DNA of 64,000 nt from an uncultured Coriobacteriaceae bacterium (GTDB lineage Bacteria; Actinomycetota; Coriobacteriia; Coriobacteriales; Coriobacteriaceae): the NCBI GenBank assembly GCA_944322305.1, contig CALUOP010000009.1, positions 1-64,000 on the forward strand, given 5' to 3'. Positions 1 to 64,000 of the stretch are shown here, in pieces. The number at the start of each line of letters is the position of its first letter. The first letter of the stretch is position 1. The notes beneath the pieces are model-generated. The model ran no database searches and had not been told where the DNA came from. It saw nothing but the letters and a program-made list of their open reading frames with translations. The translations under genes and the position numbers were made by a program.

Positions 1-600
1 AGCCGTCGCAGGGGCCGCGCGCTTTTCTCGGCAGGTGCGGCCGCGGTTAGCCGCGTTTCCGACGTCGCCGCAGGGGCTGCATGTTCTTCTCGGCAGGTGC
101 GAGGGGCTCGTCAGGCCGCGCCGCCGACGCCGCCACAAAACGCCTGCTTTTCTCGACAGACGCAAGGCGCGCGTACCTGTTTCGCAACGACCCCTGATGC
201 GGCGCGTTTTTCTCGACAGGTGCGGCCGCGGTTAGCCGCGTTTCCGACGTCGCCGCAGGGGCCGCGCGTTTTTCCCGGCAGGTGCGAGGGGCTCGCGGCG
301 TTTCCCCAGGAAACGCGTTAGGGCCTGCGCGCTTTTCTCGGCAGGCGCAAAACGGGCGCGCCTTGCGTGGGCGCGATGTCTCCCCCGCTCCCGCATCTGT
401 CGAGAAGAACCTGCCGAGAAGGCCCCGGGACGGCTCCGCGCCCTGCGACTGCCGAGAAGAACGCGCGGGCCGGCAGCCGCCGCCCCAACCCGCTCTGCAC
501 CTGCCGAGAGGAACCCGCAGAAACCGGCTCAAAACCCTCATCCTCGCTGCATCTGTCGAGAAAAACGTACGGTGTCGCAACCGCGGCCAAAACGCGCGGG
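1..600. repeat. Array 1: phased CTCGRCAG boxes, two convergent arms
   Basis: This stretch holds no credible gene. It contains six copies of a box close to TTYTCTCGRCAGRYGC in plus orientation starting at 23, 84, 148, 207, 269 and 333 (spacing 59-64 bp). The reverse complement, close to GCAYCTGYCGAGAARAA, follows at 393, 445, 497 and 549, exactly 52 bp apart; a partial copy is at 411. Positions 37-109 recur almost unchanged at 222-295, so the left arm also carries a 185-bp higher-order duplication. A different box, GTCGCAACCGCGG, as found in the 3-kb array, lies near 575. The window edge may cut the left arm. Frames reading through it are low-complexity and lack ribosome sites, and 52 bp is not a multiple of three, so I regard it as non-coding. 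Confidence 0.85.
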
Positions 601-708
601 ACGGCTCGTAGCTCACCGGGATCCAAGAGCGCAGGTGACGGTCGTTGACAAGCGTTATGATCCTTGCAATATCGAACGCATGTTCTTTTTATGGGGTGAT
701 CGTGGGTC

Positions 709-2048
709 ATAGGACAAAAAGTGTGTATGGGCTAGTCCCAGTCCATACGGTATGGCTCGGAGCGATGCAGCTCTGACCACACTATGGCATCTCCCCACTG
801 AGGAATGGTTTCTTGTAGCTTGTCCTGCTGATTGAGTCTCTCGTATTTAGCTCTGATAGAGCCGTCCGTCGGCATGGCACGCAGGATCTCCGCTGCATGC
901 AAGGGGCTCGGGCTGTGCATACAGCACCACCAGAAGATCGCCTTGAGCCTGCGTTCGATAGAAAGTCCCCTATGGTCCCTGAGCATGGCTCTGAGCTGCG
1001 CGTTGGTGCCGCCTTCGATACGGTTGTTGGTGGCCGGGAGAGGGGCGAGGTGCTCTAGGCGGGGATCAAGGTAGGTGAACAGCGTCCCGGCGTTGATGAG
1101 CCGGGCGAGAGACCTCCGCGCCTTGACGAGGCGTTCATGCGCGAGGACGTACCTTCCCTCCTCCGTCTTCGTCCTCTCCGATAGGAAGTCGTCCCACCTC
1201 TCGGGCCACGCAAGGAATGCCTCCGCCCACCCCTGCGCCTCTTTAAGGGTGGTGATGCCGAGCAGCGCTTTGGCAAGGCCGTACAGCTCTGCGCCCGCCT
1301 GCGTGCGGGGCTTCGAGGTGGTGTAGCGCTTGACCTGAGAGAATGCGTGGAAGATGCAGCGCTGGTGGTGCGCACGGGGCCATGTCGCACGGGGCCATGT
1401 CTTCCTGAGCGCCTTCGGAAAGCCGTCACCCCCGTCCGAGACGACCACCTCGGGGGCGGCTATGCGCTGCATCAAGGCCGACCAGCCGCGGCTGTTCTCC
1501 GCACGGCATAGGTGCCATCCCAGTACATGGCGCTCATCCGAGGCGATGAGCACGACGGCCTTTCTTCCGAGGTGTATGCCGTCAACGTAGATGACGCTTC
1601 GCGGCTCCTCTATCTTGGGCGGCATGGGCCATATATCCCAGAAGGGCGCGCACTTCCTTCTGAAGGTCCTGCCGGCCCCCGGCATATCTGATTGACGTTT
1701 GCGGGACAAAAGCCACGCCAGAAAGGTTCTAAGGTCCTTGGCAGAGGTGTCGATCTTCCTCACCGAGCTCGAGCCGCAGCACCTACATCTGAAGCGAGTC
1801 CTGCCAGCTTTCGTTTTCCCGTTCTTAACCATATTGGAGCCGCAAACAGGGCAGCGGGGATTTCCCATGGCAACATCGCAGATAGGCCAACTTCACTGTT
1901 AGAAACAACATGGTCTACCTGCGAGGATATGAAATCCTACACACACCTTTTGTCCAGGCAAAAAGTTGGGACGATGCAACTCGAAGAGGCAATTTATAGG
2001 TATCTACCTGCAGTGATACAGGAATCCCATACACACTTTTTGTCCTAT
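709..2048 (-). mobile_element. IS256-type insertion sequence (IS1249-like)
   Basis: A 23-bp perfect terminal inverted repeat lies at 709-731 and 2026-2048; the outer end reads ATAGGACAAAAAGTGTG inward. It encloses one transposase gene. A second, imperfect right-end copy (17 of 20 matches) lies at 1936-1955, between the transposase start and the outer end. Flanking bases show no obvious 8-9 bp target duplication at either candidate right end, so the element may be old, rearranged or have recombined with another copy. Assignment to IS256/IS1249 rests on the protein. Confidence 0.85.
732..1868 (-). CDS. IS256-family transposase with N-terminal zinc ribbon
   Basis: A DDE transposase of 378 aa that would catalyse cut-and-paste or copy-out movement of its own element. 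An N-terminal zinc ribbon (CPVC around residue 6, CRCC around 28) is followed by the acidic triad: D96 in YVDGIHLG, D145 in VVSDGGDGF and E285 in NNRIEGGTNA. This order and the NNRIEGG motif are those of the IS1249 branch of IS256. It starts at ATG 1868. One oddity is an exact 15-bp tandem duplication at 1372-1401, which adds five residues (WPRATWPRA, around 158-166) just before the conserved QRCIFHAF segment. Relatives as I remember them have one copy there, so activity may be impaired; the reading frame is intact. Confidence 0.9.
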   Translation of the reverse strand: MGNPRCPVCGSNMVKNGKTKAGRTRFRCRCCGSSSVRKIDTSAKDLRTFLAWLLSRKRQSDMPGAGRTFRRKCAPFWDIWPMPPKIEEPRSVIYVDGIHLGRKAVVLIASDERHVLGWHLCRAENSRGWSALMQRIAAPEVVVSDGGDGFPKALRKTWPRATWPRAHHQRCIFHAFSQVKRYTTSKPRTQAGAELYGLAKALLGITTLKEAQGWAEAFLAWPERWDDFLSERTKTEEGRYVLAHERLVKARRSLARLINAGTLFTYLDPRLEHLAPLPATNNRIEGGTNAQLRAMLRDHRGLSIERRLKAIFWWCCMHSPSPLHAAEILRAMPTDGSIRAKYERLNQQDKLQETIPQWGDAIVWSELHRSEPYRMDWD

Positions 2049-2115
2049 AAGCCCATACCGCTCCAAAACCGCATACAAGCTTCATGGAGCCATGACGAGG
2101 CTGATGCCCTGAAAC

Positions 2116-2152
2116 GAAAAACAGCCCAGACGAGCCATATCGTCTGGGCTGT
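2116..2152 (-). terminator. Rho-independent terminator of tRNA-Thr
   Basis: A perfect 12-bp stem (ACAGCCCAGACG with its complement, 2121-2132 and 2141-2152) has an 8-nt loop and is followed on the minus strand by TTTTT. It lies 10 bases downstream of the tRNA. Confidence 0.9.
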
Positions 2153-2162
2153 TGCTCTGCCA

Positions 2163-2238
2163 TGGAGCCAGCAACGAGACTCGAACTCGTGACCCCCGCT
2201 TTACGAGAGCGGTGCTCTACCAACTGAGCTATGCTGGC
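2163..2238 (-). tRNA. tRNA-Thr (anticodon CGT)
   Basis: A 76-nt cloverleaf including encoded CCA. The acceptor stem pairs GCCAGCA with TGCTGGC, the D arm has GCTC/GAGC, the anticodon arm CCGCT-CTCGTAA-AGCGG places CGT at the anticodon, and the T arm is ACGAG-TTCGAGT-CTCGT. It reads ACG threonine codons. A terminator follows directly, so it is probably transcribed alone. Confidence 0.97.
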
Positions 2239-2393
2239 TTGCGGGACGGTGTAACCGTGCCGGCAAGTAGATATAGTACGGCTTCAGCGGCCGAGGCGCA
2301 AGATGCAATTCGCGGGATTCTCGCCTTCACAGAGTGTCCCGAAACTGCGGACACCCTTTGGCGGCGCCTGCGATACGCGGCGTCCGCCTTAAG

Positions 2394-2858
2394 CTACGCG
2401 CGAACCTTGAAGCAGACTTTCTTCACCTGCTGCGGGCCGTCGCCCGGGAACTCCAGCGTGGGCATGTGCGGCTCCCCCACCACAAAGATCGCGAAATGCC
2501 CTTCGTCCAGGTTGCCGTCAAGCGAGCGCTCGGCATCTACCAGCTCGAAGTCGCCCGCCTCGTCGTATGTCTGCACCAGCGTAGTGGCACCCGCCGCAGT
2601 CTTGAACGCCTCGCGGCCGATAAGGTCGATCTGCACGTCCATGTAGTCGCGGTGCGTCTCGTGGTGCGCGTCCTCGGGCTTGCGCGTGGTAGCCTCCATC
2701 ACGTTGGCGTACACGTCGTCGCCGGCGATCTCGTTGCGGCCAAGCGGCAGGGCCGCCAGCTCTTCCGCACTCTTGTTGGCTAGCCAGTCGATAAGCACGT
2801 CGAGATTGGGGTACAGGCCGCGGTACCTGCCGATATGGGAGAGCTCGTCGTAGATCAT
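2394..2858 (-). CDS. YhcH/YjgK/YiaL family protein
   Basis: A 154-aa cytosolic protein beginning MIYDELSHIGRYRGL, full length for the YhcH/YjgK/YiaL (DUF386) family. These are small cupin-fold proteins usually found with sialic acid or other sugar catabolism; the reaction is not settled for most. Diagnostic stretches are HHETHRDYMDVQIDLIGRE (around 90) and the C-terminal EPHMP and VKKVCFKV. The start at 2858 is chosen over an upstream ATG because AAAGG sits at the proper distance and homologues begin M-I-x-D. No sugar genes are adjacent. Array 2 lies directly upstream, so any promoter must lie in or next to that array. Confidence 0.9.
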   Translation of the reverse strand: MIYDELSHIGRYRGLYPNLDVLIDWLANKSAEELAALPLGRNEIAGDDVYANVMEATTRKPEDAHHETHRDYMDVQIDLIGREAFKTAAGATTLVQTYDEAGDFELVDAERSLDGNLDEGHFAIFVVGEPHMPTLEFPGDGPQQVKKVCFKVRA

Positions 2859-3002
2859 GGCAACGCCTTTCGTGAAGCGGATGCGCGCGATGCGCCTTGT
2901 CGGTGCCATCATACCCGGATGCGCCGCGCGAGCCAACCCGGCGCGGAGTGAAACGGGGCTCAGGCGACGAGAGAGTGGCTATCCCGCAACTGAATGTCGG
3001 AA

Positions 3003-3655
3003 GCGCGGGCAACTGCCAGCGCCGGCACCGTACCTGCCGAGAAAAACGCGCGGGCTTCGTGAGTGGTGACGTTTTCGCAACCAAGCAAGGCAGTAGGCGT
3101 CGGAACCGCGACCAACCGACGGGGCCTACCGGCACACCCGCCGAGAAAAAATGCACGGGCATCTCGGGTGACGACGTTTTCACGAACAACCGGGGCGGTA
3201 GATGCCAGAACCGCGGACAACCGAGTGAGACGAGTCCGGTTGGTCGCTGTTCCGACATGGCCGATGTAGTTAGTCGCCCGAACCGCATCTAAATTCCGGA
3301 AATCCGGGAGTTGCGTGCGGCCCGGGCGACCAAGCGGAAGTTAGCAGTCGGATATGCGACCAACCGGGAGCCTAGATGTCGCACTAACGGGCAAGTAGGA
3401 GCTTCGATGTCGCAACCGCGGGCAACTTATGCTTAGACGCCGGAAAGGCGACCAACCGCCGGGGGCCACCGGTGCACCTGCCGAGAGAAATGCGCGAACT
3501 TCTCGACCGATGACATTTTCGCGACCAAGCGGGGCGATAGACGCCGCAAACGAGAGCAACTGCCAACGCCGGCGGCGTACCTGGCGAGAGTAATGTGCCC
3601 GCAGAGGGCGCGAGGCAGGAAGCTACCCCTCAGCCGCTGGCGTACCCGGCGAGAG
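3003..3655. repeat. Array 2: composite GCGACCAACCG repeats with inverted centre
   Basis: The 797-bp gap upstream of the yhcH-like gene is filled with short repeats. Composite units of about 103 bp contain, in order, a GCGACCAACCG-like box, an ACCYGCCGAGARAAA box (array-1 type, same orientation throughout), and a TTTTCGCRACCAAGC box. The ACCYGCCGAG boxes start at 3032, 3136, 3476, 3579 and 3644; the GCGACCAAC boxes lie near 3110, 3356 and 3448. The centre, about 3236-3400, has inverted TTGGTCGC...GCGACCAA and closely matches the centre of array 4. The gap contains no plausible gene. Confidence 0.82.
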
Positions 3656-4873
3656 TTACTCCTCCGCTCCACCGCCCAGCAGGCGCAGGGTGCCCATGAG
3701 GACCTGGGCCACGCGGTCGCTGGCGTCGGCAGCGCGGCGCAGAACCTCGTCGCGTGTGAGGTCGGCGTCGCAGGCCCCGTGGGTCACCAGCGTGAGCCCC
3801 ATGACCTCCATCCCTAACGCCCGAGCCATGATGACCTCGCACACGGCGCTCATGCCCACATACCGCGCGCCCAGTGCGCGAAGCATTCCCGCCTCGGCCG
3901 GCGTCGGATAGCTCGGGCCCAGAAGCGCCGCGTACACGCCCTCGTCAAGCGCAACGCCCGCCTCCTCGGCCGCCGCGCGCGCGAAGGCACGCAGGTACGG
4001 GGAGTACGTCTCGCCCATCGGCACAAACGGCGTGTCGACCATCGAGCCAACGGTACGGCATGCCAGCGGGTTTCTCCCCGTGAGGTTGAGGTGGTCGGCG
4101 ATAAGCCCGACGGTGCCGGGCGCAACATCCTCGTCGAGCCCGCAGGTGCCGCACGAGAAGATCACGTCGCGGCAGCCGATCCGGTGCGCGTGGCGCACGA
4201 GCGCCGTGACCTCGAGCTCGGAGAATCCCTGGTACAGATGGATGCGCCCAGGGTACACCACCACCGGCACGCCCTCGATGGTACCAACCAGCGCCTCGAA
4301 CACGTGGCCCTCAACCGGGCGCGCGTCATCGGGGAAGCCCTCGATGTCGGTATACGGGATGCGCCGCACCACGCGCACGCACTGGGCGAGGTCGCCCATC
4401 TCGCTGCCCAGCATGATGGCAACCGGATGCTCCACGCTCGGCTCGCAATACGCTACCTTTTCCTCGTTCACCACGGGTATCCCCTCTTTCCTGATAAGCT
4501 CGGCGGCAACGCCCCAGCCCGGCACGAGCCGGCCGGAGAACGTGCCGTCGTAGATGCGGCCGGAGCCGCACGACGGACTCTTGGCCTTCAATATAGCAAG
4601 CCGCACGTGCGCCGCCTGGGCGCGCGCCAGGGTTTTGCGGGCACCGGTGGCAAACGCCGCGCTAACGTCGTGCCCGGCGGCGTCCAGCACCCGCACACCT
4701 GCGCGCTCGGCCGGCGGTCGCGGGCGAGAAAGGCCGCCCGCCGTCTCGGGGCACACGCCCACCACGCCCGCACCCAGGCGCGCAGCCAGCCTCTGCACCG
4801 CCGCGTTGGGCCGCGCCTCCCCGTCGAACCGGCAGGGCTTTCCCAGCAGGCATGCGCTTATCGCCACGTTCAT
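3656..4873 (-). CDS. DUF523 domain fused to purine nucleoside phosphorylase
   Basis: This 405-aa protein joins two enzyme-like domains. Residues 1 to about 150 are DUF523 (YbbK-like: SACLLGKPCRF, CPETAGGL, KAKSPSCGSG). Residues from about 165 form a purine nucleoside phosphorylase of the PNP/MTAP superfamily, which splits purine nucleosides with phosphate to a base and ribose-1-phosphate. Signature blocks are YPGRIHLYQG, FSCGTCGLD, GPSYPTPAEAGMLRALGA, VGMSAVCEVIMARALG and LVTHGACD. Start ATG 4873 has GGAG seven bases upstream. Linking the two in one chain suggests the DUF523 part acts on a related nucleobase or sulfur-containing substrate, but its reaction is unknown. Array 2 begins immediately after the stop codon. 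Confidence 0.88.
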   Translation of the reverse strand: MNVAISACLLGKPCRFDGEARPNAAVQRLAARLGAGVVGVCPETAGGLSRPRPPAERAGVRVLDAAGHDVSAAFATGARKTLARAQAAHVRLAILKAKSPSCGSGRIYDGTFSGRLVPGWGVAAELIRKEGIPVVNEEKVAYCEPSVEHPVAIMLGSEMGDLAQCVRVVRRIPYTDIEGFPDDARPVEGHVFEALVGTIEGVPVVVYPGRIHLYQGFSELEVTALVRHAHRIGCRDVIFSCGTCGLDEDVAPGTVGLIADHLNLTGRNPLACRTVGSMVDTPFVPMGETYSPYLRAFARAAAEEAGVALDEGVYAALLGPSYPTPAEAGMLRALGARYVGMSAVCEVIMARALGMEVMGLTLVTHGACDADLTRDEVLRRAADASDRVAQVLMGTLRLLGGGAEE

Positions 4874-5029
4874 ACGCGCTCCTTCACTCGCGCGCCGCGC
4901 CGCACGTTCCCGCGCCGCGGCAGAACAAAGCGGGCGACCGCCGCAGCAGCCGCCCACCCTTCTCGCCCAAACCGTGTAAACCCAGGCAACCTGCGCACGC
5001 ATGCACGCGGCGCCCCGGCCCGTGCCGCC

Positions 5030-6247
5030 TTAGATGTACACGCCGTAGATGTCGACGTTGGCGTTGGCGTACAGGCTGTTGATGTAGTTGGCCCAGGTCT
5101 CCTGGCCCTCGCTCGCCTGGCTGGCGTACTGCTGGTAGGCCACGTAGTAGGCGGTCTGCGCCTGCGTGTACGTGGCGCCGTCGGCGTTCCACTCCTCGCC
5201 GGAGAGCGCCTGGTAGTACGGGCCGTCCTCGCTCGCCCACGTGCCGGTCTCGCTGTCCCACTCATCGCCGGCCAGGTTGATGATGTAGTCGGCGTACTTC
5301 TTGTCCACCGTCTCGTTGTTGCCGTCGGCCGGCTCCTCGGGGGCCTCGGGCGCCGTTGCGGAGGCGCCGTCGGGCACAACCTGCTCGTAGAGCTTCTGCT
5401 GGGTGCAGTTGTCGCGCACGATCTGCTTGGCCTGGTCGGTGGTCACGCCGTACTGCTCGGCCAGCGCGTCGTAATCAGAGCTGCCCAGCGCCTGCTCGGC
5501 GTAGGAGGCCATGTCGTCGTCGGAGACCTCGATGCCGCGGCTCGCCGCGTCGTCAAGCAGGATCTGCGTGCGCACGTAGCCCAGCACCGTGTCTGCCGAG
5601 GGGGCGGCGTAGGTGCCGTCGTCGTTCTTCACGTTGTCGACGCTGTACTGCGTCTCGATGGCCTGGCGCGCCGTCACGTCGTGGCGCGCGCCGTTGTAGG
5701 TGTAGGTGGCCACCACGTCGTCCAGCTGACTTTCGGAAAGCGCGGCGGTGCCGGTGCCCTTGCCGCCAAAGCCGCCGGAACCCAGCAGGTAACCGCCTAT
5801 GGCAAACACTATGGCGGCGATAACCACCGCGGCGATGGCGATCGGCAGCTTCACGTTGCCCCCGCCGTTGCCCGAACCGCCCGCGCGGGCGGGGCTCTTC
5901 TCCTCGCCCATGGCCATCCCTTCGTCTGCGCTGCCTTGAACGTCCCGGTCGTCTGTGCCCGTCGAGAAGTGCGCACCCGTGTGCGCATCCTTCTCGGCCG
6001 CCGCGTCCTCGCCTTCCGCTGCCGCCCGCTCGCGCGCCAGCCGCTCGGAGGTGGCTCGGTTGAGCTGCGCCTCCTGCTCGAGCATGGCCTGGTGCGCAGC
6101 CTCGGCGTCGGCCGCAGGGTCCTTCGCGCGGCCGATAAGCTCCACCGGGTTGTCTGCCTCCGGGTCGGGGCCGGCGCCGCGCTCGATGATCTCGATGTCG
6201 CGGTCCTCCTCGTCGCGGAAGTCGTCCTTCTTAACCACAAGGCCCAT
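5030..6247 (-). CDS. Single-pass membrane protein with SurA-like extracytoplasmic domain
   Basis: A 405-aa protein with a strongly charged cytosolic N-terminus (about residues 1-130, rich in Glu, Asp, Ala and Arg), one transmembrane helix (IAIAAVVIAAIVFAIGGYLL, about 137-156) and an exported C-terminus. The exported part (LSESQLDDVVATY, RTQILLDDAASRGIEVSDDDM, YGVTTDQAKQIVRDNC) resembles SurA/PrsA N-terminal helical domains that hold unfolded secreted proteins. I see no parvulin isomerase domain. A chaperone or envelope role is inference. ATG 6247 has GGAGG upstream. The Tyr/Gln/Trp-rich C-terminal 100 residues are of unknown use. Confidence 0.7.
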   Translation of the reverse strand: MGLVVKKDDFRDEEDRDIEIIERGAGPDPEADNPVELIGRAKDPAADAEAAHQAMLEQEAQLNRATSERLARERAAAEGEDAAAEKDAHTGAHFSTGTDDRDVQGSADEGMAMGEEKSPARAGGSGNGGGNVKLPIAIAAVVIAAIVFAIGGYLLGSGGFGGKGTGTAALSESQLDDVVATYTYNGARHDVTARQAIETQYSVDNVKNDDGTYAAPSADTVLGYVRTQILLDDAASRGIEVSDDDMASYAEQALGSSDYDALAEQYGVTTDQAKQIVRDNCTQQKLYEQVVPDGASATAPEAPEEPADGNNETVDKKYADYIINLAGDEWDSETGTWASEDGPYYQALSGEEWNADGATYTQAQTAYYVAYQQYASQASEGQETWANYINSLYANANVDIYGVYI

Positions 6248-6473
6248 CGCGGCCCTCCTTCTTCTCAAACCTGTGCAAACCGCGCCGCCGACAAAAGCCG
6301 CGCGCGGCGCCTCGCACCTATTGTGACGCATGCGCCCGCGCCGCGCGCGCAAACCCACGGCCTGCCCGCATACGTGAAACAGGCCTGAACAGGCGCGTCC
6401 CACGCAAGGGCCCAGCCGCTCCGCCTGCGGCGTGCGCAACCCGCGTCTGACAACGCCCGGCTGCGCCCCGAAC

Positions 6474-7556
6474 CTACAGCGCGGCGATCACCGCGTCGGC
6501 GTAGGCCTGCGTGCCGGCTGCGCCCTCGGCAGAGCCCGTCAGCGCGCGCTTCACGTCGCCGGTGACGACCTCGCCGGCGGCAAGCGTGGCGCGCACCGCG
6601 CACCGGATGCGGTCGGCCGCCTCGCGCTCGCCCAGGTGGTCCAGCAGCATCGCCGCCGAGAGGAACTCGGCCGTGGGGTTGGCCAGGTCCTTGCCGGCGA
6701 TATCGGGCGCCGAGCCGTGCGTGGGCTCGAAGATAGCGCAGTCCGTGCCGATGTTGGCTCCGGGAGCCATGCCGAGCCCGCCCACCAGGCCGGCCGTGAG
6801 GTCGCTCACGATGTCGCCGTAGAGGTTCGGCAGCACCAGCACGTCGAAGTCCTCGGGGTGCATCACCAGCCCCATGCAGGTGGCGTCCACGATCTTGTCC
6901 TCGAAGGCGATGTCGGGGTAGCCGGCGGCAACCTCGCGCGCCACGCGCAGAAACAGCCCGTCGGTGGCCTTCATGATGTTGGCCTTGTGCACCGCCGTGA
7001 CCTTCTTGCGGCCCTGGCGCCGCGCGTACTCGAAGGCGTAGCGCACGATGCGCTCCGACCCTGCGCGCGAGATCGGCTTGACCGAGATCGCCGCGTCCTC
7101 GCGGATGGCGCCCGCGCCCTCGGCGGCCACCAGCTCGCGCAGCGCGTCGGCGCCGGGTGTGCCGGCGTCGAACTCGATGCCGGCGTAGAGGTCCTCGGTG
7201 TTCTCGCGGATCACCGTGAGGTCCACGCCCTCGTAGCGCGAGCCGTCGCCGGGCATCGACACGCAGGGGCGCACGCAGGCGTACAGGTCGAAGGCGCGGC
7301 GCAGCGCCACGTTCACGCTGCGGAAACCCGTCCCCACCGGCGTGGTGACCGGGCCCTTGATGGCCACGCCCACCTCGCGCACCGCCTCGAGCACGTGCTC
7401 GGGCAGCGGCGTGCCGTACTGCTCGATCACGCCGGCGCCGGCCTCGACCACGCGCCAGGAAACGCTGACGCCCGCCGCCTCGACCACGCGGCGCATCGCG
7501 CCGGTGATCTCGGGACCGATGCCGTCGCCGGGAATGAGCACCACCTCGTGCGTCAT
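6474..7556 (-). CDS. NAD-dependent isocitrate/isopropylmalate dehydrogenase family
   Basis: A 360-aa beta-decarboxylating dehydrogenase, most like NAD-dependent isocitrate dehydrogenase (isocitrate to 2-oxoglutarate). It has the IPGDGIGPE start, the substrate loop RSVNVALRRAFDLYACVRP, the RENTEDLYAGIEF block, the catalytic K in VHKANIMK, and metal-binding Asp in VDATCMGLVMHPEDFDVLVLPNLYGDIVSD. RSxNxxLR-type substrate contacts favour isocitrate over isopropylmalate, and no leucine genes are nearby. In an anaerobe it would feed glutamate synthesis. The ATG at 7556 overlaps the stop of the upstream HEAT-like gene by four bases, implying translational coupling; GAGGAGG precedes it. Confidence 0.92.
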   Translation of the reverse strand: MTHEVVLIPGDGIGPEITGAMRRVVEAAGVSVSWRVVEAGAGVIEQYGTPLPEHVLEAVREVGVAIKGPVTTPVGTGFRSVNVALRRAFDLYACVRPCVSMPGDGSRYEGVDLTVIRENTEDLYAGIEFDAGTPGADALRELVAAEGAGAIREDAAISVKPISRAGSERIVRYAFEYARRQGRKKVTAVHKANIMKATDGLFLRVAREVAAGYPDIAFEDKIVDATCMGLVMHPEDFDVLVLPNLYGDIVSDLTAGLVGGLGMAPGANIGTDCAIFEPTHGSAPDIAGKDLANPTAEFLSAAMLLDHLGEREAADRIRCAVRATLAAGEVVTGDVKRALTGSAEGAAGTQAYADAVIAAL

Positions 7557-8242
7557 TGTTCGTCGTCCTCCTCGCCGCCCGCCTTGCGCGAGCGCTTAGC
7601 CTCGGGGTTCTCGAGCGCGAACCGCTCTACCAACAGATGGTAAATCTCGGCGGAGCGCGCCTTCAAGTAGTTGCCCTTACCGTTTTCAGCATCGAAACGA
7701 AGCCGCGCGGCAAGCTGCTCGGCCACGCTCGCGTCGATGGCGCCGCCGGCGAAGGCGAGCAGGCAGCCCAGCATGTCGCGGTACTCCAAGTCGCCGTGGT
7801 AGCACTGGACGGCCTCGTCCACGGCCGGCCACACCTGAAGCGACGCGTCCTTGTCGCACGCGCCCCACGCCGTCAGGAAGCGGAAGGCCGACAGGCGCAG
7901 CGTGGCCGAGTCCTCGTCGAACAGCGCCGCCTCGGCGCCGTCGAGCGCCCCGTCGAGCCCCTCGCGGCTCACGGGCACCAGAAGCGTCAGCGCGTCGAGC
8001 ACCTCCCAGCGCGTCTGGGCCTCGGGGCGGTACAGCGCGTCCACCAGCTCGTCCACGAACCCCGTCAGAAGCGAGGGCTCGCGCTCGGCCAGCAGGTACA
8101 CCACGTGCGCCGCGAACTGGCGCTTCCGCCGGGTCTGCCCCTCGAGCTCCTCCACCAAGCGCGCCAACGCCTCGCGGTCGTGCTCGACGCGCTCCAGCTC
8201 CTGCTCGTCGCGCTCGTCCATCTGCTCCTCCGTACGTGCCAT
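7553..8242 (-). CDS. HEAT-like helical hypothetical protein
   Basis: A 229-aa soluble, acidic, all-helical protein. Repeated helix pairs of about 40 residues (for example RRKRQFAAHVVYLLAEREP, ARWEVLDAL-like RWEVLDALTLLVP, RLSAFRFLTAWGA) look like HEAT or ARM repeats, which serve as protein-binding scaffolds. The first 35 residues are a charged coiled-coil-like helix and the last 20 are disordered. It is co-transcribed with the downstream isocitrate dehydrogenase gene through an ATGA overlap. I do not recognise a named family, though similar proteins occur in this class in my memory. Confidence 0.75.
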   Translation of the reverse strand: MARTEEQMDERDEQELERVEHDREALARLVEELEGQTRRKRQFAAHVVYLLAEREPSLLTGFVDELVDALYRPEAQTRWEVLDALTLLVPVSREGLDGALDGAEAALFDEDSATLRLSAFRFLTAWGACDKDASLQVWPAVDEAVQCYHGDLEYRDMLGCLLAFAGGAIDASVAEQLAARLRFDAENGKGNYLKARSAEIYHLLVERFALENPEAKRSRKAGGEEDDEQ

Positions 8243-8377
8243 GTATCCCTCCGTAACCCTGATGCGTTTCCCTCTGTATGCGAGAAGGGCGGCTCGGACA
8301 GGTTCAGGGCCGCCTGAAGACGCCTGCCGGCGGGGAAGCCGCAGCCGCAGCCCCGCGCCCCGCCCGCAGGCGCGCCG

Positions 8378-8842
8378 TTATCCCTTGCGCGAGCGACGGC
8401 CCGCAGCGCGCTTGCCGCCCGCGGGGTCCGCCGTCTTAGGCGCGTCGCCGCCCACCGAGATGAGGTCGGGCTCGTCTGCGCCCTCGGCGCGGCGGCGCCG
8501 GCGCGCAGCCCCCGCCCCGCTCGTCGCGGCGCGCTGGTGCGCCTTGTTGATGTTGAAGAACCGGTCCACGAACTTCCACGGGCCCACGGACTCGCCGAAG
8601 GCCATCTTGAGCCCCGTGAGCCCGCCGGCGATGATGCCCACCGGCACCGCCTCGAGCAGCACCAGGCCGGCCGCGCCGATCAGCGCCCCCAGCACGATGC
8701 CGCCTGCGAGAAGCGCCGCGTTCATCCCCCAGAACTCGCCTGCGGTGACGGCGCGCTCGCCCAGCTCGGTGCCCAGGCGGAACCCGATGAGGATGCCCAG
8801 CACGCCGAGCACCGCGAAGCTCACGACAAACGCTATCTCCAC
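8378..8842 (-). CDS. Small multi-pass membrane protein, unknown function
   Basis: A 154-aa protein with three predicted membrane helices (residues about 3-22, 36-60 and 62-78) and a basic cytosolic C-terminal tail rich in Arg, Ala and Gly. It starts at GTG 8842, three bases after the stop codon of the dehydrogenase gene, with GAGGAG formed by the end of that gene, so the two are an operon. A segment GPWKFVDRFFNINKAHQ connects membrane and tail. I do not recognise the family. Confidence 0.7.
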   Translation of the reverse strand: MEIAFVVSFAVLGVLGILIGFRLGTELGERAVTAGEFWGMNAALLAGGIVLGALIGAAGLVLLEAVPVGIIAGGLTGLKMAFGESVGPWKFVDRFFNINKAHQRAATSGAGAARRRRRAEGADEPDLISVGGDAPKTADPAGGKRAAGRRSRKG

Positions 8843-8845
8843 GCG

Positions 8846-9928
8846 CTACTCCTCGCTGGCGTCGTGATGGTGGCAGCACGAGCCGTCCTCGTGGGCGCGG
8901 TCGTGTCCGCAGGTGCACTCGTGGTCGTCCTCGTGATGGTGGCCGCAGCCGCACTCCTCGCCATGGCCGTGGTCATGGCCGCAGCCGCACTCGTCGTCCT
9001 CGTGGGCGGCCGTGTACAGCGACCAGTCAAGCCCGGCCGCCACCGCGTCGGCCTCCTCCTGGTACAGCAGCGTGATGCCCTGGGTGCCCATCTCGGAGCC
9101 GCCGATGGCGTCGAGCATGTCGTAGAGGGTGAAGGCGGTCTCGGCGCCGGGCAGCGCGATCTCCTTGTCCTCGGCGGTCTGCAGCGCCAGGCCCAGGTCC
9201 TTCAGGAAGTGCTTGACCATGAAGCCGGGCTTGTAGTCGCCGTCGAGCGCCAGCGGGGCGAGCGAGCGCATGGCCCCGGAGTCGCCGGTGCCCGAGCAGA
9301 TGAGGTCGCGCACCTGAGCCTGGTCAAGGCCGCACTGCTCGGCAAAGGCCAGCGCGTCGGCCATGCCCACCATGGCGCTGGCGAGCGCCACCTGGTTGGC
9401 GAGCTTGGCCTCCTGGCCCTTGCCCGCGCCGCCGAAGCAGCAAATCTTGGACGAGAAGGTCTCGAGGATGGGGCGCACGGGCTCGATGTCGCGCTCGGTG
9501 GCGCCCACGATGAGGGTGAGCGTGCCGGCCTCGGCGCCGGACTGGCCGCCGGTCACCGGGCAGTCGAAGGCCACCTTGCCCATGACCTGCGCGGACTCGG
9601 CGATGTCGCGCGCAAGCTGCGGCGAGGAGGTCGTGAGGTCGATGAGGTAGGCGCCCTTCTTGGCGCAGCGCAGAAGCCCCTCGGTGGTGAGGTAGGTCTC
9701 CTCCACGTCCTCGGGGTAGCCCAGCATGGTGAAGACCACGTCGGCGCCGGCGGCCGCCTCGGCGGCGGAGTCGGCCCAACGCGCGCCGCGCTCGACGAGC
9801 GGCTCGGCCTTGGCCTTGGTGCGGTTATAGACGGTCAGCTCGTAGCCGGCGTCCATGATGTGGCCGGCAATGGGCGCGCCCATGATGCCGGTGCCGATGA
9901 AAGCGACCTGCTGCTTGGTGTGTGCCAT
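8846..9928 (-). CDS. 3-hydroxyisobutyrate-dehydrogenase-like enzyme with Cys/His metal tail
   Basis: Residues 1 to about 305 are a beta-hydroxyacid dehydrogenase (3-hydroxyisobutyrate/tartronate semialdehyde reductase family): Rossmann GTGIMGAPIAGHIMDAGY, substrate motif DCPVTGGQSGAEAGTLTLIVGA, and catalytic Lys in GKGQEAKLANQV. It should reduce a semialdehyde or oxidise a hydroxyacid with NAD(P)H. The last 50 residues are quite different: clustered CGCGHDHGHG, CGCGHHHEDDHECTCGHD and SCCHHHD, with about 15 His and 8 Cys. Such tails bind Ni, Zn or Cu in metallochaperones; in a dehydrogenase this is unusual. A GGAG site precedes ATG 9928. The substrate cannot be named from sequence. Confidence 0.85.
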   Translation of the reverse strand: MAHTKQQVAFIGTGIMGAPIAGHIMDAGYELTVYNRTKAKAEPLVERGARWADSAAEAAAGADVVFTMLGYPEDVEETYLTTEGLLRCAKKGAYLIDLTTSSPQLARDIAESAQVMGKVAFDCPVTGGQSGAEAGTLTLIVGATERDIEPVRPILETFSSKICCFGGAGKGQEAKLANQVALASAMVGMADALAFAEQCGLDQAQVRDLICSGTGDSGAMRSLAPLALDGDYKPGFMVKHFLKDLGLALQTAEDKEIALPGAETAFTLYDMLDAIGGSEMGTQGITLLYQEEADAVAAGLDWSLYTAAHEDDECGCGHDHGHGEECGCGHHHEDDHECTCGHDRAHEDGSCCHHHDASEE

Positions 9929-10087
9929 GAACTAGCTCCTTACGCGGGGCCTTCCCCGCCTTGGGTACCGAAAGAGTGACGTGCGGGCGAGAAGCGCGCG
10001 GCGCTTGCGGGGCGAGGTTCTTCTCGCCCGCGGGCTGCAGCCTGTCGGGGCCGCAACTCCGCGCGCTTGGGCCGCGGTCCCGTTCGC

Positions 10088-10156
10088 TGGGCCGGGGGCG
10101 ATAAGGTTCCGAAATCCGATATCGGGCGGATTTCGGGTTCTTCTCGCCCCCGGCCC
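10088..10156 (-). repeat. Palindromic element, copy 1
   Basis: A near-perfect 69-bp inverted repeat lies downstream of the degV gene. The outer stem is GGCCGGGGGCGA(T/G)AAG with its complement, and the inner stem is CCGAAATCCG. On the minus strand the centre reads GCCCGATATC, matching copies at 38214, 41151 and 63713. It could stop transcription after degV but lacks a clean T-run. Confidence 0.85.
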
Positions 10157-10194
10157 CTTGGGGCAGCTGCCCCGCCGGAGTCGAGATGTTCCCC

Positions 10195-11157
10195 TTACGC
10201 CTCGCCGCGGACGCGCCGGGCGATGCGGTCGGACATGGAGACCTTCTCGGCGCGGTTCTTGCCCCAGAACAGCACCGCCACCATGCCCGGGCCCACGTGG
10301 GCGCCGATGGTGGGGCCCACCGAGCCGCGGATGATGTTGACGTCGGCGCAGCCCGGCTCCTTGCGGATGGCCGCCTCGAGCCAGTCGGCGTCCTTCTCGG
10401 CGTCGGCCGACACGATGGTCATGGGCAGGCCGGCCTCGTGGTCGTAGTTCTCGCGGAAGCTCTTGACCAGGTTCTTCAGCGCCTTCTTGCGACCGCGGGC
10501 AACGCCGGTGAGGGTGAGCGACCCGGTAAGGTCGAACGACAGCAGCGCCTTGATGTCGAGCTTGCTGGAAAGCTGGGCCGCCGCCGGCGGGATGCGGCCG
10601 CCCGCGGCAAGGGAGTGCAGGTTGTCCAGGGTGAAGTAGCCGTGCACGTAGCTTTTGGCCTCTGCGGCCCACGCGGCGATCTCCTTGGCCGTAAGGCCCG
10701 CCGTGCGCTGGTGCACGGCCTCCAAGGCGATAAGCTCGCCGCCGGCGCAGGGCAGCGAGTTGTCGACCACGTACAGCTCGAAGCCGGGGTGGCTTGCGCG
10801 CACCTGCTCGGCCGCCTGGCACGCGGCGTCGTAGCTCGAGGAGAGCGCCGCCGGGAAGCACAGGTACACCGTGGGCGTGCCCTCCTCGGCGCAGCTCTCG
10901 AAGAACTCCAGGTAGCGGCCGATCGGCACGGCCGAGGTTGAGGCGCGCACGCCCGAGCGCAGGCGCTCGTAGAAGTCCTCGGGGGTGATGGAGGCCCACA
11001 TGTCGTCGTCGTGCACCTCCCCGTCCAAGATGTAGGGGAAGCTCAGCGCGTCCACATCGAGCGTGGCGGCAACGTCGGGGTTCAGGTCCGCGCAGGTGTC
11101 GATCACGATGCGGCAATGGTCATGGCGTGGCTCGGCGGTGTGGGAAAGGGTGGCCAT
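10195..11157 (-). CDS. DegV family fatty-acid-binding protein
   Basis: A 320-aa DegV protein. The family binds fatty acids, and FakB members present them to the kinase FakA for phospholipid synthesis. The sequence shows IVIDTCADLNPDV at the start, the TSAVP turn (residues about 90-95), VYLCFPAALSSSYDAA, and the C-terminal IRGSVGPTIGAHVGPGMVAVLFWG block, all typical. It has full family length. The start at ATG 11157 is supported by GAGAGGAGCG just upstream. No fakA is nearby, so the partner is elsewhere. Some DegV proteins have other lipid ligands, so the FakB role is inference. Confidence 0.9.
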   Translation of the reverse strand: MATLSHTAEPRHDHCRIVIDTCADLNPDVAATLDVDALSFPYILDGEVHDDDMWASITPEDFYERLRSGVRASTSAVPIGRYLEFFESCAEEGTPTVYLCFPAALSSSYDAACQAAEQVRASHPGFELYVVDNSLPCAGGELIALEAVHQRTAGLTAKEIAAWAAEAKSYVHGYFTLDNLHSLAAGGRIPPAAAQLSSKLDIKALLSFDLTGSLTLTGVARGRKKALKNLVKSFRENYDHEAGLPMTIVSADAEKDADWLEAAIRKEPGCADVNIIRGSVGPTIGAHVGPGMVAVLFWGKNRAEKVSMSDRIARRVRGEA

Positions 11158-11277
11158 TCTCGCTCCTCTCGCGTTGGGCGGCGGGAAAGCCCGCGACGCC
11201 CGTACAAACGTGCAAAGCGGCCGCCCCGTACCAGGGCGGCCGCCCAACATGCACAGCTGTGTCGTATTGTACGCGCT

Positions 11278-11859
11278 CTACGCGGTCAGCTTGGGCTTGA
11301 TGATGCCATATCCACCATTCTTACGGCGATAGATCACGTTGATGACACCGGTGAGCGAGTTCTCGAAGACGTAGAAGTCGTGCCCGATGAGGTCGGTCTC
11401 AACCAAGGCCTGCTCCTCGGTCATCGGGGCGATCTCGATGACCTTCTCGCGCACGAGCAGGTCGTCGGGCTCCTCTTCCTCCGGCTCGATAAGCTCGGCC
11501 AGGTCGTCGACGCGCTCGGCGGGGGCCACCTCGGCGGCAGACTCGCCGCGCTGGCGCCGGTCGACCACCTTGGTCTTGAACTTGCGCAGCTGGCGGGCGA
11601 TCTTGTCGGCCGCAGCGTCGATGGCCAGGTACATGTCGGAGCCGTGCTCGGCAACGCGCACCACGTAGCCGCGGCAGCGCACCGTGACTTCCACGATGGC
11701 CGGCTGCGCGATGGAGGGGTTCTTCTCGTAGCGAAGCACGACGTCAACCGTCATGGGCTCGATATCAAAGACCTTGACGGCCGTCCCGATCTTCTCGTCA
11801 ACATGAGCGCGCAGTGCGTCGGTGACCGTAGTTTTACGCCCAGAGACCGTGATTTCCAT
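11278..11859 (-). CDS. hpf: Ribosome hibernation promoting factor, long form
   Basis: A 193-aa long-form HPF, which binds the 30S decoding region and pairs ribosomes into inactive 100S dimers in stationary phase. The N-terminal domain (residues 1-105: MEITVSGRKTTVTDALRAHV, DMYLAIDAAADKIARQLRKFK) is joined by an acidic linker (EPEEEEPDDL) to the C-terminal dimerisation domain (HDFYVFENSLTGVINVIYRRKNG). I place the start at ATG 11859 because GGAG lies just before it and homologues begin there; an ATG ten codons upstream lacks a site. Confidence 0.93.
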   Translation of the reverse strand: MEITVSGRKTTVTDALRAHVDEKIGTAVKVFDIEPMTVDVVLRYEKNPSIAQPAIVEVTVRCRGYVVRVAEHGSDMYLAIDAAADKIARQLRKFKTKVVDRRQRGESAAEVAPAERVDDLAELIEPEEEEPDDLLVREKVIEIAPMTEEQALVETDLIGHDFYVFENSLTGVINVIYRRKNGGYGIIKPKLTA

Positions 11860-12044
11860 GCTCACTCCAATCTGTTGGGGACAGTACAACGTGCGTCTGC
11901 TGTGCTTGTACCCAAATTAGCGCGGGCATACGGCGTGCGTCCGGTAAGCGAAAAGGTCGGGCCGAGGTGTATACGGAGGCCGCACGTTGGATAAGGGCGC
12001 GGCACGCCCGTGCGGGCGAGAAGCGCCGGCGGCGGGCGCCGTCG

Positions 12045-13061
12045 TTAGAAGAACGTGTCCGTGGAGTTGAGCGCGGAGTGGTCGAGACCGTCGGCGCCGG
12101 TTGAGGAGGTGCCCGCAGCGTCCGTGTCCGCGGAAGAGCCGCCCGCGGCGCCGGTGCCCTCATCGCCCTCGGCGTCTGAGCTCAGCGCTGCGTCCTCGTC
12201 GTCGCTCTCCTCGGAGATCACCACGCCGGCAACCTCCATGCCCGAAAGGTCGGTCGGCAGGTCGCCGAACCAGGCGGTGCGCACCGCGTCGAGCACGCCG
12301 TTGGACGCGAGGGTGGAAAGCGCGCCGGAAACCGCCTCGGCAAGCTCCGCGTTGCCCGCGGCGACCGCCGCCACAACCTCGGACGGCGCGCCAAGCGTGC
12401 CGACAAGCGCCACGTCGTCGTAGGCGCGGGTGAGGTAGCCGCCCGCGCTGGCGTTGCACACGGCGTAGTCAACCTGGCCGGACTCCAGCGCCGACAGGCA
12501 CTCGTTCACGTTGGAGCAGCTCATCTCGGTGTAGGTGACGTTTGAGCGCTCGAGCTGCTGCTGGGAGGCCGAGCCGTCCTGCACGGCGATGCGCGCGCCC
12601 GAGAGGCTCTCGGCCGAGACCTCGGCGCCAGCCTCGCCGGTCGTCCGCGCGAACACGCCCGTGGCCTCGGTGAAGACGGAGCCGGTGGAGACGGTGTCGT
12701 CGGGAAGGGCGTCGGCCTCGGCGCCGAGGTACACGTCGGCCGTGCCGTCGGCAACGTCAGAGGGCGAGGCGTTCACCACCGAAGCGGAGAGTCCCAGCTC
12801 GGAGGCAAGGGCACGGGCAACGTCGGCCGTGTAGCCCGACGGGTTGCCCCCGGCGTCGAGCATGCCCATGGGGGCGGACGCCGTGTTCACCGCGACGGTG
12901 AGCGTGTCGGGCTCGACCAGCGCGGCAGAAGAGACCTGCGCGGTGCGCGGCTGGGAGGTTTTCTCGGAAAGGGGCGGCGTGGAAAGCGCGCAGGCGCTGA
13001 GCCCAACCAGCGCGAGCACCGCGCAGCACCCGGCGACAAAGCACGCGACCCAACGTTTCAT
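12045..13061 (-). CDS. Solute-binding lipoprotein (family 3-like)
   Basis: A 338-aa lipoprotein with signal MKRWVACFVAGCCAVLALVG and lipobox LSAC. The mature domain resembles amino-acid-type (SBP family 3) ABC binding proteins: TLTVAVNTASAPMGM, GYTADVARALASELG, ADVYLGAEADALP, ARIAVQDGSASQQQLE, CLSALESGQVDYAVCNASAGGYL. The last 75 residues are an acidic, Ser/Ala/Gly-rich disordered tail. No permease or ATPase is adjacent, so it is an orphan and could serve as a sensor rather than a transporter part. GGGGAGG precedes ATG 13061. Array 3 and 440 bp of unexplained leader lie upstream. Confidence 0.8.
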   Translation of the reverse strand: MKRWVACFVAGCCAVLALVGLSACALSTPPLSEKTSQPRTAQVSSAALVEPDTLTVAVNTASAPMGMLDAGGNPSGYTADVARALASELGLSASVVNASPSDVADGTADVYLGAEADALPDDTVSTGSVFTEATGVFARTTGEAGAEVSAESLSGARIAVQDGSASQQQLERSNVTYTEMSCSNVNECLSALESGQVDYAVCNASAGGYLTRAYDDVALVGTLGAPSEVVAAVAAGNAELAEAVSGALSTLASNGVLDAVRTAWFGDLPTDLSGMEVAGVVISEESDDEDAALSSDAEGDEGTGAAGGSSADTDAAGTSSTGADGLDHSALNSTDTFF

Positions 13062-13500
13062 GGAGCCTCCCCCTCGTTGAAAGCTATATGGTTCCCCCCA
13101 GCTGACCTGGTCTTTGCCCCCACACTTGCGCACCGGGGCGTTTGCTCGGGCCGCCGCGGCGGCCTTCACGACTAACCCGCTCGCCCGCGGGGCAACGTGC
13201 CCCAGAGGTGGTATACGGACGGTGCGACTTACTCCTAGGACGCGCCATGATCGCGCGGCGCGCACGCCGTCGCTTACGTGGACCCTTTCGGCCGCGTCTG
13301 CCTTGGGATTGAACAGGCCTCGCGCAAGGGAGCGCGTCAACGGGCACCGTACCCGCGTGCGTGCGTCTTGCACCTATTCGCAACCACAGACCTGGGAGGA
13401 ACGTGCGGCAGTATAACAAGAAGAAGCCTAACCGTAAACCTGAACTTGAATGTTTTGGACAAACGAACAGAGAGGCCGCGTCAGCCGACATGCCGACGCG
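13062..13500. other. Long leader region with no recognisable gene
   Basis: This stretch lies between the lipoprotein gene and array 3. On the minus strand, TTACGG, a 16-base gap and TATACT (13410-13415) could be a promoter for the lipoprotein gene, giving a leader of about 340 nt. I checked by eye for SRP RNA, tRNA and common riboswitch cores and saw none. Confidence 0.4.
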
Positions 13501-13508
13501 GTGCAAGC

Positions 13509-14035
13509 AGGCGAAAAGGGGTGTTCACGCAGGAGCGCGCGGGCGAGAAGGGTGTTCGTATGAGAGCGCGCGGGCGAAAAGGGTGCTCGTATGAGAGCGC
13601 GCGGGCGAAAAGAGCGTTCATACGACAAGCGTGGGCGAAAAGGACGTTCGTACGGACGCGGTTTTGTCGGCTAAGCCTTCGTACGGTATTTTTATACCGC
13701 AATGCGACCAGCTAGCGGGGAGGCGCATGCCGTAGTGCCGCCCCTACGGGCAACTCCAGTCGTATGATTGCTTTTCTCGCCCATGCCTGTCGTATGAGTG
13801 TTGTTTTCGCCCATACCCGTCGTATGAATGCCTTTTTCGCCCACGCGGTTCGTATGGACGTTGTTTTCGCCCGGCAGATCCGTACGAATGGTGATTTCGC
13901 CCACGAAGCTCGTATACGTGCTGTTTTCGCCTGCTTGGTTCGTATGAGCCGTTATTGTCGCCCGCGTGGTTCGCATGGATGGTGATTTCGCCCATGGAAC
14001 TTGCCACGAGGCTCGCACGCACGCTCTTTTCGCCT
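13509..14035. repeat. Array 3: 30-bp GGGCGAAAAGG/CGTATG repeats, inverted arms
   Basis: The left arm carries GGGCGARAAGG boxes (GCGA starts at 13511, 13543, 13574, 13605 and 13635; 30-32 bp apart), each followed by TTCGTAYG. After a centre of about 130 bp, the right arm carries the reverse complement TTTTCGCCC (TCGCC starts at 13777, 13807, 13837, 13867, 13897, 13927, 13958, 13988 and 14030), mostly exactly 30 bp apart, each unit also containing CGTATGA. The array lies between two divergently transcribed genes. Spacer bases vary between units while both boxes persist. A frame runs through the right arm as ten-residue repeats but has no ribosome site. Confidence 0.88.
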
Positions 14036-14288
14036 GGAAGCGTCCGCTCCTCCGCCCCGTGCACGCAGCAAATGCTGCCGCACGCTCTCTACCTGGAGCT
14101 GTCGTATAAACGCAACAGGTGCCCCCGCGGAGAAACGCTCGGTCGCCTCCAGCCTGCCCGCACGGGTGAGAACGACGGCGCCCCATAGGCGTTTTGCGCA
14201 TATCGGCAGCGCACGCACCGGGCCGAACGCACCGCAGCTATACTGAGCGCATCCTCCTCCCGCGTCCCGCATGTCGGGAGGGATCCGC

Positions 14289-15176
14289 ATGTACGCCGCA
14301 TCCAGCTGCAACCGAATACCCGCTGCCGAACAGACACCTACCGTCGCCGGGATACCCACCGATGTCGGGATACCCACCGGCGCCGGTATACCCACCGCCA
14401 ACTGGACATCTACCGCATGCGACCCAAGCGTTTCGGCCACCGCAGGCGCCCATGGCGATACCCGCGGCCTGGGCGCACGCCTGAGAAACGCCGCGCTCGA
14501 GCTGTTGAGCCCCACGCGCTGCATCGGCTGCGAGAAGCCCGGGGAGCTCATCTGCGCGGAGTGCCTGGAGCGCATCGAGTGGATCGACGCGGCAACGGCC
14601 TGCCTTGCGTGCGGCGCGCCCTTTGGGTCGGTCACCTGCACCGAATGCCGCGGCGCCCCCAGCGCCCTTGCCTGGTGCCTCGCCTGCGCCTCGTACGAAG
14701 AGCCGCTCCCCAGCCTCATCCGTGGCTACAAAGACGGCGGCGAGCGGCGCTTGGCCGAGGTAATCGCCGAGATGATGGCGGCGCGCTACCTCAGCGCGTG
14801 GCGCGACGCAGGCACGCGCCTTGCCGGCTGCGTGCCAGAGGCGATCGTGTTTGTGCCGGCAACGCGCGCGGCCTTTCGCCGCCGCGGGTTCGACCACATG
14901 GAGGCGGTGGCGCGCGGGCTTGCCGCCTATGTGGGCCTGCCGCTTGCCGACGCGCTTGCCAAGCGCGGGCGCGCAGACCAGCGCGAGGCCGGCCGCGCGG
15001 GGCGCCTCGCGCAGGCGCAGGGCGTCTACCAGGTGGTGCGAGACGTGCGCGGCGCGCGCCTCCTGCTTATCGACGACGTGATAACCACCGGCGCCACCAT
15101 GAACGCCGCCGCGGGCGCGCTTGTTGCCGCGGGAGCCGCGCAGGTGGCGGGCTTGGCGCTCGCCCGCGTGTGGTAA
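14289..15176 (+). CDS. comF: ComF family phosphoribosyltransferase-like protein
   Basis: A 295-aa ComF-type protein. It has an N-terminal zinc ribbon (CIGCEKPGELICAECL, ACGAPFGSVTCTECRG) and a C-terminal PRTase domain with the PRPP-binding LLIDDVITTGATMNAAAGAL; RRGFDHME is the family signature. ComF helps DNA uptake in naturally transformable bacteria and is also kept in species not known to take up DNA. ATG 14289 follows GGGAGGG. Residues 1 to about 70 are an unusual Pro/Thr/Gly-rich extension with repeats of GIPT (VAGIPTDVGIPTGAGIPT), absent from typical ComF; a start nearer LLSPTRC is possible, but I see no good codon. Confidence 0.88.
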   Translation: MYAASSCNRIPAAEQTPTVAGIPTDVGIPTGAGIPTANWTSTACDPSVSATAGAHGDTRGLGARLRNAALELLSPTRCIGCEKPGELICAECLERIEWIDAATACLACGAPFGSVTCTECRGAPSALAWCLACASYEEPLPSLIRGYKDGGERRLAEVIAEMMAARYLSAWRDAGTRLAGCVPEAIVFVPATRAAFRRRGFDHMEAVARGLAAYVGLPLADALAKRGRADQREAGRAGRLAQAQGVYQVVRDVRGARLLLIDDVITTGATMNAAAGALVAAGAAQVAGLALARVW

Positions 15177-15215
15177 CGCAAGGTGCAGGCCGTGCGCCGC
15201 CGCGGGCGCCCTCCC

Positions 15216-16781
15216 CTACTCGGGCAGCACGATCGTGAACACCGTGTGCTCGGCGTCGGACGCGCACGAGATGGTGCCGCCGTGCGCAGTGACGATCTCC
15301 TTGGCGATGGCCAGGCCCAGCCCCGCGCCGCCGCGGTTGGTGGCGCGCGCCGCGTCCAGACGGTAGAACTTCTCGAAGATCACGTCCAGCTTGGCCTTAG
15401 GGATGGGGTCGCCTTGGTTCTCGAAGCGGATCACGCAGCTGTGGTCCTCGGCGCGCTTCTCGGCCTCAACGCGGATGGCGGTGCCCTCGTAGCTGTAGGC
15501 GATGGCGTTTTTCATCACGTTGTTGAACACGCGGGCCATCTTGTCGCCGTCGACCAGCACGGTGAGCCCCAGCGGCACGGACAGCTCCACGGTCTTGCGC
15601 TGCTCGGCGAGGGTGGGATAGAACTCTTCGGCCACCTGGGCGAGCATGAGGTTCAGGTCGACGTAACCGCGCGTGAGCACGATGTCGTGGAAGTCGAAGC
15701 GCGTGATGTCGAAGAACTCCTCGATAAGCGCGTCCAAGCGGTGCGCTTTGTCCAGCGCGATGCCCGTGAAGCGCACGCGCTGCTCGGCCGGCAGGTCGGG
15801 CGCCTCGTTGAGCAGCGAGAGGTAGCCCACCACGCTTGCCAGCGGCGTCTTGAGGTCGTGCGCGAGGTAGGTCACCAGGTCGTCCTTGCGGCGCGACTCG
15901 TCGCGCAGCGCCTGCTCGCTCATGCGCTCACGCGCGCGGACGCGGTTGAGGGCGGCCTCGACCTCCAAGAAGTCGCTGTCCAGGTCGCTCCAGTCGTTCG
16001 GATTCTCGATGAGGCGGCTCACCAGGTGCTCGGCAATGGCGGAGTCGGCCTCGGCCTGGCCGTCGGCGACGCCGCGGCGGTACATGTCGCGCGCGAGGAA
16101 GAACAACCCGCACACCGCCAGGCACACCACGAAGCCCAAGAACACGAACACCCAGCGAATGTCAAGGTAGACGAGGGGAAACGCCGAGTAGATCATGCCG
16201 CCGGCGAGCATGGTGAGCCCCCAGGCGGTCCCGCCGATGATGACGGCGTGGCGCACGTCGATGAAGCGGTCGATCAGCACGTAACCGCCGAACAGCACCG
16301 CCACCAGCAACAGGAAGCTCTCGCTCAGAAGCGTGAACGTCAAAACGAGCAGCACGACAAAGGCGGCCAGGCGGCTGTTGAACAGCGTGCGCAGCCAGTC
16401 CGGAGCGGCGGCACGGCCAGGGCCGGCAGCGCGGTGAAGCGGCGCGGCGGCGGCATCGGGCGCATAGCCGTCGGACGACGCGGGCGAGAAGGGTGCGCCC
16501 GCGGCTCCGGCGCCCGCCGCATGTGAGGACGCGCCTGTGGCAGCGTTTGCCGAGCGAGCTGACGGGGCGGCGGAAGATGCCGGGGAGCCGGCCGCCGCGC
16601 GGCCGCCGTAGCCGGTGCTCTTATCCCCCGCCGCATACGCCCGCACCTCGATGGTGCGCGCAGGATCGGCAGGGTCGGGCGAGCCGGGCGCGTTCGGCCG
16701 ACCGGTCAGCGGGTTCACCGGCGTGCGCAGCGGATCCGTCTGCTGCACGGCATCCCATACATGCGGCTTTCTGATCTTCAC
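15216..16781 (-). CDS. VanS-like sensor histidine kinase
   Basis: A 521-aa membrane kinase. Residues 1-128 are a disordered Ala/Ser/Pro-rich cytosolic stretch, unusual for the family. Several membrane helices follow (about 138-232). The HisKA domain has H308 in LAHDLKTPLASVVGYL, then the N box around N424 (FNNVMKNAIAYS), G1 FENQGDPIP, F box FEKFYR and G2 GGAGLGLAIAKEI. The best resemblance is to VanS/YycG-type kinases. The start is GTG 16781 with AAGGAG upstream. Its partner regulator lies 527 bp upstream in the same direction, separated by array 4, so co-transcription would have to run through the array or the kinase has its own promoter. Confidence 0.9.
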   Translation of the reverse strand: MKIRKPHVWDAVQQTDPLRTPVNPLTGRPNAPGSPDPADPARTIEVRAYAAGDKSTGYGGRAAAGSPASSAAPSARSANAATGASSHAAGAGAAGAPFSPASSDGYAPDAAAAPLHRAAGPGRAAAPDWLRTLFNSRLAAFVVLLVLTFTLLSESFLLLVAVLFGGYVLIDRFIDVRHAVIIGGTAWGLTMLAGGMIYSAFPLVYLDIRWVFVFLGFVVCLAVCGLFFLARDMYRRGVADGQAEADSAIAEHLVSRLIENPNDWSDLDSDFLEVEAALNRVRARERMSEQALRDESRRKDDLVTYLAHDLKTPLASVVGYLSLLNEAPDLPAEQRVRFTGIALDKAHRLDALIEEFFDITRFDFHDIVLTRGYVDLNLMLAQVAEEFYPTLAEQRKTVELSVPLGLTVLVDGDKMARVFNNVMKNAIAYSYEGTAIRVEAEKRAEDHSCVIRFENQGDPIPKAKLDVIFEKFYRLDAARATNRGGAGLGLAIAKEIVTAHGGTISCASDAEHTVFTIVLPE

Positions 16782-16890
16782 GGGCTGCTCCTTCGTCCTT
16801 GATTGCGTACCAGTATACGAACGCGTGCGGACACGATTCCCGAAAGAGTTACTTAAGTTGGCACGGCGGCTTGACGGCGCCGGCGCGCGC

Positions 16891-17295
16891 CTGCCGGTTG
16901 CCCGCGGAAACTACGACCAGGGCAGGCGGCTCCTTCGGTTGCCCGCGGAAAAGTCGCGCAAGCTTTTGGTCGGTTGCGAGAACATCGATCAGGCCCTCGG
17001 CTGGTCGCGAAAATGACGGCTAGAGCCGGTGTTCCCCCTTCGGCTGGTCGCGGAAGCGTCGTGCAGAACTTTGGTTGGTCGCCGTTTCGACATTGCCGGA
17101 ACAGTTAGTCGCTCCCACGGCAGCTAACTCCCAGAAATCCGGGAGCTGCATGCAGCCCGAACGACCAAACGGGATTTACCTGCGATTATCGCGATCAACC
17201 GGAGGCCTCGATGCCGTTAGCGCAACCAACTGGAGCTTGCGCGCCACCATCGCGGCCAACCGCAGCGCGAACACCGTTAGCGCGGCAAGCGCGAG
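16891..17295. repeat. Array 4: GGTCGCGG/GCGACCAA repeats with conserved centre
   Basis: The gap between the response-regulator and kinase genes contains GGTYGCCCGCGG or GGTCGCGGAA boxes in plus orientation starting near 16896, 16937, 16972, 17003, 17046 and 17077. The reverse complement (CGACCAAACGG, GCGATCAACCGG, GCAACCAACTGG, GGCCAACCGC) runs from 17161 to 17260. The middle, about 17071-17235, matches array 2 at 3236-3400 along its length, including AGTTAGTCGC, GAAATCCGGGAG and CGACCAA. No gene is visible in the gap. Confidence 0.85.
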
Positions 17296-17308
17296 CTGAA
17301 TCTCCGCC

Positions 17309-18007
17309 CTACCCCTCGATGGTGTAGCCCACGCCCCAGATGTTCTTGATGAAGCGCGGGTTCTGAGCGTCGTCACCCAGCTTCTCGCGCAGGTGGCGGA
17401 TGTGCACCATAACCGTGTTGTTGGAGCTCGGCAGAAACTCCTCTTTCCACACCGCGCGGAACAGGTCCTCCACCGCCACCACCTTGCCGCGGCTGTCGGC
17501 CAGGTACAGCAGGATCGCGTACTCCAGCGGCGTGAGGCGCACGGGCTTCTCGTCCACGGTGACCTGGCGCGAGTCGCGGTTGATGGTCAGCCCGTCGATG
17601 GAGATGACCGCCGCGTCCTCGCCGTTGACCCGGTTGCCGTAGCTGGTGTAGCGCCTGAGCTGCGCTTTTACGCGCGCCACAAGCTCGAGCGGGCGGAAGG
17701 GCTTCACCACGTAGTCGTCTGCGCCAAGTGACAGTCCCTCGATCTTGTCGGTCTGGGAGTCGCGCGCGGTGAGCATGATGACAGGATAGGTGTGGTCGGC
17801 GCGGATGGAGCGCAGGAGCTCGAAGCCATCGATGTCGGGCAGCATCACGTCGAGAACCGCCAGGTCGAACTCTTGGGCGAGAATCTCGCGCAGAGCGTCG
17901 GCGCCGGTGTAGGCAAGCGTCACGGCATAGCCCTCGTTTTTGAGGTAGATGCCCACCAGGTCGGTAATGGCCTTCTCGTCGTCGACCACCAGGATACGCG
18001 TTTCCAT
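17309..18007 (-). CDS. VanR-like OmpR-family response regulator
   Basis: A 232-aa response regulator: receiver domain with phospho-acceptor D53 (LAVLDVMLPDIDG), acidic pocket VVDDE and K102 (VVKPFRP), then an OmpR winged helix (LTPLEYAILLYLADSRGKVV, NNTVMVHIRHLREKLG, IKNIWGVGYTIEG). It should be phosphorylated by the adjacent kinase and bind direct-repeat promoters. The closest resemblance is to VanR of glycopeptide resistance systems, but no vanHAX genes are present, so the target is more likely general envelope homeostasis. ATG 18007 has GGAAGGGAAC upstream. Confidence 0.93.
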   Translation of the reverse strand: METRILVVDDEKAITDLVGIYLKNEGYAVTLAYTGADALREILAQEFDLAVLDVMLPDIDGFELLRSIRADHTYPVIMLTARDSQTDKIEGLSLGADDYVVKPFRPLELVARVKAQLRRYTSYGNRVNGEDAAVISIDGLTINRDSRQVTVDEKPVRLTPLEYAILLYLADSRGKVVAVEDLFRAVWKEEFLPSSNNTVMVHIRHLREKLGDDAQNPRFIKNIWGVGYTIEG

Positions 18008-18185
18008 GCCGTTCCCTTCCAGACTTCCCGCACCTCACGCGCCATGCTCGGCGCCCCGGGCCGGCGTGCGCGCCTGCGGCAGGCGCGGCCGATCCACGCG
18101 CCGCGCATGGGCGCGCAGCGACGTTGAGCACACCGCCCCTCATTATGACCGAACGGCGCGCAGCGTGCGCGCGAGGGGCGCAGCC

Positions 18186-19682
18186 TTAAGAACTTTTAAG
18201 TGACGGGCGCCACGGCAAGTCGGCAGCGCGCCAGCCTGCCCAGGCGAGAAGCACCCCGACCGCAAGCAACCCCGCAAGCGACAGCGGAACGACCCCCACG
18301 AGGTACCCCGAGAGGTTGAGCGCGAGGTGCAGTCCGATGCACGGGCCCAGGCGCCGGTAGCGGCGGTACACCACGCCCAGCACCAACCCGGAGGCGAACG
18401 CATAGGCGCCCTGCACGAGGTTGCCGTGAAGCACGCCGAACATCAGCGCCTGCAGCACGTTGGCAGCCCAGAACCTGCCGGTGGCCTTCTCGGCAAACGT
18501 GAGGCCGAGCCCGCGGCAGAACAGCTCCTCGGAGATCGGCGCGCCGATAACCGAGGTCAGAATGGGGATCAGGGCAACGTCGGAGAGGTCGCCGGCGTTT
18601 ACCGAGGTGGAATAGCTTTTCATGAGGTCGGGCACGAGCGGCAGCAGGGCCGTGAGCGCCACTGCGAGCACGAACTGGAAACCGACGCCCAAGGCGAGGA
18701 TGCCCGCTGCGTTGCGGCGGCTCACCTGCGCGCGCCGCGCAGGGTCGCGGTGGCGGCGCTCGATGTAGCGCCACCAGGGCAGGGCGATCAGGATCGAGAG
18801 GATCTGACCGGCGGCCAGCGCGCAGGACATGCTGCCGGCCAGGTACGACGCGAGCTCGCGCGCACCGGCGGCCAGCGCCAAACCAGCGCCCGCAGCGGCG
18901 GCAAACGCGCCGGCGAGCTGCGCGCCCACGAGGATGAACGGCAGCGCGAGGAAAAGCAGGAACCAGCCGATGCGCTTGCCCCAGGTGAGACGCGCCATAA
19001 ACCGAGCGGCGCGCGGCGCTGCCGAGGATGCCCGCGGAGGCTGGGGAGCAGAGGCGGACCCCGGAGCGTCGCTTGCGAGGCGGGAGTCCGGCTCTGCCGA
19101 CGCGCGGTCGACCGGCTCGTTCGGCGCTTCGGAAGCTGGCTCCTCAGTCAGAGAGGCGGCGACCGTGACGGGGCTTTGAGCATCCGGTGCGGGGGCATCG
19201 GCAAGCGCAAGCACGCCCGGGGCGTCAGCACCGACGCCGGAGCCGAGACTCACGATGCGGGAAGCGTCGCCTAAGCCAACGGCGCTTTCAAAACCGGCCT
19301 GCTCTACGCCGGCCCCGGCGGCGATGCTTGCGAGCGAGGGCCCCAGCACCGCTACGGAAGCAGGAGCCGCAGCTTCTTCTGAGGCGGTCGGCAGCGCTTC
19401 GGCATCATCGCAGACAGATGCCTCGGCTTCGTCACAGGCGGGCGCATCAACGGCCGCACCAGTCTCACCGGAGCCACATGGGTCGGCTTCACCGCGATCA
19501 GCCTCGTCGGCCTCACAACGGCCGTGCGCGTCAACGCGGTCGCGCTCATCCGCGCAGCCGCGCTGCTCGGCCCCGTCGGCAGCCAACTCGGGCTCCGCCT
19601 CGTGAGCGGCGGCGTCTCTCGCGTTGCGAGGTTCATCTTGGGAAGCCTCAAGGGCGTCCTTCTTGCTTACGTCGTCGCCCAT
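18186..19682 (-). CDS. CPBP-family intramembrane metalloprotease with long disordered N-terminus
   Basis: A 498-aa protein. Residues 1 to about 215 are an acidic, low-complexity region rich in Ala, Asp, Glu and Ser. The rest is a multi-pass CPBP (Abi/CAAX prenyl endopeptidase-like) domain with the catalytic motifs EELFCRG, FGVLHGN and HLALNLSG. Bacterial members cut within membranes or act in bacteriocin self-immunity; the substrate is unknown. GGGGAGG precedes ATG 19682. The 180-bp gap downstream separates it from the regulator gene, which runs the same way. The N-terminal region is twice the length of anything usual for the family. Confidence 0.87.
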   Translation of the reverse strand: MGDDVSKKDALEASQDEPRNARDAAAHEAEPELAADGAEQRGCADERDRVDAHGRCEADEADRGEADPCGSGETGAAVDAPACDEAEASVCDDAEALPTASEEAAAPASVAVLGPSLASIAAGAGVEQAGFESAVGLGDASRIVSLGSGVGADAPGVLALADAPAPDAQSPVTVAASLTEEPASEAPNEPVDRASAEPDSRLASDAPGSASAPQPPRASSAAPRAARFMARLTWGKRIGWFLLFLALPFILVGAQLAGAFAAAAGAGLALAAGARELASYLAGSMSCALAAGQILSILIALPWWRYIERRHRDPARRAQVSRRNAAGILALGVGFQFVLAVALTALLPLVPDLMKSYSTSVNAGDLSDVALIPILTSVIGAPISEELFCRGLGLTFAEKATGRFWAANVLQALMFGVLHGNLVQGAYAFASGLVLGVVYRRYRRLGPCIGLHLALNLSGYLVGVVPLSLAGLLAVGVLLAWAGWRAADLPWRPSLKSS

Positions 19683-19848
19683 AGCGCCTCCCCGACGTTT
19701 TCAGCCACCGCTGCCACGATCTTCTCGCCCTATAGTACTCCGGATGCCCGCGCGCGGAAAACGTCTGTGCGCACCATCTCTATCAGGTTCCTTTTAAAAC
19801 CTTGCCTGATCTTGCCACCACGCCTTGCCAAGCCGGGCTACGCCGGCG

Positions 19849-22488
19849 TCATCGCAGGCCGTAGGCGCGCTTGACGCGGGCGAGCTTGCGGCACCACGGC
19901 GCGTACAGCACCAAAAGGAACGCCACCGTTGCCACGCCGTGCGCGATGTCGAACGGCAGCGCCGCGGCGTACACGGCGACCAGCTGGGACGCCGTCTGGG
20001 GATGGTAGAACCCGATGATGCTCCACAGGTTGAGCACCACCCCGTACAGCGGTCCCGAAAGGAACCCGTACAAGTAGAGCAACCAGGCGCGCAGCAACGA
20101 GCGGATCGCGGATCGCACGCGGCGCATGCTGCTGCGCACGCTGCGGCCAGCGTTCGGCGCCGAGGCCCCCGCGCCGGCACGCGCGGCCTGCGGGCCACAT
20201 TCCTGCGCGGGGCGGGCAGCGGACGCTGCGGCTCCAAGCTCGGACGCGCCGGCAACCGTGCCAAGCACGCCGGGCACACCGGATGCGGCGCCCTTCTCAG
20301 ACGCGCCCCGAAACGCGCCGACCTGCGCCAGCACACCGGCCAGGTAGCCCACGAGCCCCCATGCGTACATCTGCCAGGGCGTCCACGGCCCCTGGCCCAG
20401 AAAGAAGTTGGAGACGAGCGCCGCCAGCGCCCCCACCATAAAGCCGCTCTGCCGCCCAAAGACCGCGCCGGCCATGATGGCGATAGCGCTCACCGGCTTG
20501 AAGTTGGGCAGCGGCGCGAACAGCACGCGCCCGGCCGCCGCGCACGCTGCGAGCACCACGGCGGGCATCACGTCGCGCAGACGCGGGGCGCGCCGCTCGT
20601 AGTGCGAGAAGAACAGCGCGATGGCCGCAAGCACCACCACCAGCGAGAGCAGGACCGCCTGTTGAACGCGCGTCACCGCGCAGAACGCGAGCACAGCGGG
20701 AACCGCGCCGACGGCCAGCACCTCGAGCACCGCGCCGAACACGCGGCTCAGCGTGCGCAGCCTCCCTCCCAGGCTGTCGACGCGCGCACGGGACGCTCCG
20801 CCGTCGGTACGCGGCGCCCCCGCACTCGCTGCGCCAGCCGTGCCGGCCGCACCGGACGCGCCGTCCGCTGCGCCAGCGCCCCCGTCCTCGGAGCAGCCGC
20901 CCTCAGCCTCGTCCTTTTCGTTCTCGTCGTCCTCCCCCGCCAGCAGCGCGCCGTACAGGCGCGCCGAGTCGCTCGGGCGGTACAGCAGGCTCCCCGCAAA
21001 GAAGCGCGGCGCCGGCTCGGTGCAGGCAACCTCCCCGTCAAAGACCAGCGAGACCTCGTCAGCGCAGGCCAGCGCAAAATCCAGGTCGTGCGTCACCAGC
21101 ACCACGGTGCGCCCCTCGTCCGCAAGGCCCGTAAGCTCGCGCGCCACGTCGGCGGCGGCGCAAGGGTCGAGCCCCTTGGTGGGCTCGTCCAAAAACAGCA
21201 GCCGCGGCGCGGCGAGCAGCACCTTGGCAAGCGCCAGCTTCTGCTGCTGCCCGCCGGAAAGGTCGTACGGGTGGTGGTCGGCCAGCCCCGCCAACCCGAA
21301 GCGCTCGAGCATGGCGCGCTCGTCGGCCGGCGCATACCCGCAGCGGCCCCGCCACTCGGCCAGCTCGTCGGCAACCGTATCGCACACGAGCAGGGCCTTG
21401 GGGTCTTGCGGCAGCAGCGCCTGCGAGCTGGCGAGCGGGCTGTCAACCCGCCCGCGCTGTGGCTTGTCCGCGCCGGCGAGCACGCGCAGCAGCGTGGACT
21501 TGCCGCAGCCGTTGCCGCCCACAAACGCGTGCACGCCGCCTGCGCGCACCTCGGCCGAAAGCCCGCGCAGCACCCAGGCACCCGCGCGGTCGTAGCGGAA
21601 GAAGACGTCGCGCGCGGCCAAGACCACTTCGCCCGCCCGCGCAGGCGCCTCCAACCCACCGCGCGCCGCCATAGCGCCCGCGTGCCCGCGCCCGGCCGGC
21701 GCGCCAGCCGCCGCGCACGCCCGCTCCCAGCGCGCCCAGCGCGGGGCGAGCAGGCGCTTCTCCACCGCCGCACGCGGGGCCCGGGGCACTTCTCGCCCCA
21801 GGTTGACGCGCTGCGTGGCCAGGCCCTCAACCTCCTCGGGGGCGTGCGTGGCCATGACCACCGTGATCCCCAGCTCCCGGTTCACCCGTCCCAGCATCGC
21901 GGTGAACTGCTCGCGCGCCACCGGGTCGAGCTGCGCGGTCGGCTCGTCGAGCAGCAGCAGCCCCGGGCGCAGCGCCAGCACCGCCGCCAAGTTCACCAGC
22001 TGCTTCTGCCCACCAGAGAGCGTCTCGGTCCCCGCGCCCACCCACGGCTCGATGCCGAAGAAGTGCGCAACCTCGGCCACGCGCCGGCGCATGTCGCCAA
22101 CGCCCGCGCCCAGGCTCTCCAGCCCAAACGCCAACTCGTGCCACACCGTGTCGCACACGATCTGCGCCGCGGGGTCCTGCATCACATAGCCGATCTCGGC
22201 TGCCGACCAGCGCGCATCCGCGTCCTCTGCCGCGCGTCCGCCCTCAACCAGCGCGCGCCCGAGCACGCGCACGCTGCCGCGCCGCTCGCCCACCGGCGCG
22301 AGCTCGGGCTTGAGCGAGCGCAAAAGCGTGGTCTTGCCGCACCCCGTGGGCCCGGCGAGCACGCAGAAAGCGCCCTTCTCAACCGCAAGGTCCACGCCCT
22401 CGAGCACCGCCTGAGCCGGCGCGCCCGCCGCAGCGGACGGGTAGGCAAAGCCGTACCCCGCCACCCGCACTACCTGCTCGCGCGCCAC
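19849..22488 (-). CDS. ECF transporter A-A'-S fusion (two ATPases plus S-component)
   Basis: One 879-aa chain carries what are normally three ECF transporter subunits. The first ATPase (about 1-260) has Walker A GPTGCGKTT around residue 46, LSGGQKQ and LLLLDEPTAQLD. The second (about 305-520) has GGNGCGKST, LSGGQQQK and LLFLDEPTKGLD. After an acidic linker, a membrane S-component (from about 555) contains LPNFKPVSAIAIMAG, SNFFLGQGPWTPWQMYAWG and PLYGVVLNLWSIIGFY, as in CbrT-like cobalamin S-components. I chose GTG 22488 because AAGGGAG lies eight bases upstream; it overlaps the T-component end by 19 bp. A cobalamin role follows from the riboswitch and the DUF4430 lipoprotein upstream. Confidence 0.88.
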   Translation of the reverse strand: MAREQVVRVAGYGFAYPSAAAGAPAQAVLEGVDLAVEKGAFCVLAGPTGCGKTTLLRSLKPELAPVGERRGSVRVLGRALVEGGRAAEDADARWSAAEIGYVMQDPAAQIVCDTVWHELAFGLESLGAGVGDMRRRVAEVAHFFGIEPWVGAGTETLSGGQKQLVNLAAVLALRPGLLLLDEPTAQLDPVAREQFTAMLGRVNRELGITVVMATHAPEEVEGLATQRVNLGREVPRAPRAAVEKRLLAPRWARWERACAAAGAPAGRGHAGAMAARGGLEAPARAGEVVLAARDVFFRYDRAGAWVLRGLSAEVRAGGVHAFVGGNGCGKSTLLRVLAGADKPQRGRVDSPLASSQALLPQDPKALLVCDTVADELAEWRGRCGYAPADERAMLERFGLAGLADHHPYDLSGGQQQKLALAKVLLAAPRLLFLDEPTKGLDPCAAADVARELTGLADEGRTVVLVTHDLDFALACADEVSLVFDGEVACTEPAPRFFAGSLLYRPSDSARLYGALLAGEDDENEKDEAEGGCSEDGGAGAADGASGAAGTAGAASAGAPRTDGGASRARVDSLGGRLRTLSRVFGAVLEVLAVGAVPAVLAFCAVTRVQQAVLLSLVVVLAAIALFFSHYERRAPRLRDVMPAVVLAACAAAGRVLFAPLPNFKPVSAIAIMAGAVFGRQSGFMVGALAALVSNFFLGQGPWTPWQMYAWGLVGYLAGVLAQVGAFRGASEKGAASGVPGVLGTVAGASELGAAASAARPAQECGPQAARAGAGASAPNAGRSVRSSMRRVRSAIRSLLRAWLLYLYGFLSGPLYGVVLNLWSIIGFYHPQTASQLVAVYAAALPFDIAHGVATVAFLLVLYAPWCRKLARVKRAYGLR

Positions 22489-23375
22489 AGCCACCACTCC
22501 CTTGCCGCCAAAACCTCCGGTACCAGCATGAGCGCCGCGTACGGGGCGTAGGCCCACCACGGCGCAAGCGCGTCGAGCGCCAGGCGCGGGTAAAACGAGA
22601 ACCGCGCGGCGAGCTGCCACAGCGCCAGCGCGCTCACAATCGCCAGCATCGCGATCACCACCAGGACACCGACGTCTGTGCGCGTCAGGCGGTAGCGCCG
22701 ATAGCTCGTGCGCCGCGCGCCGCACCCGTAGCCGCGGGCGCGCATGGCGTCGCCGCGCACCAGCCCGTCCTCCATGCCCCAGCCCATGAGGACCGAGACG
22801 GTGCGCAGCCGGTCGGAAGCGGCCGCGCGCGCGTCCCTGGGCGCCGCGGCGCTTATCGAGCGCTGGACGGCGCGGATGGCCCGGCCGCGCGTCACAAACT
22901 GCGGCACCAGCCTGAGCACCTGCGAGACCATGAGCGAAACCGTGGGCAGGGCGCGTCCGAACAGCGCCAGCGTGGCCTCGCTCGTCATGCGGGCCGCGTA
23001 GCTTGCAAACCACAGCAGCACCGCCGCCATCATGGCGCCCGAGCACGCCCCGTACGCCAGCGACTCGGCGTAGATGGCGCGCGAGCCTATGCGCGCAAGC
23101 TCGGTAGACCCCGAAGCCGAGAAGAACGGGTTCAGCACCAGGGCGAGAACCACCATGGGCAGCGCCCAGAGAAGCGAGCGCGCCGTGGCCCGCGGCCCGC
23201 GCGTGACGCATGAGCAGCCCAAGGCGCCTGCCAGCGCAAGCGCCACGCACACCGGCTGCATCGCAGCCATGGCGAGCACGATGACGCAGGCGAGGTAGCA
23301 AAACGCCACCGCCGGGTGGTAGGTTGCGAACACGTTGGGCAAACCGTTGGGCACGCGCGGCCCCTTCTCTTTCAT
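22470..23375 (-). CDS. ECF transporter T-component (EcfT/CbiQ-like)
   Basis: A 301-aa membrane coupling subunit that links the two ATPase domains to the S-component. It shows helices from about residue 25, the coupling motif region ARAIRAVQRSIS, and the second motif MRARGYGCGARRTSYRR, typical of Ala-Arg-Gly couplers in EcfT. It is translated just before the A-A'-S fusion, with a 19-bp gene overlap. ATG 23375 has a weak upstream site (AAAGAGAAGG lies inside the first codons), so a slightly different start is possible. A strong hairpin separates it from the lipoprotein gene, so its expression may depend on read-through. Confidence 0.88.
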   Translation of the reverse strand: MKEKGPRVPNGLPNVFATYHPAVAFCYLACVIVLAMAAMQPVCVALALAGALGCSCVTRGPRATARSLLWALPMVVLALVLNPFFSASGSTELARIGSRAIYAESLAYGACSGAMMAAVLLWFASYAARMTSEATLALFGRALPTVSLMVSQVLRLVPQFVTRGRAIRAVQRSISAAAPRDARAAASDRLRTVSVLMGWGMEDGLVRGDAMRARGYGCGARRTSYRRYRLTRTDVGVLVVIAMLAIVSALALWQLAARFSFYPRLALDALAPWWAYAPYAALMLVPEVLAAREWWLWRASR

Positions 23376-23380
23376 ACCGT

Positions 23381-23438
23381 GCCAAAAAGGGACGGGTGCG
23401 CTTTAGCCGCGGCAAAGCGCACCCGCCCCTTTTTTGGC
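23381..23438 (-). terminator. Long hairpin between lipoprotein gene and ECF genes
   Basis: A stem of about 24 bp (GCCAAAAAGGGACGGGTGCG with its complement, one bulge) lies in the 103-bp gap. On the minus strand the 3' arm ends in CCCTTTTT, so it can terminate or attenuate transcription between the lipoprotein and transporter genes, allowing more lipoprotein than transporter. Confidence 0.75.
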
Positions 23439-23478
23439 GCGCCCCGCAGCCGCACGGCCGCGGGGCGCACCCTTCTCG

Positions 23479-23955
23479 TTACTCGAAGCTGGTGACGTAG
23501 GTGAAGGTCACCGCGTCGCCGTCCTTGAGCGTGAGCTGGTCGCACGAGACCTGCGCGTCCTCGCCGTTCACGCTGAACATCCAGCCGCTCGTGTCGCCGA
23601 AGTCATAGGCGGCCAGGCCCCCGATGCCCTCGACGTACTTGCCGTACTGGCTGTCGCTCGCGTTGATCGAAAGGCCCGTGGCCACCAGCGCGTCGTAGGC
23701 CGTAGCGCCCTCGTCGAGCTCGACGGTCTCGTCGTAGGCCACGCTGCCGTCGGCCGCGCTGGAGTCGACCTTCACGGCCACCGCCATCTTGGCATCCTCG
23801 GCAGACGCCGCGGCGGCGCTGCCGGCGGGCGCGCTGCCGGCGTCGGTGGCAGCGGTGGTGCCCGAGCAGCCGCTCACCGCGAAGGCGAGCACCAGGCAAA
23901 CGAAAAGGGAGAGCAGAGCGGTGCGCTTCTTAGGCGCAGATGCGGTTCCGAACAT
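23479..23955 (-). CDS. DUF4430 cobalamin-binding-type lipoprotein
   Basis: A 158-aa lipoprotein: signal LLSLFVCLVLAFAVSGCSG with lipobox VSGC, a short Ala/Ser linker, then a DUF4430 domain (GATAYDALVATG, GGLAAYDFGDTSGWMFSVNGEDA, LKDGDAVTFTYV). This fold is related to the C-terminal half of transcobalamin and intrinsic factor. With the cobalamin riboswitch directly upstream and an ECF transporter downstream, it is probably the surface receptor that hands cobalamin or a corrinoid to the transporter. The binding role is inference. ATG 23955 with AAAGGTG upstream is preferred over an ATG inside the riboswitch. Confidence 0.87.
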   Translation of the reverse strand: MFGTASAPKKRTALLSLFVCLVLAFAVSGCSGTTAATDAGSAPAGSAAAASAEDAKMAVAVKVDSSAADGSVAYDETVELDEGATAYDALVATGLSINASDSQYGKYVEGIGGLAAYDFGDTSGWMFSVNGEDAQVSCDQLTLKDGDAVTFTYVTSFE

Positions 23956-24024
23956 GCGGACACCTTTCTTCCAGGACCCCGGCCGCCATGCGCGCCGCGC
24001 CGGGCCCGCCCGCGCGAGCCCGCA

Positions 24025-24163
24025 GATGGAGAGGCGATCCGACTTGTTCCGCAGCGCACCGCGGAAGTTACGGTTACTGGTATAGCCGGGGACTTGCACC
24101 CCGATTCCCCTGAGCGGCCGCCGGCTCCCCGGCCGCGCCGCCCGCGCCTGCGCGCCATCCATC
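24025..24163 (-). promoter_or_regulatory. Cobalamin (B12) riboswitch
   Basis: Read on the minus strand, the leader contains the conserved core GGGAATCGGGGTGCAAGTCC followed by GGCTATACCAGTAACCGTAA, then AAGTCGGATCGCC. The ends GATGGA...GGCG and CGCC...TCCATC close the P1 helix. These match the order and bases of the cobalamin riboswitch consensus. It lies 70 bases upstream of the DUF4430 lipoprotein start and should lower expression of the whole uptake operon when B12 is plentiful. Confidence 0.87.
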
Positions 24164-24235
24164 AGGTCAGTGATCTATGCGCCCACCAGTGTAGCAGCAA
24201 CCACCCCTCCCGCACCAGAAAACCCGAGCGACAAA

Positions 24236-24311
24236 GCCTGCCATTGGGGACGGGTACGGATGGCAGACGCCGTGCCGGGTCTGCCATCCGTACCCGTCCC
24301 CAATGGCAGGC
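24236..24311. terminator. 33-bp perfect stem hairpin
   Basis: Arms 24236-24268 and 24279-24311 are exact reverse complements around a 10-nt loop; part reads TTGGGGACGGGTACGG. It follows the dehydratase-activator stop (24352) on the minus strand, with only TTT after the stem. It is much longer than needed for termination and may be a REP-like palindrome that also ends the activator operon. Confidence 0.85.
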
Positions 24312-24351
24312 CCCAATAGCGCACGTATGGCCACGCAAATGCCAGCGAGCC

Positions 24352-25320
24352 TTAGCGGGCAGCGGCGTCGACCTTAATGGCCCCGCGGTCGCAACGGTTC
24401 CCCCACGAGTCGATGAGGTCCTGGTCGCGGTACACGCACACGATCTCGCAGTGGTTGGCGCAGTGGCCGCAGACCACTTCGCGCGTGCGGAACTCGAAGT
24501 GGTCGATGTCGAACATGAACGGCTCTGCGCGCAGCGCCGGCGCGTCGGCCGCCAGCAGCGCCGCGCCGAACGCGCCCATGAGGTGCCCGTCGGGATCCAC
24601 CAGCACCGGCACGCCGAGCGCGTCCTCAAAGGCGCGCACCACGCCCACGTTCTTCGAGACGCCGCCCTGGAACACCACCGGGCTCTCGATCTTCTTGCCG
24701 CGCCCCACGTTGTTCAGGTAGTTGGTGGCCACCGCGCGGCACAGCCCCGCGATCACGTCCCTCTTCTCGTAACCCACCTGCAGCTTGTGCACCAGGTCGC
24801 TCTCGGCGAACACGGTGCAGCGCGCGGCGATGTTGGCGGGCTTGTCGCTCGTCAGCGCGATCTCGCCGAACTCCTCGACCTCGACGCCCAGGCGGTGGGC
24901 CTGGCTCGAGAGGAACGAGCCCGTTCCCGCGGCGCACAGCGTGTTCATGGCGTAGTCGACGGCGATGCCGTTCTCGATGCAGATGATCTTGGAGTCCTGG
25001 CCGCCGATCTCGAGGATCGTGCGCACGTCCGGATGCAGGAAGGTGGTGCCCACGGCGTGGGCGGTGATCTCGTTTTTCACCACCTGCGCCTCGAGCATCG
25101 CGCCTACCAGCCGGCGCGCCGAGCCGGTGGTGCCGATGGCCATGACCTCGACCTCGGCAAGGTCGATCTGGCTGCGCAGGTCGTCCACCACGCGGCGCAC
25201 CGCTCCCGCCGGGTCGCCCTCGGTCCACAGGTAGGAGCGGGCGATGATCTTCTTGCTCTCGTCGATCACCACGCCCTTGGTTGAGATGGAGCCGGTGTCT
25301 ATGCCGAGATATGCCCTCAT
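24352..25320 (-). CDS. 2-hydroxyacyl-CoA dehydratase-type activator ATPase (HgdC-like)
   Basis: A 322-aa ASKHA-fold ATPase of the BcrA/BadF/HgdC family. Such activators use ATP to push one electron into a 2-hydroxyacyl-CoA dehydratase or benzoyl-CoA-reductase-like partner. Seen here are GIDTGSISTKGVV, EIGGQDSK, NTLCAAGTGSFL and the second iron-sulfur cysteine in AARCTVFAESDLVHK, plus VVFQGGVSKN and GAFGAAL near the end. A C-terminal CGHCANHCEIV stretch adds extra cysteines. It overlaps the preceding gene by four bases (ATGA). Together with the two genes upstream it corresponds to a split version of the large activase proteins of clostridia. The dehydratase it serves is not in this window. Confidence 0.9.
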   Translation of the reverse strand: MRAYLGIDTGSISTKGVVIDESKKIIARSYLWTEGDPAGAVRRVVDDLRSQIDLAEVEVMAIGTTGSARRLVGAMLEAQVVKNEITAHAVGTTFLHPDVRTILEIGGQDSKIICIENGIAVDYAMNTLCAAGTGSFLSSQAHRLGVEVEEFGEIALTSDKPANIAARCTVFAESDLVHKLQVGYEKRDVIAGLCRAVATNYLNNVGRGKKIESPVVFQGGVSKNVGVVRAFEDALGVPVLVDPDGHLMGAFGAALLAADAPALRAEPFMFDIDHFEFRTREVVCGHCANHCEIVCVYRDQDLIDSWGNRCDRGAIKVDAAAR

Positions 25321-26531
25321 GAGCGAACCTTTCTCATCGCGATCATGTCGTAGAACGCCTCCAGGCGGGTGTCGAGGCCCGCGTCGGAGGTCTGGGTGTC
25401 GAAGGTCAGGAACAGCACCGGCACGCGGTAGTCGCGGGAAAGCCGCTGCAGCACCGGCATCACGTCGATCTCGGGCGTGCAGCCGGCGCTCTTGATGTGC
25501 ACGATGCCGTCGTAGCCCGCCTCGGCGAAGCGCTTGGCCGCGGCGATGTTGAACGTGGAGGTGGGGCCCATGTCGTAGCTCGCGTACTCGGAGATGTAGG
25601 CCTGCGACGCCTCGGCGTTGTAGTGCAGGTTGAAAGTCGAGATGGACATGGCGTTGGAAAGCTCCACGCCCATGCCCATGAGCTTCTCCTCCAGGTTGAG
25701 GCAGCTCACCGGGTCCTGCGCGGTGTAGTACTCGCCCACGATGCCCACGCGCACCGGGTCGGCGGGCTTGCGCAGCTCGAGGGCGTCAAGCGCGTCGACG
25801 GCGCGGCGGTAGCCCTCCTCGATCTCGGCAACCGAGGTGGCGGCGCTCATGTCGGAGAGGAAGGAGCGCCGCACGCGGGCGAACGAGCCCTTCTCGGCTT
25901 CGAAACCGGCGTTGGCCAGGTAGCGATCGCGGAACGCGTCGATGTGCTCGACCATGCGCCACGCCCCCAGCGCGCCCTTGACGCCATGGGGAACCGACAG
26001 GTTGGGGTTCACCACCTTCTTGCAAAACGACACGTAGTCGCGCAGCTTGCCGGTGGCCACGTACGAGAAGTTCAGCATCTGGAAGTTGTCGTAGCCGGCG
26101 CTGCGCAGGATCATCTCCTGCAGCTCGCCGTAGTAGTTGAGGCGGCAAAAGCCCGTGACCTGCACGAGCACGTCGGCGCCGCGGTCGAGCGCGGCGGCGT
26201 AGTCGCCGATGATGTGCTTGAACGGCGTGCAGACGTAGTCGGCGCTCATCTCCTCGCCACGCTTGAGCGTGGCGCGCGTGGGTGCGGGCGTGGGCACGAA
26301 GTCGGCGTCGAGCACCTGCTCGGTGAAGTACTTGAAAGCCGGCTCGTAGTAGCGGAAGTGGAAAAACGCCACGCGCCGGCGAGAGTGGCGGTCGCGCTTG
26401 GGGCGCTTGCCGGTGAAGAACAGCGGCCGCGGGGCGCCGTCGCTCACCAGGATGCGCCCGCGCTCCTCGGCCGGGCTCTTGGCGCGGGGCTCGCCGGCGC
26501 TCTGCTCGGGTTCGGCGGTGGTGTCACGCAT
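25317..26531 (-). CDS. CoA-dehydratase activase-related protein (second subunit-like)
   Basis: A 404-aa protein similar to the C-terminal part of large acyl-CoA dehydratase activases. Residues 1-50 are a basic linker. Conserved cysteine motifs DYVCTPFKHIIGDY, FCRLNYYGELQ and IKSAGCTPEIDVMPVLQ suggest an iron-sulfur site, and VLFLTFDTQTSDAGLDTRLEAFYDMI matches the family's end signature. It overlaps both neighbours (8 bp upstream, 4 bp downstream), so the three genes are one translationally coupled operon. It probably forms a complex with the activator ATPase; the enzymatic role is not known. Confidence 0.8.
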   Translation of the reverse strand: MRDTTAEPEQSAGEPRAKSPAEERGRILVSDGAPRPLFFTGKRPKRDRHSRRRVAFFHFRYYEPAFKYFTEQVLDADFVPTPAPTRATLKRGEEMSADYVCTPFKHIIGDYAAALDRGADVLVQVTGFCRLNYYGELQEMILRSAGYDNFQMLNFSYVATGKLRDYVSFCKKVVNPNLSVPHGVKGALGAWRMVEHIDAFRDRYLANAGFEAEKGSFARVRRSFLSDMSAATSVAEIEEGYRRAVDALDALELRKPADPVRVGIVGEYYTAQDPVSCLNLEEKLMGMGVELSNAMSISTFNLHYNAEASQAYISEYASYDMGPTSTFNIAAAKRFAEAGYDGIVHIKSAGCTPEIDVMPVLQRLSRDYRVPVLFLTFDTQTSDAGLDTRLEAFYDMIAMRKVRS

Positions 26532-27525
26532 TGAGGTACCCGCCCTTCTTTTGGTACGAGAGGATGTCTACGAAGCTCTCCACGCGCGTCTCCACGCCGG
26601 CGGTTCCCGCTTGGGCGTCCACCGTGAGCGTGAGGATCGGCTTGCCGTGGATGCAGCGCTCTATGGCGTCGTCGCACATGGAGTCGGGACCGCAGGGGTA
26701 GGCGCTCATGAGCACGATGCCGTCGATGCGGTCGTGGAGCGTCAGGATCGAGCCGATGAGCTCACGGTTCACGATCCAGGGGATGGAGTGGCTGAACTCG
26801 TAGCTTTTCTTGAGCGTCCGGGCGCGATCGGTCTCGTCGGCGAAAAGCACGCAGGCGCCCTGGGCGCGCAGCGCGTCCTCCACCACCCCGCCCACGAAGG
26901 GGTCGTGGCTCACGTAGGGGTGCGCGGCAACCAGGATGGTGAGCGGGCGCTTCTCGGCCGGCAGCTTGGAAAGCACGCGCACGAGGCTCTCCTGCTCGCG
27001 CGCCATCTCGGCGTCGTAGGCGCGTTGGGCCGCGGCGGCAGCGCGATAGGCATGGCGAGCCTCCTTGCGCGTCACGCCGAACCGCACGCCCAGCTCGTAG
27101 AAAGCGTCCTCCTCTGACGTGCCGCGCGGCTCGTCTATGCGCAGCGCGATCACGTGCACGCTCTTGCCGGCCACCGCAAAGGCGTTTTTTGCGAGGTCGG
27201 GCAGCGCCTGGAACTTGGTGCAGAACGTCTCGAAGCGCCCGTAGCCCATGAGGCTCGGCACGAACACGGCGTCCACGCCCTCGTCCATGAGCGCGGACAC
27301 GTGGCCCAAGAACAGCTTCGAGGCCAGACAGCACTCGTCAACCGAGAGCTTGTCGCCGATCTCGAGCGTGGCGCGGTCAGACGGGCGATCGATAACCACC
27401 TCGCGCCCCAGCTCGGAGAAGAACGTCTGCCACATCCTGCCGTAGCGGTAATACATCAGCGCGCGCGGAATGCCGACGCGCCTCACGTCGGCAAGGTCGG
27501 CGCGCTGCCTTGCAAGTTTCGCCAT
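26524..27525 (-). CDS. DUF2229-type CoA-dehydratase activase-related protein
   Basis: A 333-aa homologue of the DUF2229 part of clostridial activase-like proteins and a distant paralogue of its downstream neighbour. It starts near the family's GIPRALMYYRYGRMWQTFFSELG block, followed by SVDECCLASKLFLGHV, GYGRFETFCTKFQALPD, AHPYVSHDPF, and SAYPCGPDSMCDDAIER...LTLTVDAQAGTAGVETRVESF. The cysteines probably hold an iron-sulfur cluster. It is first in the operon: GGAGGG precedes ATG 27525 and a promoter lies about 35-60 bases upstream. Its function within the family is unknown. Confidence 0.82.
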   Translation of the reverse strand: MAKLARQRADLADVRRVGIPRALMYYRYGRMWQTFFSELGREVVIDRPSDRATLEIGDKLSVDECCLASKLFLGHVSALMDEGVDAVFVPSLMGYGRFETFCTKFQALPDLAKNAFAVAGKSVHVIALRIDEPRGTSEEDAFYELGVRFGVTRKEARHAYRAAAAAQRAYDAEMAREQESLVRVLSKLPAEKRPLTILVAAHPYVSHDPFVGGVVEDALRAQGACVLFADETDRARTLKKSYEFSHSIPWIVNRELIGSILTLHDRIDGIVLMSAYPCGPDSMCDDAIERCIHGKPILTLTVDAQAGTAGVETRVESFVDILSYQKKGGYLNA

Positions 27526-27558
27526 ACAGCCCTCCAGCACTCTCACATATAAGTTTGT

Positions 27559-27586
27559 ATTGTAGCTTTGGAGCGTGGTGACACAA
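27559..27586 (-). promoter_or_regulatory. Promoter of the activator operon
   Basis: On the minus strand TTGTGT, a 16-base gap and TACAAT fit a sigma-70-type promoter, leaving a leader of about 27 nt before the start codon at 27525. Confidence 0.55.
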
Positions 27587-27676
27587 GGAGCAACGCAGCG
27601 CGTCAGAGCTTTTACGGCATCTCGGCGCGGGCGCAGACCAGCGTGCGTGGGGTCGGGCGCCTTTTGGCTGCGCCTT

Positions 27677-27859
27677 CTGTGCAAATATTCGAGCTATGGA
27701 CGATTTGTCGTTGGCGAAGATCGTGACTGCCCGTCTGGCTTGTAGTTTTATGCATATTGATCTGCAAACATGCAGATGTCTATCAGAGATTATTCATTTA
27801 CTTTTCTCCCGGGCAGAAGCGGTTCTCCAGAATCGTCCATAGCTCGTAAATTTGCACAG
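27677..27859. repeat. MITE-like AT-rich element with 29-bp inverted ends
   Basis: Ends 27677-27705 and 27831-27859 are inverted repeats of 29 bp with two mismatches (outer bases CTGTGCAAAT, inner GAGCTATGGACGATT). The 183-bp element is clearly richer in A+T than its surroundings and has no gene. A further CTGCCCG/CGGGCAG pair lies inside. I see no target duplication. It may be a miniature transposable element or a large cruciform. Confidence 0.65.
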
Positions 27860-27981
27860 CTGCATAACGAAGTGAGGCGCTTGGCCGTCAAGCTTCAGCG
27901 CACCGACGCTCCGTGATGCGCGCAAAACCGCGGACCCTCGCGTATTATGGTTGGGAAACCCTAACCCGAGCGAGGATCCGC

Positions 27982-30201
27982 ATGAAGCAGCAGAACGGCA
28001 GCACCAACCGCAAGCGGAAAGGGAGCGGGAAGCAGCACCTTCCCCGTCCGCACGCAAACAAGCATCCGAAAGGTTCAGACGGCCGCGCCGCCCGGCGCAG
28101 CGGAGCCTCAAGCAAAACCGAAGGCAAGCCGCGCGGCGCCGAAGGGCAGCGCACGACAAAGCCCCTGGCAGACCCCTGCGGCCCTACCGCCCTCGGCATC
28201 GCGCGCGAGGCCTTCCTGCCCGTCTCGCGCGCCGACATGGAGGCGCGCGGCTGGGATCAGTGCGACTTCGTGTACGTGTGCGGCGACGCGTACGTTGACC
28301 ACCCCTCCTTCGGCATGGCCATCATCACGCGCGTGCTCGAGGCGCACGGCTACCGCGTGGGCGTGATCTGCCAGCCCGACTGGACCGACCCCGCAAGCGT
28401 TACCGCCCTAGGCGAGCCGCGTCTGGCGTTTCTCGTCTCGGCGGGCAACATGGACTCCATGGTGAACCACTACAGCGTGAGTAAGCACCGCCGCCGCACC
28501 GACGCCTACACCCCCGGCGGAGCCGCGCGCGCCCGCCCCGACCACGCCGCCGTGGTGTACGGCAACCTCATCCGCCGCACCTACAAGGACGTGCCGGTGA
28601 TTCTCGGCGGCATCGAGGCGAGCCTCAGGCGCTTGGCGCACTACGACTACTGGTCGGACAAGCTCAAGCGCTCGATCCTTCTGGACGCAGGCGCCGACCT
28701 GGTGATCTACGGCATGGGCGAGAAGCCCGTGGTGGAGGTGGCCGACGCGCTGGCAGCCGGGCTCCCGGTTGACCAGATCACCTACGTGGCCGGCACCTGC
28801 TACCGCACGCGCTCGCTCGAGCATGTCTACGACGCCACCGAGCTGCCCTCGTGGGACGAGCTCGAGGCCGACAAGCTCGCCTACGCGCGCAGCTTCAACG
28901 TGCAACATCAGAACATGGACCCCATCCGCGGCGGCCGGCTGGTAGAGGCCTACCCGCACAGCGTGTATGTGGTGCAGAACCCGCCCGCCGCCCCGCTCAC
29001 CACCCCCGAGATGGACGCCGTCTACGCCCTGCCGTACACGCGCACCTACCACCCCGACTACGAGGCGGCCGGCGGCGTGCCCGCGCTCAAGGAGGTCAAG
29101 ATGAGCCTGATCTCCAACCGCGGGTGCTTCGGCGAGTGCAGCTTCTGCGCGCTGACCTTCCACCAGGGACGCATCCTGCAGGTGCGCAGCCACGAGAGCA
29201 TCGTGGCCGAGGCGAGGCAGATCATCGCCGAGCCCGACTTCAAGGGCTACATCCACGACGTGGGCGGCCCCACCGCCAACTTCCGCCAACCCGCCTGCAA
29301 GGCGCAGCTCAAACGCGGCGCGTGCGCCAACAAGCGCTGCCTGTGGCCCGGCGTGTGCAGCCAGATGGAGGTGAGCCACGCCGACTACGTGGAGCTGCTG
29401 CGCGAGCTGAGCGCGCTGCCCGGCGTGAAAAAGGTTTTTGTGCGCAGCGGCATCCGGTTCGACTACGTCATGGCCGACCCCGACGACACCTTCCTCACCG
29501 AGCTGTGCGCCAACCATGTGTCGGGCCAGCTCAAGGTGGCGCCCGAGCACGTGAGCGACGCCGTCCTCTCGGTTATGGGCAAGCCCAGCCGCGCGGTGTA
29601 CGACCGCTTCTGCGACGCCTACCGCCGCACCAACAAGCGTCTGGGCAAAGACCAGTACCTGGTGCCCTACCTCATGAGCAGCCATCCCGGGTCCACCATG
29701 AAGGAGGCCGTCGAGCTGGCCGAGTACTGCCGCGACCTTGGTTACATGCCCGAGCAGGTGCAGGACTTCTACCCCACCCCGAGCACCATGAGCACCTGCA
29801 TGTACTACACCGGCGTGGATCCGCGCACCATGAAGCCGGTCTACGTGCCCAAAAGCCCTCACGAGAAGGCCATGCAGCGCGCGCTTATCCAGTACCGCAA
29901 GCCCGAGAACTACGAGCTGGTGGCTGAAGCGCTCAGACGCGCGCATCGCACCGACCTCATCGGCTACGGGCCGAAGTGCCTGATCCGTCCGCGCAAAGGC
30001 GCGGGCCGGGACGGCAAGGGAGCAGGCGGGCAAGAAGCGCGCCCGTCCGGCGGGAAGGCGGGGCGCGGGAGCGCCGCGCGCAGCAGTCGCCCCAAGGCGG
30101 GCAAAGGCAAGGGCGGGGCGTTCCCGCGCGGCTCGTGGGCGCAGGGCCGCAACCGCGCCGGCCAGGGCCGCGAGGCCAACCGAGGCGGCCACCGCGGCTG
30201 A
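27982..30201 (+). CDS. YgiQ family radical SAM protein
   Basis: A 739-aa radical SAM protein of the YgiQ (UPF0313) family, usual length plus a long basic tail. An N-terminal Arg/Lys-rich stretch (1-60) is followed by a B12-binding-like Rossmann region (YVCGDAYVDHPSFGMAIITRVLEAHGYRVG), the cluster-binding CFGECSFC in place of CxxxCxxC, and conserved YLMSSHPGSTMKEAVELAEY and QVQDFYPTPSTMSTCMYYTG. The last 75 residues are Gly/Lys/Arg-rich and probably bind RNA or are disordered. The reaction is not established for the family. GAGGA precedes ATG 27982; a TATTAT at 27943-27948 may be the -10 element. Confidence 0.92.
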   Translation: MKQQNGSTNRKRKGSGKQHLPRPHANKHPKGSDGRAARRSGASSKTEGKPRGAEGQRTTKPLADPCGPTALGIAREAFLPVSRADMEARGWDQCDFVYVCGDAYVDHPSFGMAIITRVLEAHGYRVGVICQPDWTDPASVTALGEPRLAFLVSAGNMDSMVNHYSVSKHRRRTDAYTPGGAARARPDHAAVVYGNLIRRTYKDVPVILGGIEASLRRLAHYDYWSDKLKRSILLDAGADLVIYGMGEKPVVEVADALAAGLPVDQITYVAGTCYRTRSLEHVYDATELPSWDELEADKLAYARSFNVQHQNMDPIRGGRLVEAYPHSVYVVQNPPAAPLTTPEMDAVYALPYTRTYHPDYEAAGGVPALKEVKMSLISNRGCFGECSFCALTFHQGRILQVRSHESIVAEARQIIAEPDFKGYIHDVGGPTANFRQPACKAQLKRGACANKRCLWPGVCSQMEVSHADYVELLRELSALPGVKKVFVRSGIRFDYVMADPDDTFLTELCANHVSGQLKVAPEHVSDAVLSVMGKPSRAVYDRFCDAYRRTNKRLGKDQYLVPYLMSSHPGSTMKEAVELAEYCRDLGYMPEQVQDFYPTPSTMSTCMYYTGVDPRTMKPVYVPKSPHEKAMQRALIQYRKPENYELVAEALRRAHRTDLIGYGPKCLIRPRKGAGRDGKGAGGQEARPSGGKAGRGSAARSSRPKAGKGKGGAFPRGSWAQGRNRAGQGREANRGGHRG

Positions 30202-30308
30202 GGCGCAGCGTGCGCCGCACGGCAGGCGGGGCCGGTCTTTGCCCGGAGCAGCTGAGCCCCAAGCAAAGATCGACCCAGCACCGAAGAGCACCGAACGGGA
30301 ACCTGCGC

Positions 30309-31055
30309 CTATGCCAACGGCCCGCAGTAGGCAGCCCCGGAACGCAGCACAGACTCGCGCACCAGCACGTCGAGCGCGTCCAAGCAACACGGCGGTACCG
30401 CGTGGTCGCGCTTGTACACCGAAAGCTCCGTGCACGCCAAGACAACCGTGCTGCAGCCCTTCTCGCCCACCAGCTCGTCCAGCACGCGGCCGAAGCGCTC
30501 CTCGCTCGCCGGCTTGCCGGCCTTGATCTCGTCGTAGATCAGCGCCATCACGTCGCGCTGCCGGTCAGGCGAAGGCGCCACCGCCTCAACGCCGAGCGCT
30601 TGGCACTCGCGCGCGTACACTCCGGCGGAAATGGTTCCGTCGGTAGCCATGATGCCGATGCGACGCGTGCCGCCCGCCGTGGCGGTGTCGCCCAGACCGT
30701 GCGCCACCGCGTAGCGCACGGTTTCGCGCGGCATGTGGATTACGGGTACCGCCGTCTCGGCCTGGATCTTGTCGTAGAAGAAATGAGAGGTGTTGCAGGG
30801 GATGGCGATGTGCGCCGCCCCCCAGCCCTCGAGCAGGCGCACGTCAGCAGCCATAGCGGCGATAAGCTCGCGATCCTCGCCTGTCACGATGGCGCGGGTG
30901 CGGTCGGGCATGGAGGCGTGGCTGACGATGAGGGTGTCGATATGGTCTTGGTCGCCCGCCGCCTGCGTTGCGGCAATGAGCTGGTCGTAGAAGTAGCACG
31001 AGGCCTCCGGCCCCATTCCGCCGATGACGCCGAGCTTTTTGCGCGCTTGTTCCAT
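30309..31055 (-). CDS. Aspartate/glutamate racemase family protein
   Basis: A 248-aa cofactor-independent racemase. The two catalytic cysteines lie in IAIPCNTSHFFYD and VLACTELSVYKRD; the start KKLGVIGGMGPEAS is the aspartate-racemase signature. It should interconvert L- and D-aspartate. It lies 93 bp downstream of an ATP-grasp ligase gene in the same direction. The pairing resembles the Enterococcus faecium racemase/D-aspartate ligase operon that builds the D-iso-aspartyl peptidoglycan cross-bridge. GGGAGG precedes ATG 31055. Other substrates such as glutamate or hydantoins are possible. Confidence 0.88.
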   Translation of the reverse strand: MEQARKKLGVIGGMGPEASCYFYDQLIAATQAAGDQDHIDTLIVSHASMPDRTRAIVTGEDRELIAAMAADVRLLEGWGAAHIAIPCNTSHFFYDKIQAETAVPVIHMPRETVRYAVAHGLGDTATAGGTRRIGIMATDGTISAGVYARECQALGVEAVAPSPDRQRDVMALIYDEIKAGKPASEERFGRVLDELVGEKGCSTVVLACTELSVYKRDHAVPPCCLDALDVLVRESVLRSGAAYCGPLA

Positions 31056-31148
31056 GCCGCCTCCCTGTACGTTGCGTCGTCCCATACCGCCTGCCGCATG
31101 CGGGACGCAAGTGCCGCATCCGCCCCACGCGAAAGGTCGCGCATGCCT

Positions 31149-32363
31149 CTACGGGCGGTAGTTCTCCTTGTAATCCTTGAAATAGCCGAGGTAGGTGTGC
31201 CACATGCGCAGCGTGCGGTTGAAACCGTTGTCGCCGCGCATGAACACGGGGTTCACCACCTCGCCCGCGCGCCACAGCGCAAGTGCGTCCGCGCGGTTCT
31301 TGGGATCGGTCACGTAGCGTTTGATGACGCCCTTGGGCACCACGCTCCACAAGTGCGGCTTGCGCGGAGTCTCAAACGGCAGCTCGCGGCCGCGCACCCA
31401 ATCCTCTACCAGGTACTTGGCAACGTTTAAGCCCGAACCCGTAACGTAGTAGTTGCTGCGGCCCTGGCGCGTGTTGAAGTCGAAGAACTTGAAGCGGCCG
31501 TCGCGCTGGTCGAACTTGACGTCGAAGTTGGCAAAGCCCACGTAACCCAGGTCCTCAAGCAGCTCCTTGATGCGCACCAGCTCGCCCAGCTCGGGCTCGG
31601 TGATGATGGCTGCGTGGTTGCCGCCGGCGTGCGGGGAGTGCTCCTCCAAAAGCACGTGGCCCAGGCACATCATCTTGACCTTGCCGTTGCGGTCGGAGTA
31701 CGTGGTGAGCACGCGCATGTACTCGTCGTTGCCCGGGATCATGTCTTGGATGATGAGGTCGCCGGAGTAGCCCGAGGCGTACACCTCGCCGATGATCCGC
31801 TCAAGCTGCGGACGGTCCTCGATGACGTACACCTTGAACTGGGTGTCAAACGGATGCGCCCAGTAGTCGATGCCGTCGGAGGGCTTGAGGATAACCGGGA
31901 AGGGGAAGTCGAGCGAGAAGTCCATCGGGGCGCCCTTCTTATACACGAAGGTGCCAGGACGTTCGATGGCGTGCTTGTCGCAGAAACGGTAGAACTCGTC
32001 CTTGCGCTGGAACGTGTCCATCATCTCGAAATCAATGTAGGGCGCGATCACGTTGGAGGGGTACGCGCCCTTGTGCTTGCTGGCCAGCGCCACGTAGTTG
32101 TCGCCGCAGCCAATGAGCAAGACTTTCTTGTCGGCGTGCGCCGCGGCGAAGGCGCTCACCGCAGCCACGAACTCGTCATCTTGGTCGATGTTCTCGTTGG
32201 GCGTGTACTCAACGATCTTGCTGCGGAAGCTCGGGCCGGTGTGGTACTTGCCGTACACGTAGGTCTTCACTTGGTACTGCTCGTAAAACGCGCGGGCCAC
32301 GCTGTAAGAGTTGATGTCGCCGCCAAACACCAGCGGCACGAACTCGCGCTCGGTAAACTGCAT
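31149..32363 (-). CDS. ATP-grasp carboxylate-amine ligase, probable D-aspartate ligase
   Basis: A 404-aa ATP-grasp enzyme: N-terminal LVFGGDINSYSVARAFYEQY and GKYHTGPSFRSKIVEY, ATP-grasp lysine and loop in FPVILKPSDGIDYW, and metal/phosphate residues in GFANFDVKFDQRDGRFKFFDFNTRQGRSNYYVTGSG. The final block resembles D-aspartate ligase (Aslfm), which adds D-Asp to the lysine side chain of the UDP-MurNAc-pentapeptide. The neighbouring aspartate racemase supports this; the acceptor amine (Lys or Orn) cannot be told. ATG 32363 has GGGGAG upstream. Confidence 0.8.
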   Translation of the reverse strand: MQFTEREFVPLVFGGDINSYSVARAFYEQYQVKTYVYGKYHTGPSFRSKIVEYTPNENIDQDDEFVAAVSAFAAAHADKKVLLIGCGDNYVALASKHKGAYPSNVIAPYIDFEMMDTFQRKDEFYRFCDKHAIERPGTFVYKKGAPMDFSLDFPFPVILKPSDGIDYWAHPFDTQFKVYVIEDRPQLERIIGEVYASGYSGDLIIQDMIPGNDEYMRVLTTYSDRNGKVKMMCLGHVLLEEHSPHAGGNHAAIITEPELGELVRIKELLEDLGYVGFANFDVKFDQRDGRFKFFDFNTRQGRSNYYVTGSGLNVAKYLVEDWVRGRELPFETPRKPHLWSVVPKGVIKRYVTDPKNRADALALWRAGEVVNPVFMRGDNGFNRTLRMWHTYLGYFKDYKENYRP

Positions 32364-32563
32364 AGAGGCTCCCCTGCATCGCGCAATGGCAATCGTCAGG
32401 CACCGAGAAGCGGCGCAGCCATCCGCAGCCGCCCGTCGGCGCATACGTGCCTTATGATAGCCCCTTGCGTGCGGGGGCTTGCGGTTTCCAACAGTTTTTC
32501 CGCATAGCCGCCTGCCGGCTGCGGGAGCGCGAGCACGGCAAGGCGGCAACACGTTTCCGGCGC

Positions 32564-33724
32564 CTAGATCCCCGCGGCTCGGATCGCCTCCACGGCGGCG
32601 CGCAGCCCCTCGGGCGGCAGCACGAGCGCCATGCGCACGTACCCCTCGCCGCTCGGGCCGAAGCTCGCGCCCGGGGTCACCACCACGCCGGCACGCTCCA
32701 TGAGCTCCTCGCAAAACGCCAGGCTGTCGGTGCGGCCGCCGGGCAGCTTGGCCCACACGAACATGGTGCCGTGCGCGTTGGGCCGCTCCCAGCCGATGGC
32801 CTCCAGGCCGTCGCACAGCGCGTCGCGACGCTCCTGGTACAGCATCCGCTGGCGCTCCACGCCCTCAAGCGAACCGGTGAGCGCGGCGATGGCGGCCATC
32901 TGGATGGGATAGAACATTCCGAAGCTCATCTGCCCGCGCAGCTTGGCGAAAGCGGCCACCACGTCGGCGCGGCCCACCAGAAAGCCCACGCGCGCGCCGG
33001 TCACGTCAAACGACTTGGAGAGCGAGAAGAACTCCACGCCCTGCTCGAGCGCGCCCTCGTGCGCCAGGAAGCTGCCGCCGCGCTCGCCGTCGTAGATGAT
33101 GTCGGAATAGGCGTTGTCGTGCACGATGAGAATGTCGTGTGCGCGCGCGAAGGCAATGATCTCCTCGTACAGCCCAGGGGTGGCCACGCTGCCCACGGGG
33201 TTGGCCGGCAGCGACACGATCATGTACTTGGCGCGGTCGGCCACCTCGTCGGGGATGTCGGCCACGTGCGGCAGAAAGCCGTGCTCGGCGGTGAGCTTGT
33301 AGTAGTACGGCTTGGCCTTGGCGATAAAGGCGCCGCCCTGGAAGATGGGGTAGCACGGGTCGGGCACGAGCACCGTGTCGTCCTCGTCGAGCATCGCCAG
33401 CGCGAAGAGCCCCACGCCCTCCTGCGTGCCGTTCACGCTCGTCACCATGTCGGGCGTGATGCCCTCGACGCCGAAGCGGCGCGCGTAGTAGTCGCACACG
33501 GCCTGCTTGAGCTCGGGCAGGTCGCGCAGGGAGTACTTCCACATCTCGGGCTTGCGCGCCGCGTTGACGAGCGCGTCAACGATGTGCGGCGCCGGCGGGA
33601 AGTCGGGCGTGCCGACCGACAGGTTGTAGATCGTGCGCCCCTCGGCCTCCAGGGCCAGGCGCTTGTCGTTCAACGAAGCGAAGATCTCCTCGCCAAAGGC
33701 GTCCAAGCGTTTCGAGAACTGCAT
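32564..33724 (-). CDS. Class I/II PLP-dependent aminotransferase
   Basis: A 386-aa fold-type I aminotransferase. Seen are IYNLSVGTPDFPPAPHIVDAL, the PLP contacts NGTQEGVGL and HDNAYSDIIYDG, the Schiff-base lysine in FFSLSKSFDVTGARVGF, and the C-terminal arginine segment EGYVRMALVLP. The family includes LL-diaminopimelate, alanine and aromatic/methionine aminotransferases; SLSKSF and the overall pattern suggest the DapL/AlaC-like side, but I cannot fix the substrate. GAGGGGAG precedes ATG 33724. It is preceded by nagB in the same direction with a 124-bp gap. Confidence 0.88.
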   Translation of the reverse strand: MQFSKRLDAFGEEIFASLNDKRLALEAEGRTIYNLSVGTPDFPPAPHIVDALVNAARKPEMWKYSLRDLPELKQAVCDYYARRFGVEGITPDMVTSVNGTQEGVGLFALAMLDEDDTVLVPDPCYPIFQGGAFIAKAKPYYYKLTAEHGFLPHVADIPDEVADRAKYMIVSLPANPVGSVATPGLYEEIIAFARAHDILIVHDNAYSDIIYDGERGGSFLAHEGALEQGVEFFSLSKSFDVTGARVGFLVGRADVVAAFAKLRGQMSFGMFYPIQMAAIAALTGSLEGVERQRMLYQERRDALCDGLEAIGWERPNAHGTMFVWAKLPGGRTDSLAFCEELMERAGVVVTPGASFGPSGEGYVRMALVLPPEGLRAAVEAIRAAGI

Positions 33725-33848
33725 GCGCTCCCCTCTCTTGTTGCGACGTCGCCGGCTGGCGAACCTGCCGGCCACGGGCCGCAACTGAAAAGGGCCCGTC
33801 GCGATGCGGCGAACCCTGCTGAACTCTCGCTTGGAAAGAGTATATACC

Positions 33849-34586
33849 TTAGGCCTCCGGGCAAAGGGAGAGCGCAGCCTCGTCGGCCACGATCGTAACA
33901 TCCTGGTGGAACTGGAGGATGGAGGCGGGCAGCTGCGGGGTGACCGGGCCGTACACGGCGGCCTTGAGCGCCTCGGCCTTGTCAGCGCCGGAGACGACCA
34001 CGAGGATCTTCTTGGCGCACATGATGGTGCCGATGCCCATGGTGTAGGCCTGGCGCGGCACGTCGTCGGCAGAGGCGAAGAAGCGCTTGTTGGCCTCGAT
34101 AGTGCTCTCGGTCAGGTCGACGCAGTGGGTGGTGGCGGCGAAGTCGTCGGCCGGCTCGTTGAAGCCGATGTGGCCGTTGCGGCCGAGGCCCAGAAGCTGC
34201 AGGTCCATCCCGCCGAGCGCACGGACAGCGGCCTCGTAGGTGGCGCACTCGTCGTCAGCGTCGGGGTTCTCGCCGTTCGGCACGTGGGTGTTGGCCTTGT
34301 CGATGTTCACGTGGTCGAACAGGTTCTCGTTCATGAAGTAGTAGTAGCTCTGGTCGTTGGTGCGGGGCAGGCCGCGGTACTCGTCCAGGTTGTAGGTCAC
34401 CACGTGCGAGAAGTCCACGTCGCCGGCCTCGTTGGCGGCGATCAGGTTCTTGTAGGTGCCCACCGGCGAGGAGCCGGTAGCCAGGCCGAGCTTGCTCTCG
34501 GGGTTGAGAACGACCTGAGCAGCGATGATGTTGGCTGCCTTGCGGCTCATGTCGTCATAGTCGCGCACGCGGATGATCTTGATCAT
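33849..34586 (-). CDS. nagB: Glucosamine-6-phosphate deaminase
   Basis: A 245-aa NagB converting glucosamine-6-phosphate to fructose-6-phosphate and ammonia. Motifs are LATGSSPVGTYKNL, the catalytic NLDEYRGL, GLGRNGHIGFNEP, and GADKAEALKAAVYGPVTPQLPASILQ. It is the short form typical of Gram-positives. AGAGGG precedes ATG 34586. A palindromic ACTGGTnnnnACCAGT operator and a -10 element lie upstream, suggesting control by a NagR/DasR-type GntR regulator relieved by amino-sugar phosphates. glmM, the opposing amino-sugar synthesis gene, lies beyond array 5. Confidence 0.95.
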   Translation of the reverse strand: MIKIIRVRDYDDMSRKAANIIAAQVVLNPESKLGLATGSSPVGTYKNLIAANEAGDVDFSHVVTYNLDEYRGLPRTNDQSYYYFMNENLFDHVNIDKANTHVPNGENPDADDECATYEAAVRALGGMDLQLLGLGRNGHIGFNEPADDFAATTHCVDLTESTIEANKRFFASADDVPRQAYTMGIGTIMCAKKILVVVSGADKAEALKAAVYGPVTPQLPASILQFHQDVTIVADEAALSLCPEA

Positions 34587-34640
34587 GATCCCTCTTTCTG
34601 CCTGGGAGCGTCTGCTCCGCCCTTAGCACCTGCAGTGTTA

Positions 34641-34683
34641 AGTATACGTGAATTTATGAAAACCAACTGGTTACTACCAGTTG
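34641..34683 (-). promoter_or_regulatory. nagB promoter with NagR/DasR-like operator
   Basis: The perfect inverted repeat CAACTGGT-TACT-ACCAGTTG (34664-34683) carries the ACTGGT/ACCAGT half-sites expected for a GntR-family NagR/DasR site. On the minus strand TATACT (34641-34646) lies just downstream, so a bound repressor would cover the -35 region. Confidence 0.7.
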
Positions 34684-34839
34684 AATTCGCGAACGGTCGA
34701 AATCTCCATGTGAGGGGTCTAAACGGCAACATGTTGGCGGAAAATGTACAGAAAAAACGCGGCGAACGGCTGAGGCACGGCGTGTCGCCGGTGGCAAGGG
34801 TGCCTGCGGTAACGGTGCGCGATTTCCACGGGTAGCGGC

Positions 34840-35335
34840 GCGCGTTTTTCTCGGCAGGTGCTACGGTGCGCATATTTCTCTCGACAGGTACGGCAGTGCG
34901 CACGCTTCTCTCGACAGATGCAGTCTACCTGAGCCTTTTGGGCCCAACCCTGCACACTCTTCTCGGCAGATGCAAAACCGACATGCGGCGCACTCCCCCA
35001 ACGCTTGCATCTGTCGAGAAAAACCGGGCGAAATCGTGCAACAATCCCTGCCGACGTCGCACCTGCCGAGAAGAACATGCCAACGCATCGTCAGTGGCCC
35101 CAGCCCCCTCACACCTGTTGAGAAAAACCAGCAAAACAGCGCGGCATGCGTTGCCGACGTTGCGTCTGCCGAGACAAACGCACCGACATACCACCAGCAG
35201 GTTCAGCCTTCCTGTATCTGCCGGGAAGAACGAGCGGGGCGGTCCCGCGTGCAGAAAACGCCTGCATCTGCCGAGAAGATCGCGCAGAGCCCCCCCGCGC
35301 GCAGAAAACGCCTGCGCCAGCCAAGAAAAAAGCGC
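34840..35335. repeat. Array 5: phased CTCGRCAG boxes, two convergent arms
   Basis: The same boxes as array 1. Plus-orientation boxes start at 34845, 34874, 34905 and 34957; reverse-complement boxes start at 35007, 35059, 35111, 35162, 35214, 35264 and 35314. Spacing in the right arm is 50-52 bp, and in the left arm 29, 31 and 52 bp. The centre (GCAAAACCG...CTCCCCC) resembles that of array 1. The array fills the gap between the nagB control region and the end of glmM. No gene is evident at 34690-35501. Confidence 0.88.
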
Positions 35336-35501
35336 TCCGGAGCATGAAGCCCCGGAGCGCTCGAAGCGCAATCAGCACGATGCGGTGCAACGCCATCGGC
35401 GCAACATGATCAAGGCAACGTGACGCCCTCGGCGGACGCGTCGCCCGCAGCCGGGCACGCCCGCGCAGCGCGCCCCGTCCTAGCGCCGCCGCCCCGCGCG
35501 C

Positions 35502-36842
35502 TTACTCGGCGCGGTACGGCTCGAGCGCCTTCAGCACGAAGGCGTTGGCTTGCTGGCACAGCTCGTCGGTCGGCGCCTCGGCCAGCGTGCGCACAAGCGG
35601 CTCGGTGCCGGAGGCGCGCACGAGCACGCGACCGCGGTCGCCCAAAAACTCGCCGGCCTCCTTGGCGGCAGCCAGCACCGCCGGGTCGTTCATCGCCGCG
35701 TCCTTGTCGGTCACGCGCACGTTCACCAGCTCCTGCGGGTACAGCTTCACCGGCGCCGCCAGCTGCGAGAGCGTCTCGCGCTCGGCACGGATAACCTCCA
35801 TCACGCGCAGCGAGGTCATGATGCCGTCGCCGGTGCACTCGATGTCGCCGAAGATGATGTGGCCCGACTGCTCGCCGCCCAGGCTGTAGCCGTTCTCGCG
35901 CATGCAGGCGTACACGTACTTATCGCCCACCTGCGTGGTCTCGTAAGCGAGGTGCGCCTGATCGAACGCCTTGAACAGGCCGTAGTTGCTCATAACGGTA
36001 GGCACCACGGTACCGGCGGTGAGGCGACCGTGCTTGTTGAGGTACACGCCGCACACGTAAAGGATGAGATCGCCGTCGACCACGTTGCCGCGCTCGTCCA
36101 CCGCCAGGCAGCGGTCGGCGTCGCCGTCGTAGGCAAAGCCCACGTCCAGGCCCTGCTCAACCACGTGGCGGCGCAGACGGTCGATGTGGGTGGAGCCGCA
36201 GTCCACGTTGATGTTGAGGCCGTTGGGCGCGTTGTTGATCACGCGGACGTCGGCGCCCAGCGCGTCGAACACCGGCTTGGCCACCGAGGAGGCGGCGCCG
36301 TTTGCGCAGTCCAGGCCGATCTTGACGCCCTGGAGGGAGAAGTTGGCGCTGGCGATGAGGTGGGCGATGTAGCGGTTGCGGCCCTGCATGTAGTCGATCG
36401 TGGAGCCGATGGCGTCGCCGGTGGCCAGCGGCACCTCGCTCTCGCCGTCGATGTAGGCCTCGATAAGCTCAAGCACGTCCTCGTCCATCTTGTAGCCGTC
36501 GCCGTTGACGAGCTTGATGCCGTTGTCGGTGTAGGGGTTGTGGGAGGCCGAGATCATGATGCCGCAGTCGAAGCGGCCGTCGAGCGTCTCATAGGCCAGG
36601 CCCGGCGTGGGGATGACGTGCAGCATGTACACGTCGGCGCCGGAGGCCACGAGACCGGCGGTGAGCGCCGACTCGAACATGTAGCTGGAGCGGCGGGTGT
36701 CCTTGCCCAGGACCACGCGCGCCTTCTTGCCCTGCCGCGCGCCGTAGTACCAGCCCACGTAGCGGCCGATCTTGAAGGCGTGGTCAACCGTGAGCCCCAC
36801 GTTGGCCTCTCCACGGAAGCCGTCGGTGCCGAAGTACTTCAT
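35502..36842 (-). CDS. glmM: Phosphoglucosamine mutase
   Basis: A 446-aa GlmM that makes glucosamine-1-phosphate for peptidoglycan. It has the start KYFGTDGFRGEANVGLTVDHAF, the phosphoserine loop GIMISASHNPYTDNGIKL, the metal-binding loop FAYDGDADRCLAVDERG, the sugar loop GGEQSGHIIFGDIECTGDG and the phosphate site VRASGTEPLVR. AAAGGAG precedes ATG 36842. The leader carries a 9-bp hairpin right after a TACAAT -10 element. Its placement next to nagB, across array 5, groups opposing amino-sugar reactions. Confidence 0.97.
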   Translation of the reverse strand: MKYFGTDGFRGEANVGLTVDHAFKIGRYVGWYYGARQGKKARVVLGKDTRRSSYMFESALTAGLVASGADVYMLHVIPTPGLAYETLDGRFDCGIMISASHNPYTDNGIKLVNGDGYKMDEDVLELIEAYIDGESEVPLATGDAIGSTIDYMQGRNRYIAHLIASANFSLQGVKIGLDCANGAASSVAKPVFDALGADVRVINNAPNGLNINVDCGSTHIDRLRRHVVEQGLDVGFAYDGDADRCLAVDERGNVVDGDLILYVCGVYLNKHGRLTAGTVVPTVMSNYGLFKAFDQAHLAYETTQVGDKYVYACMRENGYSLGGEQSGHIIFGDIECTGDGIMTSLRVMEVIRAERETLSQLAAPVKLYPQELVNVRVTDKDAAMNDPAVLAAAKEAGEFLGDRGRVLVRASGTEPLVRTLAEAPTDELCQQANAFVLKALEPYRAE

Positions 36843-37134
36843 AGGTAAAACTCCTTTGCGCGTCATGCGATAAAACGGCGGTGCCGCTTTCCCGACCCAC
36901 GTAACAACTGGTCTGCTCAAAAGCAGACCACGCAGTATTGTAGCGCCCGCCGCGCGCAAGCATAGCGCCAGCGGGCAACTTGCTCAGAACGTCCACCGGC
37001 GGTGCGCACCGGCAGGCATCCGGCCGGGAATGCCGCGCGAGCGGCAAACGGGCAGAGGCATGGAAACGAACGGAAGCATAGCCCGTCCCCTGCCGCTGCA
37101 CACCCCGCGCGCCCGCCTGCAAACTGCGCCGTCA
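36843..37134 (-). promoter_or_regulatory. glmM leader: -10 element and 5'-end hairpin
   Basis: On the minus strand TACAAT (36937-36942) is followed within a few bases by TGGTCTGCT-TTTG-AGCAGACCA (36909-36930), a perfect 9-bp stem. If transcription starts after TACAAT the hairpin would cap the 5' end. Its ends also resemble NagR/DasR half-sites TGGTCT/AGACCA with wider spacing. I see nothing else in 36960-37134. Confidence 0.45.
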
Positions 37135-37167
37135 CAAAAAAGAACCCGCCACGGGGACGGGTTCTTT
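37135..37167 (-). terminator. Terminator of the rplM-rpsI operon
   Basis: Stem AAAGAACCCG/CGGGTTCTTT (37139-37148 and 37158-37167) with a 9-nt loop, continuing into TTT on the minus strand, 33 bases after the rpsI stop codon. Confidence 0.9.
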
Positions 37168-37199
37168 GACAAGCAAATATACGCGACTCGCAGCGGCGC

Positions 37200-37595
<396 letters not shown>

Positions 37596-37598
37596 GGG

Positions 37599-38042
37599 TT
37601 ACGCCTCCAGCTCGATCTTCACGGGGTTCTGGGCAGCATGCGGATGCTCGGTGCCTGCGTAGACCTTGAGCTTGCGGAGCTGCTGGCGGCCGAGCGTGGT
37701 CTTGGGGAGCATGCCGCGCACGGCGCGCTCGATAACGCGCTCGGGGTGCTTCTCCATCGCCTGACGGAACGTCTCAGCCTTGAGGCCGCCGTTGTAGCCG
37801 GTGTGATGGTAGTAGGTCTTCGTGTTCGCCTTGTTGCCGGTAAGCTGGACCTTATCGGCGTTGATGACGATCACGAAATCGCCGGTGTCAACGTGGGGGG
37901 TGTACTGGGGCTTGTTCTTGCCGCGCAGGATCATGGCGATCTGGGTGGCAAGGCGGCCGAGGATAGCACCCTCAGCGTCGATGAGGTACCAGTTGCGCTG
38001 AACCTCACCCGGCTTTGCGTAGCGAGTCGACTTGTTGATCAC
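37599..38042 (-). CDS. rplM: 50S ribosomal protein L13
   Basis: A 147-aa L13: [64 protein letters not shown] and [23 protein letters not shown]. The start is GTG 38042 with AGGAGG upstream. A strong promoter and a leader hairpin lie upstream, fitting autogenous control of the L13-S9 operon. Confidence 0.99.
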
Positions 38043-38065
38043 GAGACTCCTCCTGGTGAATGTTT

Positions 38066-38094
38066 TTTACAGAGATTACACGGGGCTCTGTAAA
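38066..38094 (-). promoter_or_regulatory. Leader hairpin upstream of rplM (possible L13 autoregulatory site)
   Basis: A perfect 9-bp stem TTTACAGAG/CTCTGTAAA with an 11-nt loop lies between the promoter and the rplM ribosome site. L13 operons often have a leader that binds L13; this assignment is by position only. Confidence 0.5.
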
Positions 38095-38105
38095 GCAACC
38101 TGATC

Positions 38106-38134
38106 AGTATATTCACGCCGACAACCTGCGTCAA
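38106..38134 (-). promoter_or_regulatory. rplM-rpsI promoter
   Basis: TTGACG, a 17-base gap and TATACT on the minus strand: the best sigma-70-type promoter in the window, giving a leader of about 55 nt. Confidence 0.85.
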
Positions 38135-38213
38135 CGGGTTTTGCCGGCACCCTCCACGAAAGCTGCATTTGCACAAGGTATCCACACGCAGGTGTCGGCG
38201 GGCAGCGCTGACC

Positions 38214-38352
38214 AGGGAGCCCGGGGCGAGAAGAACCCGGAATCTGCCCGAAATCAGATTCCGGAACCTTCTCGCCCCGGGCTCCCTCACGCGTTGCTGC
38301 TCCCCTGCTAGGCTGCACATGCGCCAAATTAAGCACGGCCTCATTTGGCGCA
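38214..38352. repeat. Repeat cassette upstream of helicase: palindromic element copy 2 plus GCGCCAAATTA palindrome
   Basis: 38214-38287 is a large palindrome (outer stem AGGGAGCCCGGGGCGAGAAG, inner GGAATCTG, centre CCCGAAAT). 38320-38352 is a second palindrome, TGCGCCAAATTA...TCATTTGGCGCA, around AGCACGGCC. The same pair in the same order and orientation lies just after the helicase gene. This copy is between divergent genes, so it is not a simple terminator. Confidence 0.85.
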
Positions 38353-38429
38353 CGGGCGGCGCGGCGAAACTATGTCCGCGCGCACTTATATACTATGGGC
38401 GAGAAAAACGCCAACGCAAAGGAGCCCCT

Positions 38430-41114
38430 ATGGCCGATGCATCCCTCACCGACACCGCGCCCGCCGCGCGCGCCAGCTCGTTTGCCGCCGGCAGCGCCGA
38501 GCCCGCGCCGCCCGGATCGCTTGGCGCGCTTGCCCCCTCGTGGTGGGAGCCCGAGGACGGCTCCGCGCCCGAGCCTTGGCTTTCGGCCGACGAGGCCTTC
38601 GAGCGCTTCCTCGGCTGGTGCGAGGAGCGCGGCATCGAGCTGTGGCCGCACCAGGAAGAAGCGCTGATGGACCTTGCCGCAGGCGACCACGTGATCCTGG
38701 GCACCCCCACCGGCTCAGGCAAGTCGCTCGTGGCGCTCGGGATGATCTACATGGCCATGACCCAGGGCAAGCGCGCTTACTACACCGCCCCCATCAAGGC
38801 GCTGGTGTCCGAGAAGTTCTTCGACCTGGTCGAGGTGCTCGGCCGCGACAACGTCGGGATGGTCACTGGCGACACCCACATAAACACCGCCGCCCCCGTC
38901 ATCTGCTGCACCGCCGAGATCCTGGCCAACCAGGCCCTGCGCGAAGGCAGCGAGGCCGACGTGGGCGCCGTTGCCATGGACGAGTTCCATTACTTCGCCG
39001 ACCCCGACCGCGGCTGGGCCTGGCAGGTGCCGCTGCTGACGCTGCCGCACGCGCAGTTCATGCTCATGAGCGCCACGCTGGGCGACGTGACCGCCATCGC
39101 CGCCGCCCTCGAGGAGCAGACCGGCACCCCGGTCGACCAGGTAACCGACGCGCCGCGCCCGGTGCCGCTCTCCTTCGAGTACGTCACCACCGCCATCGAG
39201 GGCACGGTCGAGCTCGCGCTGCGCCAAGGCGCCTCGCCGCTGTATATCGTGCACTTCTCGCAGGACGCAGCGCTTTCGTGCGCGCAGTCGCTCGCCAACT
39301 TCGGCATCGCCAGCAAGGAGCAGCGCGAGCGCATCAAGGAGGCCGCGCGCGGCACGCGCTTCACCACCGCCTTCGGCAAGATCCTGAAGCGCCTCATCGG
39401 CTGCGGCGTGGGCGTGCACCACGCCGGCATGCTGCCGCGCTACCGCCTGCTGGTGGAGAAGCTCGCCCAGCAGGGGCTCCTGCCCGTGATCTGCGGCACC
39501 GACACCCTGGGCGTGGGCATCAACGTGCCCATCCACACCGTGGTGCTCACGGCGCTCACCAAGTACGACGGCTACAAGATGCGCCGCCTGCGGGCGCGCG
39601 AGTTCCATCAGATCGCCGGGCGCGCCGGGCGCGCCGGCTTCGACACCGAGGGCCTGGTGATAGCCGAGGCGCCCGAGCACGACATCGAGAACGCCAAGCT
39701 CGTGGCCAAGGCCGGCGGCGACCCCAAGAAGCTCCGCAAGATCAAGCGCAAGAAGCCGCCGGAGGGCTTTGTCACCTGGAACGAGGCGACCTTCACGCGC
39801 CTCATCGAAGCCGCGCCCGAGACGCTCAAGCCCCGCCTGCGCATCACCCACTCCATGGTGCTCTCGCTGGTCGAGCAAGGCGGCGACGCGCGCGAGCGCG
39901 TCCGGGCGCTTATCGCCCGCAGCCTGCAGACGCCCGAAGAGAAGCTGCGCCTGAACGACCGCGCCGACGAGATCTTCGCCACGCTCATCGACTCGGGCGT
40001 AGTCGTGGTGACCGAGGTGCCGCCGGCGCCGGACGCGCCCGCGGGAACCGCACCCGAGAAGGACTACGCCCTCACGGTGGACCTGCCGGAGGACTTCGCG
40101 CTGGACCAACCGCTCTCCCCCTTTCTGCTCGCCGCCCTCGAGCTGCTGGACCCCGAGAGCGAGACCTACACCTTCGACCTCATCTCCATGGTGGAGGCCA
40201 CGCTGGAGGACCCCAAGCAGGTGCTGCGCGCCCAGGAGCGCGCCGCGCGCGACCGCGCCATGGCCGAGATGAAGGCCGACGGCGTGGAGTACGAGGAGCG
40301 GCTGGAGCGCATCCGGGACGTCACCTACGAAAAGCCGCTCGAGGAGCTGCTCGACGCCGCGTTTGAGCGGTACTGCGCCGAGGTGCCCTGGGCCAACGAC
40401 TACGAGCTCTCCCCCAAGAGCGTGCTGCGCGACATGCTGGAGAGCGCTTCTGACTTCAAGGGATACGTGCAGCGGCTGGGCATCGCGCGGTCCGAGGGCA
40501 TCCTGCTGCGCTACCTGGCCGAGGCGTACCGCGCGCTGATGCGCACCGTGCCGCTGGAGAAGCGCAACGAGCAGCTCGAGGACATCATCAGCTGGCTGGG
40601 CTTCGTGGTGAGAAGCGTCGACTCCAGCCTGGTAGACGAGTGGGAGGCTGCCGGCGAGACGGGTGCTTTGGACGCAGCGCCGCCGAGCGCCGCCGACGCC
40701 GTGGTGGCCGACCGCCGCGGCGTGACGCTCTTGGTCCGCAACGCCCTGATGCGCCGCGTGACGCTCGCCGCCGCTGGGCGCACCGACGAGCTCGGCAGCC
40801 TCGACGCCGACTGGGGCATGCCCGAAATCCGTTGGAAGCGCGCGCTGGAGGCCTACCACGCCGAGCACGAGGAGATCCTCACCGACGCTGACGCGCGCTC
40901 GACGGCGTTCTTCTCGGTTGACGAGACAGACGAGAAGCGCCCGGCCGAGGACGGCGGGCACGTGTGGCACGCGCACCAGATCTTCTCCGACGAGGCCGGC
41001 GACCACGACTTCGGCATCATGGCCGACCTCGACCTCGACGCCACGCAGGAGCAGAGCGAAGCCGTCTTCAAGAACTACCGCGTCGGCTTTTTCGAGGAGA
41101 TCAGCGAGGGCTGA
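38430..41114 (+). CDS. DEAD/DEAH-box helicase with C-terminal DUF3516
   Basis: An 894-aa Ski2-like superfamily 2 helicase. Walker A LGTPTGSGKSLVAL, motif II AVAMDEFHYF, motif III LMSATLGD, the VHHAGMLPRYR segment, CGTDTLGVGINVPIHTVVLTALTKYDG, and motif VI HQIAGRAGRAGFDTEG are all present. The last 350 residues form the DUF3516 domain that accompanies this actinobacterial group. It probably unwinds structured RNA in turnover or ribosome assembly. ATG 38430 follows AAAGGAG; TATACT at 38389-38394 is a likely -10 element. The gene is bracketed by two copies of a repeat cassette. Confidence 0.92.
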   Translation: MADASLTDTAPAARASSFAAGSAEPAPPGSLGALAPSWWEPEDGSAPEPWLSADEAFERFLGWCEERGIELWPHQEEALMDLAAGDHVILGTPTGSGKSLVALGMIYMAMTQGKRAYYTAPIKALVSEKFFDLVEVLGRDNVGMVTGDTHINTAAPVICCTAEILANQALREGSEADVGAVAMDEFHYFADPDRGWAWQVPLLTLPHAQFMLMSATLGDVTAIAAALEEQTGTPVDQVTDAPRPVPLSFEYVTTAIEGTVELALRQGASPLYIVHFSQDAALSCAQSLANFGIASKEQRERIKEAARGTRFTTAFGKILKRLIGCGVGVHHAGMLPRYRLLVEKLAQQGLLPVICGTDTLGVGINVPIHTVVLTALTKYDGYKMRRLRAREFHQIAGRAGRAGFDTEGLVIAEAPEHDIENAKLVAKAGGDPKKLRKIKRKKPPEGFVTWNEATFTRLIEAAPETLKPRLRITHSMVLSLVEQGGDARERVRALIARSLQTPEEKLRLNDRADEIFATLIDSGVVVVTEVPPAPDAPAGTAPEKDYALTVDLPEDFALDQPLSPFLLAALELLDPESETYTFDLISMVEATLEDPKQVLRAQERAARDRAMAEMKADGVEYEERLERIRDVTYEKPLEELLDAAFERYCAEVPWANDYELSPKSVLRDMLESASDFKGYVQRLGIARSEGILLRYLAEAYRALMRTVPLEKRNEQLEDIISWLGFVVRSVDSSLVDEWEAAGETGALDAAPPSAADAVVADRRGVTLLVRNALMRRVTLAAAGRTDELGSLDADWGMPEIRWKRALEAYHAEHEEILTDADARSTAFFSVDETDEKRPAEDGGHVWHAHQIFSDEAGDHDFGIMADLDLDATQEQSEAVFKNYRVGFFEEISEG

Positions 41115-41121
41115 GCACGTC

Positions 41122-41263
41122 GGTCGCACGAGAAATGCGACCCTAACGAGAGGGGCCCGGTGCCGAGGAACCCGAAATCTGCCCGACATCAGATTTCGGA
41201 ACCCTTGGCCCCGGGCCCCTTTCTCGCCTGTGCGCCAAATTAAGCACGGCCTAATCTGGCGCA
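41122..41263. repeat. Repeat cassette downstream of helicase: palindromic element copy 3 plus GCGCCAAATTA palindrome
   Basis: GGTCGCA/TGCGACC (41122-41142) is a small hairpin that may end helicase transcription. 41151-41220 is the palindromic element (AGGGGCCCGG outer stem, CCCGAAATCT inner, centre GCCCGACATC). 41231-41263 repeats the TGCGCCAAATTAAGCACGGCC palindrome with two changes from the upstream copy. Confidence 0.85.
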
Positions 41264-41270
41264 TTTCGTC

Positions 41271-42914
41271 TTACTGGCGATAGTGCGCGAAGAAGTCGGC
41301 CAGATCCTCCATGGCCTCGTGCAGCACCTCCATGCGCGGCAGGTACACGATGCGGAAGTGGTCGGGCTTCGCCCAGTTGAAACCGCCGCCGCGCGTGATG
41401 AGGATGCGCTTCTCGTGCAGCAGGTCGAGCGCGAACTGCTCGTCATCGGTGATGTTGAACTTCTCCACGTCCATCTTGGGGAAGATGTAAAACGCCGCCT
41501 TGGGCTTGACCGCCGTGATGCCGGGGATGGCGTTCAGCGCCTTATACACGTACTCGCGCTGCTCGTAGATGCGGCCGCCGGGCTCAACGTAGCGCTCCAC
41601 GCTCTGATAACCGCCCAGCGCCGTCTGCACGACGGACTGCGCCGGCACGTTGGAGCACAGGCGCATGTTGGAGAGCATGTTGATGCCGTAGATGAAGTCC
41701 TTCATGCAGCGCTTGTTGCCCGAAAGAATCATCCAGCCGATGCGGTAGCCCGCGATCATGTGGCTCTTGGAAAGGCCTGAGAACGTAACGCACGGCAGGT
41801 CGGGAGCCAGGCTCGCGATAGAGATGTGCTCAACGCCGTCCATGCACAGGCGGTCGTAGATCTCGTCCGAGAAGATCATGAGCTGGTTCTCGCGCGCGAT
41901 CTCCACGATCTCCTCGAGCACCTCGCGCGGGTACACGGCGCCTGTGGGGTTGTTGGGATTGATGATGACGATGGCCTTGGTGTTGGGCGTGATTTTGGCG
42001 CGCACGTCGTCCAGGTCGGGGTTCCAGTCGGCCTCCTCGTCGCACACGTAATGCACGGCGGTGCCGCCGGCGAGCGTGGCGCACGCGGTCCACAGCGGGT
42101 AGTCGGGGCTCGGGATGAGGATCTCGTCGCCGGTGTCCAACAGCGCGTTCATGCACAGCTGGATGAGCTCAGAGACGCCGTTGCCCGTGTAGATGCCGTC
42201 CATGGAGACATTGGGCAGGTGCTTGAGCTGCGCGTACTGCATGATGGCCTTGCGTGCCGAGAAGAGCCCGCGCGAGTCGGAGTAGCCCTCGCAGTCGGGC
42301 AGCTGCTGGCGCATGTCGGTGATGACCTCGTCGGGGGTGCGGAAGCCGAAGGGCGCCGGGTTGCCGATGTTGAGCTTCAAGATCCGCAGACCCTCGTCCT
42401 CCATGCGAGCGGCCTCGTCGGCCACCGGGCCGCGGACGTCGTAGAGCACGTTGTCGAGCTTGGTTGACTTGGTGAACTGGCGCATGGGTGCGCTCCTTTG
42501 CGTGTCGGTGGTTGGGCGAGAAGCGCCCGCGGCATGTGCGGCGCGGGCGGACGTGGAGGCGGCCGCAGGCCGCGCGGAAGCTCGCCCTGGCGGCGCGGCG
42601 GGAGCCGGCGGGGTTGATGCGGCCGCAGACACAGCGCGCGCGACTGGATCTGACTGAGGCTGAACCGTAGCCGAAGCGGCCGACTGAGGCGCGTCCGCAT
42701 TGCCCGCGAGCCATGCAACGTCAACGTCAAGCAGGCTGGCAAGCAGCCGCATCACGTCGCGCCGGGGAACGGTCTTGCCGCTCACGTACTGGCTCACCTG
42801 GCTTTTTCCCAGCTTCTTGCCCTGTGCGGCGGCACGGCGGATAAGGTCGGCCTGCTTCACGTGCGCCGTGTCCATCGCGCTTCTCAGCCGCTCTGCAAAC
42901 GCCGTCTCCCCCAT
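41271..42914 (-). CDS. XRE-type HTH fused to alanine-type aminotransferase (AlaA-like)
   Basis: A 547-aa fusion. Residues 1 to about 75 are an XRE/Cro helix-turn-helix (ETAFAERLRSAMDTAHVKQADLIRRA, GKSQVSQYVSGKTVPRRDVMRLLASLL). An Ala/Pro/Ser linker of about 70 residues follows. The rest is an alanine aminotransferase of the AlaA type (RILKLNIGNPAPFGFRTPDEV, NNPTGAVY, SDEIYDRL, Schiff-base lysine in FSGLSKSHMIAGYRIGWM). It should make alanine from pyruvate and glutamate while also binding DNA. ATG 42914 has GGGAGG upstream. Five GTTCAA boxes in the upstream region are likely its own operators. Confidence 0.92.
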   Translation of the reverse strand: MGETAFAERLRSAMDTAHVKQADLIRRAAAQGKKLGKSQVSQYVSGKTVPRRDVMRLLASLLDVDVAWLAGNADAPQSAASATVQPQSDPVARAVSAAASTPPAPAAPPGRASARPAAASTSARAAHAAGASRPTTDTQRSAPMRQFTKSTKLDNVLYDVRGPVADEAARMEDEGLRILKLNIGNPAPFGFRTPDEVITDMRQQLPDCEGYSDSRGLFSARKAIMQYAQLKHLPNVSMDGIYTGNGVSELIQLCMNALLDTGDEILIPSPDYPLWTACATLAGGTAVHYVCDEEADWNPDLDDVRAKITPNTKAIVIINPNNPTGAVYPREVLEEIVEIARENQLMIFSDEIYDRLCMDGVEHISIASLAPDLPCVTFSGLSKSHMIAGYRIGWMILSGNKRCMKDFIYGINMLSNMRLCSNVPAQSVVQTALGGYQSVERYVEPGGRIYEQREYVYKALNAIPGITAVKPKAAFYIFPKMDVEKFNITDDEQFALDLLHEKRILITRGGGFNWAKPDHFRIVYLPRMEVLHEAMEDLADFFAHYRQ

Positions 42915-42933
42915 GTCGCACCTCCCGCACTGA

Positions 42934-43046
42934 AAGTTCAATTTCAGAAGCATTGCAAATTGAACTTCACCGAGTTTCTCTCGGCAGTATGTTCAATTTA
43001 AGCGCCAGTATAACACGGCAGAGTTCAAAGGAGAGTTCAATTTTAT
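42934..43046 (-). promoter_or_regulatory. Control region with five GTTCAAWTT boxes and one array-type box
   Basis: GTTCAA-type boxes lie at 42934-42944, 42957-42967 (inverted), 42991-43000, 43022-43029 and 43034-43046. On the minus strand TATACT lies near 43008-43013. Between boxes, TTTCTCTCGGCAGTATG (42974-42990) matches the repeat box of arrays 1 and 5. The boxes are good candidate operators for the HTH-aminotransferase. Confidence 0.65.
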
Positions 43047-43114
43047 AAAACCAGTGGGATCTTGCGCATAGATGTGCCTGGCTTGCTGCCTGCACCAAGC
43101 CGGGCGCCCGATCC

Positions 43115-43897
43115 TTACAGGCAGGTCCAAGGCTCTTGGCGGACGGCGCACTTCTGCGCAAAGGCCTCACGGGCGGCTGTCAGCGCTTCGCCGCCGCCAA
43201 TCGTGCGCGCACCGGCTGGGCACACTGCCACGCAACGAAAACACGAGATGCAGCGGTCGACATCCGTTGCGGTTGTGTCGTCAAAGGTGATGGCGCCCGT
43301 GGGGCAAAAGCGTACGCACAGGCCGCAGGTCGTGCACTCGTCGGCGTCCGCCTCGGGCTTGAAGACCACGCCGCCAAAGGTGCGGTAGGGCCGGCTGCCG
43401 GGGATCGACGCCACGCGCGCGGCCTCGGCGCTGTCCGCACGAGCGAGCTTCTCGACCACCTGCGCGGCAAACGCCCGCACCGCCGCAAGGTCGTCGGCAT
43501 CCGGACGGCCTTCGGCCACGTTGGTCATAAGCGAGTGGTGCGCCACGAACGAACCGAGCGCCACGGGGACAAAGCCACCCTCCCCCAGCACGTCGGCCAT
43601 CTCCAAGAACGTGTCGTCCACCGCGCGGTTTCCGTAGCTCACGATAAGCACGGCGGGCACGCCCTCGCCCACGCAGCGCCTGAGCTTCTCTGCCGCCGGC
43701 GCCGGAACACGGCCACCGTACGACGGCACCGCGAACACCGCAAGGTCTCCTGGGGCAAAGGCGGGCACCGCGCGTTTCTGCGGCGTGATGTCGGCGACCT
43801 CATAGGGAATCCCCGTAGCTCGGCAAAACTCCTCCGCGATCTGCATGGTCGTGCCGGCACCCGTGAACACGCACGCGCGAACGTTCTCGATCTTCAT
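43115..43897 (-). CDS. Flavodoxin-ferredoxin fusion protein (EFR1-like)
   Basis: A 260-aa redox protein. The N-terminal half is a flavodoxin-like domain that binds FMN (VFTGAGTTMQIAEEFCRA, VPSYGGRVPAPAAEKLRR, IVSYGNRAVDDTFLEMAD). The C-terminal half holds two [4Fe-4S] clusters (CTTCGLCVRFCPTGAI and CISCFRCVAVCPAGA). This arrangement is that of EFR1-type ferrodoxins in anaerobes, which pass low-potential electrons between cytosolic enzymes. I prefer ATG 43897, which has AAGG at proper spacing, over the ATG three codons upstream. Confidence 0.9.
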   Translation of the reverse strand: MKIENVRACVFTGAGTTMQIAEEFCRATGIPYEVADITPQKRAVPAFAPGDLAVFAVPSYGGRVPAPAAEKLRRCVGEGVPAVLIVSYGNRAVDDTFLEMADVLGEGGFVPVALGSFVAHHSLMTNVAEGRPDADDLAAVRAFAAQVVEKLARADSAEAARVASIPGSRPYRTFGGVVFKPEADADECTTCGLCVRFCPTGAITFDDTTATDVDRCISCFRCVAVCPAGARTIGGGEALTAAREAFAQKCAVRQEPWTCL

Positions 43898-43928
43898 ACC
43901 ATCCATCCTTCCCCTCAAACGCAACGCT

Positions 43929-44651
43929 CTAGGTATGCCACGCCGCCAGCACCTCCGCAGGTACTGCGCTGGCGTCAAAGCGGTAGTGGCCTGTTACCTC
44001 TTGGCGAAACGGATATGCCAGATAGTCGTTCTCACGCCAGAGCTGACCCATGTTGTGGATCACAAACGCCTTGCCGCGCCGGTCACGGCGGTCGCTCACG
44101 ATCCCGATATGGGAACCGTTGCCAAACACCACCACGTCCCCGCCCTGCCATGCGTCAAGGGCGTCAGCGTCGCAGCTCAGCTCCTGCGCATACCGCCTGA
44201 AAAACACGTCCAGCACGCCCGCTCGGCGAAAGTCTATGTTGGGGTCGGGCTCGTCAACCACCCCGGCATACGCCTGCGGATCTGCCGCGACGTCCCTGTC
44301 GACCATGGCCTTGAGATCGTACCCCGCACGCGCGAAAGCGCGCCACACCGTGTCGGTGCACGCACCGCGCCCCTCGGGCGGGTAGCCGCCCTCGTAGTAC
44401 CCGCTGTCGTAAACCGGCCACGCCTCGGCGTCGGCGCGGGCCCCTTGCACGATGTCGCGGTAGTCGTCCACGCCGTCGGCGTCAAAATCAACCGCGCTTG
44501 CCGCCATGGGATAGCGCGCGCCCATCCGACCGCTGGGCATCGTCCACCAAACAAACCCCGCCAGCACGGCGAGCAAGGCGAGAAGAACACCCGCGGCCAC
44601 GCGCGCAGCCCATCCGAGACCGCCCCGCAGCAAGCAGCGCATACGCTTCAT
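43929..44651 (-). CDS. DUF1287 exported protein
   Basis: A 240-aa protein with an N-terminal membrane anchor or signal (WAARVAAGVLLALLAVLAGFVWW) and a DUF1287 domain (YRDIVQGARADAE, GACTDTVWRAFARAGYDLKAMVDRDV, DPNIDFRRAGVLDVFFRRY, WQGGDVVVFGNGSHIGIVSDRRDRRG). The Cys in ACTDTVW and the His in SHIGIV suggest an NlpC/P60-like cysteine peptidase fold acting at the cell wall; this is inference. GGGAGGA precedes ATG 44651. A 31-bp gap from the flavodoxin gene suggests co-transcription. Confidence 0.87.
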   Translation of the reverse strand: MKRMRCLLRGGLGWAARVAAGVLLALLAVLAGFVWWTMPSGRMGARYPMAASAVDFDADGVDDYRDIVQGARADAEAWPVYDSGYYEGGYPPEGRGACTDTVWRAFARAGYDLKAMVDRDVAADPQAYAGVVDEPDPNIDFRRAGVLDVFFRRYAQELSCDADALDAWQGGDVVVFGNGSHIGIVSDRRDRRGKAFVIHNMGQLWRENDYLAYPFRQEVTGHYRFDASAVPAEVLAAWHT

Positions 44652-44791
44652 GGCATCCTCCCTCTCTCGTCGTTTAACTATGCCACATCGCAGAGCCGCT
44701 TGCATCCATGAAACGTACACATGTTCGAATTTCGTGTCCGCACGGAGATGTACGCTCGTCGCAGCGAGCCACTGCAGAGAGAAGGGGCAAG

Positions 44792-45244
44792 ATGGTCAGA
44801 CACAGCTTGGCGGGCACCAACGGCATCCCCGCTCCGTCATCCCGCACGTACCTGCACGTGGTGGCCGAGGTTACCGAGGCTGGGAAAGAGCGTCCGCTCG
44901 AGATCATTTGGCCAGACGGACGGCGCTTCCGCGTAACGTCCTCGCGCGAGCTGCGCAGCTTCGGGCGGTGGGAGTTCGGCACGCTCGTCGTGGCCTATGA
45001 GGTGACACTCAAGCGGCGGTGCGGCAGCGATGCGCGGCGCACGGTGTGGTGGGAGCGGGGACGGTGGTTCACGCAGGCGCGCCCCGGTCCGCAGGCGCGC
45101 CAAACCGCCAAGCGGCAGGCTCCGTCGCCTGGAAGGAGGGACGGCTATGAAGCAGGCAGCGCACCCGAGCGGAGTCCGCGCAAAAGCGGTGCGCCCCGGC
45201 CGTGCAGGCAGCCAGGGCGCACCATACGTCGCGCATGCGGTTAA
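44792..45244 (+). CDS. Small basic hypothetical protein with a beta-rich domain
   Basis: A 150-aa protein starting MVRHSLAGTNG with GAAGGGG upstream. Residues 25-95 (YLHVVAEVTEAGKERPLEIIWPDGRRFRVTS, VVAYEVTLKRR, RTVWWERGRWFTQ) look like a small SH3-like beta domain. Similar proteins of the pattern 'PDGRxF...R-YxV...GRWF' occur next to dinB in Firmicutes and actinobacteria, but I cannot name the family. Residues 95-150 are Arg/Pro-rich and probably disordered. The gene ends four bases before the convergent glycosidase stop. An in-frame-shifted ATG with GGAGGG at 45147 does not lead to a recognisable protein and may be a remnant. Confidence 0.6.
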   Translation: MVRHSLAGTNGIPAPSSRTYLHVVAEVTEAGKERPLEIIWPDGRRFRVTSSRELRSFGRWEFGTLVVAYEVTLKRRCGSDARRTVWWERGRWFTQARPGPQARQTAKRQAPSPGRRDGYEAGSAPERSPRKSGAPRPCRQPGRTIRRACG

Positions 45245-45248
45245 GGCG

Positions 45249-46610
45249 TTACGCCAAATCCTCTCCGTTGCTCTCAAACGCCTTCTTGAACCAGGCGAAG
45301 CTCTTCTTGGGATAGCGCGCCAGGTGCTTCTCGCCCTCGGCGTCGTAGTCAACGTACACGGCGCCGTAGCGCTTGACAATGGTGCCGCTGGACGCCGGAA
45401 TGTCGATAAGCCCCCAGCCCAGGTAGCCCATCACCTGGACGCCGTCCTTCTCGACCGCGTCTTTCATGGCCTGGATGTGGTCGCGGTGATAGCTGATGCG
45501 GTAGTCGTCCTCGACCATGGTGCCGTCCGCGGGCAGCTCCTCGCGCCAGCCGATGCCGTTCTCGATCGGGAACGCCGGCAGCCCGCAGCGCTCGTAGATC
45601 TCGGAGAGCGAGCGGCGGAAGCCCGCCGGATCGATCTGCCAGCCCCACTCGTTGGCCTCGCAGTGCTCGTTTTTGACCATGCCGGCCTCGCCCAGGTGAA
45701 CGGCAGGCGTGCCCTCGGGGATCTTGGCAGCCGACACGCAGTCCGAACGGTAATAGCTGAACGCGGCGAAGTCGTTTCTCATGCGGGCGATGTCGGCCAT
45801 CTCGGCGGCCGTCATCTCAAGCTCGATGCCCTGGCGGCGCAGATAGGCGGTGTAGTAGACCGGGTACGCTCCGCGCGCGGCGGTGTCGAGCACCACCCAG
45901 TCGCTGAACCGCTCGGCCTCGGTAGCAGCCAAGACGTCGGCCGGATCGCTCGTAGCCGGGTACACGGGCGTGAAGGCGCACATGACGCCGATCTTGCAGT
46001 CGGGGTAGTTCTCGTGCAGGTAGTTCACCACGCGCGCGTGCGCGACCATCACGTTGTGGGCGATCTGCAGGATCTTGGGCTCGTCGTTGCCCACAGGGTC
46101 GGCGGCGCCGGCGATGCGGCATGCGCCAGGGATGCCGTAAAGGTTCTGCTCGTTGAAGGTGATCCACCACTTGACCTTGGGCGCAAGCGCGTCGATCGCG
46201 ACCTTGGCAAACTCCACGAACGCGTCCACCACATGCTTGGAGGCAAAGCCGTCGTACTCCTCAGCCAACGCCAACGGCATGTCGAAGTGATACAGGCACG
46301 CCATGGGCTCGATGCCTTGGGCGATAAGATCGTCGGCGAGCGCCTCGTAGTAAACGAGGCCCTCCTGGTTCACCCGCCCCTCGCCCTCGGGCATGATGCG
46401 CGACCACGAGGTCTGGAAGCGGTAGCAGTTCATGCCCATCTCGGCCATGAGCTCGTTGTCCTCATGAAAGCGATGGTAGCCGTCCACCGCCTCCTCCCAC
46501 GCGCCCTCATAGTTCTCATACACGCTCGGGCCCTTGCCGCCCTCGTGCTGAGCCCCGTCGTACTGCATGCTGGAGACAGAGTTACCCCACAGGAACCCCT
46601 TCGGCAACAC
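45249..46610 (-). CDS. Glycoside hydrolase family 1 (beta-glucosidase/6-phospho-beta-glucosidase)
   Basis: A 453-aa GH1 enzyme: LPKGFLWGNSVSSMQYDGA at the start, acid/base Glu in WWITFNEQN, nucleophile Glu in FPIENGIGWREE, and the C-terminal GYLGWGLIDIPASSGTIVKRYGAVYVDYD. The last block and the general pattern favour 6-phospho-beta-glycosides, but no PTS genes are adjacent. I chose GTG 46610 (V-L-P-K-G) because homologues begin there; AAAGGAG is 12 bases upstream, a little far. Upstream on the minus strand GTGACG, 18 bases, TACAAT may be its promoter. Confidence 0.88.
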   Translation of the reverse strand: MLPKGFLWGNSVSSMQYDGAQHEGGKGPSVYENYEGAWEEAVDGYHRFHEDNELMAEMGMNCYRFQTSWSRIMPEGEGRVNQEGLVYYEALADDLIAQGIEPMACLYHFDMPLALAEEYDGFASKHVVDAFVEFAKVAIDALAPKVKWWITFNEQNLYGIPGACRIAGAADPVGNDEPKILQIAHNVMVAHARVVNYLHENYPDCKIGVMCAFTPVYPATSDPADVLAATEAERFSDWVVLDTAARGAYPVYYTAYLRRQGIELEMTAAEMADIARMRNDFAAFSYYRSDCVSAAKIPEGTPAVHLGEAGMVKNEHCEANEWGWQIDPAGFRRSLSEIYERCGLPAFPIENGIGWREELPADGTMVEDDYRISYHRDHIQAMKDAVEKDGVQVMGYLGWGLIDIPASSGTIVKRYGAVYVDYDAEGEKHLARYPKKSFAWFKKAFESNGEDLA

Positions 46611-46823
46611 GGACGCGACATGCTCCTTTCTCGTTGGCGCCCCGCAACCAGAGCGCGTTATATTCCGTTGAAAAGATTGTAGCGCTTTAATTTTACTTTC
46701 GTCACGCTCCGCCAATCTTCACCTCCCCGTTACGGGGCGTTAGCGCCCCTCGGCCGGCGGTGGCGGGCGCTACGCCGGCGGTGCGTGCTACGATGGGCTC
46801 AACCGAACCAAAGGGGTCTTGAC

Positions 46824-47381
46824 ATGAGAACCGTGCGCGTGGCGGCAGCCATCATCGTACAAGAGGAACGCGTGCTGGCCGCACAGCGCGGCTACGGCGA
46901 GTTCGCGGGCGGCTGGGAGTTCCCCGGCGGCAAGATCGAGCCCGGTGAGACGCCCGAAGGCGCCTGCGTGCGCGAGGCGCGCGAAGAGCTTGGCGTCGAG
47001 GTGTGCGACCTCGTACCGTTCCACACGGTAGAGCATGACTATCCGGATGCCGAGCACCCCTTCCACCTTACTATGCACTGCTTCCTGTGCCGCAAGGCCC
47101 CCGGGCCCCTTCGCGACTCCGAGCATGCAAGCCTGCGCTGGCTTGCCCCGCACGAGCTGACGTCCGTGGCGTGGCTTCCCGCCGATATAGAGCTGGTAGA
47201 GAAGCTCAAGATGCACTTGGAAACAGGAGACGCCGCGAAGCTGGCGAGCGAAACGGACAACGCGGCCGAGCAGGGCAGGGCCAAAGCAAGTGCCGCCCAC
47301 GGATCCGGCAACCCAACTGGGGCCGACAGCCCCGCCGAGCCTGAATGTGCCGCCGAGCCTGAAAGCGAGGAGCGCCCATGA
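46824..47381 (+). CDS. Nudix (MutT-like) hydrolase with acidic tail
   Basis: A 185-aa protein. Residues 1-130 are a MutT-type Nudix domain with a complete Nudix box GGKIEPGETPEGACVREAREELGV (around 32-55) and VAAAIIVQEERVLAAQRGYGEFAGGWEFPGG. It probably hydrolyses 8-oxo-dGTP or a related nucleotide to keep pools clean. The C-terminal 50 residues are a low-complexity Ala/Glu/Ser tail not needed for catalysis. ATG 46824 is placed before RTVRVAAAI. It overlaps the next gene by four bases (ATGA), implying coupling with an unrelated acyltransferase. Confidence 0.92.
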   Translation: MRTVRVAAAIIVQEERVLAAQRGYGEFAGGWEFPGGKIEPGETPEGACVREAREELGVEVCDLVPFHTVEHDYPDAEHPFHLTMHCFLCRKAPGPLRDSEHASLRWLAPHELTSVAWLPADIELVEKLKMHLETGDAAKLASETDNAAEQGRAKASAAHGSGNPTGADSPAEPECAAEPESEERP

Positions 47382-50125
47382 CCTCGACCCAGCCCCGGTG
47401 CCTCGACACCAGCGCAAACAACACGCACCCCATCACGAATCCCGGCCGCATACCGCAACCGCACAGCACGGCCGACGACGGCGCAGAGACACACGTCAGC
47501 ACAGAAGCGCACGCAAGAAGGGCGCGCCCCGCGCTCGAGCAGACCATGCCCCTGCCGAAGATGAAAGACCTGCCCGCGCAAGAGGGCCCGCGCCGCAGCG
47601 AGCGCGCCGCGCGCCCCGCAGGCGGACAGCCGCACCCGCGCGCAACGGCGCGGCGCGGGCAAGCCGCAGCGCGCAGGACGGCAGAGCATCCGACGCCGCG
47701 CCGGCAAGGTCCGGCGGGCGCCGGGCGCGCCGAGGCCGCCCAGCCGCAAGCGCCTTTGCGCGGCCGCAGGCAGCATGCCGTGCGCGGCGGCGCGGCGGCA
47801 CACCCGCGCGACGCCGGAGCAGCGCCCCGCAGCGGCGCCGAAGCCAGCAGCCGCGCTGCCGGCCGCCCGCGCGCGACTCCAAGCAGCGCGGAGCGGCAGG
47901 CGTCCGTGCCGAGCCGCCCCGCGCCGGTCGAGCTGCGCCGGCGCCCGCATGCCAGCGCCGGCACCATGGTCAAGCGCCGCAGCCCCATCGCCCTTCTCCG
48001 CCGCCAGTGGCTTCAGCACGCCGTGGGGCGCATAGGCACGCCGGCCGCCCCGGGACGCATCCCTGCGCTCGACGGCCTGCGCGCGCTGGCCGTCATCGGC
48101 GTGGTTCTCTACCACGCGCGGCCGCAGATCCTTCCCGGCGGCTTTCTGAGCGTGACGCTCTTCTTCGTGATCACCGGCTTCCTCACCACCCGCAGCATCG
48201 AGCGCGAGCTCAGCCGCACGGGATCGTTCTCGTACCTCGGGTTCATCGGCAGGCGCCTGGCGCGTCTCGTGCCGCCCGTCCTGGTGCTTATCGCCCTTAC
48301 GGCGCTGGGGACCTACCTGGTGGGCCCGAGCCTTTTGCCCAAGGTGCAGGCGGACGCGCTCCCCTCTGCGCTGTTTTACAGCAATTGGGCGAACATCCTG
48401 CGCGACGAGCCCTACTTCGCCGCCGCGGGCCTTCCCTCCCCCCTCACGCACCTGTGGTTTCTGGGCGTGACCATGCAGCTCTACCTTATATGGCCGCTTA
48501 TGCTCATCGCCATTGCCCGCGGGCTCAGCACTCGCGAGCGCGCCGTCGGCTGCGTCGGTGGGCTCGCGCTTCTCTCCACCGCCGCGATGGCCGTGCTCTT
48601 CGATCCTGCGGGCAACACCGCGCGCGTCTATTACGGCACCGACACGCGCGCGGCCGAGCTGCTCGTGGGCGCCGGGCTCGCGCTGGCGCTGCCGCTCGTG
48701 CGCTCGTGGCGCCCCGACACCGCGCGCACCGCGCACCCGCGCCTTGCCAGGGCTGCCGCAGCTGCGCAGCGCATCGCGCTCGGCAGCGACTCGAGCACCT
48801 CTGTGGGCTGCGTGTGCCTGGTGATTCTCGGCGCGGCCTACATGCTCGCAAACGGCGAGAGCGCCCTGCTCTACCGGGGAGGCTTTCTGCTTGCCGCCCT
48901 GCTGTGCGCGCTGCTTGCGCTGTGCGTCCTGCAGCCCGAAAGCGGCCTGGCCGCCGTGCTTAGCTGGGCGCCCTTCACCTACCTGGGAACGCGCTCGCTG
49001 TCCATCTACCTGGTGCATTACCCGCTGCTCACCCTCATGAACCCCGCCGCGAACACCACCGAGCTGCCCTGGTGGGGCACGGTTTTGCAGCTTGCCTGCG
49101 TGCTTGCGGCTGCCGAGGCGTTTTACCGTCTCGTCGAGAAGCCGAGCGTTTCGTGGGTTCGGCAGCTGGTGGGCAAAGAGGAGCGCACGGAGACCCCGCG
49201 CAAGGAGCGCACCTCAAACGCAAGGGCGACCGCGTGTCTGCGTGCCCTCGCCAAGATGCGCACACGCGGCGCGGGGCGCTACGTGGCCGCAGACCAGGCT
49301 ACCGGCGCCGAGGCTCCGGACGCGCAGGCAACCCAAGACGGCGAACCGGCGCGCAGCCCCTCTCCGCTTCTCGACCGCCTGCGCGCGTTTAGCTCGCTGC
49401 TGCCGCGCCCGCACTACCTGACGCTTGCCGCGGCTTTGAGCGCGTCGGCCGTGGTCACGCTCGCCTTCGTGCCGGTCAACTGGGAGGGCATCGCGCGCGA
49501 GCGCGCCGAGGCCCTCCGCCCCGAGCTCACCGCCGAGGCCGCGCCCACCTCCGACGCAAGCGGCCACGGCACCTCGGAAACCGCAGGCCCCGTGGCCGAG
49601 AAGATCCCCGCCAACCTCCCGTGGGAGGCCTGGTCCTTTGACGAGGACGCAGGCACCTGCGACGCCAACGTGCTCATCGTCGGCGACTCCGTCACCGAAA
49701 CCGCCCAAGACGCCCTGCAGGAAGCGCTGCCCTACGCCCGCGTCGACGCGGTGATCGGCCGGCAGTTCTACGGCAGCGAGGACACCATCACCGCCGACGA
49801 GGCCGACTTCGACGCCGCGGCGGTTGTCGTGGCGCTGGGCGGCAACGGCACGATCAACTACGACGAGCAGGTGCAGGCCGTCATCGACGCCGCCGCAGGG
49901 CGGCCGCTCTACTTCGTCACCATCCGCTGCCCGCTTCCCCTGCAGGATCAGAACAACGCCAAGCTGCGCGCCTTCGCCGCCAGCAACGACAACGTGGGCA
50001 TCATCGACTGGTACGGCGCGAGCGAGGGCCACAGCGAGTACCTGGAAGACGATGGGCAGCACCTCACCCCCACCGGCGTTGCGGCGTACACCGCGTTGAT
50101 CCGGCAAGCGCTCTGCGGCCGGTAG
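47378..50125 (+). CDS. OatA-like membrane acyltransferase with SGNH domain
   Basis: A 915-aa envelope enzyme. Residues 1 to about 215 are an Arg/Ala/Pro-rich disordered stretch. An acyltransferase-3 membrane domain follows: PALDGLRALAVIGVVLYHARPQILPGGFLSVTLFFVITGFLTTR with the essential His, then ten or so helices to about 590. After a second linker and one helix, an extracytoplasmic SGNH esterase domain has GDSVTETAQDAL, GGNGTINY and DGQHLTPTG (catalytic Asp and His). This is the architecture of OatA peptidoglycan O-acetyltransferases, which protect against lysozyme; other glycan targets are possible. GAGGAG precedes ATG 47378. Confidence 0.9.
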   Translation: MTSTQPRCLDTSANNTHPITNPGRIPQPHSTADDGAETHVSTEAHARRARPALEQTMPLPKMKDLPAQEGPRRSERAARPAGGQPHPRATARRGQAAARRTAEHPTPRRQGPAGAGRAEAAQPQAPLRGRRQHAVRGGAAAHPRDAGAAPRSGAEASSRAAGRPRATPSSAERQASVPSRPAPVELRRRPHASAGTMVKRRSPIALLRRQWLQHAVGRIGTPAAPGRIPALDGLRALAVIGVVLYHARPQILPGGFLSVTLFFVITGFLTTRSIERELSRTGSFSYLGFIGRRLARLVPPVLVLIALTALGTYLVGPSLLPKVQADALPSALFYSNWANILRDEPYFAAAGLPSPLTHLWFLGVTMQLYLIWPLMLIAIARGLSTRERAVGCVGGLALLSTAAMAVLFDPAGNTARVYYGTDTRAAELLVGAGLALALPLVRSWRPDTARTAHPRLARAAAAAQRIALGSDSSTSVGCVCLVILGAAYMLANGESALLYRGGFLLAALLCALLALCVLQPESGLAAVLSWAPFTYLGTRSLSIYLVHYPLLTLMNPAANTTELPWWGTVLQLACVLAAAEAFYRLVEKPSVSWVRQLVGKEERTETPRKERTSNARATACLRALAKMRTRGAGRYVAADQATGAEAPDAQATQDGEPARSPSPLLDRLRAFSSLLPRPHYLTLAAALSASAVVTLAFVPVNWEGIARERAEALRPELTAEAAPTSDASGHGTSETAGPVAEKIPANLPWEAWSFDEDAGTCDANVLIVGDSVTETAQDALQEALPYARVDAVIGRQFYGSEDTITADEADFDAAAVVVALGGNGTINYDEQVQAVIDAAAGRPLYFVTIRCPLPLQDQNNAKLRAFAASNDNVGIIDWYGASEGHSEYLEDDGQHLTPTGVAAYTALIRQALCGR

Positions 50126-50237
50126 GCCTGCCGACGGCACAGCGCTAACAAGATCCGCGTGCAAAAACGCCGCCGCCGGCCTCCGCGCCACCCGCAGGGC
50201 CCGACGGCGCCCGCTGTTCTCGCCCGGCCGGCCGGGC

Positions 50238-52082
50238 CTACCGCCCGCGCTCGGTGCGCCAGCGGTTAAGGCAGGCGGCGAGCTCCTGCTTGCGCGGAAG
50301 CGCAAGGCCGCAGGCGGCGTACCCATGCGCGGAAAGCGCCTGCCACCCACGCTCGGCGAGCTCGGCATACAACGCATCGACTGCCTCCGAAACCGTGCGC
50401 GAGCCGTCCAGCGCCCCGTCTTGGGCGAGCTTGCGCACCATCTGCGCCAGCGCCGCCACCTGCTCGGGATCCACCAGCTGCTCTACCAGCCGCACATCAG
50501 CAGAGCCCGTGCCCACGCTGAGCTCGTCAAGCCCCTGCGCGCGCACCTTCAACCGGGTGCCGCGCGCATCGTCGCGGCCGCGGCGCTTATCGCACGCACG
50601 GCGGCCGGAGGCACCGGCCACCCCGCCGACGCTGAGGACGAGGCGCTTGCCGCCCGCCGGCACGGCAAAGCCCGCCGCCCGCACCGGCAACGCAGCTCCG
50701 TGCGCGGCGCACACCTCCCGCACGCGGTCGGTAACGTCCAAGGCCTCGTAGCGGTCCATCTGAACCACCGTGTCGGCCGCCGGGAAAAACGCCCCGGAGC
50801 TTCCCACCACGATGACGCTGCTCACGCCGGCGCGCTCCCACAGGTCGCGCACGCGCTCGACAAAGGGCGTGATGGGCTCGTGGTCGGCAGCCACGACCTC
50901 TTCCATCAGCGCGTCGCGCACCATGAAGTTGGTGGCCGAAGTGTCCTCGTCTATGAGCAGCGTGCGGCAACCAGCCTCCAGGGCCTCCACAGCACCGGCC
51001 GCCTGCGAGGTCGAGCCGCTGGCGTCGGCGGTTGAGAAGCGCCGCGTGTCGCGCCCGTCGGGCAGGTTGTTGATGAACAGCGAGATGTCGGTGCCGCGCA
51101 CCGGCCGCCCGTCCTCGGCGCGCAGCTTCACGGCTGCCGCGTCGGTCACCACGAGCTCGCGGCCGTCGCCCGCCACGTGGTTGTACACGCCCTCCTGCAG
51201 CGCCTTGAGCAGCGTGGACTTGCCGTGGTATCCCCCGCCCACGATGAGCGTGACGCCGCAGGGCACGCCCATGCCCGGGGTGGGTCCGCGATGCGGCAGG
51301 TCAAGCACAACGCGCAAGCGCTCGGGCGCGCGGAAGGGCTTGGCACCGGCGAGCGGGCGCGCCGAGACGCCGCTTTGGCGCGGGAGCACCGCGCCGTCCG
51401 CCACGAAGGCCACCAACCCGCGGCACGCCAGCTCCGCGCGAGCCGCCGCCTGGTCGTCCGCAAGGTCGGCCGCTTGGCGCGCCGCGGCCAGCGCTCCAGC
51501 GTCGGCCGCGAGCGCGCGGCAGACGCAGCGCGGCACGAGCTCGCACAGCATGCGCTCAAGCGCCGCGGCGTCAACCGTGCGGCCGTGCGCGGGAAACCCC
51601 GCCTCGAAGCGCAGCGTCACTCCACGCGGCCCCACCGTGCAAGCGCTGCGCGGCAGCACCTCCGGGCCAGGGCGGCTCGTGGCGACAAGGCCGCTTTTGC
51701 CCGAGCCACCCACCTTGAAGCTCACCTGCGCGGCCTCGCGGCAAAAACGGCGTATGAGCAGGTCTTCGAGCGCGCAGCGGCGCTCCGGCGTGGAAAAAAG
51801 CTCGGGCGGAAAGCTGGGGATCGAGCCGGCGCGAGCCCTGAGGTTCGCGCCGGGGCTCGCGCCCTGCCCGCCCTCCTCGCCAGGCAGCGCATCGGACGCG
51901 CCGCCCCGCGCCGGCACGAACACGCTCAGCTTGGAAGGCGCCGCAAACGGATCGCCCTGCACGTGGTCAACGGTGAGCGTAAAACCGTCAAGCCGGTAGC
52001 TGCCCCGCAGGCTCTTGAGCGCCGGATACCCGCGCCGATCCATGCCCGCCAGCATCCGCCTCAGGTCTTTCTCCGTCTTCAT
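50238..52082 (-). CDS. ABC-class ATPase (PF09818-like)
   Basis: A 614-aa soluble P-loop protein of the 'predicted ATPase of the ABC class' family. The N-terminal third includes SLRGSYRLDGFTLTVDHVQGDPFAAPSKLSVF. The ATPase part has Walker A IVGGGYHGKSTLLKAL (around 285), INNLPDGRDTRRFSTADASGSTSQAAGAVEALEAG and Walker B RTLLIDEDTSATNFMVRD. The C-terminal part has VSVIVVGSSGAFFPAADTVVQMDRYE. Family members have been linked to RNA binding, but the bacterial role is unknown. AAAGGGG precedes ATG 52082. It stands alone and is divergent from asnS. Confidence 0.9.
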   Translation of the reverse strand: MKTEKDLRRMLAGMDRRGYPALKSLRGSYRLDGFTLTVDHVQGDPFAAPSKLSVFVPARGGASDALPGEEGGQGASPGANLRARAGSIPSFPPELFSTPERRCALEDLLIRRFCREAAQVSFKVGGSGKSGLVATSRPGPEVLPRSACTVGPRGVTLRFEAGFPAHGRTVDAAALERMLCELVPRCVCRALAADAGALAAARQAADLADDQAAARAELACRGLVAFVADGAVLPRQSGVSARPLAGAKPFRAPERLRVVLDLPHRGPTPGMGVPCGVTLIVGGGYHGKSTLLKALQEGVYNHVAGDGRELVVTDAAAVKLRAEDGRPVRGTDISLFINNLPDGRDTRRFSTADASGSTSQAAGAVEALEAGCRTLLIDEDTSATNFMVRDALMEEVVAADHEPITPFVERVRDLWERAGVSSVIVVGSSGAFFPAADTVVQMDRYEALDVTDRVREVCAAHGAALPVRAAGFAVPAGGKRLVLSVGGVAGASGRRACDKRRGRDDARGTRLKVRAQGLDELSVGTGSADVRLVEQLVDPEQVAALAQMVRKLAQDGALDGSRTVSEAVDALYAELAERGWQALSAHGYAACGLALPRKQELAACLNRWRTERGR

Positions 52083-52339
52083 GCGCGCCCCTTTCAGTTG
52101 CCTCAGCTCCCATTCTGCACAAAACGAGCCGCTTCCCGCCTTCCCGCAACGCGCGTGCACAAAAATGAGGTTTTTTCCACCTCCGCGTGCTTCTCCACCA
52201 GCCCCGAAGCGCCGCGCAGGCACCCAAGCGCTCCCAAGAAGGCGGTCGGTACCCGCGCGTCCTGCTATCATGGTGCACGTTCAATTTCGCTCAAAAGATG
52301 GGCGGGGCGCGCCGTGCCCGCCTGTGAAAGGACGCTTAG

Positions 52340-53743
<1,404 letters not shown>

Positions 53744-53770
53744 CCGCCGCGCCAAGCGCTGCTGCACCGC

Positions 53771-53805
53771 AAGCCCCGCGGGCCCCACGGCTCGCGGGGC
53801 TTTCT
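53771..53805 (+). terminator. Terminator of asnS
   Basis: Stem AAGCCCCGCG/CGCGGGGCTT with a 12-nt loop followed by TTTC, 28 bases after the asnS stop codon. Confidence 0.88.
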
Positions 53806-54038
53806 GCATCGCAGCCAAACCGCGGCGCCCGCCCGGTCCGCGCGGCGCGGGCGCTGCGCAGGCCCCCGCGCCGCTCCCCAACACCCGACCGGCGCACGCC
53901 GCCACACACGCAAAACATCTTGCAAATTGTCAGGTTAACCACCCTTGTTGCGACCACGCCCCGCCAGCCAACGTGGTACAAAGAAACCATGTGCAAACAA
54001 GTTGTCCGCAACGCATCGCCGTTGGAAACGGAGGCACC

Positions 54039-56192
54039 GTGATCACGCGTTACCGCTTTGGCACCCCCATCGAAACCGACACCGTCCCGCGCAAGCCGGA
54101 CCCCGCCACGGGCCCCGTGCGCCACCTCGCCGTCCATCTGCCCGGCGAGCCCGTAACAGCGTCGGAACAAGAAAAACCCGGCGGCGAGGCCGTCAACCCC
54201 AGCCGCGGCGAGGCCGGCCCCGCCGCAAACAAGCAGGCCGACAAGCTCTTCTTCACCTGTCCCCTGCGCGAGGCCGACATCGTCTACGGCCTCGGCGAGC
54301 AGATGGGCGGCATCAACAAGCGCAACGCCGTCTACACCTCCCGCTGCATGGACAACGACCTGCACACCGAGGATCGGCGCAGCCTGTACTCGGCGCACAA
54401 CTTCCTCGTGGTGCACGACACGGCGCGCGGCGGGCGCACCTTCGGCGCCTTCGTCGACTGCGCCGGCATCGTCACCTTCGACGTGGGCGAGACCCGCCGC
54501 GACGAGCTCGTCATAACCCTCGACGACCCTGACGCCGACCTCTACCTCATCGAGGGCGCCGACCCTGCCGACGTGGTGCGCCAGTTCCGCCAGCTCATCG
54601 GCCAAAGCTACATCCCGCCCAAGTGGGCCTTCGGCTACCAGCAGAGCCGCTGGGGCTACCGCACCGAGGAGGACTTCCGAGACGTTGCCGAGCGCTACCG
54701 CACCGCGCGCATCCCGCTCGACGCCCTGTACATGGACATCGACTACATGGACGACTACGAGAGCTTCACCGTAAGCCCCGAGCGCTTCCCCCACTTCGAC
54801 CAGCTCGTAAGCGAGATGCGCGCGCAGGGCGTCCACCTCGTGCCCATCATCGACGCCGGCATCAAGGTCAAGCCCGGCTACCGCGTCTACGACGAGGGCG
54901 TCGCCCAAAACCGCTTCTGCAAAGACGAGAAAGGCGAGGACTTCGTCTGCGGCGTGTGGCCGGGGCACTGCCACTTCGTCGACGTGCTCGACCCCGACAA
55001 CCGCCGGTGGTTCGGCGAGCAGTACCGGGCGCTTCTCGACCGCGGCATCGACGGCTTCTGGAACGACATGAACGAGCCGTCCATCTTCTACACGGAGGAG
55101 CGCCTCGCCGAGGCGTATGCCCTGGTTGACGAGCTGCGGAACGGCGAGCTCGACCTCACCACCTACTTCGCCATGAAGGACGCCTTCGGCGCGCTCTCCA
55201 ACAACCCCGCCGACTACCGCCTCTTCTACCACACCGTGAACGGGCGGCGCGTGCGGCACGACAAGGTGCACAACCTCTACGGCTACAACCTCTCCCGCGC
55301 CGCCGGCGAGGCCTTCGAACGCCTCTCGCCCGACAAGCGCATCCTGCTGTTCTCGCGCTCCTCGATGATCGGCATGCACCGCGTAAGCGGCATCTGGACC
55401 GGCGACAACATGGCGTGGTGGTCGCACCTTCGGCTCGCGGTGTGCCAGATGCCCAACATCCAGATGTGCGGGTTCCTCTACACCGGCTCCGACCTGGGCG
55501 GCTTCGGCTCCGACACCGACGAGGAGCTCATGGTACGTTGGCTCGAGTTCGCCGCGTTCGTGCCGCTCATGCGCAACCACTCCGCCAGCCCGCGCGCCCA
55601 GGAGCTCGACTGCTTCACGTGCACCGACACCATGCGCCGCATCGTCGAGCTGCGCTACGCGCTCATCCCCTACCTGTACAGCGAGTTCGTGAAAGCTGCG
55701 CTGGCTGGCGACCTGTACTTCAAGCCGCTCTCCTTCGTCTACGGCGACAACGGCCGCACAGAACGCGTGGAAGACCAGCTCATGGTTGGCGAGTCGATCA
55801 TGATCGCGCCGGTGGTGGAGCAAAACGCGCGCGGACGTTACGTGTACCTGCCCGAACCCATGCGCATGGTGCGCTTCCGGGCGCTTGACGACTACGACGT
55901 AGCCGATCTCGCCGCCGGCGACCACTGGGTTGACCTGGCGCTTAACGAGCTCGCGATCTTCATCCGTCCCGGCCACCTGGTGCCGCTGGCCCAGCCGGCG
56001 CAGACCACGCGCGACATGGACTTCACCCACCTGCGCGTGCTTGCCAACGTGGGCGCAGGCGAGACGGCCGCCTACACCCTTTACGACGACGACGGCTATA
56101 CCCGCGCGATCGACGTGCCCGAGCATTTCCACACCGTCACGGTGGAAAACGGCGCCGCAAGCTGCCCCACCAAGCACATGGAGCTCTTCTAA
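54039..56192 (+). CDS. Glycoside hydrolase family 31 alpha-glucosidase
   Basis: A 717-aa GH31 enzyme releasing alpha-linked glucose or xylose from oligosaccharides. Seen are the N-terminal beta-domain (IVYGLGEQMGGINKRN), PPKWAFGYQQSRWGYRTEEDF, LYMDIDYMDDYESFTV, nucleophile Asp in GFWNDMNEPSIF, acid/base Asp in GIWTGDNMAWWSHL, and GFLYTGSDLGGFGSD. It lacks a signal peptide, so it acts inside the cell. I chose GTG 54039, four bases after GGAGG, over an upstream ATG without a ribosome site. The start is preceded by a 230-bp gap with no clear promoter. Confidence 0.93.
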   Translation: MITRYRFGTPIETDTVPRKPDPATGPVRHLAVHLPGEPVTASEQEKPGGEAVNPSRGEAGPAANKQADKLFFTCPLREADIVYGLGEQMGGINKRNAVYTSRCMDNDLHTEDRRSLYSAHNFLVVHDTARGGRTFGAFVDCAGIVTFDVGETRRDELVITLDDPDADLYLIEGADPADVVRQFRQLIGQSYIPPKWAFGYQQSRWGYRTEEDFRDVAERYRTARIPLDALYMDIDYMDDYESFTVSPERFPHFDQLVSEMRAQGVHLVPIIDAGIKVKPGYRVYDEGVAQNRFCKDEKGEDFVCGVWPGHCHFVDVLDPDNRRWFGEQYRALLDRGIDGFWNDMNEPSIFYTEERLAEAYALVDELRNGELDLTTYFAMKDAFGALSNNPADYRLFYHTVNGRRVRHDKVHNLYGYNLSRAAGEAFERLSPDKRILLFSRSSMIGMHRVSGIWTGDNMAWWSHLRLAVCQMPNIQMCGFLYTGSDLGGFGSDTDEELMVRWLEFAAFVPLMRNHSASPRAQELDCFTCTDTMRRIVELRYALIPYLYSEFVKAALAGDLYFKPLSFVYGDNGRTERVEDQLMVGESIMIAPVVEQNARGRYVYLPEPMRMVRFRALDDYDVADLAAGDHWVDLALNELAIFIRPGHLVPLAQPAQTTRDMDFTHLRVLANVGAGETAAYTLYDDDGYTRAIDVPEHFHTVTVENGAASCPTKHMELF

Positions 56193-56222
56193 CCCATCGG
56201 GCGGGGCCGCTTCCCGCGCCAA

Positions 56223-56332
56223 GCCCCGCCCCGCCTGCTCCGCTTCGCCCGATCAACCGTTCCATCGCACAGCTGACAAAACGCGCTGAATCCAGGCAGT
56301 TTCTGTCAGCTGTGCGACGCTTTTAGACAGGC
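56223..56332 (+). repeat. Direct repeat flanking the toxin-antitoxin pair, upstream copy
   Basis: A 110-bp segment, AGCCCCGCCCCGC...CTTTTAGACAGG, repeated at 57324-57432 with few changes. It includes a hairpin with a perfect 14-bp stem TCGCACAGCTGACA (56266-56279 and 56305-56318), which may terminate the GH31 transcript. Confidence 0.9.
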
Positions 56333-56524
56333 TTATCCGCGTCTTCGCATGTTGTTAAGCAAGCCGTCCACCGATAAAAGCAACCGCTTGCCGGGCTTTC
56401 TCACCCTCCTTTTGCGCTGCGCAAACTCCGCAGCAGCGCGTAGATAGACCGCGCAGGTTACCGGTTGGAGAAGTGTTGGGCACCTTCTTGCTAGGATGCG
56501 CGCATCCGAAGGGAAGGAGCACCC

Positions 56525-56647
56525 ATGAGCTTTCGCAGGCCCAACCAACACGCCGTCCGTAATGCAAGCACTACCCGCACCCACAAAATCCAAGCACGCA
56601 AGTTGCTCTGCCCGCTCATCTTTCCTCGTCGCATATGTAGCTTATAA
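56525..56647 (+). CDS. Possible 40-aa peptide upstream of the toxin gene
   Basis: ATG 56525 follows a good AAGGAG site and opens a 40-residue basic frame (MSFRRPNQHAVRNASTTRTH...) that ends inside the toxin operator at 56645-56647. I recognise no family. It may be the truncated 5' end of a gene cut by arrival of the toxin-antitoxin cassette, a leader peptide, or chance. Confidence 0.25.
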   Translation: MSFRRPNQHAVRNASTTRTHKIQARKLLCPLIFPRRICSL

Positions 56648-56655
56648 GCTACAAT
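56636..56655 (+). promoter_or_regulatory. Toxin-antitoxin operator and -10 element
   Basis: A perfect 18-bp palindrome TGTAGCTTATAAGCTACA (56636-56653) overlaps TACAAT (56650-56655), 13 bases before the toxin start. This is the expected place for autorepression by the antitoxin complex. Confidence 0.75.
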
Positions 56656-56667
56656 AAAGGGGGAAAG

Positions 56668-56991
56668 ATGTACGAGCTGTTGCAGACCGAGCGGTTCGGA
56701 CAGTGGCTCCGCGGCATCAAAGACAGCGCAGCACGCGGGCGCGTCAATGCGCATCTTGCCCGCATACGCGCGCATGGCCCGTATTGCGGCGACTGGAAAC
56801 GCGTGGGTGGTGGCGTTGTTGAGCAGCGCATCCACGCCGGGCCAGGCCTGCGGGTCTACCTGGCTGTTGGCGTGCGAAGCGTTGTCTTGCTGCTTGTCGG
56901 TGGAGACAAGTCCACGCAAACGCGCGACATCGCCGCCGCGAAGCGTCTGGCAAAAGCATGGAGGGAAGGTCAGCATCGTGAAGCTCACTAA
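56668..56991 (+). CDS. RelE/HigB-type toxin (HI1419-like addiction module killer)
   Basis: A 107-aa toxin of the RelE/ParE fold, in the 'Gp49-like' group: YELLQTERFGQWLRGIKDSAARGRVNAHLARIRAHGPYCGDWKRVGGGVVEQRIHAGPGLRVYL and VLLLVGGDKSTQTRDIAAAKRLAKAWRE. Such toxins cleave mRNA at the ribosome. GGGGGAAAG precedes ATG 56668. As usual for this subgroup the toxin is first and overlaps the antitoxin gene (14 bp). Confidence 0.93.
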   Translation: MYELLQTERFGQWLRGIKDSAARGRVNAHLARIRAHGPYCGDWKRVGGGVVEQRIHAGPGLRVYLAVGVRSVVLLLVGGDKSTQTRDIAAAKRLAKAWREGQHREAH

Positions 56992-57310
56992 ATGGGATCC
57001 GGTAGATTACCTCGAAACGCCCCAGGATGCAGCCGCTTACCTTAATGCGGCGCTCGAGCTGGGCGACCGGCAAACGTTCGTAGACGCCCTCGGCGACGTG
57101 GCGCGCGCCAAAAGCCTCGGCAAGATCGCCAAAACAACCGGCCTTTCTCGCGAAAGCCTGTACCGCTCCCTCAGCGCCGCAGGCAACCCGCAGTTCTCCA
57201 CCGTTGAACGCGTGCTCGACGCACTCGGCCTCGCACTCCGCGTCGAGCCCAAAGAAGGCGCGCAGGCAAGCGAACCCGAAGCGCCGTGCGCCTCCGCGCT
57301 GGCCGGATAA
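56978..57310 (+). CDS. HI1420-like antitoxin (XRE-type HTH)
   Basis: A 110-aa antidote: VKLTKWDPVDYLETPQDAAAYLNAALELGDRQTFVDALGDVARAKSLGKIAKTTGLSRESLYRSLSAAGNPQFSTVERVLDALGLALRV. It binds the toxin and, through its HTH, the palindromic operator upstream. GTG 56978 with GGAAGG upstream matches the family start. The last 25 residues are a low-complexity tail. Confidence 0.93.
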   Translation: MKLTKWDPVDYLETPQDAAAYLNAALELGDRQTFVDALGDVARAKSLGKIAKTTGLSRESLYRSLSAAGNPQFSTVERVLDALGLALRVEPKEGAQASEPEAPCASALAG

Positions 57311-57323
57311 AACAGCCGCGGCC

Positions 57324-57432
57324 AGCCCCGCCCCGCTTGCCCCGCATCACCCGACCAACCGTTCCATCGCACAGCCGACAAAACGCGCTGAATCCAGGCG
57401 GCTTTTGTCAGCCGTGCGACGCTTTTAGATGG
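57324..57432 (+). repeat. Direct repeat flanking the toxin-antitoxin pair, downstream copy
   Basis: Nearly the same 109 bp as 56223-56332, in the same orientation. Its hairpin is less perfect (two mismatches). It lies between the antitoxin stop and the convergent etfA stop. Confidence 0.9.
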
Positions 57433-57442
57433 GCGGGCGCAA

Positions 57443-58696
57443 CTAGCCTTCCAGCCGGGTGGTGAGCTCTTGGGCAAAGGCCACGCAGTCGGCCTGCACG
57501 GCGTAGGTGGCGGCGGCCATGATGGGCGCCTCCGGGTCCTCGTTCACCGCGATGACGGTCTGCGCGCCGCCAATGCCGGCCAAGTGCTGGATCGCGCCTG
57601 ACACGCCGAGCGCAACAAGGAGCTTGGGCGCCACCGACACGCCGGTCTGCCCCACCTGGTGGCGGTATGCAAGCCAGCCCATCTCAACGAGCGGGCGCGT
57701 GCACCCCACCTCGCCGCCTAAGAGCTCGGCCAGCCGCCGCACGAGCGCCAGGTTCTTCTTGGATCCAATGCCGCGACCGGCAACCACCAGCACGGGTGCC
57801 TCGGCAATGGAGGCGCCCTCGGCAAGCAAGCGCCGCTCGAGCACCCGCACGTGCGAGGTCGCCCGGGGATCAAGCGCAACCTCGCTCACCCGGGCGAGAA
57901 GATCCTCTACCACGGGCGCCGCAAGGCCGTCCGCATCCCCCGCGCCACCTGCGCCAACCAGCCCCGCAAACACCCCGGGGCGCACGGTGGCCATCTGGGG
58001 GCGGTGCGCCGGGCACGCGATCGTGGCCATGAGGTTGCCGCCAAAGGCCGGGCGCGTCTGCTGCAGCAAGCCCGTGGCGGGGTCGATCTCGAGCACGGTG
58101 CAGTCGGCCGTGAGCCCCGTCTGCAGGCGCACGGCCACGCCCGGCGCGAGCTCGCGCCCGAAGGGCGTGGCGCCGCACAGGATGATCTCGGGCTTGCGCT
58201 CGCGCGCCAGCTCGGCAAGCCACGCCGCGTACGGCTCGGCGTCGCGCTGGGCCAAGCGCTCGTCACGGCAGAGCAGCACCGCGTCCGCACCGCCGGCAAG
58301 CAGGCGCGCGCACGCAGCGTCCGCCGGGCCGCCCGCACCGAGGGCGACATCGTCCGCGCCCGTGCCCAGCACCGCCGTCACCGCGCAGCCGCGCGCCGCC
58401 GCCAGCTCGCGCGCCTTGGCCACCAGCTCAAAGACCACGGGCAGCACCGCGCCCGCGTCCTGCTCGCAGAAGACCCACACGCCCTGCCAGGCGGCCAGGT
58501 CGGCGGCATCCGCCGCCGCGCCTTTCTCGATATGCAGCGCGCCCACCGGGCACGCCTCCACGCAGGCCCCGCACAGCACGCACCCTTCCGTCACGCGCGC
58601 CAGGCGCCCCTCCACCACGATGCCCGCCGTGGCGCAGGCCTTCTCGCAGCGGCGGCAACCAACGCAGCGCGCCGCGTCAACAACCAGCCCGCTCAT
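57443..58696 (-). CDS. etfA: Electron transfer flavoprotein alpha subunit with ferredoxin domain
   Basis: A 417-aa EtfA. The N-terminal 60 residues hold two [4Fe-4S] motifs (CVGCRRCEKACATAG, CVLCGACVEACPVGA), as in EtfA subunits of electron-bifurcating lactate dehydrogenase. The ETF core follows, with FAD-binding blocks VVAGRGIGSKKNLALVRRLAELLGGEVGCTRPLVEMGW, RHQVGQTGVSVAPKLLVALGVSGAIQHLAGI and VIAVNEDPEAPIM. It forms a complex with EtfB and the FAD-dependent dehydrogenase encoded upstream. It overlaps etfB by four bases. The ferredoxin part would carry low-potential electrons. Confidence 0.93.
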   Translation of the reverse strand: MSGLVVDAARCVGCRRCEKACATAGIVVEGRLARVTEGCVLCGACVEACPVGALHIEKGAAADAADLAAWQGVWVFCEQDAGAVLPVVFELVAKARELAAARGCAVTAVLGTGADDVALGAGGPADAACARLLAGGADAVLLCRDERLAQRDAEPYAAWLAELARERKPEIILCGATPFGRELAPGVAVRLQTGLTADCTVLEIDPATGLLQQTRPAFGGNLMATIACPAHRPQMATVRPGVFAGLVGAGGAGDADGLAAPVVEDLLARVSEVALDPRATSHVRVLERRLLAEGASIAEAPVLVVAGRGIGSKKNLALVRRLAELLGGEVGCTRPLVEMGWLAYRHQVGQTGVSVAPKLLVALGVSGAIQHLAGIGGAQTVIAVNEDPEAPIMAAATYAVQADCVAFAQELTTRLEG

Positions 58697-59499
58697 AGCG
58701 TCATCCCCTCGATAAGATCCGCCACCTGCGCGGCCTGCTCGGCCACCGTCCCCTCAACCCGCACCGCCACGCTCGTGCGCTGCGGCACGAAGGAGCGCAC
58801 CACCTGCGTGGGCGAGCCTGCCAGGCCGCAGCGCGCGGGGTCGGCCCCGGCTGCGGGGGCGTCCAATACGCGCACGCGCGCCCGCTCGCCGAAGCGCACG
58901 CCCGCGATAGAGGGCATGCGCAGGTCGGCCGCCTCCTTGGCAACCGTCAGCACCGCCGGCAGCGGCGCCTCGGCAAGCTCGGTTCCGCCCTCGCAGCCGC
59001 GCCACACCCGCACGCGCCCCGCGCCCACCTCCGCGAGCTCGCGCACGTCCGTCACGCAGGGCACGCCCAGGGCGCCCGCGATCTCCGGGCCGATCTGCGC
59101 CGTGTCGCCGTCCACGGCCATCTTGCCGCACAGCACCAGGTCGGCCGGCGGCATCTGCGCAAGCCCGCAGGCAAGCGCGTAGGAGGTCGCCAGGGTGTCC
59201 GCCCCGGCAAAGGCCCGGTCCGAAAGCAGCACCGCCGCGTCCGCCCCGCGGGAGAGGGCGTCGCGCAGCAGCCGCTCCGTGTCCGGGATCCCCATGGAGA
59301 GCACGCTCACCGAAACCGGCTCGGCCGGCGCGCCCTTTTCGCCCGCGGCATCCTTGATGCGCAGGGCAAGCTCCAGCGCCGCGGTGTCAAAGGGGTTGAT
59401 CACCGCTTGGCGCCCGTCTCGCACGATGGTGTGGGTCACCGTGTCCATGCGCACCTCCGTGGTAGAGGGCACCGCCTTCACGCAAACCACCACGTGCAT
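58693..59499 (-). CDS. etfB: Electron transfer flavoprotein beta subunit
   Basis: A 268-aa EtfB: VVCVKAVPSTTEVRMD, INPFDTAALELALRIKD, VLSMGIPDTERLLRDALSRGADAAVLLSD, LVLCGKMAVDGDTAQIGPEIAGALGVP. In bifurcating complexes EtfB carries the bifurcating FAD and the NADH site. GGGAGG precedes ATG 59499. It lies one base downstream of the dehydrogenase stop codon and overlaps etfA, so the three are one operon. Confidence 0.94.
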   Translation of the reverse strand: MHVVVCVKAVPSTTEVRMDTVTHTIVRDGRQAVINPFDTAALELALRIKDAAGEKGAPAEPVSVSVLSMGIPDTERLLRDALSRGADAAVLLSDRAFAGADTLATSYALACGLAQMPPADLVLCGKMAVDGDTAQIGPEIAGALGVPCVTDVRELAEVGAGRVRVWRGCEGGTELAEAPLPAVLTVAKEAADLRMPSIAGVRFGERARVRVLDAPAAGADPARCGLAGSPTQVVRSFVPQRTSVAVRVEGTVAEQAAQVADLIEGMTL

Positions 59500-59500
59500 C

Positions 59501-61210
59501 TCACGCCACCTCCCCTGCGGCGTGCGGGCTGGCGCCTGCGGGGCTGCCCGCGGCTGCCGCGTCGAGCGCGCAGCCCTTCTCGCCCGCCGCGGCCGCACAA
59601 GCCGCGCGTTCCTCGTCCAAAAGCTCGGCCGAGAAGAGGTTCCCCCGCCCGAGCAGCCCCTGCGGATCCAGCTGGCACTTGAGCCGCGCCATCTCGCGCA
59701 GGTGCCCCTCGCCGTACATAACGGCCAAGAAGTCGCGCTTGATCTTGCCCACGCCATGCTCCGCCGACACCGCGCCGCCCATGTCTGTGACCGCGCGCGC
59801 CCAGCAGCAGAACAGCTCCTTGCCGCGGGCGTGGTCGGCAGCGTTGCGCGGCAGCACGTTCACGTGCAGGTGGTTGTTGCCGATGTGGCCCCAGGTGGCG
59901 CTTTCGAGCCCCGCCTCGGCGAGCGTTTCGCGGTAGAGCGCCATCACGTCGTGCAGGCGGTCGTCGGGCACCGCCATGTCCGAGCCCAGCTTAGTGATGG
60001 CGGGGTCGGTGCGGCGCCGCTCGTCTATGAGCATGTTCACGCTCTCGGGCACCGCGTGGCGGAAAAACCGCAGCCGCTCACGGTCCACGTCGGTGCGGGC
60101 AACCCACGTGGCGTCCTCGCTGCCGCCCACCCGGGCGATAAGCGCCGCCACGCGCTCAAGAGCGGCAAGCGCCTCGGACTCGTCCGCGCAGCCCAGCTCG
60201 ACGAACACGCACGCCGCGGCGGCCGGATCCACGTCGGGCAGGGACGCAAAGCCCGCGCCCGCCGCCTTCTGGTGCCGCAGGATCCCCAGCGCCGCCCCGT
60301 CGAAGTACTCGAACGCCAGCGCGCACCCAAGCTCCGGGCGGGCGGCAACCACGAAGTCGAGCGCCTGGGACTCCGCGGTAAAAAAGCAGCTCACCGCCCA
60401 CACCACGGCGGGCGCCGACACAAGCTCGACCTCTATCTCGGTCACAACGCCCAGCGTGCCGTCCGAGCCCACGAACAGATCCACGGCGTCCATGCCGTCC
60501 TCTATGTAGTAACCCGAGGCGTTCTTGGTGCGCGGCATCTCGTAGGACGGGAGTGCCAGGTCCATGCGGCGGCCCTGCTCGGTCTCAAGCGCAAGCGTCC
60601 GCTCCGCCCCGCGCCCGCGCGCCACCCGCGCGCCGCGCTCAAGCGCCAGCGTCTCGCCGGAGGCGAGCACCACGCGCAACGCCCGGATGTGCGGGCGCGC
60701 CGGCCCGTAGCGGTAGCTGCGCGCGCCGGAGGCGTTGCACGCCACGATGCCGCCGAGCGTGGCAGAGGCCTCGGTGGGATCCGTGGGGAAGATCTGCTCG
60801 GTCCCCTCGCAAAGCTCGCCCCACGTCTGCAGGCTCTCGGCGTCCCACCCGGCGGTGGGCATGCTCTTGTCGGCCAAGTACTTGCGCAGGTTGGCCAGCA
60901 CCACGCCCGGCTGCAGGCGCACGCAGAAGACCGCGGCGCCGTCCGGGCCGGGAGCCACCCGCATCCCCAGCACGCGGTCCATGTGCGCAAGGTTCATCAC
61001 ATGCCCGCCCGCGGGCACCGCGCCGGCCGCCAAGCCGGTGCGGGTGCCTTGCACCGTCACCGGCGTGCCCGCGGCGCTCATCTGCCGCATAAGCGCGCGC
61101 ACCTCGTCCTCGCTCACGGGAAACGAGATGCTCGCCGCGCTGCCCTGCGTGCGTGACTCGTCGCGGCAAAAGCCGGCGTAGCCCTCGTCCATCGGGTGCA
61201 CGTTGACCAT
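59501..61210 (-). CDS. FAD-dependent D-lactate dehydrogenase (GlcD/LctD-like), Etf partner
   Basis: A 569-aa FAD-linked oxidase of the GlcD family. PCMH FAD domain: VTVQGTRTGLAAGAVPAGGHVMNLAHMD, GEQIFPTDPTEASATLGGIVACNASGARSYRYG, LFVGSDGTLGVVTEIEVELV. C-terminal domain: WGHIGNNHLHVNVLPRN, AVSAEHGVGKIKRDFL, LKCQLDPQGLLGRGNLF. With EtfB and a ferredoxin-bearing EtfA immediately downstream it matches the Acetobacterium woodii lactate dehydrogenase complex, which drives lactate oxidation with NAD by co-oxidising reduced ferredoxin. It is about 100 residues longer than the acetogen enzyme as I recall it. GGAGGGG precedes ATG 61210. Confidence 0.9.
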   Translation of the reverse strand: MVNVHPMDEGYAGFCRDESRTQGSAASISFPVSEDEVRALMRQMSAAGTPVTVQGTRTGLAAGAVPAGGHVMNLAHMDRVLGMRVAPGPDGAAVFCVRLQPGVVLANLRKYLADKSMPTAGWDAESLQTWGELCEGTEQIFPTDPTEASATLGGIVACNASGARSYRYGPARPHIRALRVVLASGETLALERGARVARGRGAERTLALETEQGRRMDLALPSYEMPRTKNASGYYIEDGMDAVDLFVGSDGTLGVVTEIEVELVSAPAVVWAVSCFFTAESQALDFVVAARPELGCALAFEYFDGAALGILRHQKAAGAGFASLPDVDPAAAACVFVELGCADESEALAALERVAALIARVGGSEDATWVARTDVDRERLRFFRHAVPESVNMLIDERRRTDPAITKLGSDMAVPDDRLHDVMALYRETLAEAGLESATWGHIGNNHLHVNVLPRNAADHARGKELFCCWARAVTDMGGAVSAEHGVGKIKRDFLAVMYGEGHLREMARLKCQLDPQGLLGRGNLFSAELLDEERAACAAAAGEKGCALDAAAAGSPAGASPHAAGEVA

Positions 61211-61558
61211 GGCCCCTCCTTACCTGCAGCCTTGGCACACCGCCCCGGCCGCGCCGATACGGCGGCCGGGGCGCAGGGGTATAGGTGTCTCATTATGCCG
61301 CCGCGCGCGGACGCGACCCGATTTCGTTAACAACTCGTAACGAGCGCACCGTTGGCAAACTTGCCGCGCGCCTATGGAGAAACCGTGATTATTATGTATC
61401 GCATGTCGCCTTGGGCACGAGCCCCGTGCAAGCCCGCCGCCCGAGCGACGCCCCGGCCCCGCACCAGGCGAGAAGCGCCCGGGCACGGCCGCGCCGGGTT
61501 TCCCGTTTACCGACATGCGCCCGACTGGCCTGCACGTCACGACTCATCGGAGGTAACC
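61211..61558. other. Divergent intergenic region
   Basis: A 348-bp gap between the lactate dehydrogenase operon and the binding-protein genes, so it must hold two promoters. TATTAT near 61389 may be a -10 element for the plus strand. I see no gene, RNA or strong operator. Confidence 0.5.
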
Positions 61559-62581
61559 ATGAGCACACCTGTCATTACCCGCCGCAGCCTCATCGCCTCC
61601 CTCGCGTTTACGGGCTCCGTGGCGCTCGCGGGCTGCAGCAACGAGGGCGCAGACAGCGCCGAGGACGCCGGCAGCGGCTCCGGATCGGCCGCTGCGAGCG
61701 GCACCTACAAGATCGGCGTGCTGCAGCTCACCGAGCACGGCGCGCTCGACCAGGCCAACGAGGGCTTCGTCGCCGCGCTCAAAGACGCCGGCATCCCCGA
61801 GGACTGCATCGACCAGCAGAACGCCCAGAACGACCAGTCCACCTGCCAGACCATCGCTGCAAAGCTCGTGAACGATGGCGACGACCTGATCTTCGCCATC
61901 GGCACGCCGGCGGCGCAGGCCGTGGCCGCCGCCACCTCCGACATCCCCATCGTGGGCTCGGCCATCACCGACTACGCCGAGAGCGGCCTGGTGGAGTCCA
62001 ACGACGAGCCCGGCGGCAACGTGACCGGCTCCTCCGACCTCACCCCCGTCGCCGACCAGATCGACCTGCTCCAGCAGCTGCTGCCCGACGCCAAGACCGT
62101 TGCCCTGCTCTACTGCAGCGCCGAGGCCAACTCCGCGGTTCAGATCCAGATGGCCGAGGAGGCGCTCGACGCCGCGGGCCTGGCCCACGAGCGCTACACC
62201 GTCTCGAGCTCCAACGAGATTCAGCAGGTGGTCGAGAGCATCGCCGGCAAGGCCGACGCCATCTACGCCCCCACCGACAACACCATCGCCGCCGGCATGA
62301 GCACCGTCGCCATGGTGGCCAACGAGAACGGCCTGCCCGTCATCGTGGGCTGCGACACCATGGTCGAGGACGGCGGCCTGGCCTCCTACTCCATCAACTA
62401 CTACGACCTGGGCTACAAGGCCGGCGAGATGGCCGTCGAGATCCTCGAGAACGACGCCGACCCCGCCACCATGCCCATCGAGTACCTCTCGAGCGACGAG
62501 TGCTCGCTCATCGTCAACCAGGCGACGGCCGACGAGCTGGGCATCGACGTCTCAGGGCTCGAGGACGCCACGATCGTCTAA
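61559..62581 (+). CDS. ABC transporter substrate-binding lipoprotein (TrpX-like), copy 1
   Basis: A 340-aa periplasmic-binding-fold lipoprotein of the ABC_sub_bind family (TrpX/YtrP-type, often for tryptophan/tyrosine or other small aromatics). Signal TRRSLIASLAFTGSVALAGCSN carries a twin-arginine-like RR and lipobox LAGC. The core has YKIGVLQLTEHGALDQANEGFVAALKDAG, FAIGTPAAQAVAAATSDIPIVGSAITDYAESGL, NEIQQVVESIAGKADAIYAPTDNTIAAGM. GGAGGT precedes ATG 61559. It is a close paralogue of the next gene, about three quarters identical by eye. Confidence 0.92.
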   Translation: MSTPVITRRSLIASLAFTGSVALAGCSNEGADSAEDAGSGSGSAAASGTYKIGVLQLTEHGALDQANEGFVAALKDAGIPEDCIDQQNAQNDQSTCQTIAAKLVNDGDDLIFAIGTPAAQAVAAATSDIPIVGSAITDYAESGLVESNDEPGGNVTGSSDLTPVADQIDLLQQLLPDAKTVALLYCSAEANSAVQIQMAEEALDAAGLAHERYTVSSSNEIQQVVESIAGKADAIYAPTDNTIAAGMSTVAMVANENGLPVIVGCDTMVEDGGLASYSINYYDLGYKAGEMAVEILENDADPATMPIEYLSSDECSLIVNQATADELGIDVSGLEDATIV

Positions 62582-62657
62582 CCACAGAAACGCTCCGGGG
62601 CGCAAGCTCCCCCGGCATCGATCCTGCGGGGCCCGTCCCCGCTGAGGAGGTTTTACC

Positions 62658-63680
62658 ATGGCACGCATCAACCAACCCGTCTCCCGCCGCTCCGTCCTGC
62701 TCGCCTCGGCTGCCGCCGCCGGCACCGCCGTTCTCGCCGGCTGCAGCAACGCCGAGGAAGGCACCGGCTCCGCTGCGGCCGCCAGCGACAAGACCTACAA
62801 GATCGGCGTGCTGCAGCTCACCGAGCACACCGCGCTCGACGCCGCCAACACCGGCTTCGTGGCCGCCGTCGAGGACTCCGGCATCGACTGCGACATCGAG
62901 CAGCAAAACGCCCAGAACGACCAGTCGGCCTGCCAGACCATCGCGCAGACCCTCGTGAACGACGGCTGCGACCTTATCCTGGCCATCGGCACCCCGGCCG
63001 CGCAGGCCGTTGCCGGCGCCACCTCCGACATCCCCATCGTGGGCACCGCCATCACCGACTTCGCCGCCTCCGGCCTGGTGGACGACAACGACGCCCCCGG
63101 CGGCAACCTCACCGGCACCTCGGACATGAACCCGGTGGCCGATCAGATCGACCTGCTCCAGCAGCTGCTGCCCGACGCCAAGAACGTGGCGCTGCTCTAC
63201 TGCACGGCCGAAAGCAACTCCGTGATCCAGGTGGAGATGGCCGAGGCGGAGCTCGACAAGCTCGGCATCGGCCACGAGCGCGTCACCGTCTCGAGCTCCA
63301 ACGAGATCCAGCAGGTGGTCGAGAGCATGGTGGGCACCTACGACGCCGTGTACTGCCCCACCGACAACACCATCGCCGCCGGCATGACCACCGTGGCCAT
63401 GGTTGCCAACGAGAACGACCTGCCCACCATCTGCGGCGAGGTCGGCATGGTCGAGAACGGCGGCCTGGCCTCGGTCTCCATCAACTACGAGGAGCTCGGG
63501 CGCCGCGCCGGCGAGATGGCCGTGCAGATCCTGACTGAGGGCGCCGACCCGGCCGAGATGGCTATCGTGACCATGAGCGCCGACGAGTGCGACCTGGTCT
63601 ACAACCAGGAGACCGCCGACATGCTCGGCATCGACGTGAGCGCCCTCGCAGCCGAAGGCGGCGAAGACGTAAGCGCCTAG
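62658..63680 (+). CDS. ABC transporter substrate-binding lipoprotein (TrpX-like), copy 2
   Basis: A 340-aa tandem paralogue of the preceding gene with the same layout: signal SRRSVLLASAAAAGTAVLAGCSN (RR and lipobox), YKIGVLQLTEHTALDAANTGFVAAVEDSG, LAIGTPAAQAVAGATSDIPIVGTAITDF, and STSINY-like VSINYEELGRRAGEMAVQIL. Differences cluster in the ligand-facing loops, for example ICGEVGMVENG in place of IVGCDTMVEDG, so the two may bind different ligands and share one permease. TGAGGAGG precedes ATG 62658. A palindromic element follows it. Confidence 0.92.
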   Translation: MARINQPVSRRSVLLASAAAAGTAVLAGCSNAEEGTGSAAAASDKTYKIGVLQLTEHTALDAANTGFVAAVEDSGIDCDIEQQNAQNDQSACQTIAQTLVNDGCDLILAIGTPAAQAVAGATSDIPIVGTAITDFAASGLVDDNDAPGGNLTGTSDMNPVADQIDLLQQLLPDAKNVALLYCTAESNSVIQVEMAEAELDKLGIGHERVTVSSSNEIQQVVESMVGTYDAVYCPTDNTIAAGMTTVAMVANENDLPTICGEVGMVENGGLASVSINYEELGRRAGEMAVQILTEGADPAEMAIVTMSADECDLVYNQETADMLGIDVSALAAEGGEDVSA

Positions 63681-63712
63681 GCGCGGCGCGCTTCCAAACC
63701 CCGTGCGCGATG

Positions 63713-63777
63713 AGGGCCGGGGCGGTGCGAACCTGATTTTGCCCGACACCAAGATCAGAACCGCACCGCCCCGGCCT
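63713..63777 (+). repeat. Palindromic element, copy 4
   Basis: A 65-bp inverted repeat (outer GGCCGGGGCGGTGCG, inner CTGATTTT/AAGATCAG, centre GCCCGACACC) of the same family as 10088, 38214 and 41151. It lies inside the presumed transporter operon, so it may set the ratio of binding protein to permease. Confidence 0.8.
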
Positions 63778-63969
63778 TCTCGCTACCTCCAGCTCACCTG
63801 CCGGCGCTTCCGGCGCGTTTCTGGCGCATTACATGCGCGCAAGCGACGGCAACGCGGCGCACAGACGTGCTAGACTTCTCCTCACGTATGCACAACGCAT
63901 AGCCACATATGTTGCAGCCTCGGCGGGTCCTTCCCTCCGGGGTTCGTTTGGTTTGAAAGGAGAGGTAGG

Positions 63970-64000
63970 ATGGCACTCGCTTTGCTCAGCGCCGTATCCC
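63970..64000 (+). CDS. Start of ABC transporter permease (partial)
   Basis: ATG 63970 follows GAAAGGAGAGG and opens MALALLSAVS..., cut by the window end. From its place after two TrpX-like binding proteins it is most likely the permease gene of the same transporter. Confidence 0.6.
   Translation, partial: MALALLSAVS

What the first reader, a model, noticed from the sequence alone, without database searches (positions are those of the whole stretch)
34840..35335. Second copy of the same box array, right arm at 50-52 bp over seven boxes
Seen: the array between nagB and glmM uses the same box, the same convergent arms and a similar C-rich centre as the array at 1-565, yet spacer sequences are unrelated. 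Left-arm steps of 29, 31 and 52 bp are three and five turns. Two independent loci with the same spacing rule make chance unlikely and point to selection on position as well as sequence.
Basis: partly seen in the sequence, partly recalled or inferred. Interest (0 to 1): 0.78.

Follow-up and report, generated by a model that had tools for sequence, protein, structure and literature searches.

The report
Phased repeat arrays of nuclease element
The array between nagB and glmM is one of about 18 regularly spaced, two-armed repeat arrays scattered between genes of this gut bacterium; it looks like an orphan copy of the end module of a selfish element coding for a DNA-cutting enzyme, a pairing of enzyme and repeat for which I found no earlier description.

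Summary
In detail: 34840-35335 carries 4 minus-strand and 7 plus-strand copies (the seventh degenerate) of a 24-bp box, TTGCAYCTGYCGAGAARAACGYGC. Left steps are 30/30/52, the junction 53, right steps 52/52/51/52/50/50. It is not a two-locus curiosity. The genome has about 120 such boxes in about 18 intergenic arrays; same-strand steps fit a 10.4-10.5 bp pitch (41 of 80 exactly 52) and spacers are unrelated. The A box is absent from three congeners. A second family (B: TTCGTATGARYGNNNTTYTCGCCCA, exact 30-bp steps) has 127 hits here and 74 in congener G003; two other congeners have boxes of their own. Each of the four box types flanks, on both sides, a gene for a Vsr/DUF559-type PD-(D/E)XK endonuclease, and type and enzyme match by genome. 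Across Coriobacteriia, 16 of 29 such genes have matching flank repeats against 1 of 111 control genes. At the nagB slot G003 is empty, G000 has the array alone, G001 and G002 have array plus nuclease. I read the array as an orphan module of a nuclease-linked repeat element, working like REP/RAYT but not a member. Binding, cutting and movement are inferred, not shown.

The parts
34840..34975 (-). left arm of array 2: four minus-strand A boxes (34840, 34870, 34900, 34952), steps 30/30/52
   Evidence: PWM scores 28-35; pattern search with shuffles
34976..35004 (.). 29-bp centre between the arms (junction step 53)
   Evidence: 53 is the commonest minus/plus junction step of A arrays (7 of 14)
35005..35285 (+). 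right arm of array 2: six plus-strand A boxes (35005, 35057, 35109, 35160, 35212, 35262), steps 52/52/51/52/50
   Evidence: PWM scores 27-35
35312..35335 (+). degenerate seventh right-arm box (score 16.5); overlaps the T-run of the glmM terminator
35330..35362 (-). intrinsic terminator of glmM; the array lies between it and nagB
   Evidence: 14-pair stem plus T tail
33849..34586 (-). nagB, glucosamine-6-phosphate deaminase; its start is 254 bp from the array
   Evidence: NCBIfam TIGR00502; gap
35502..36842 (-). glmM, phosphoglucosamine mutase
   Evidence: NCBIfam TIGR01455
17..570 (.). array 1 (A family): minus boxes 17/79/142/202/264/327, plus boxes 391/443/495/547
   Evidence: bases 252-585 are 79% identical over 334 bp, spacers included, to the array at G000:C2:335071
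3028..3598 (+). third, decayed A array (two good boxes at 3028 and 3472, one weak at 3575)
13540..13995 (.). family-B array: minus boxes 13540-13632, plus boxes 13761-13972, 30/31-bp steps

Best explanation
The array is an orphan (solo) copy of the terminal module of a small nuclease-encoding repeat element. The complete unit is module - endonuclease gene - module. A module is a row of 24-25 bp bipartite boxes in two inverted arms around a short centre, boxes being set about a whole number of helical turns apart so that protein bound to them lies on one face of the DNA. I infer that the element's endonuclease (Vsr/DUF559-type PD-(D/E)XK fold, with a faster-changing N-terminal part) binds its own box type, that two polar filaments meet at the centre, and that cutting there followed by repair copies the module, with or without the gene, into other intergenic sites. 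Lone modules stay because they sit between genes, and their boxes and steps stay because only recognisable modules keep being copied, or because bound protein now serves the host. Shown: anatomy, phasing, dispersal, flanking of the nuclease gene, match of box type and nuclease by genome, conserved nuclease residues. Inferred: binding, cutting, copying, any host role.
For: Family: about 120 A boxes in about 18 intergenic arrays; pitch 10.4-10.5 bp, spacers near random. Cognate pairing, four types: A box 75 in G000 and 0/0/1 in congeners, A nuclease only in G000 (best congener hit 32%) lying between two A arrays; B box 127 in G000, 74 in G003, 1/0 elsewhere, B nuclease in G000 and G003 (73% identical) between B arrays in both; G001 box 39 against 1-4 in congeners and G002 box 74, with 28 in G001 and 2-10 elsewhere, each flanking its own nuclease upstream of nagB. 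Class-wide: 16 of 29 nuclease genes have repeated flanks against 1 of 111 control genes, Fisher P 2.4e-12. Recent copies: G068 flank repeats 96% over 361 bp plus a lone copy at 91%; L259 92% over 202 bp; L261 95% over 86 bp. Three lone A arrays share the centre of the module beside the A nuclease at 57-58% identity. nagB slot: 288 bp and no array in G003, array only in G000, array plus nuclease in G001 and G002. Nuclease: PDB 3r3p 'Mobile intron protein' E 7e-4, DUF559 in 16 and MTES_1575 in 23 of 31 members, weak scores; E224, D269, H287, D296 in 31/31 and E280 in 30/31.
Against: No binding, cutting or transposition was tested. No clean insertion boundary or target duplication at nagB, and that slot is the only presence/absence case examined. 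Most A arrays cannot be aligned to each other outside the boxes, and several B arrays sit at corresponding places in two species, so movement is slow or old, or the arrays are kept for a host function. 13 of 29 nuclease genes show no flanking repeat. G001 has 28 G002-type boxes without a nuclease that I identified.
Confidence: 0.68

Rival explanations
1. Host-serving protein-binding arrays: a nucleoid-organising or regulatory protein (perhaps the nuclease-fold protein itself, domesticated) coats phased boxes on one DNA face; the arrays organise the chromosome or insulate genes, and selection for this keeps boxes and steps.
For: Helical phasing and conserved boxes over randomised spacers; several B arrays in corresponding gene gaps of two species; arrays are intergenic and tend to leave room before the next gene start.
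Against: The box type changes between close species and the A family is missing from all three congeners; the nagB slot is empty in G003; flanking genes share no theme; near-identical module copies flank nuclease genes.
Confidence: 0.2
2. Classical transcription-factor regulon: the boxes are operators of one regulator for a set of genes such as amino-sugar genes.
For: The array lies upstream of nagB; boxes are strongly conserved.
Against: Neighbours are unrelated (DNA polymerase I, leucyl-tRNA synthetase, thymidylate synthase, HypC/HypF, GroES, purine and porphyrin genes); tandem, divergent and convergent gaps all occur; up to 11 or more boxes per site; no sigma-70-like promoter in the region.
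Confidence: 0.05
3. Structured RNA or single-strand hairpin element (terminator or REP-like hairpin) whose function is the fold of the inverted arms.
For: Inverted arms fold better than shuffles as single-stranded DNA (z -4.5); B arrays likewise with RNA energies (z about -9 to -11).
Against: The fold follows from inverted boxes; phasing at 10.4-10.5 bp is a property of double-stranded DNA; arm lengths and steps are unequal; no Rfam family.
Confidence: 0.05
4. Neutral tandem-duplication debris: steps are equal only because units were duplicated, and the boxes are what is left.
For: Some units are duplicates (a 97-bp repeat in array 1 at 92%; adjacent 50-bp units at 80% in array 2).
Against: Neighbouring 52-step spacers are no more alike (0.29) than spacers of different arrays (0.34) while the step stays exactly 52; inverted arms, a single palindromic junction box and shared centres in B arrays are not produced by tandem duplication.
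Confidence: 0.02

Closest known systems
REP/RAYT (TnpA-REP) systems, REPINs and BIMEs (PMC2817692, PMC3116915, PMC8266576)
   Same: A nuclease gene flanked by two copies of its cognate repeat; the same repeat dispersed between genes, more than 100 copies; species-specific repeat types that go with the presence of the gene; inverted arrangements.
   Different: The nuclease is a Vsr/DUF559-type PD-(D/E)XK protein, not a Y1 HUH tyrosine transposase; the repeat is a long row of phased double-strand-type boxes with inverted arms, not a 20-40 nt hairpin; flank copies occur in direct as well as inverted orientation.
EDxHD (Vsr-like) homing endonucleases, I-Bth0305I type (PMC6083498; Taylor 2011 as cited in PMC9403480)
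   Same: Nearest solved relative by sequence profile (PDB 3r3p, E 7e-4; that this entry is I-Bth0305I is from memory); free-standing selfish nuclease genes are known in that group.
   Different: No intron or intein host; many dispersed repeat arrays rather than one allelic target; about 200 extra N-terminal residues.
Tn7/Mu-type transposon ends with several transposase binding sites (from memory)
   Same: Several bipartite sites of about 22-25 bp, inverted between the two sides.
   Different: No DDE transposase gene found; a complete two-armed module occurs at each side of the gene and alone elsewhere.
CRISPR arrays
   Same: Short repeats with unrelated spacers of constant length.
   Different: Repeats degenerate (about 70% alike), two inverted arms, many loci, variable steps; a true CRISPR array of type I-E-like repeat exists separately in this genome (L150 5690-8650).

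Membership tests
REP/RAYT | nuclease gene flanked on both sides by its cognate repeat | tested here: met
   four box types; class-wide 16/29 against 1/111
REP/RAYT | abundance of a repeat type follows presence of its nuclease | tested here: met
   (one unexplained case: 28 G002-type boxes in G001)
REP/RAYT | protein is a Y1 HUH transposase of the IS200/IS605 type | tested here: not met
   Pfam on 31 members finds DUF559 and MTES_1575 nucleases, no Y1 transposase family
REP/RAYT | repeat is a 20-40 nt single-strand hairpin | tested here: not met
   units are 24-25 bp non-palindromic boxes in rows
PD-(D/E)XK endonucleases, Vsr/DUF559 group | conserved acidic active-site residues in the E...D...E order | tested here: met
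   E224 31/31, D269 31/31, E280 30/31, H287 31/31, D296 31/31
PD-(D/E)XK endonucleases, Vsr/DUF559 group | profile similarity to the family | tested here: met
   DUF559 best E 2e-7 (16 of 31 members), MTES_1575 1e-4 (23 of 31), PDB 3r3p 7e-4, 3hrl 2e-3; weak but consistent
PD-(D/E)XK endonucleases, Vsr/DUF559 group | DNA cleavage | not testable with these tools
   needs purified protein
EDxHD homing endonuclease | gene inserted in its own allelic target, target intact in empty alleles | tested here: inconclusive
   nagB slot empty in G003 but no clean junction
CRISPR | near-identical direct repeats in one orientation | tested here: not met
   box identity about 70%, inverted arms
DDE-type insertion sequence or MITE | fixed terminal inverted repeats and target duplication | tested here: inconclusive
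   arms vary in number of boxes; duplication not seen at the one slot examined
Anti-phage defence (PADLOC) | match to a known defence protein model | tested here: inconclusive
   few weak hits (mREase_II in 3 of 31, AbiEi in 1 of 31)

The most novel reading that the evidence does not exclude
A class-wide family of selfish or domesticated elements in Coriobacteriia in which a Vsr-like endonuclease and a helically phased, two-armed array of its own recognition boxes form a co-evolving pair; each nuclease lineage has its own box, and lone arrays have colonised tens of gene gaps per genome. It would be a second, independent solution to what RAYT/REP does, probably acting on double-stranded DNA through polar filaments that meet at a central site.
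Probability: 0.6. Interest if true: 0.88.

Novelty: categorically new. Interest (0 to 1): 0.82.

Why it matters
If right, an uncharacterised nuclease family found in 65 of 80 searched relatives (Coriobacteriales, gut bacteria among them) has a partner sequence, and function becomes directly testable: one protein, one box, a predicted cut region. It would add a kind of bacterial repeat system next to REP/RAYT, explain a large share of the intergenic repeats of these genomes, and offer several natural nuclease/box pairs with different specificities inside one genus. The whole-turn spacing would also be a rare bacterial case in which DNA-face geometry is legible from sequence alone.

Tried and rejected
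No Rfam family in eight array loci; no full box in viral contigs; no similar DNA in plasmid or phage records; no nuclease relative in viral contigs. The core CTGCCGAGAAGAAC in other Coriobacteriales families was first taken as the same box: some hits are coding (L115), others lie beside nuclease genes (L181, L186); the full 22-mer is not enriched there. No A array beside glmM in named relatives. The 61-bp repeat beside one A array proved to be a CRISPR array. Regulon idea dropped after annotating the neighbours. C-rich centre dropped. A shared centre motif TTTCCGCAGGTAA is only suggestive (5 of 34 B centres at 10/13 or better, 1.7% in shuffles). Literature searches found no description of this pairing; only open-access papers were searched.

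Full report
WHAT IS THERE. The 24-bp box YYGCAYCTGYCGAGAARAACGYGC occurs at 34840, 34870, 34900 and 34952 (minus strand) and at 35005, 35057, 35109, 35160, 35212, 35262 and, degenerate, 35312 (plus strand). Steps are 30/30/52, 53 at the turn, then 52/52/51/52/50/50. The last box overlaps the T-run of the glmM terminator, so the array fills the gap between that terminator and nagB. In the whole window 24 matches at up to 3 mismatches face 0.28 expected. Array 1 (17-570) has the same box with steps of 60-63 on the left and 52 on the right.

GENOME SCALE. The window belongs to a 2.35-Mb Coriobacteriaceae genome (G000; GlmM 93% identical to Enorma phocaeensis). A box model finds 125 matches, most of them in about 18 intergenic arrays. 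Minus boxes usually stand left and plus boxes right. Among 80 same-strand steps, 41 are exactly 52, the others 30/32, 40/41, 50/51, 60-63 and a few longer ones; the 18 distinct values cluster at a pitch of 10.4-10.5 bp (Rayleigh z 8.5). Adjacent 28-bp spacers are 29% identical, spacers of different arrays 34%, shuffles 26%, boxes about 70%. So the step outlives the spacer sequence, which simple tandem duplication would not give.

SPECIES RESTRICTION. The full box (up to 1 mismatch) occurs 75 times in G000, 0, 0 and 1 times in three congeners, and at most 3 times in any other of 398 sampled Coriobacteriia genomes. It is absent from viral contigs; the array has no match in plasmids or phages.

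A SECOND FAMILY, AND OTHERS. A de novo scan of the loci in hand showed more arrays. Family B, TTCGTATGARYGNNNTTYTCGCCCA, has exact 30-bp steps, a minus arm on the left and a plus arm on the right; in most arrays one double box, offset by 17 bp, makes a palindrome at one side of a centre of about 100 bp. It occurs 127 times in G000, 74 in congener G003, 1 and 0 times in G001 and G002. One B array is in the window at 13540-13995. Eight G003 arrays and one G000 array share a centre sequence. G001 has TAGGATCGACGNTNTTYTCGCC (39 hits, 1-4 in congeners), and G002 has CCGTATCGANNNNNNTTTTGCGCA (74 hits, 28 in G001, 2-10 in six other genomes with controls of 0-4 per genome).

For five B arrays at corresponding places of G000 and G003, paired units are 86% identical at box positions and 35% in spacers, the same as random pairing of units (84% and 33%), while nearby genes are about 80-89% identical. 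Steps are kept. Because arrays were found by box scanning, box identity is partly built in; the kept step over randomised spacers is the stronger point. Family A could not be tested this way.

THE PARTNER GENE. Two A arrays and two B arrays bracket an open reading frame (L156 6066-7058; L226 4263-5378; the latter also in G003, L228). The upstream-of-nagB arrays of G001 and G002 bracket a relative. The proteins are one family (alignments A3 and A4) with about 1-14 copies in 65 of 80 searched genomes. Single members mostly miss Pfam, but over 31 members MTES_1575 (23) and DUF559 (16, best 2e-7) appear, and the profile finds PDB 3r3p, 'Mobile intron protein', at E 7e-4. E224, D269, H287 and D296 are invariant and E280 nearly so: a Vsr-like PD-(D/E)XK nuclease is the reasonable reading. 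Between species the N-terminal part diverges faster than the nuclease part (62% against 85%, 28% against 58%), as expected if it reads the changing box; that is inference.

COGNATE PAIRING. The A nuclease is only in G000 (best congener hit 32%), as is the A box. The B nuclease is in G000 and G003 (73%), as is the B box. G001 and G002 each carry their own nuclease inside arrays of their own box. One loose end: G001 has 28 G002-type boxes.

FLANKING REPEATS ACROSS THE CLASS. Comparing 1.5 kb upstream with 1.5 kb downstream, 16 of 29 nuclease genes have a shared repeat (E up to 1e-5), against 1 of 111 other genes (Fisher P 2.4e-12). Controls come from the window's genus, the nuclease genes from many genera, so the comparison is indicative. 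Examples: G068, 361 bp at 96%, inverted, with a lone copy at 91% nearby; G069, 202 bp at 92%, direct; G029, 86 bp at 95%, direct.

DISPERSAL. Array 1 and the array at G000:C2:335071 are 79% identical over 334 bp, spacers included. Four A arrays with a 105-bp turn, one of them beside the A nuclease, share their centre at 52-68% identity. At the nagB slot G003 has 288 bp without an array, G000 the array, G001 and G002 array plus nuclease. The junction in G003 is not clean, so this shows presence and absence, not a mechanism.

MECHANISM. Most likely the array is an orphan module of a nuclease-linked repeat element: the enzyme binds phased boxes on one face of the DNA from both arms, acts at the centre, and repair copies modules to new gaps. 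Binding, cutting and copying are inferred. The chief rival is a domesticated, host-serving binding array; the B arrays kept at corresponding places in two species fit that too.

COMPARISON. Functionally it resembles RAYT/REP (PMC2817692: nuclease gene flanked by its repeats, repeat abundance following the gene), but the nuclease fold and the repeat form differ, so it is not a member. The nuclease is nearest to EDxHD homing enzymes. I found no description of the pairing in the open-access library; subscription papers were not searched, so the novelty call is provisional.

Noticed in passing
window 13540-13995: A family-B array (30/31-bp steps, different box) between a family 3 solute-binding protein gene and a phosphoribosyltransferase-domain gene.
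   Followed up: yes
window 1-77 and G000:C8:111304-111380: The right end of contig C8 is identical to the first 77 bases of the window's contig, so the contig breaks inside array 1, probably because of its internal 97-bp repeat (92%).
   Followed up: partly
window 732-1868 (minus): IS1249-family transposase gene beside array 1 (NCBIfam NF033544).
   Followed up: no
window 3028-3600: Decayed third A array interleaved with other short repeats (GCGACCAA, about 30-bp multiples), perhaps a further box family.
   Followed up: no
L150 5690-8650 (G000:C1, about 13.7-16.6 kb): Long CRISPR array (repeat GGGATCATCCCCGCTGACGCGGGGAGCAC, 61-bp period) directly beside an A array and the DNA polymerase I gene.
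   Followed up: no
L215 (G000) and L238 (G003): The B array between hypF and hypC is inverted relative to its neighbours in one of the two species, although its centre is recognisably the same.
   Followed up: partly
L166 core; L206 about 1592; L207 about 1280; L261 about 1403: Centre motif TTTCCGCAGGTAA (exact, or 12 of 13) recurs in or beside arrays of different box types and genera; a candidate action site.
   Followed up: partly
G000:C3 264-266 kb (L154 5585-6448): Two A arrays 1.5 kb apart bracket a different ORF, with weak resemblance to an AAA ATPase plus winged helix, not a nuclease.
   Followed up: no
G001 (28 hits): G002-type boxes form arrays in G001 without an identified cognate nuclease.
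   Followed up: no
L180, L183, L187 (other Coriobacteriales families): Intergenic inverted pairs of CTGCCGAGAAGAAC-like sites, sharing the core of the A box, in genomes without A arrays.
   Followed up: partly
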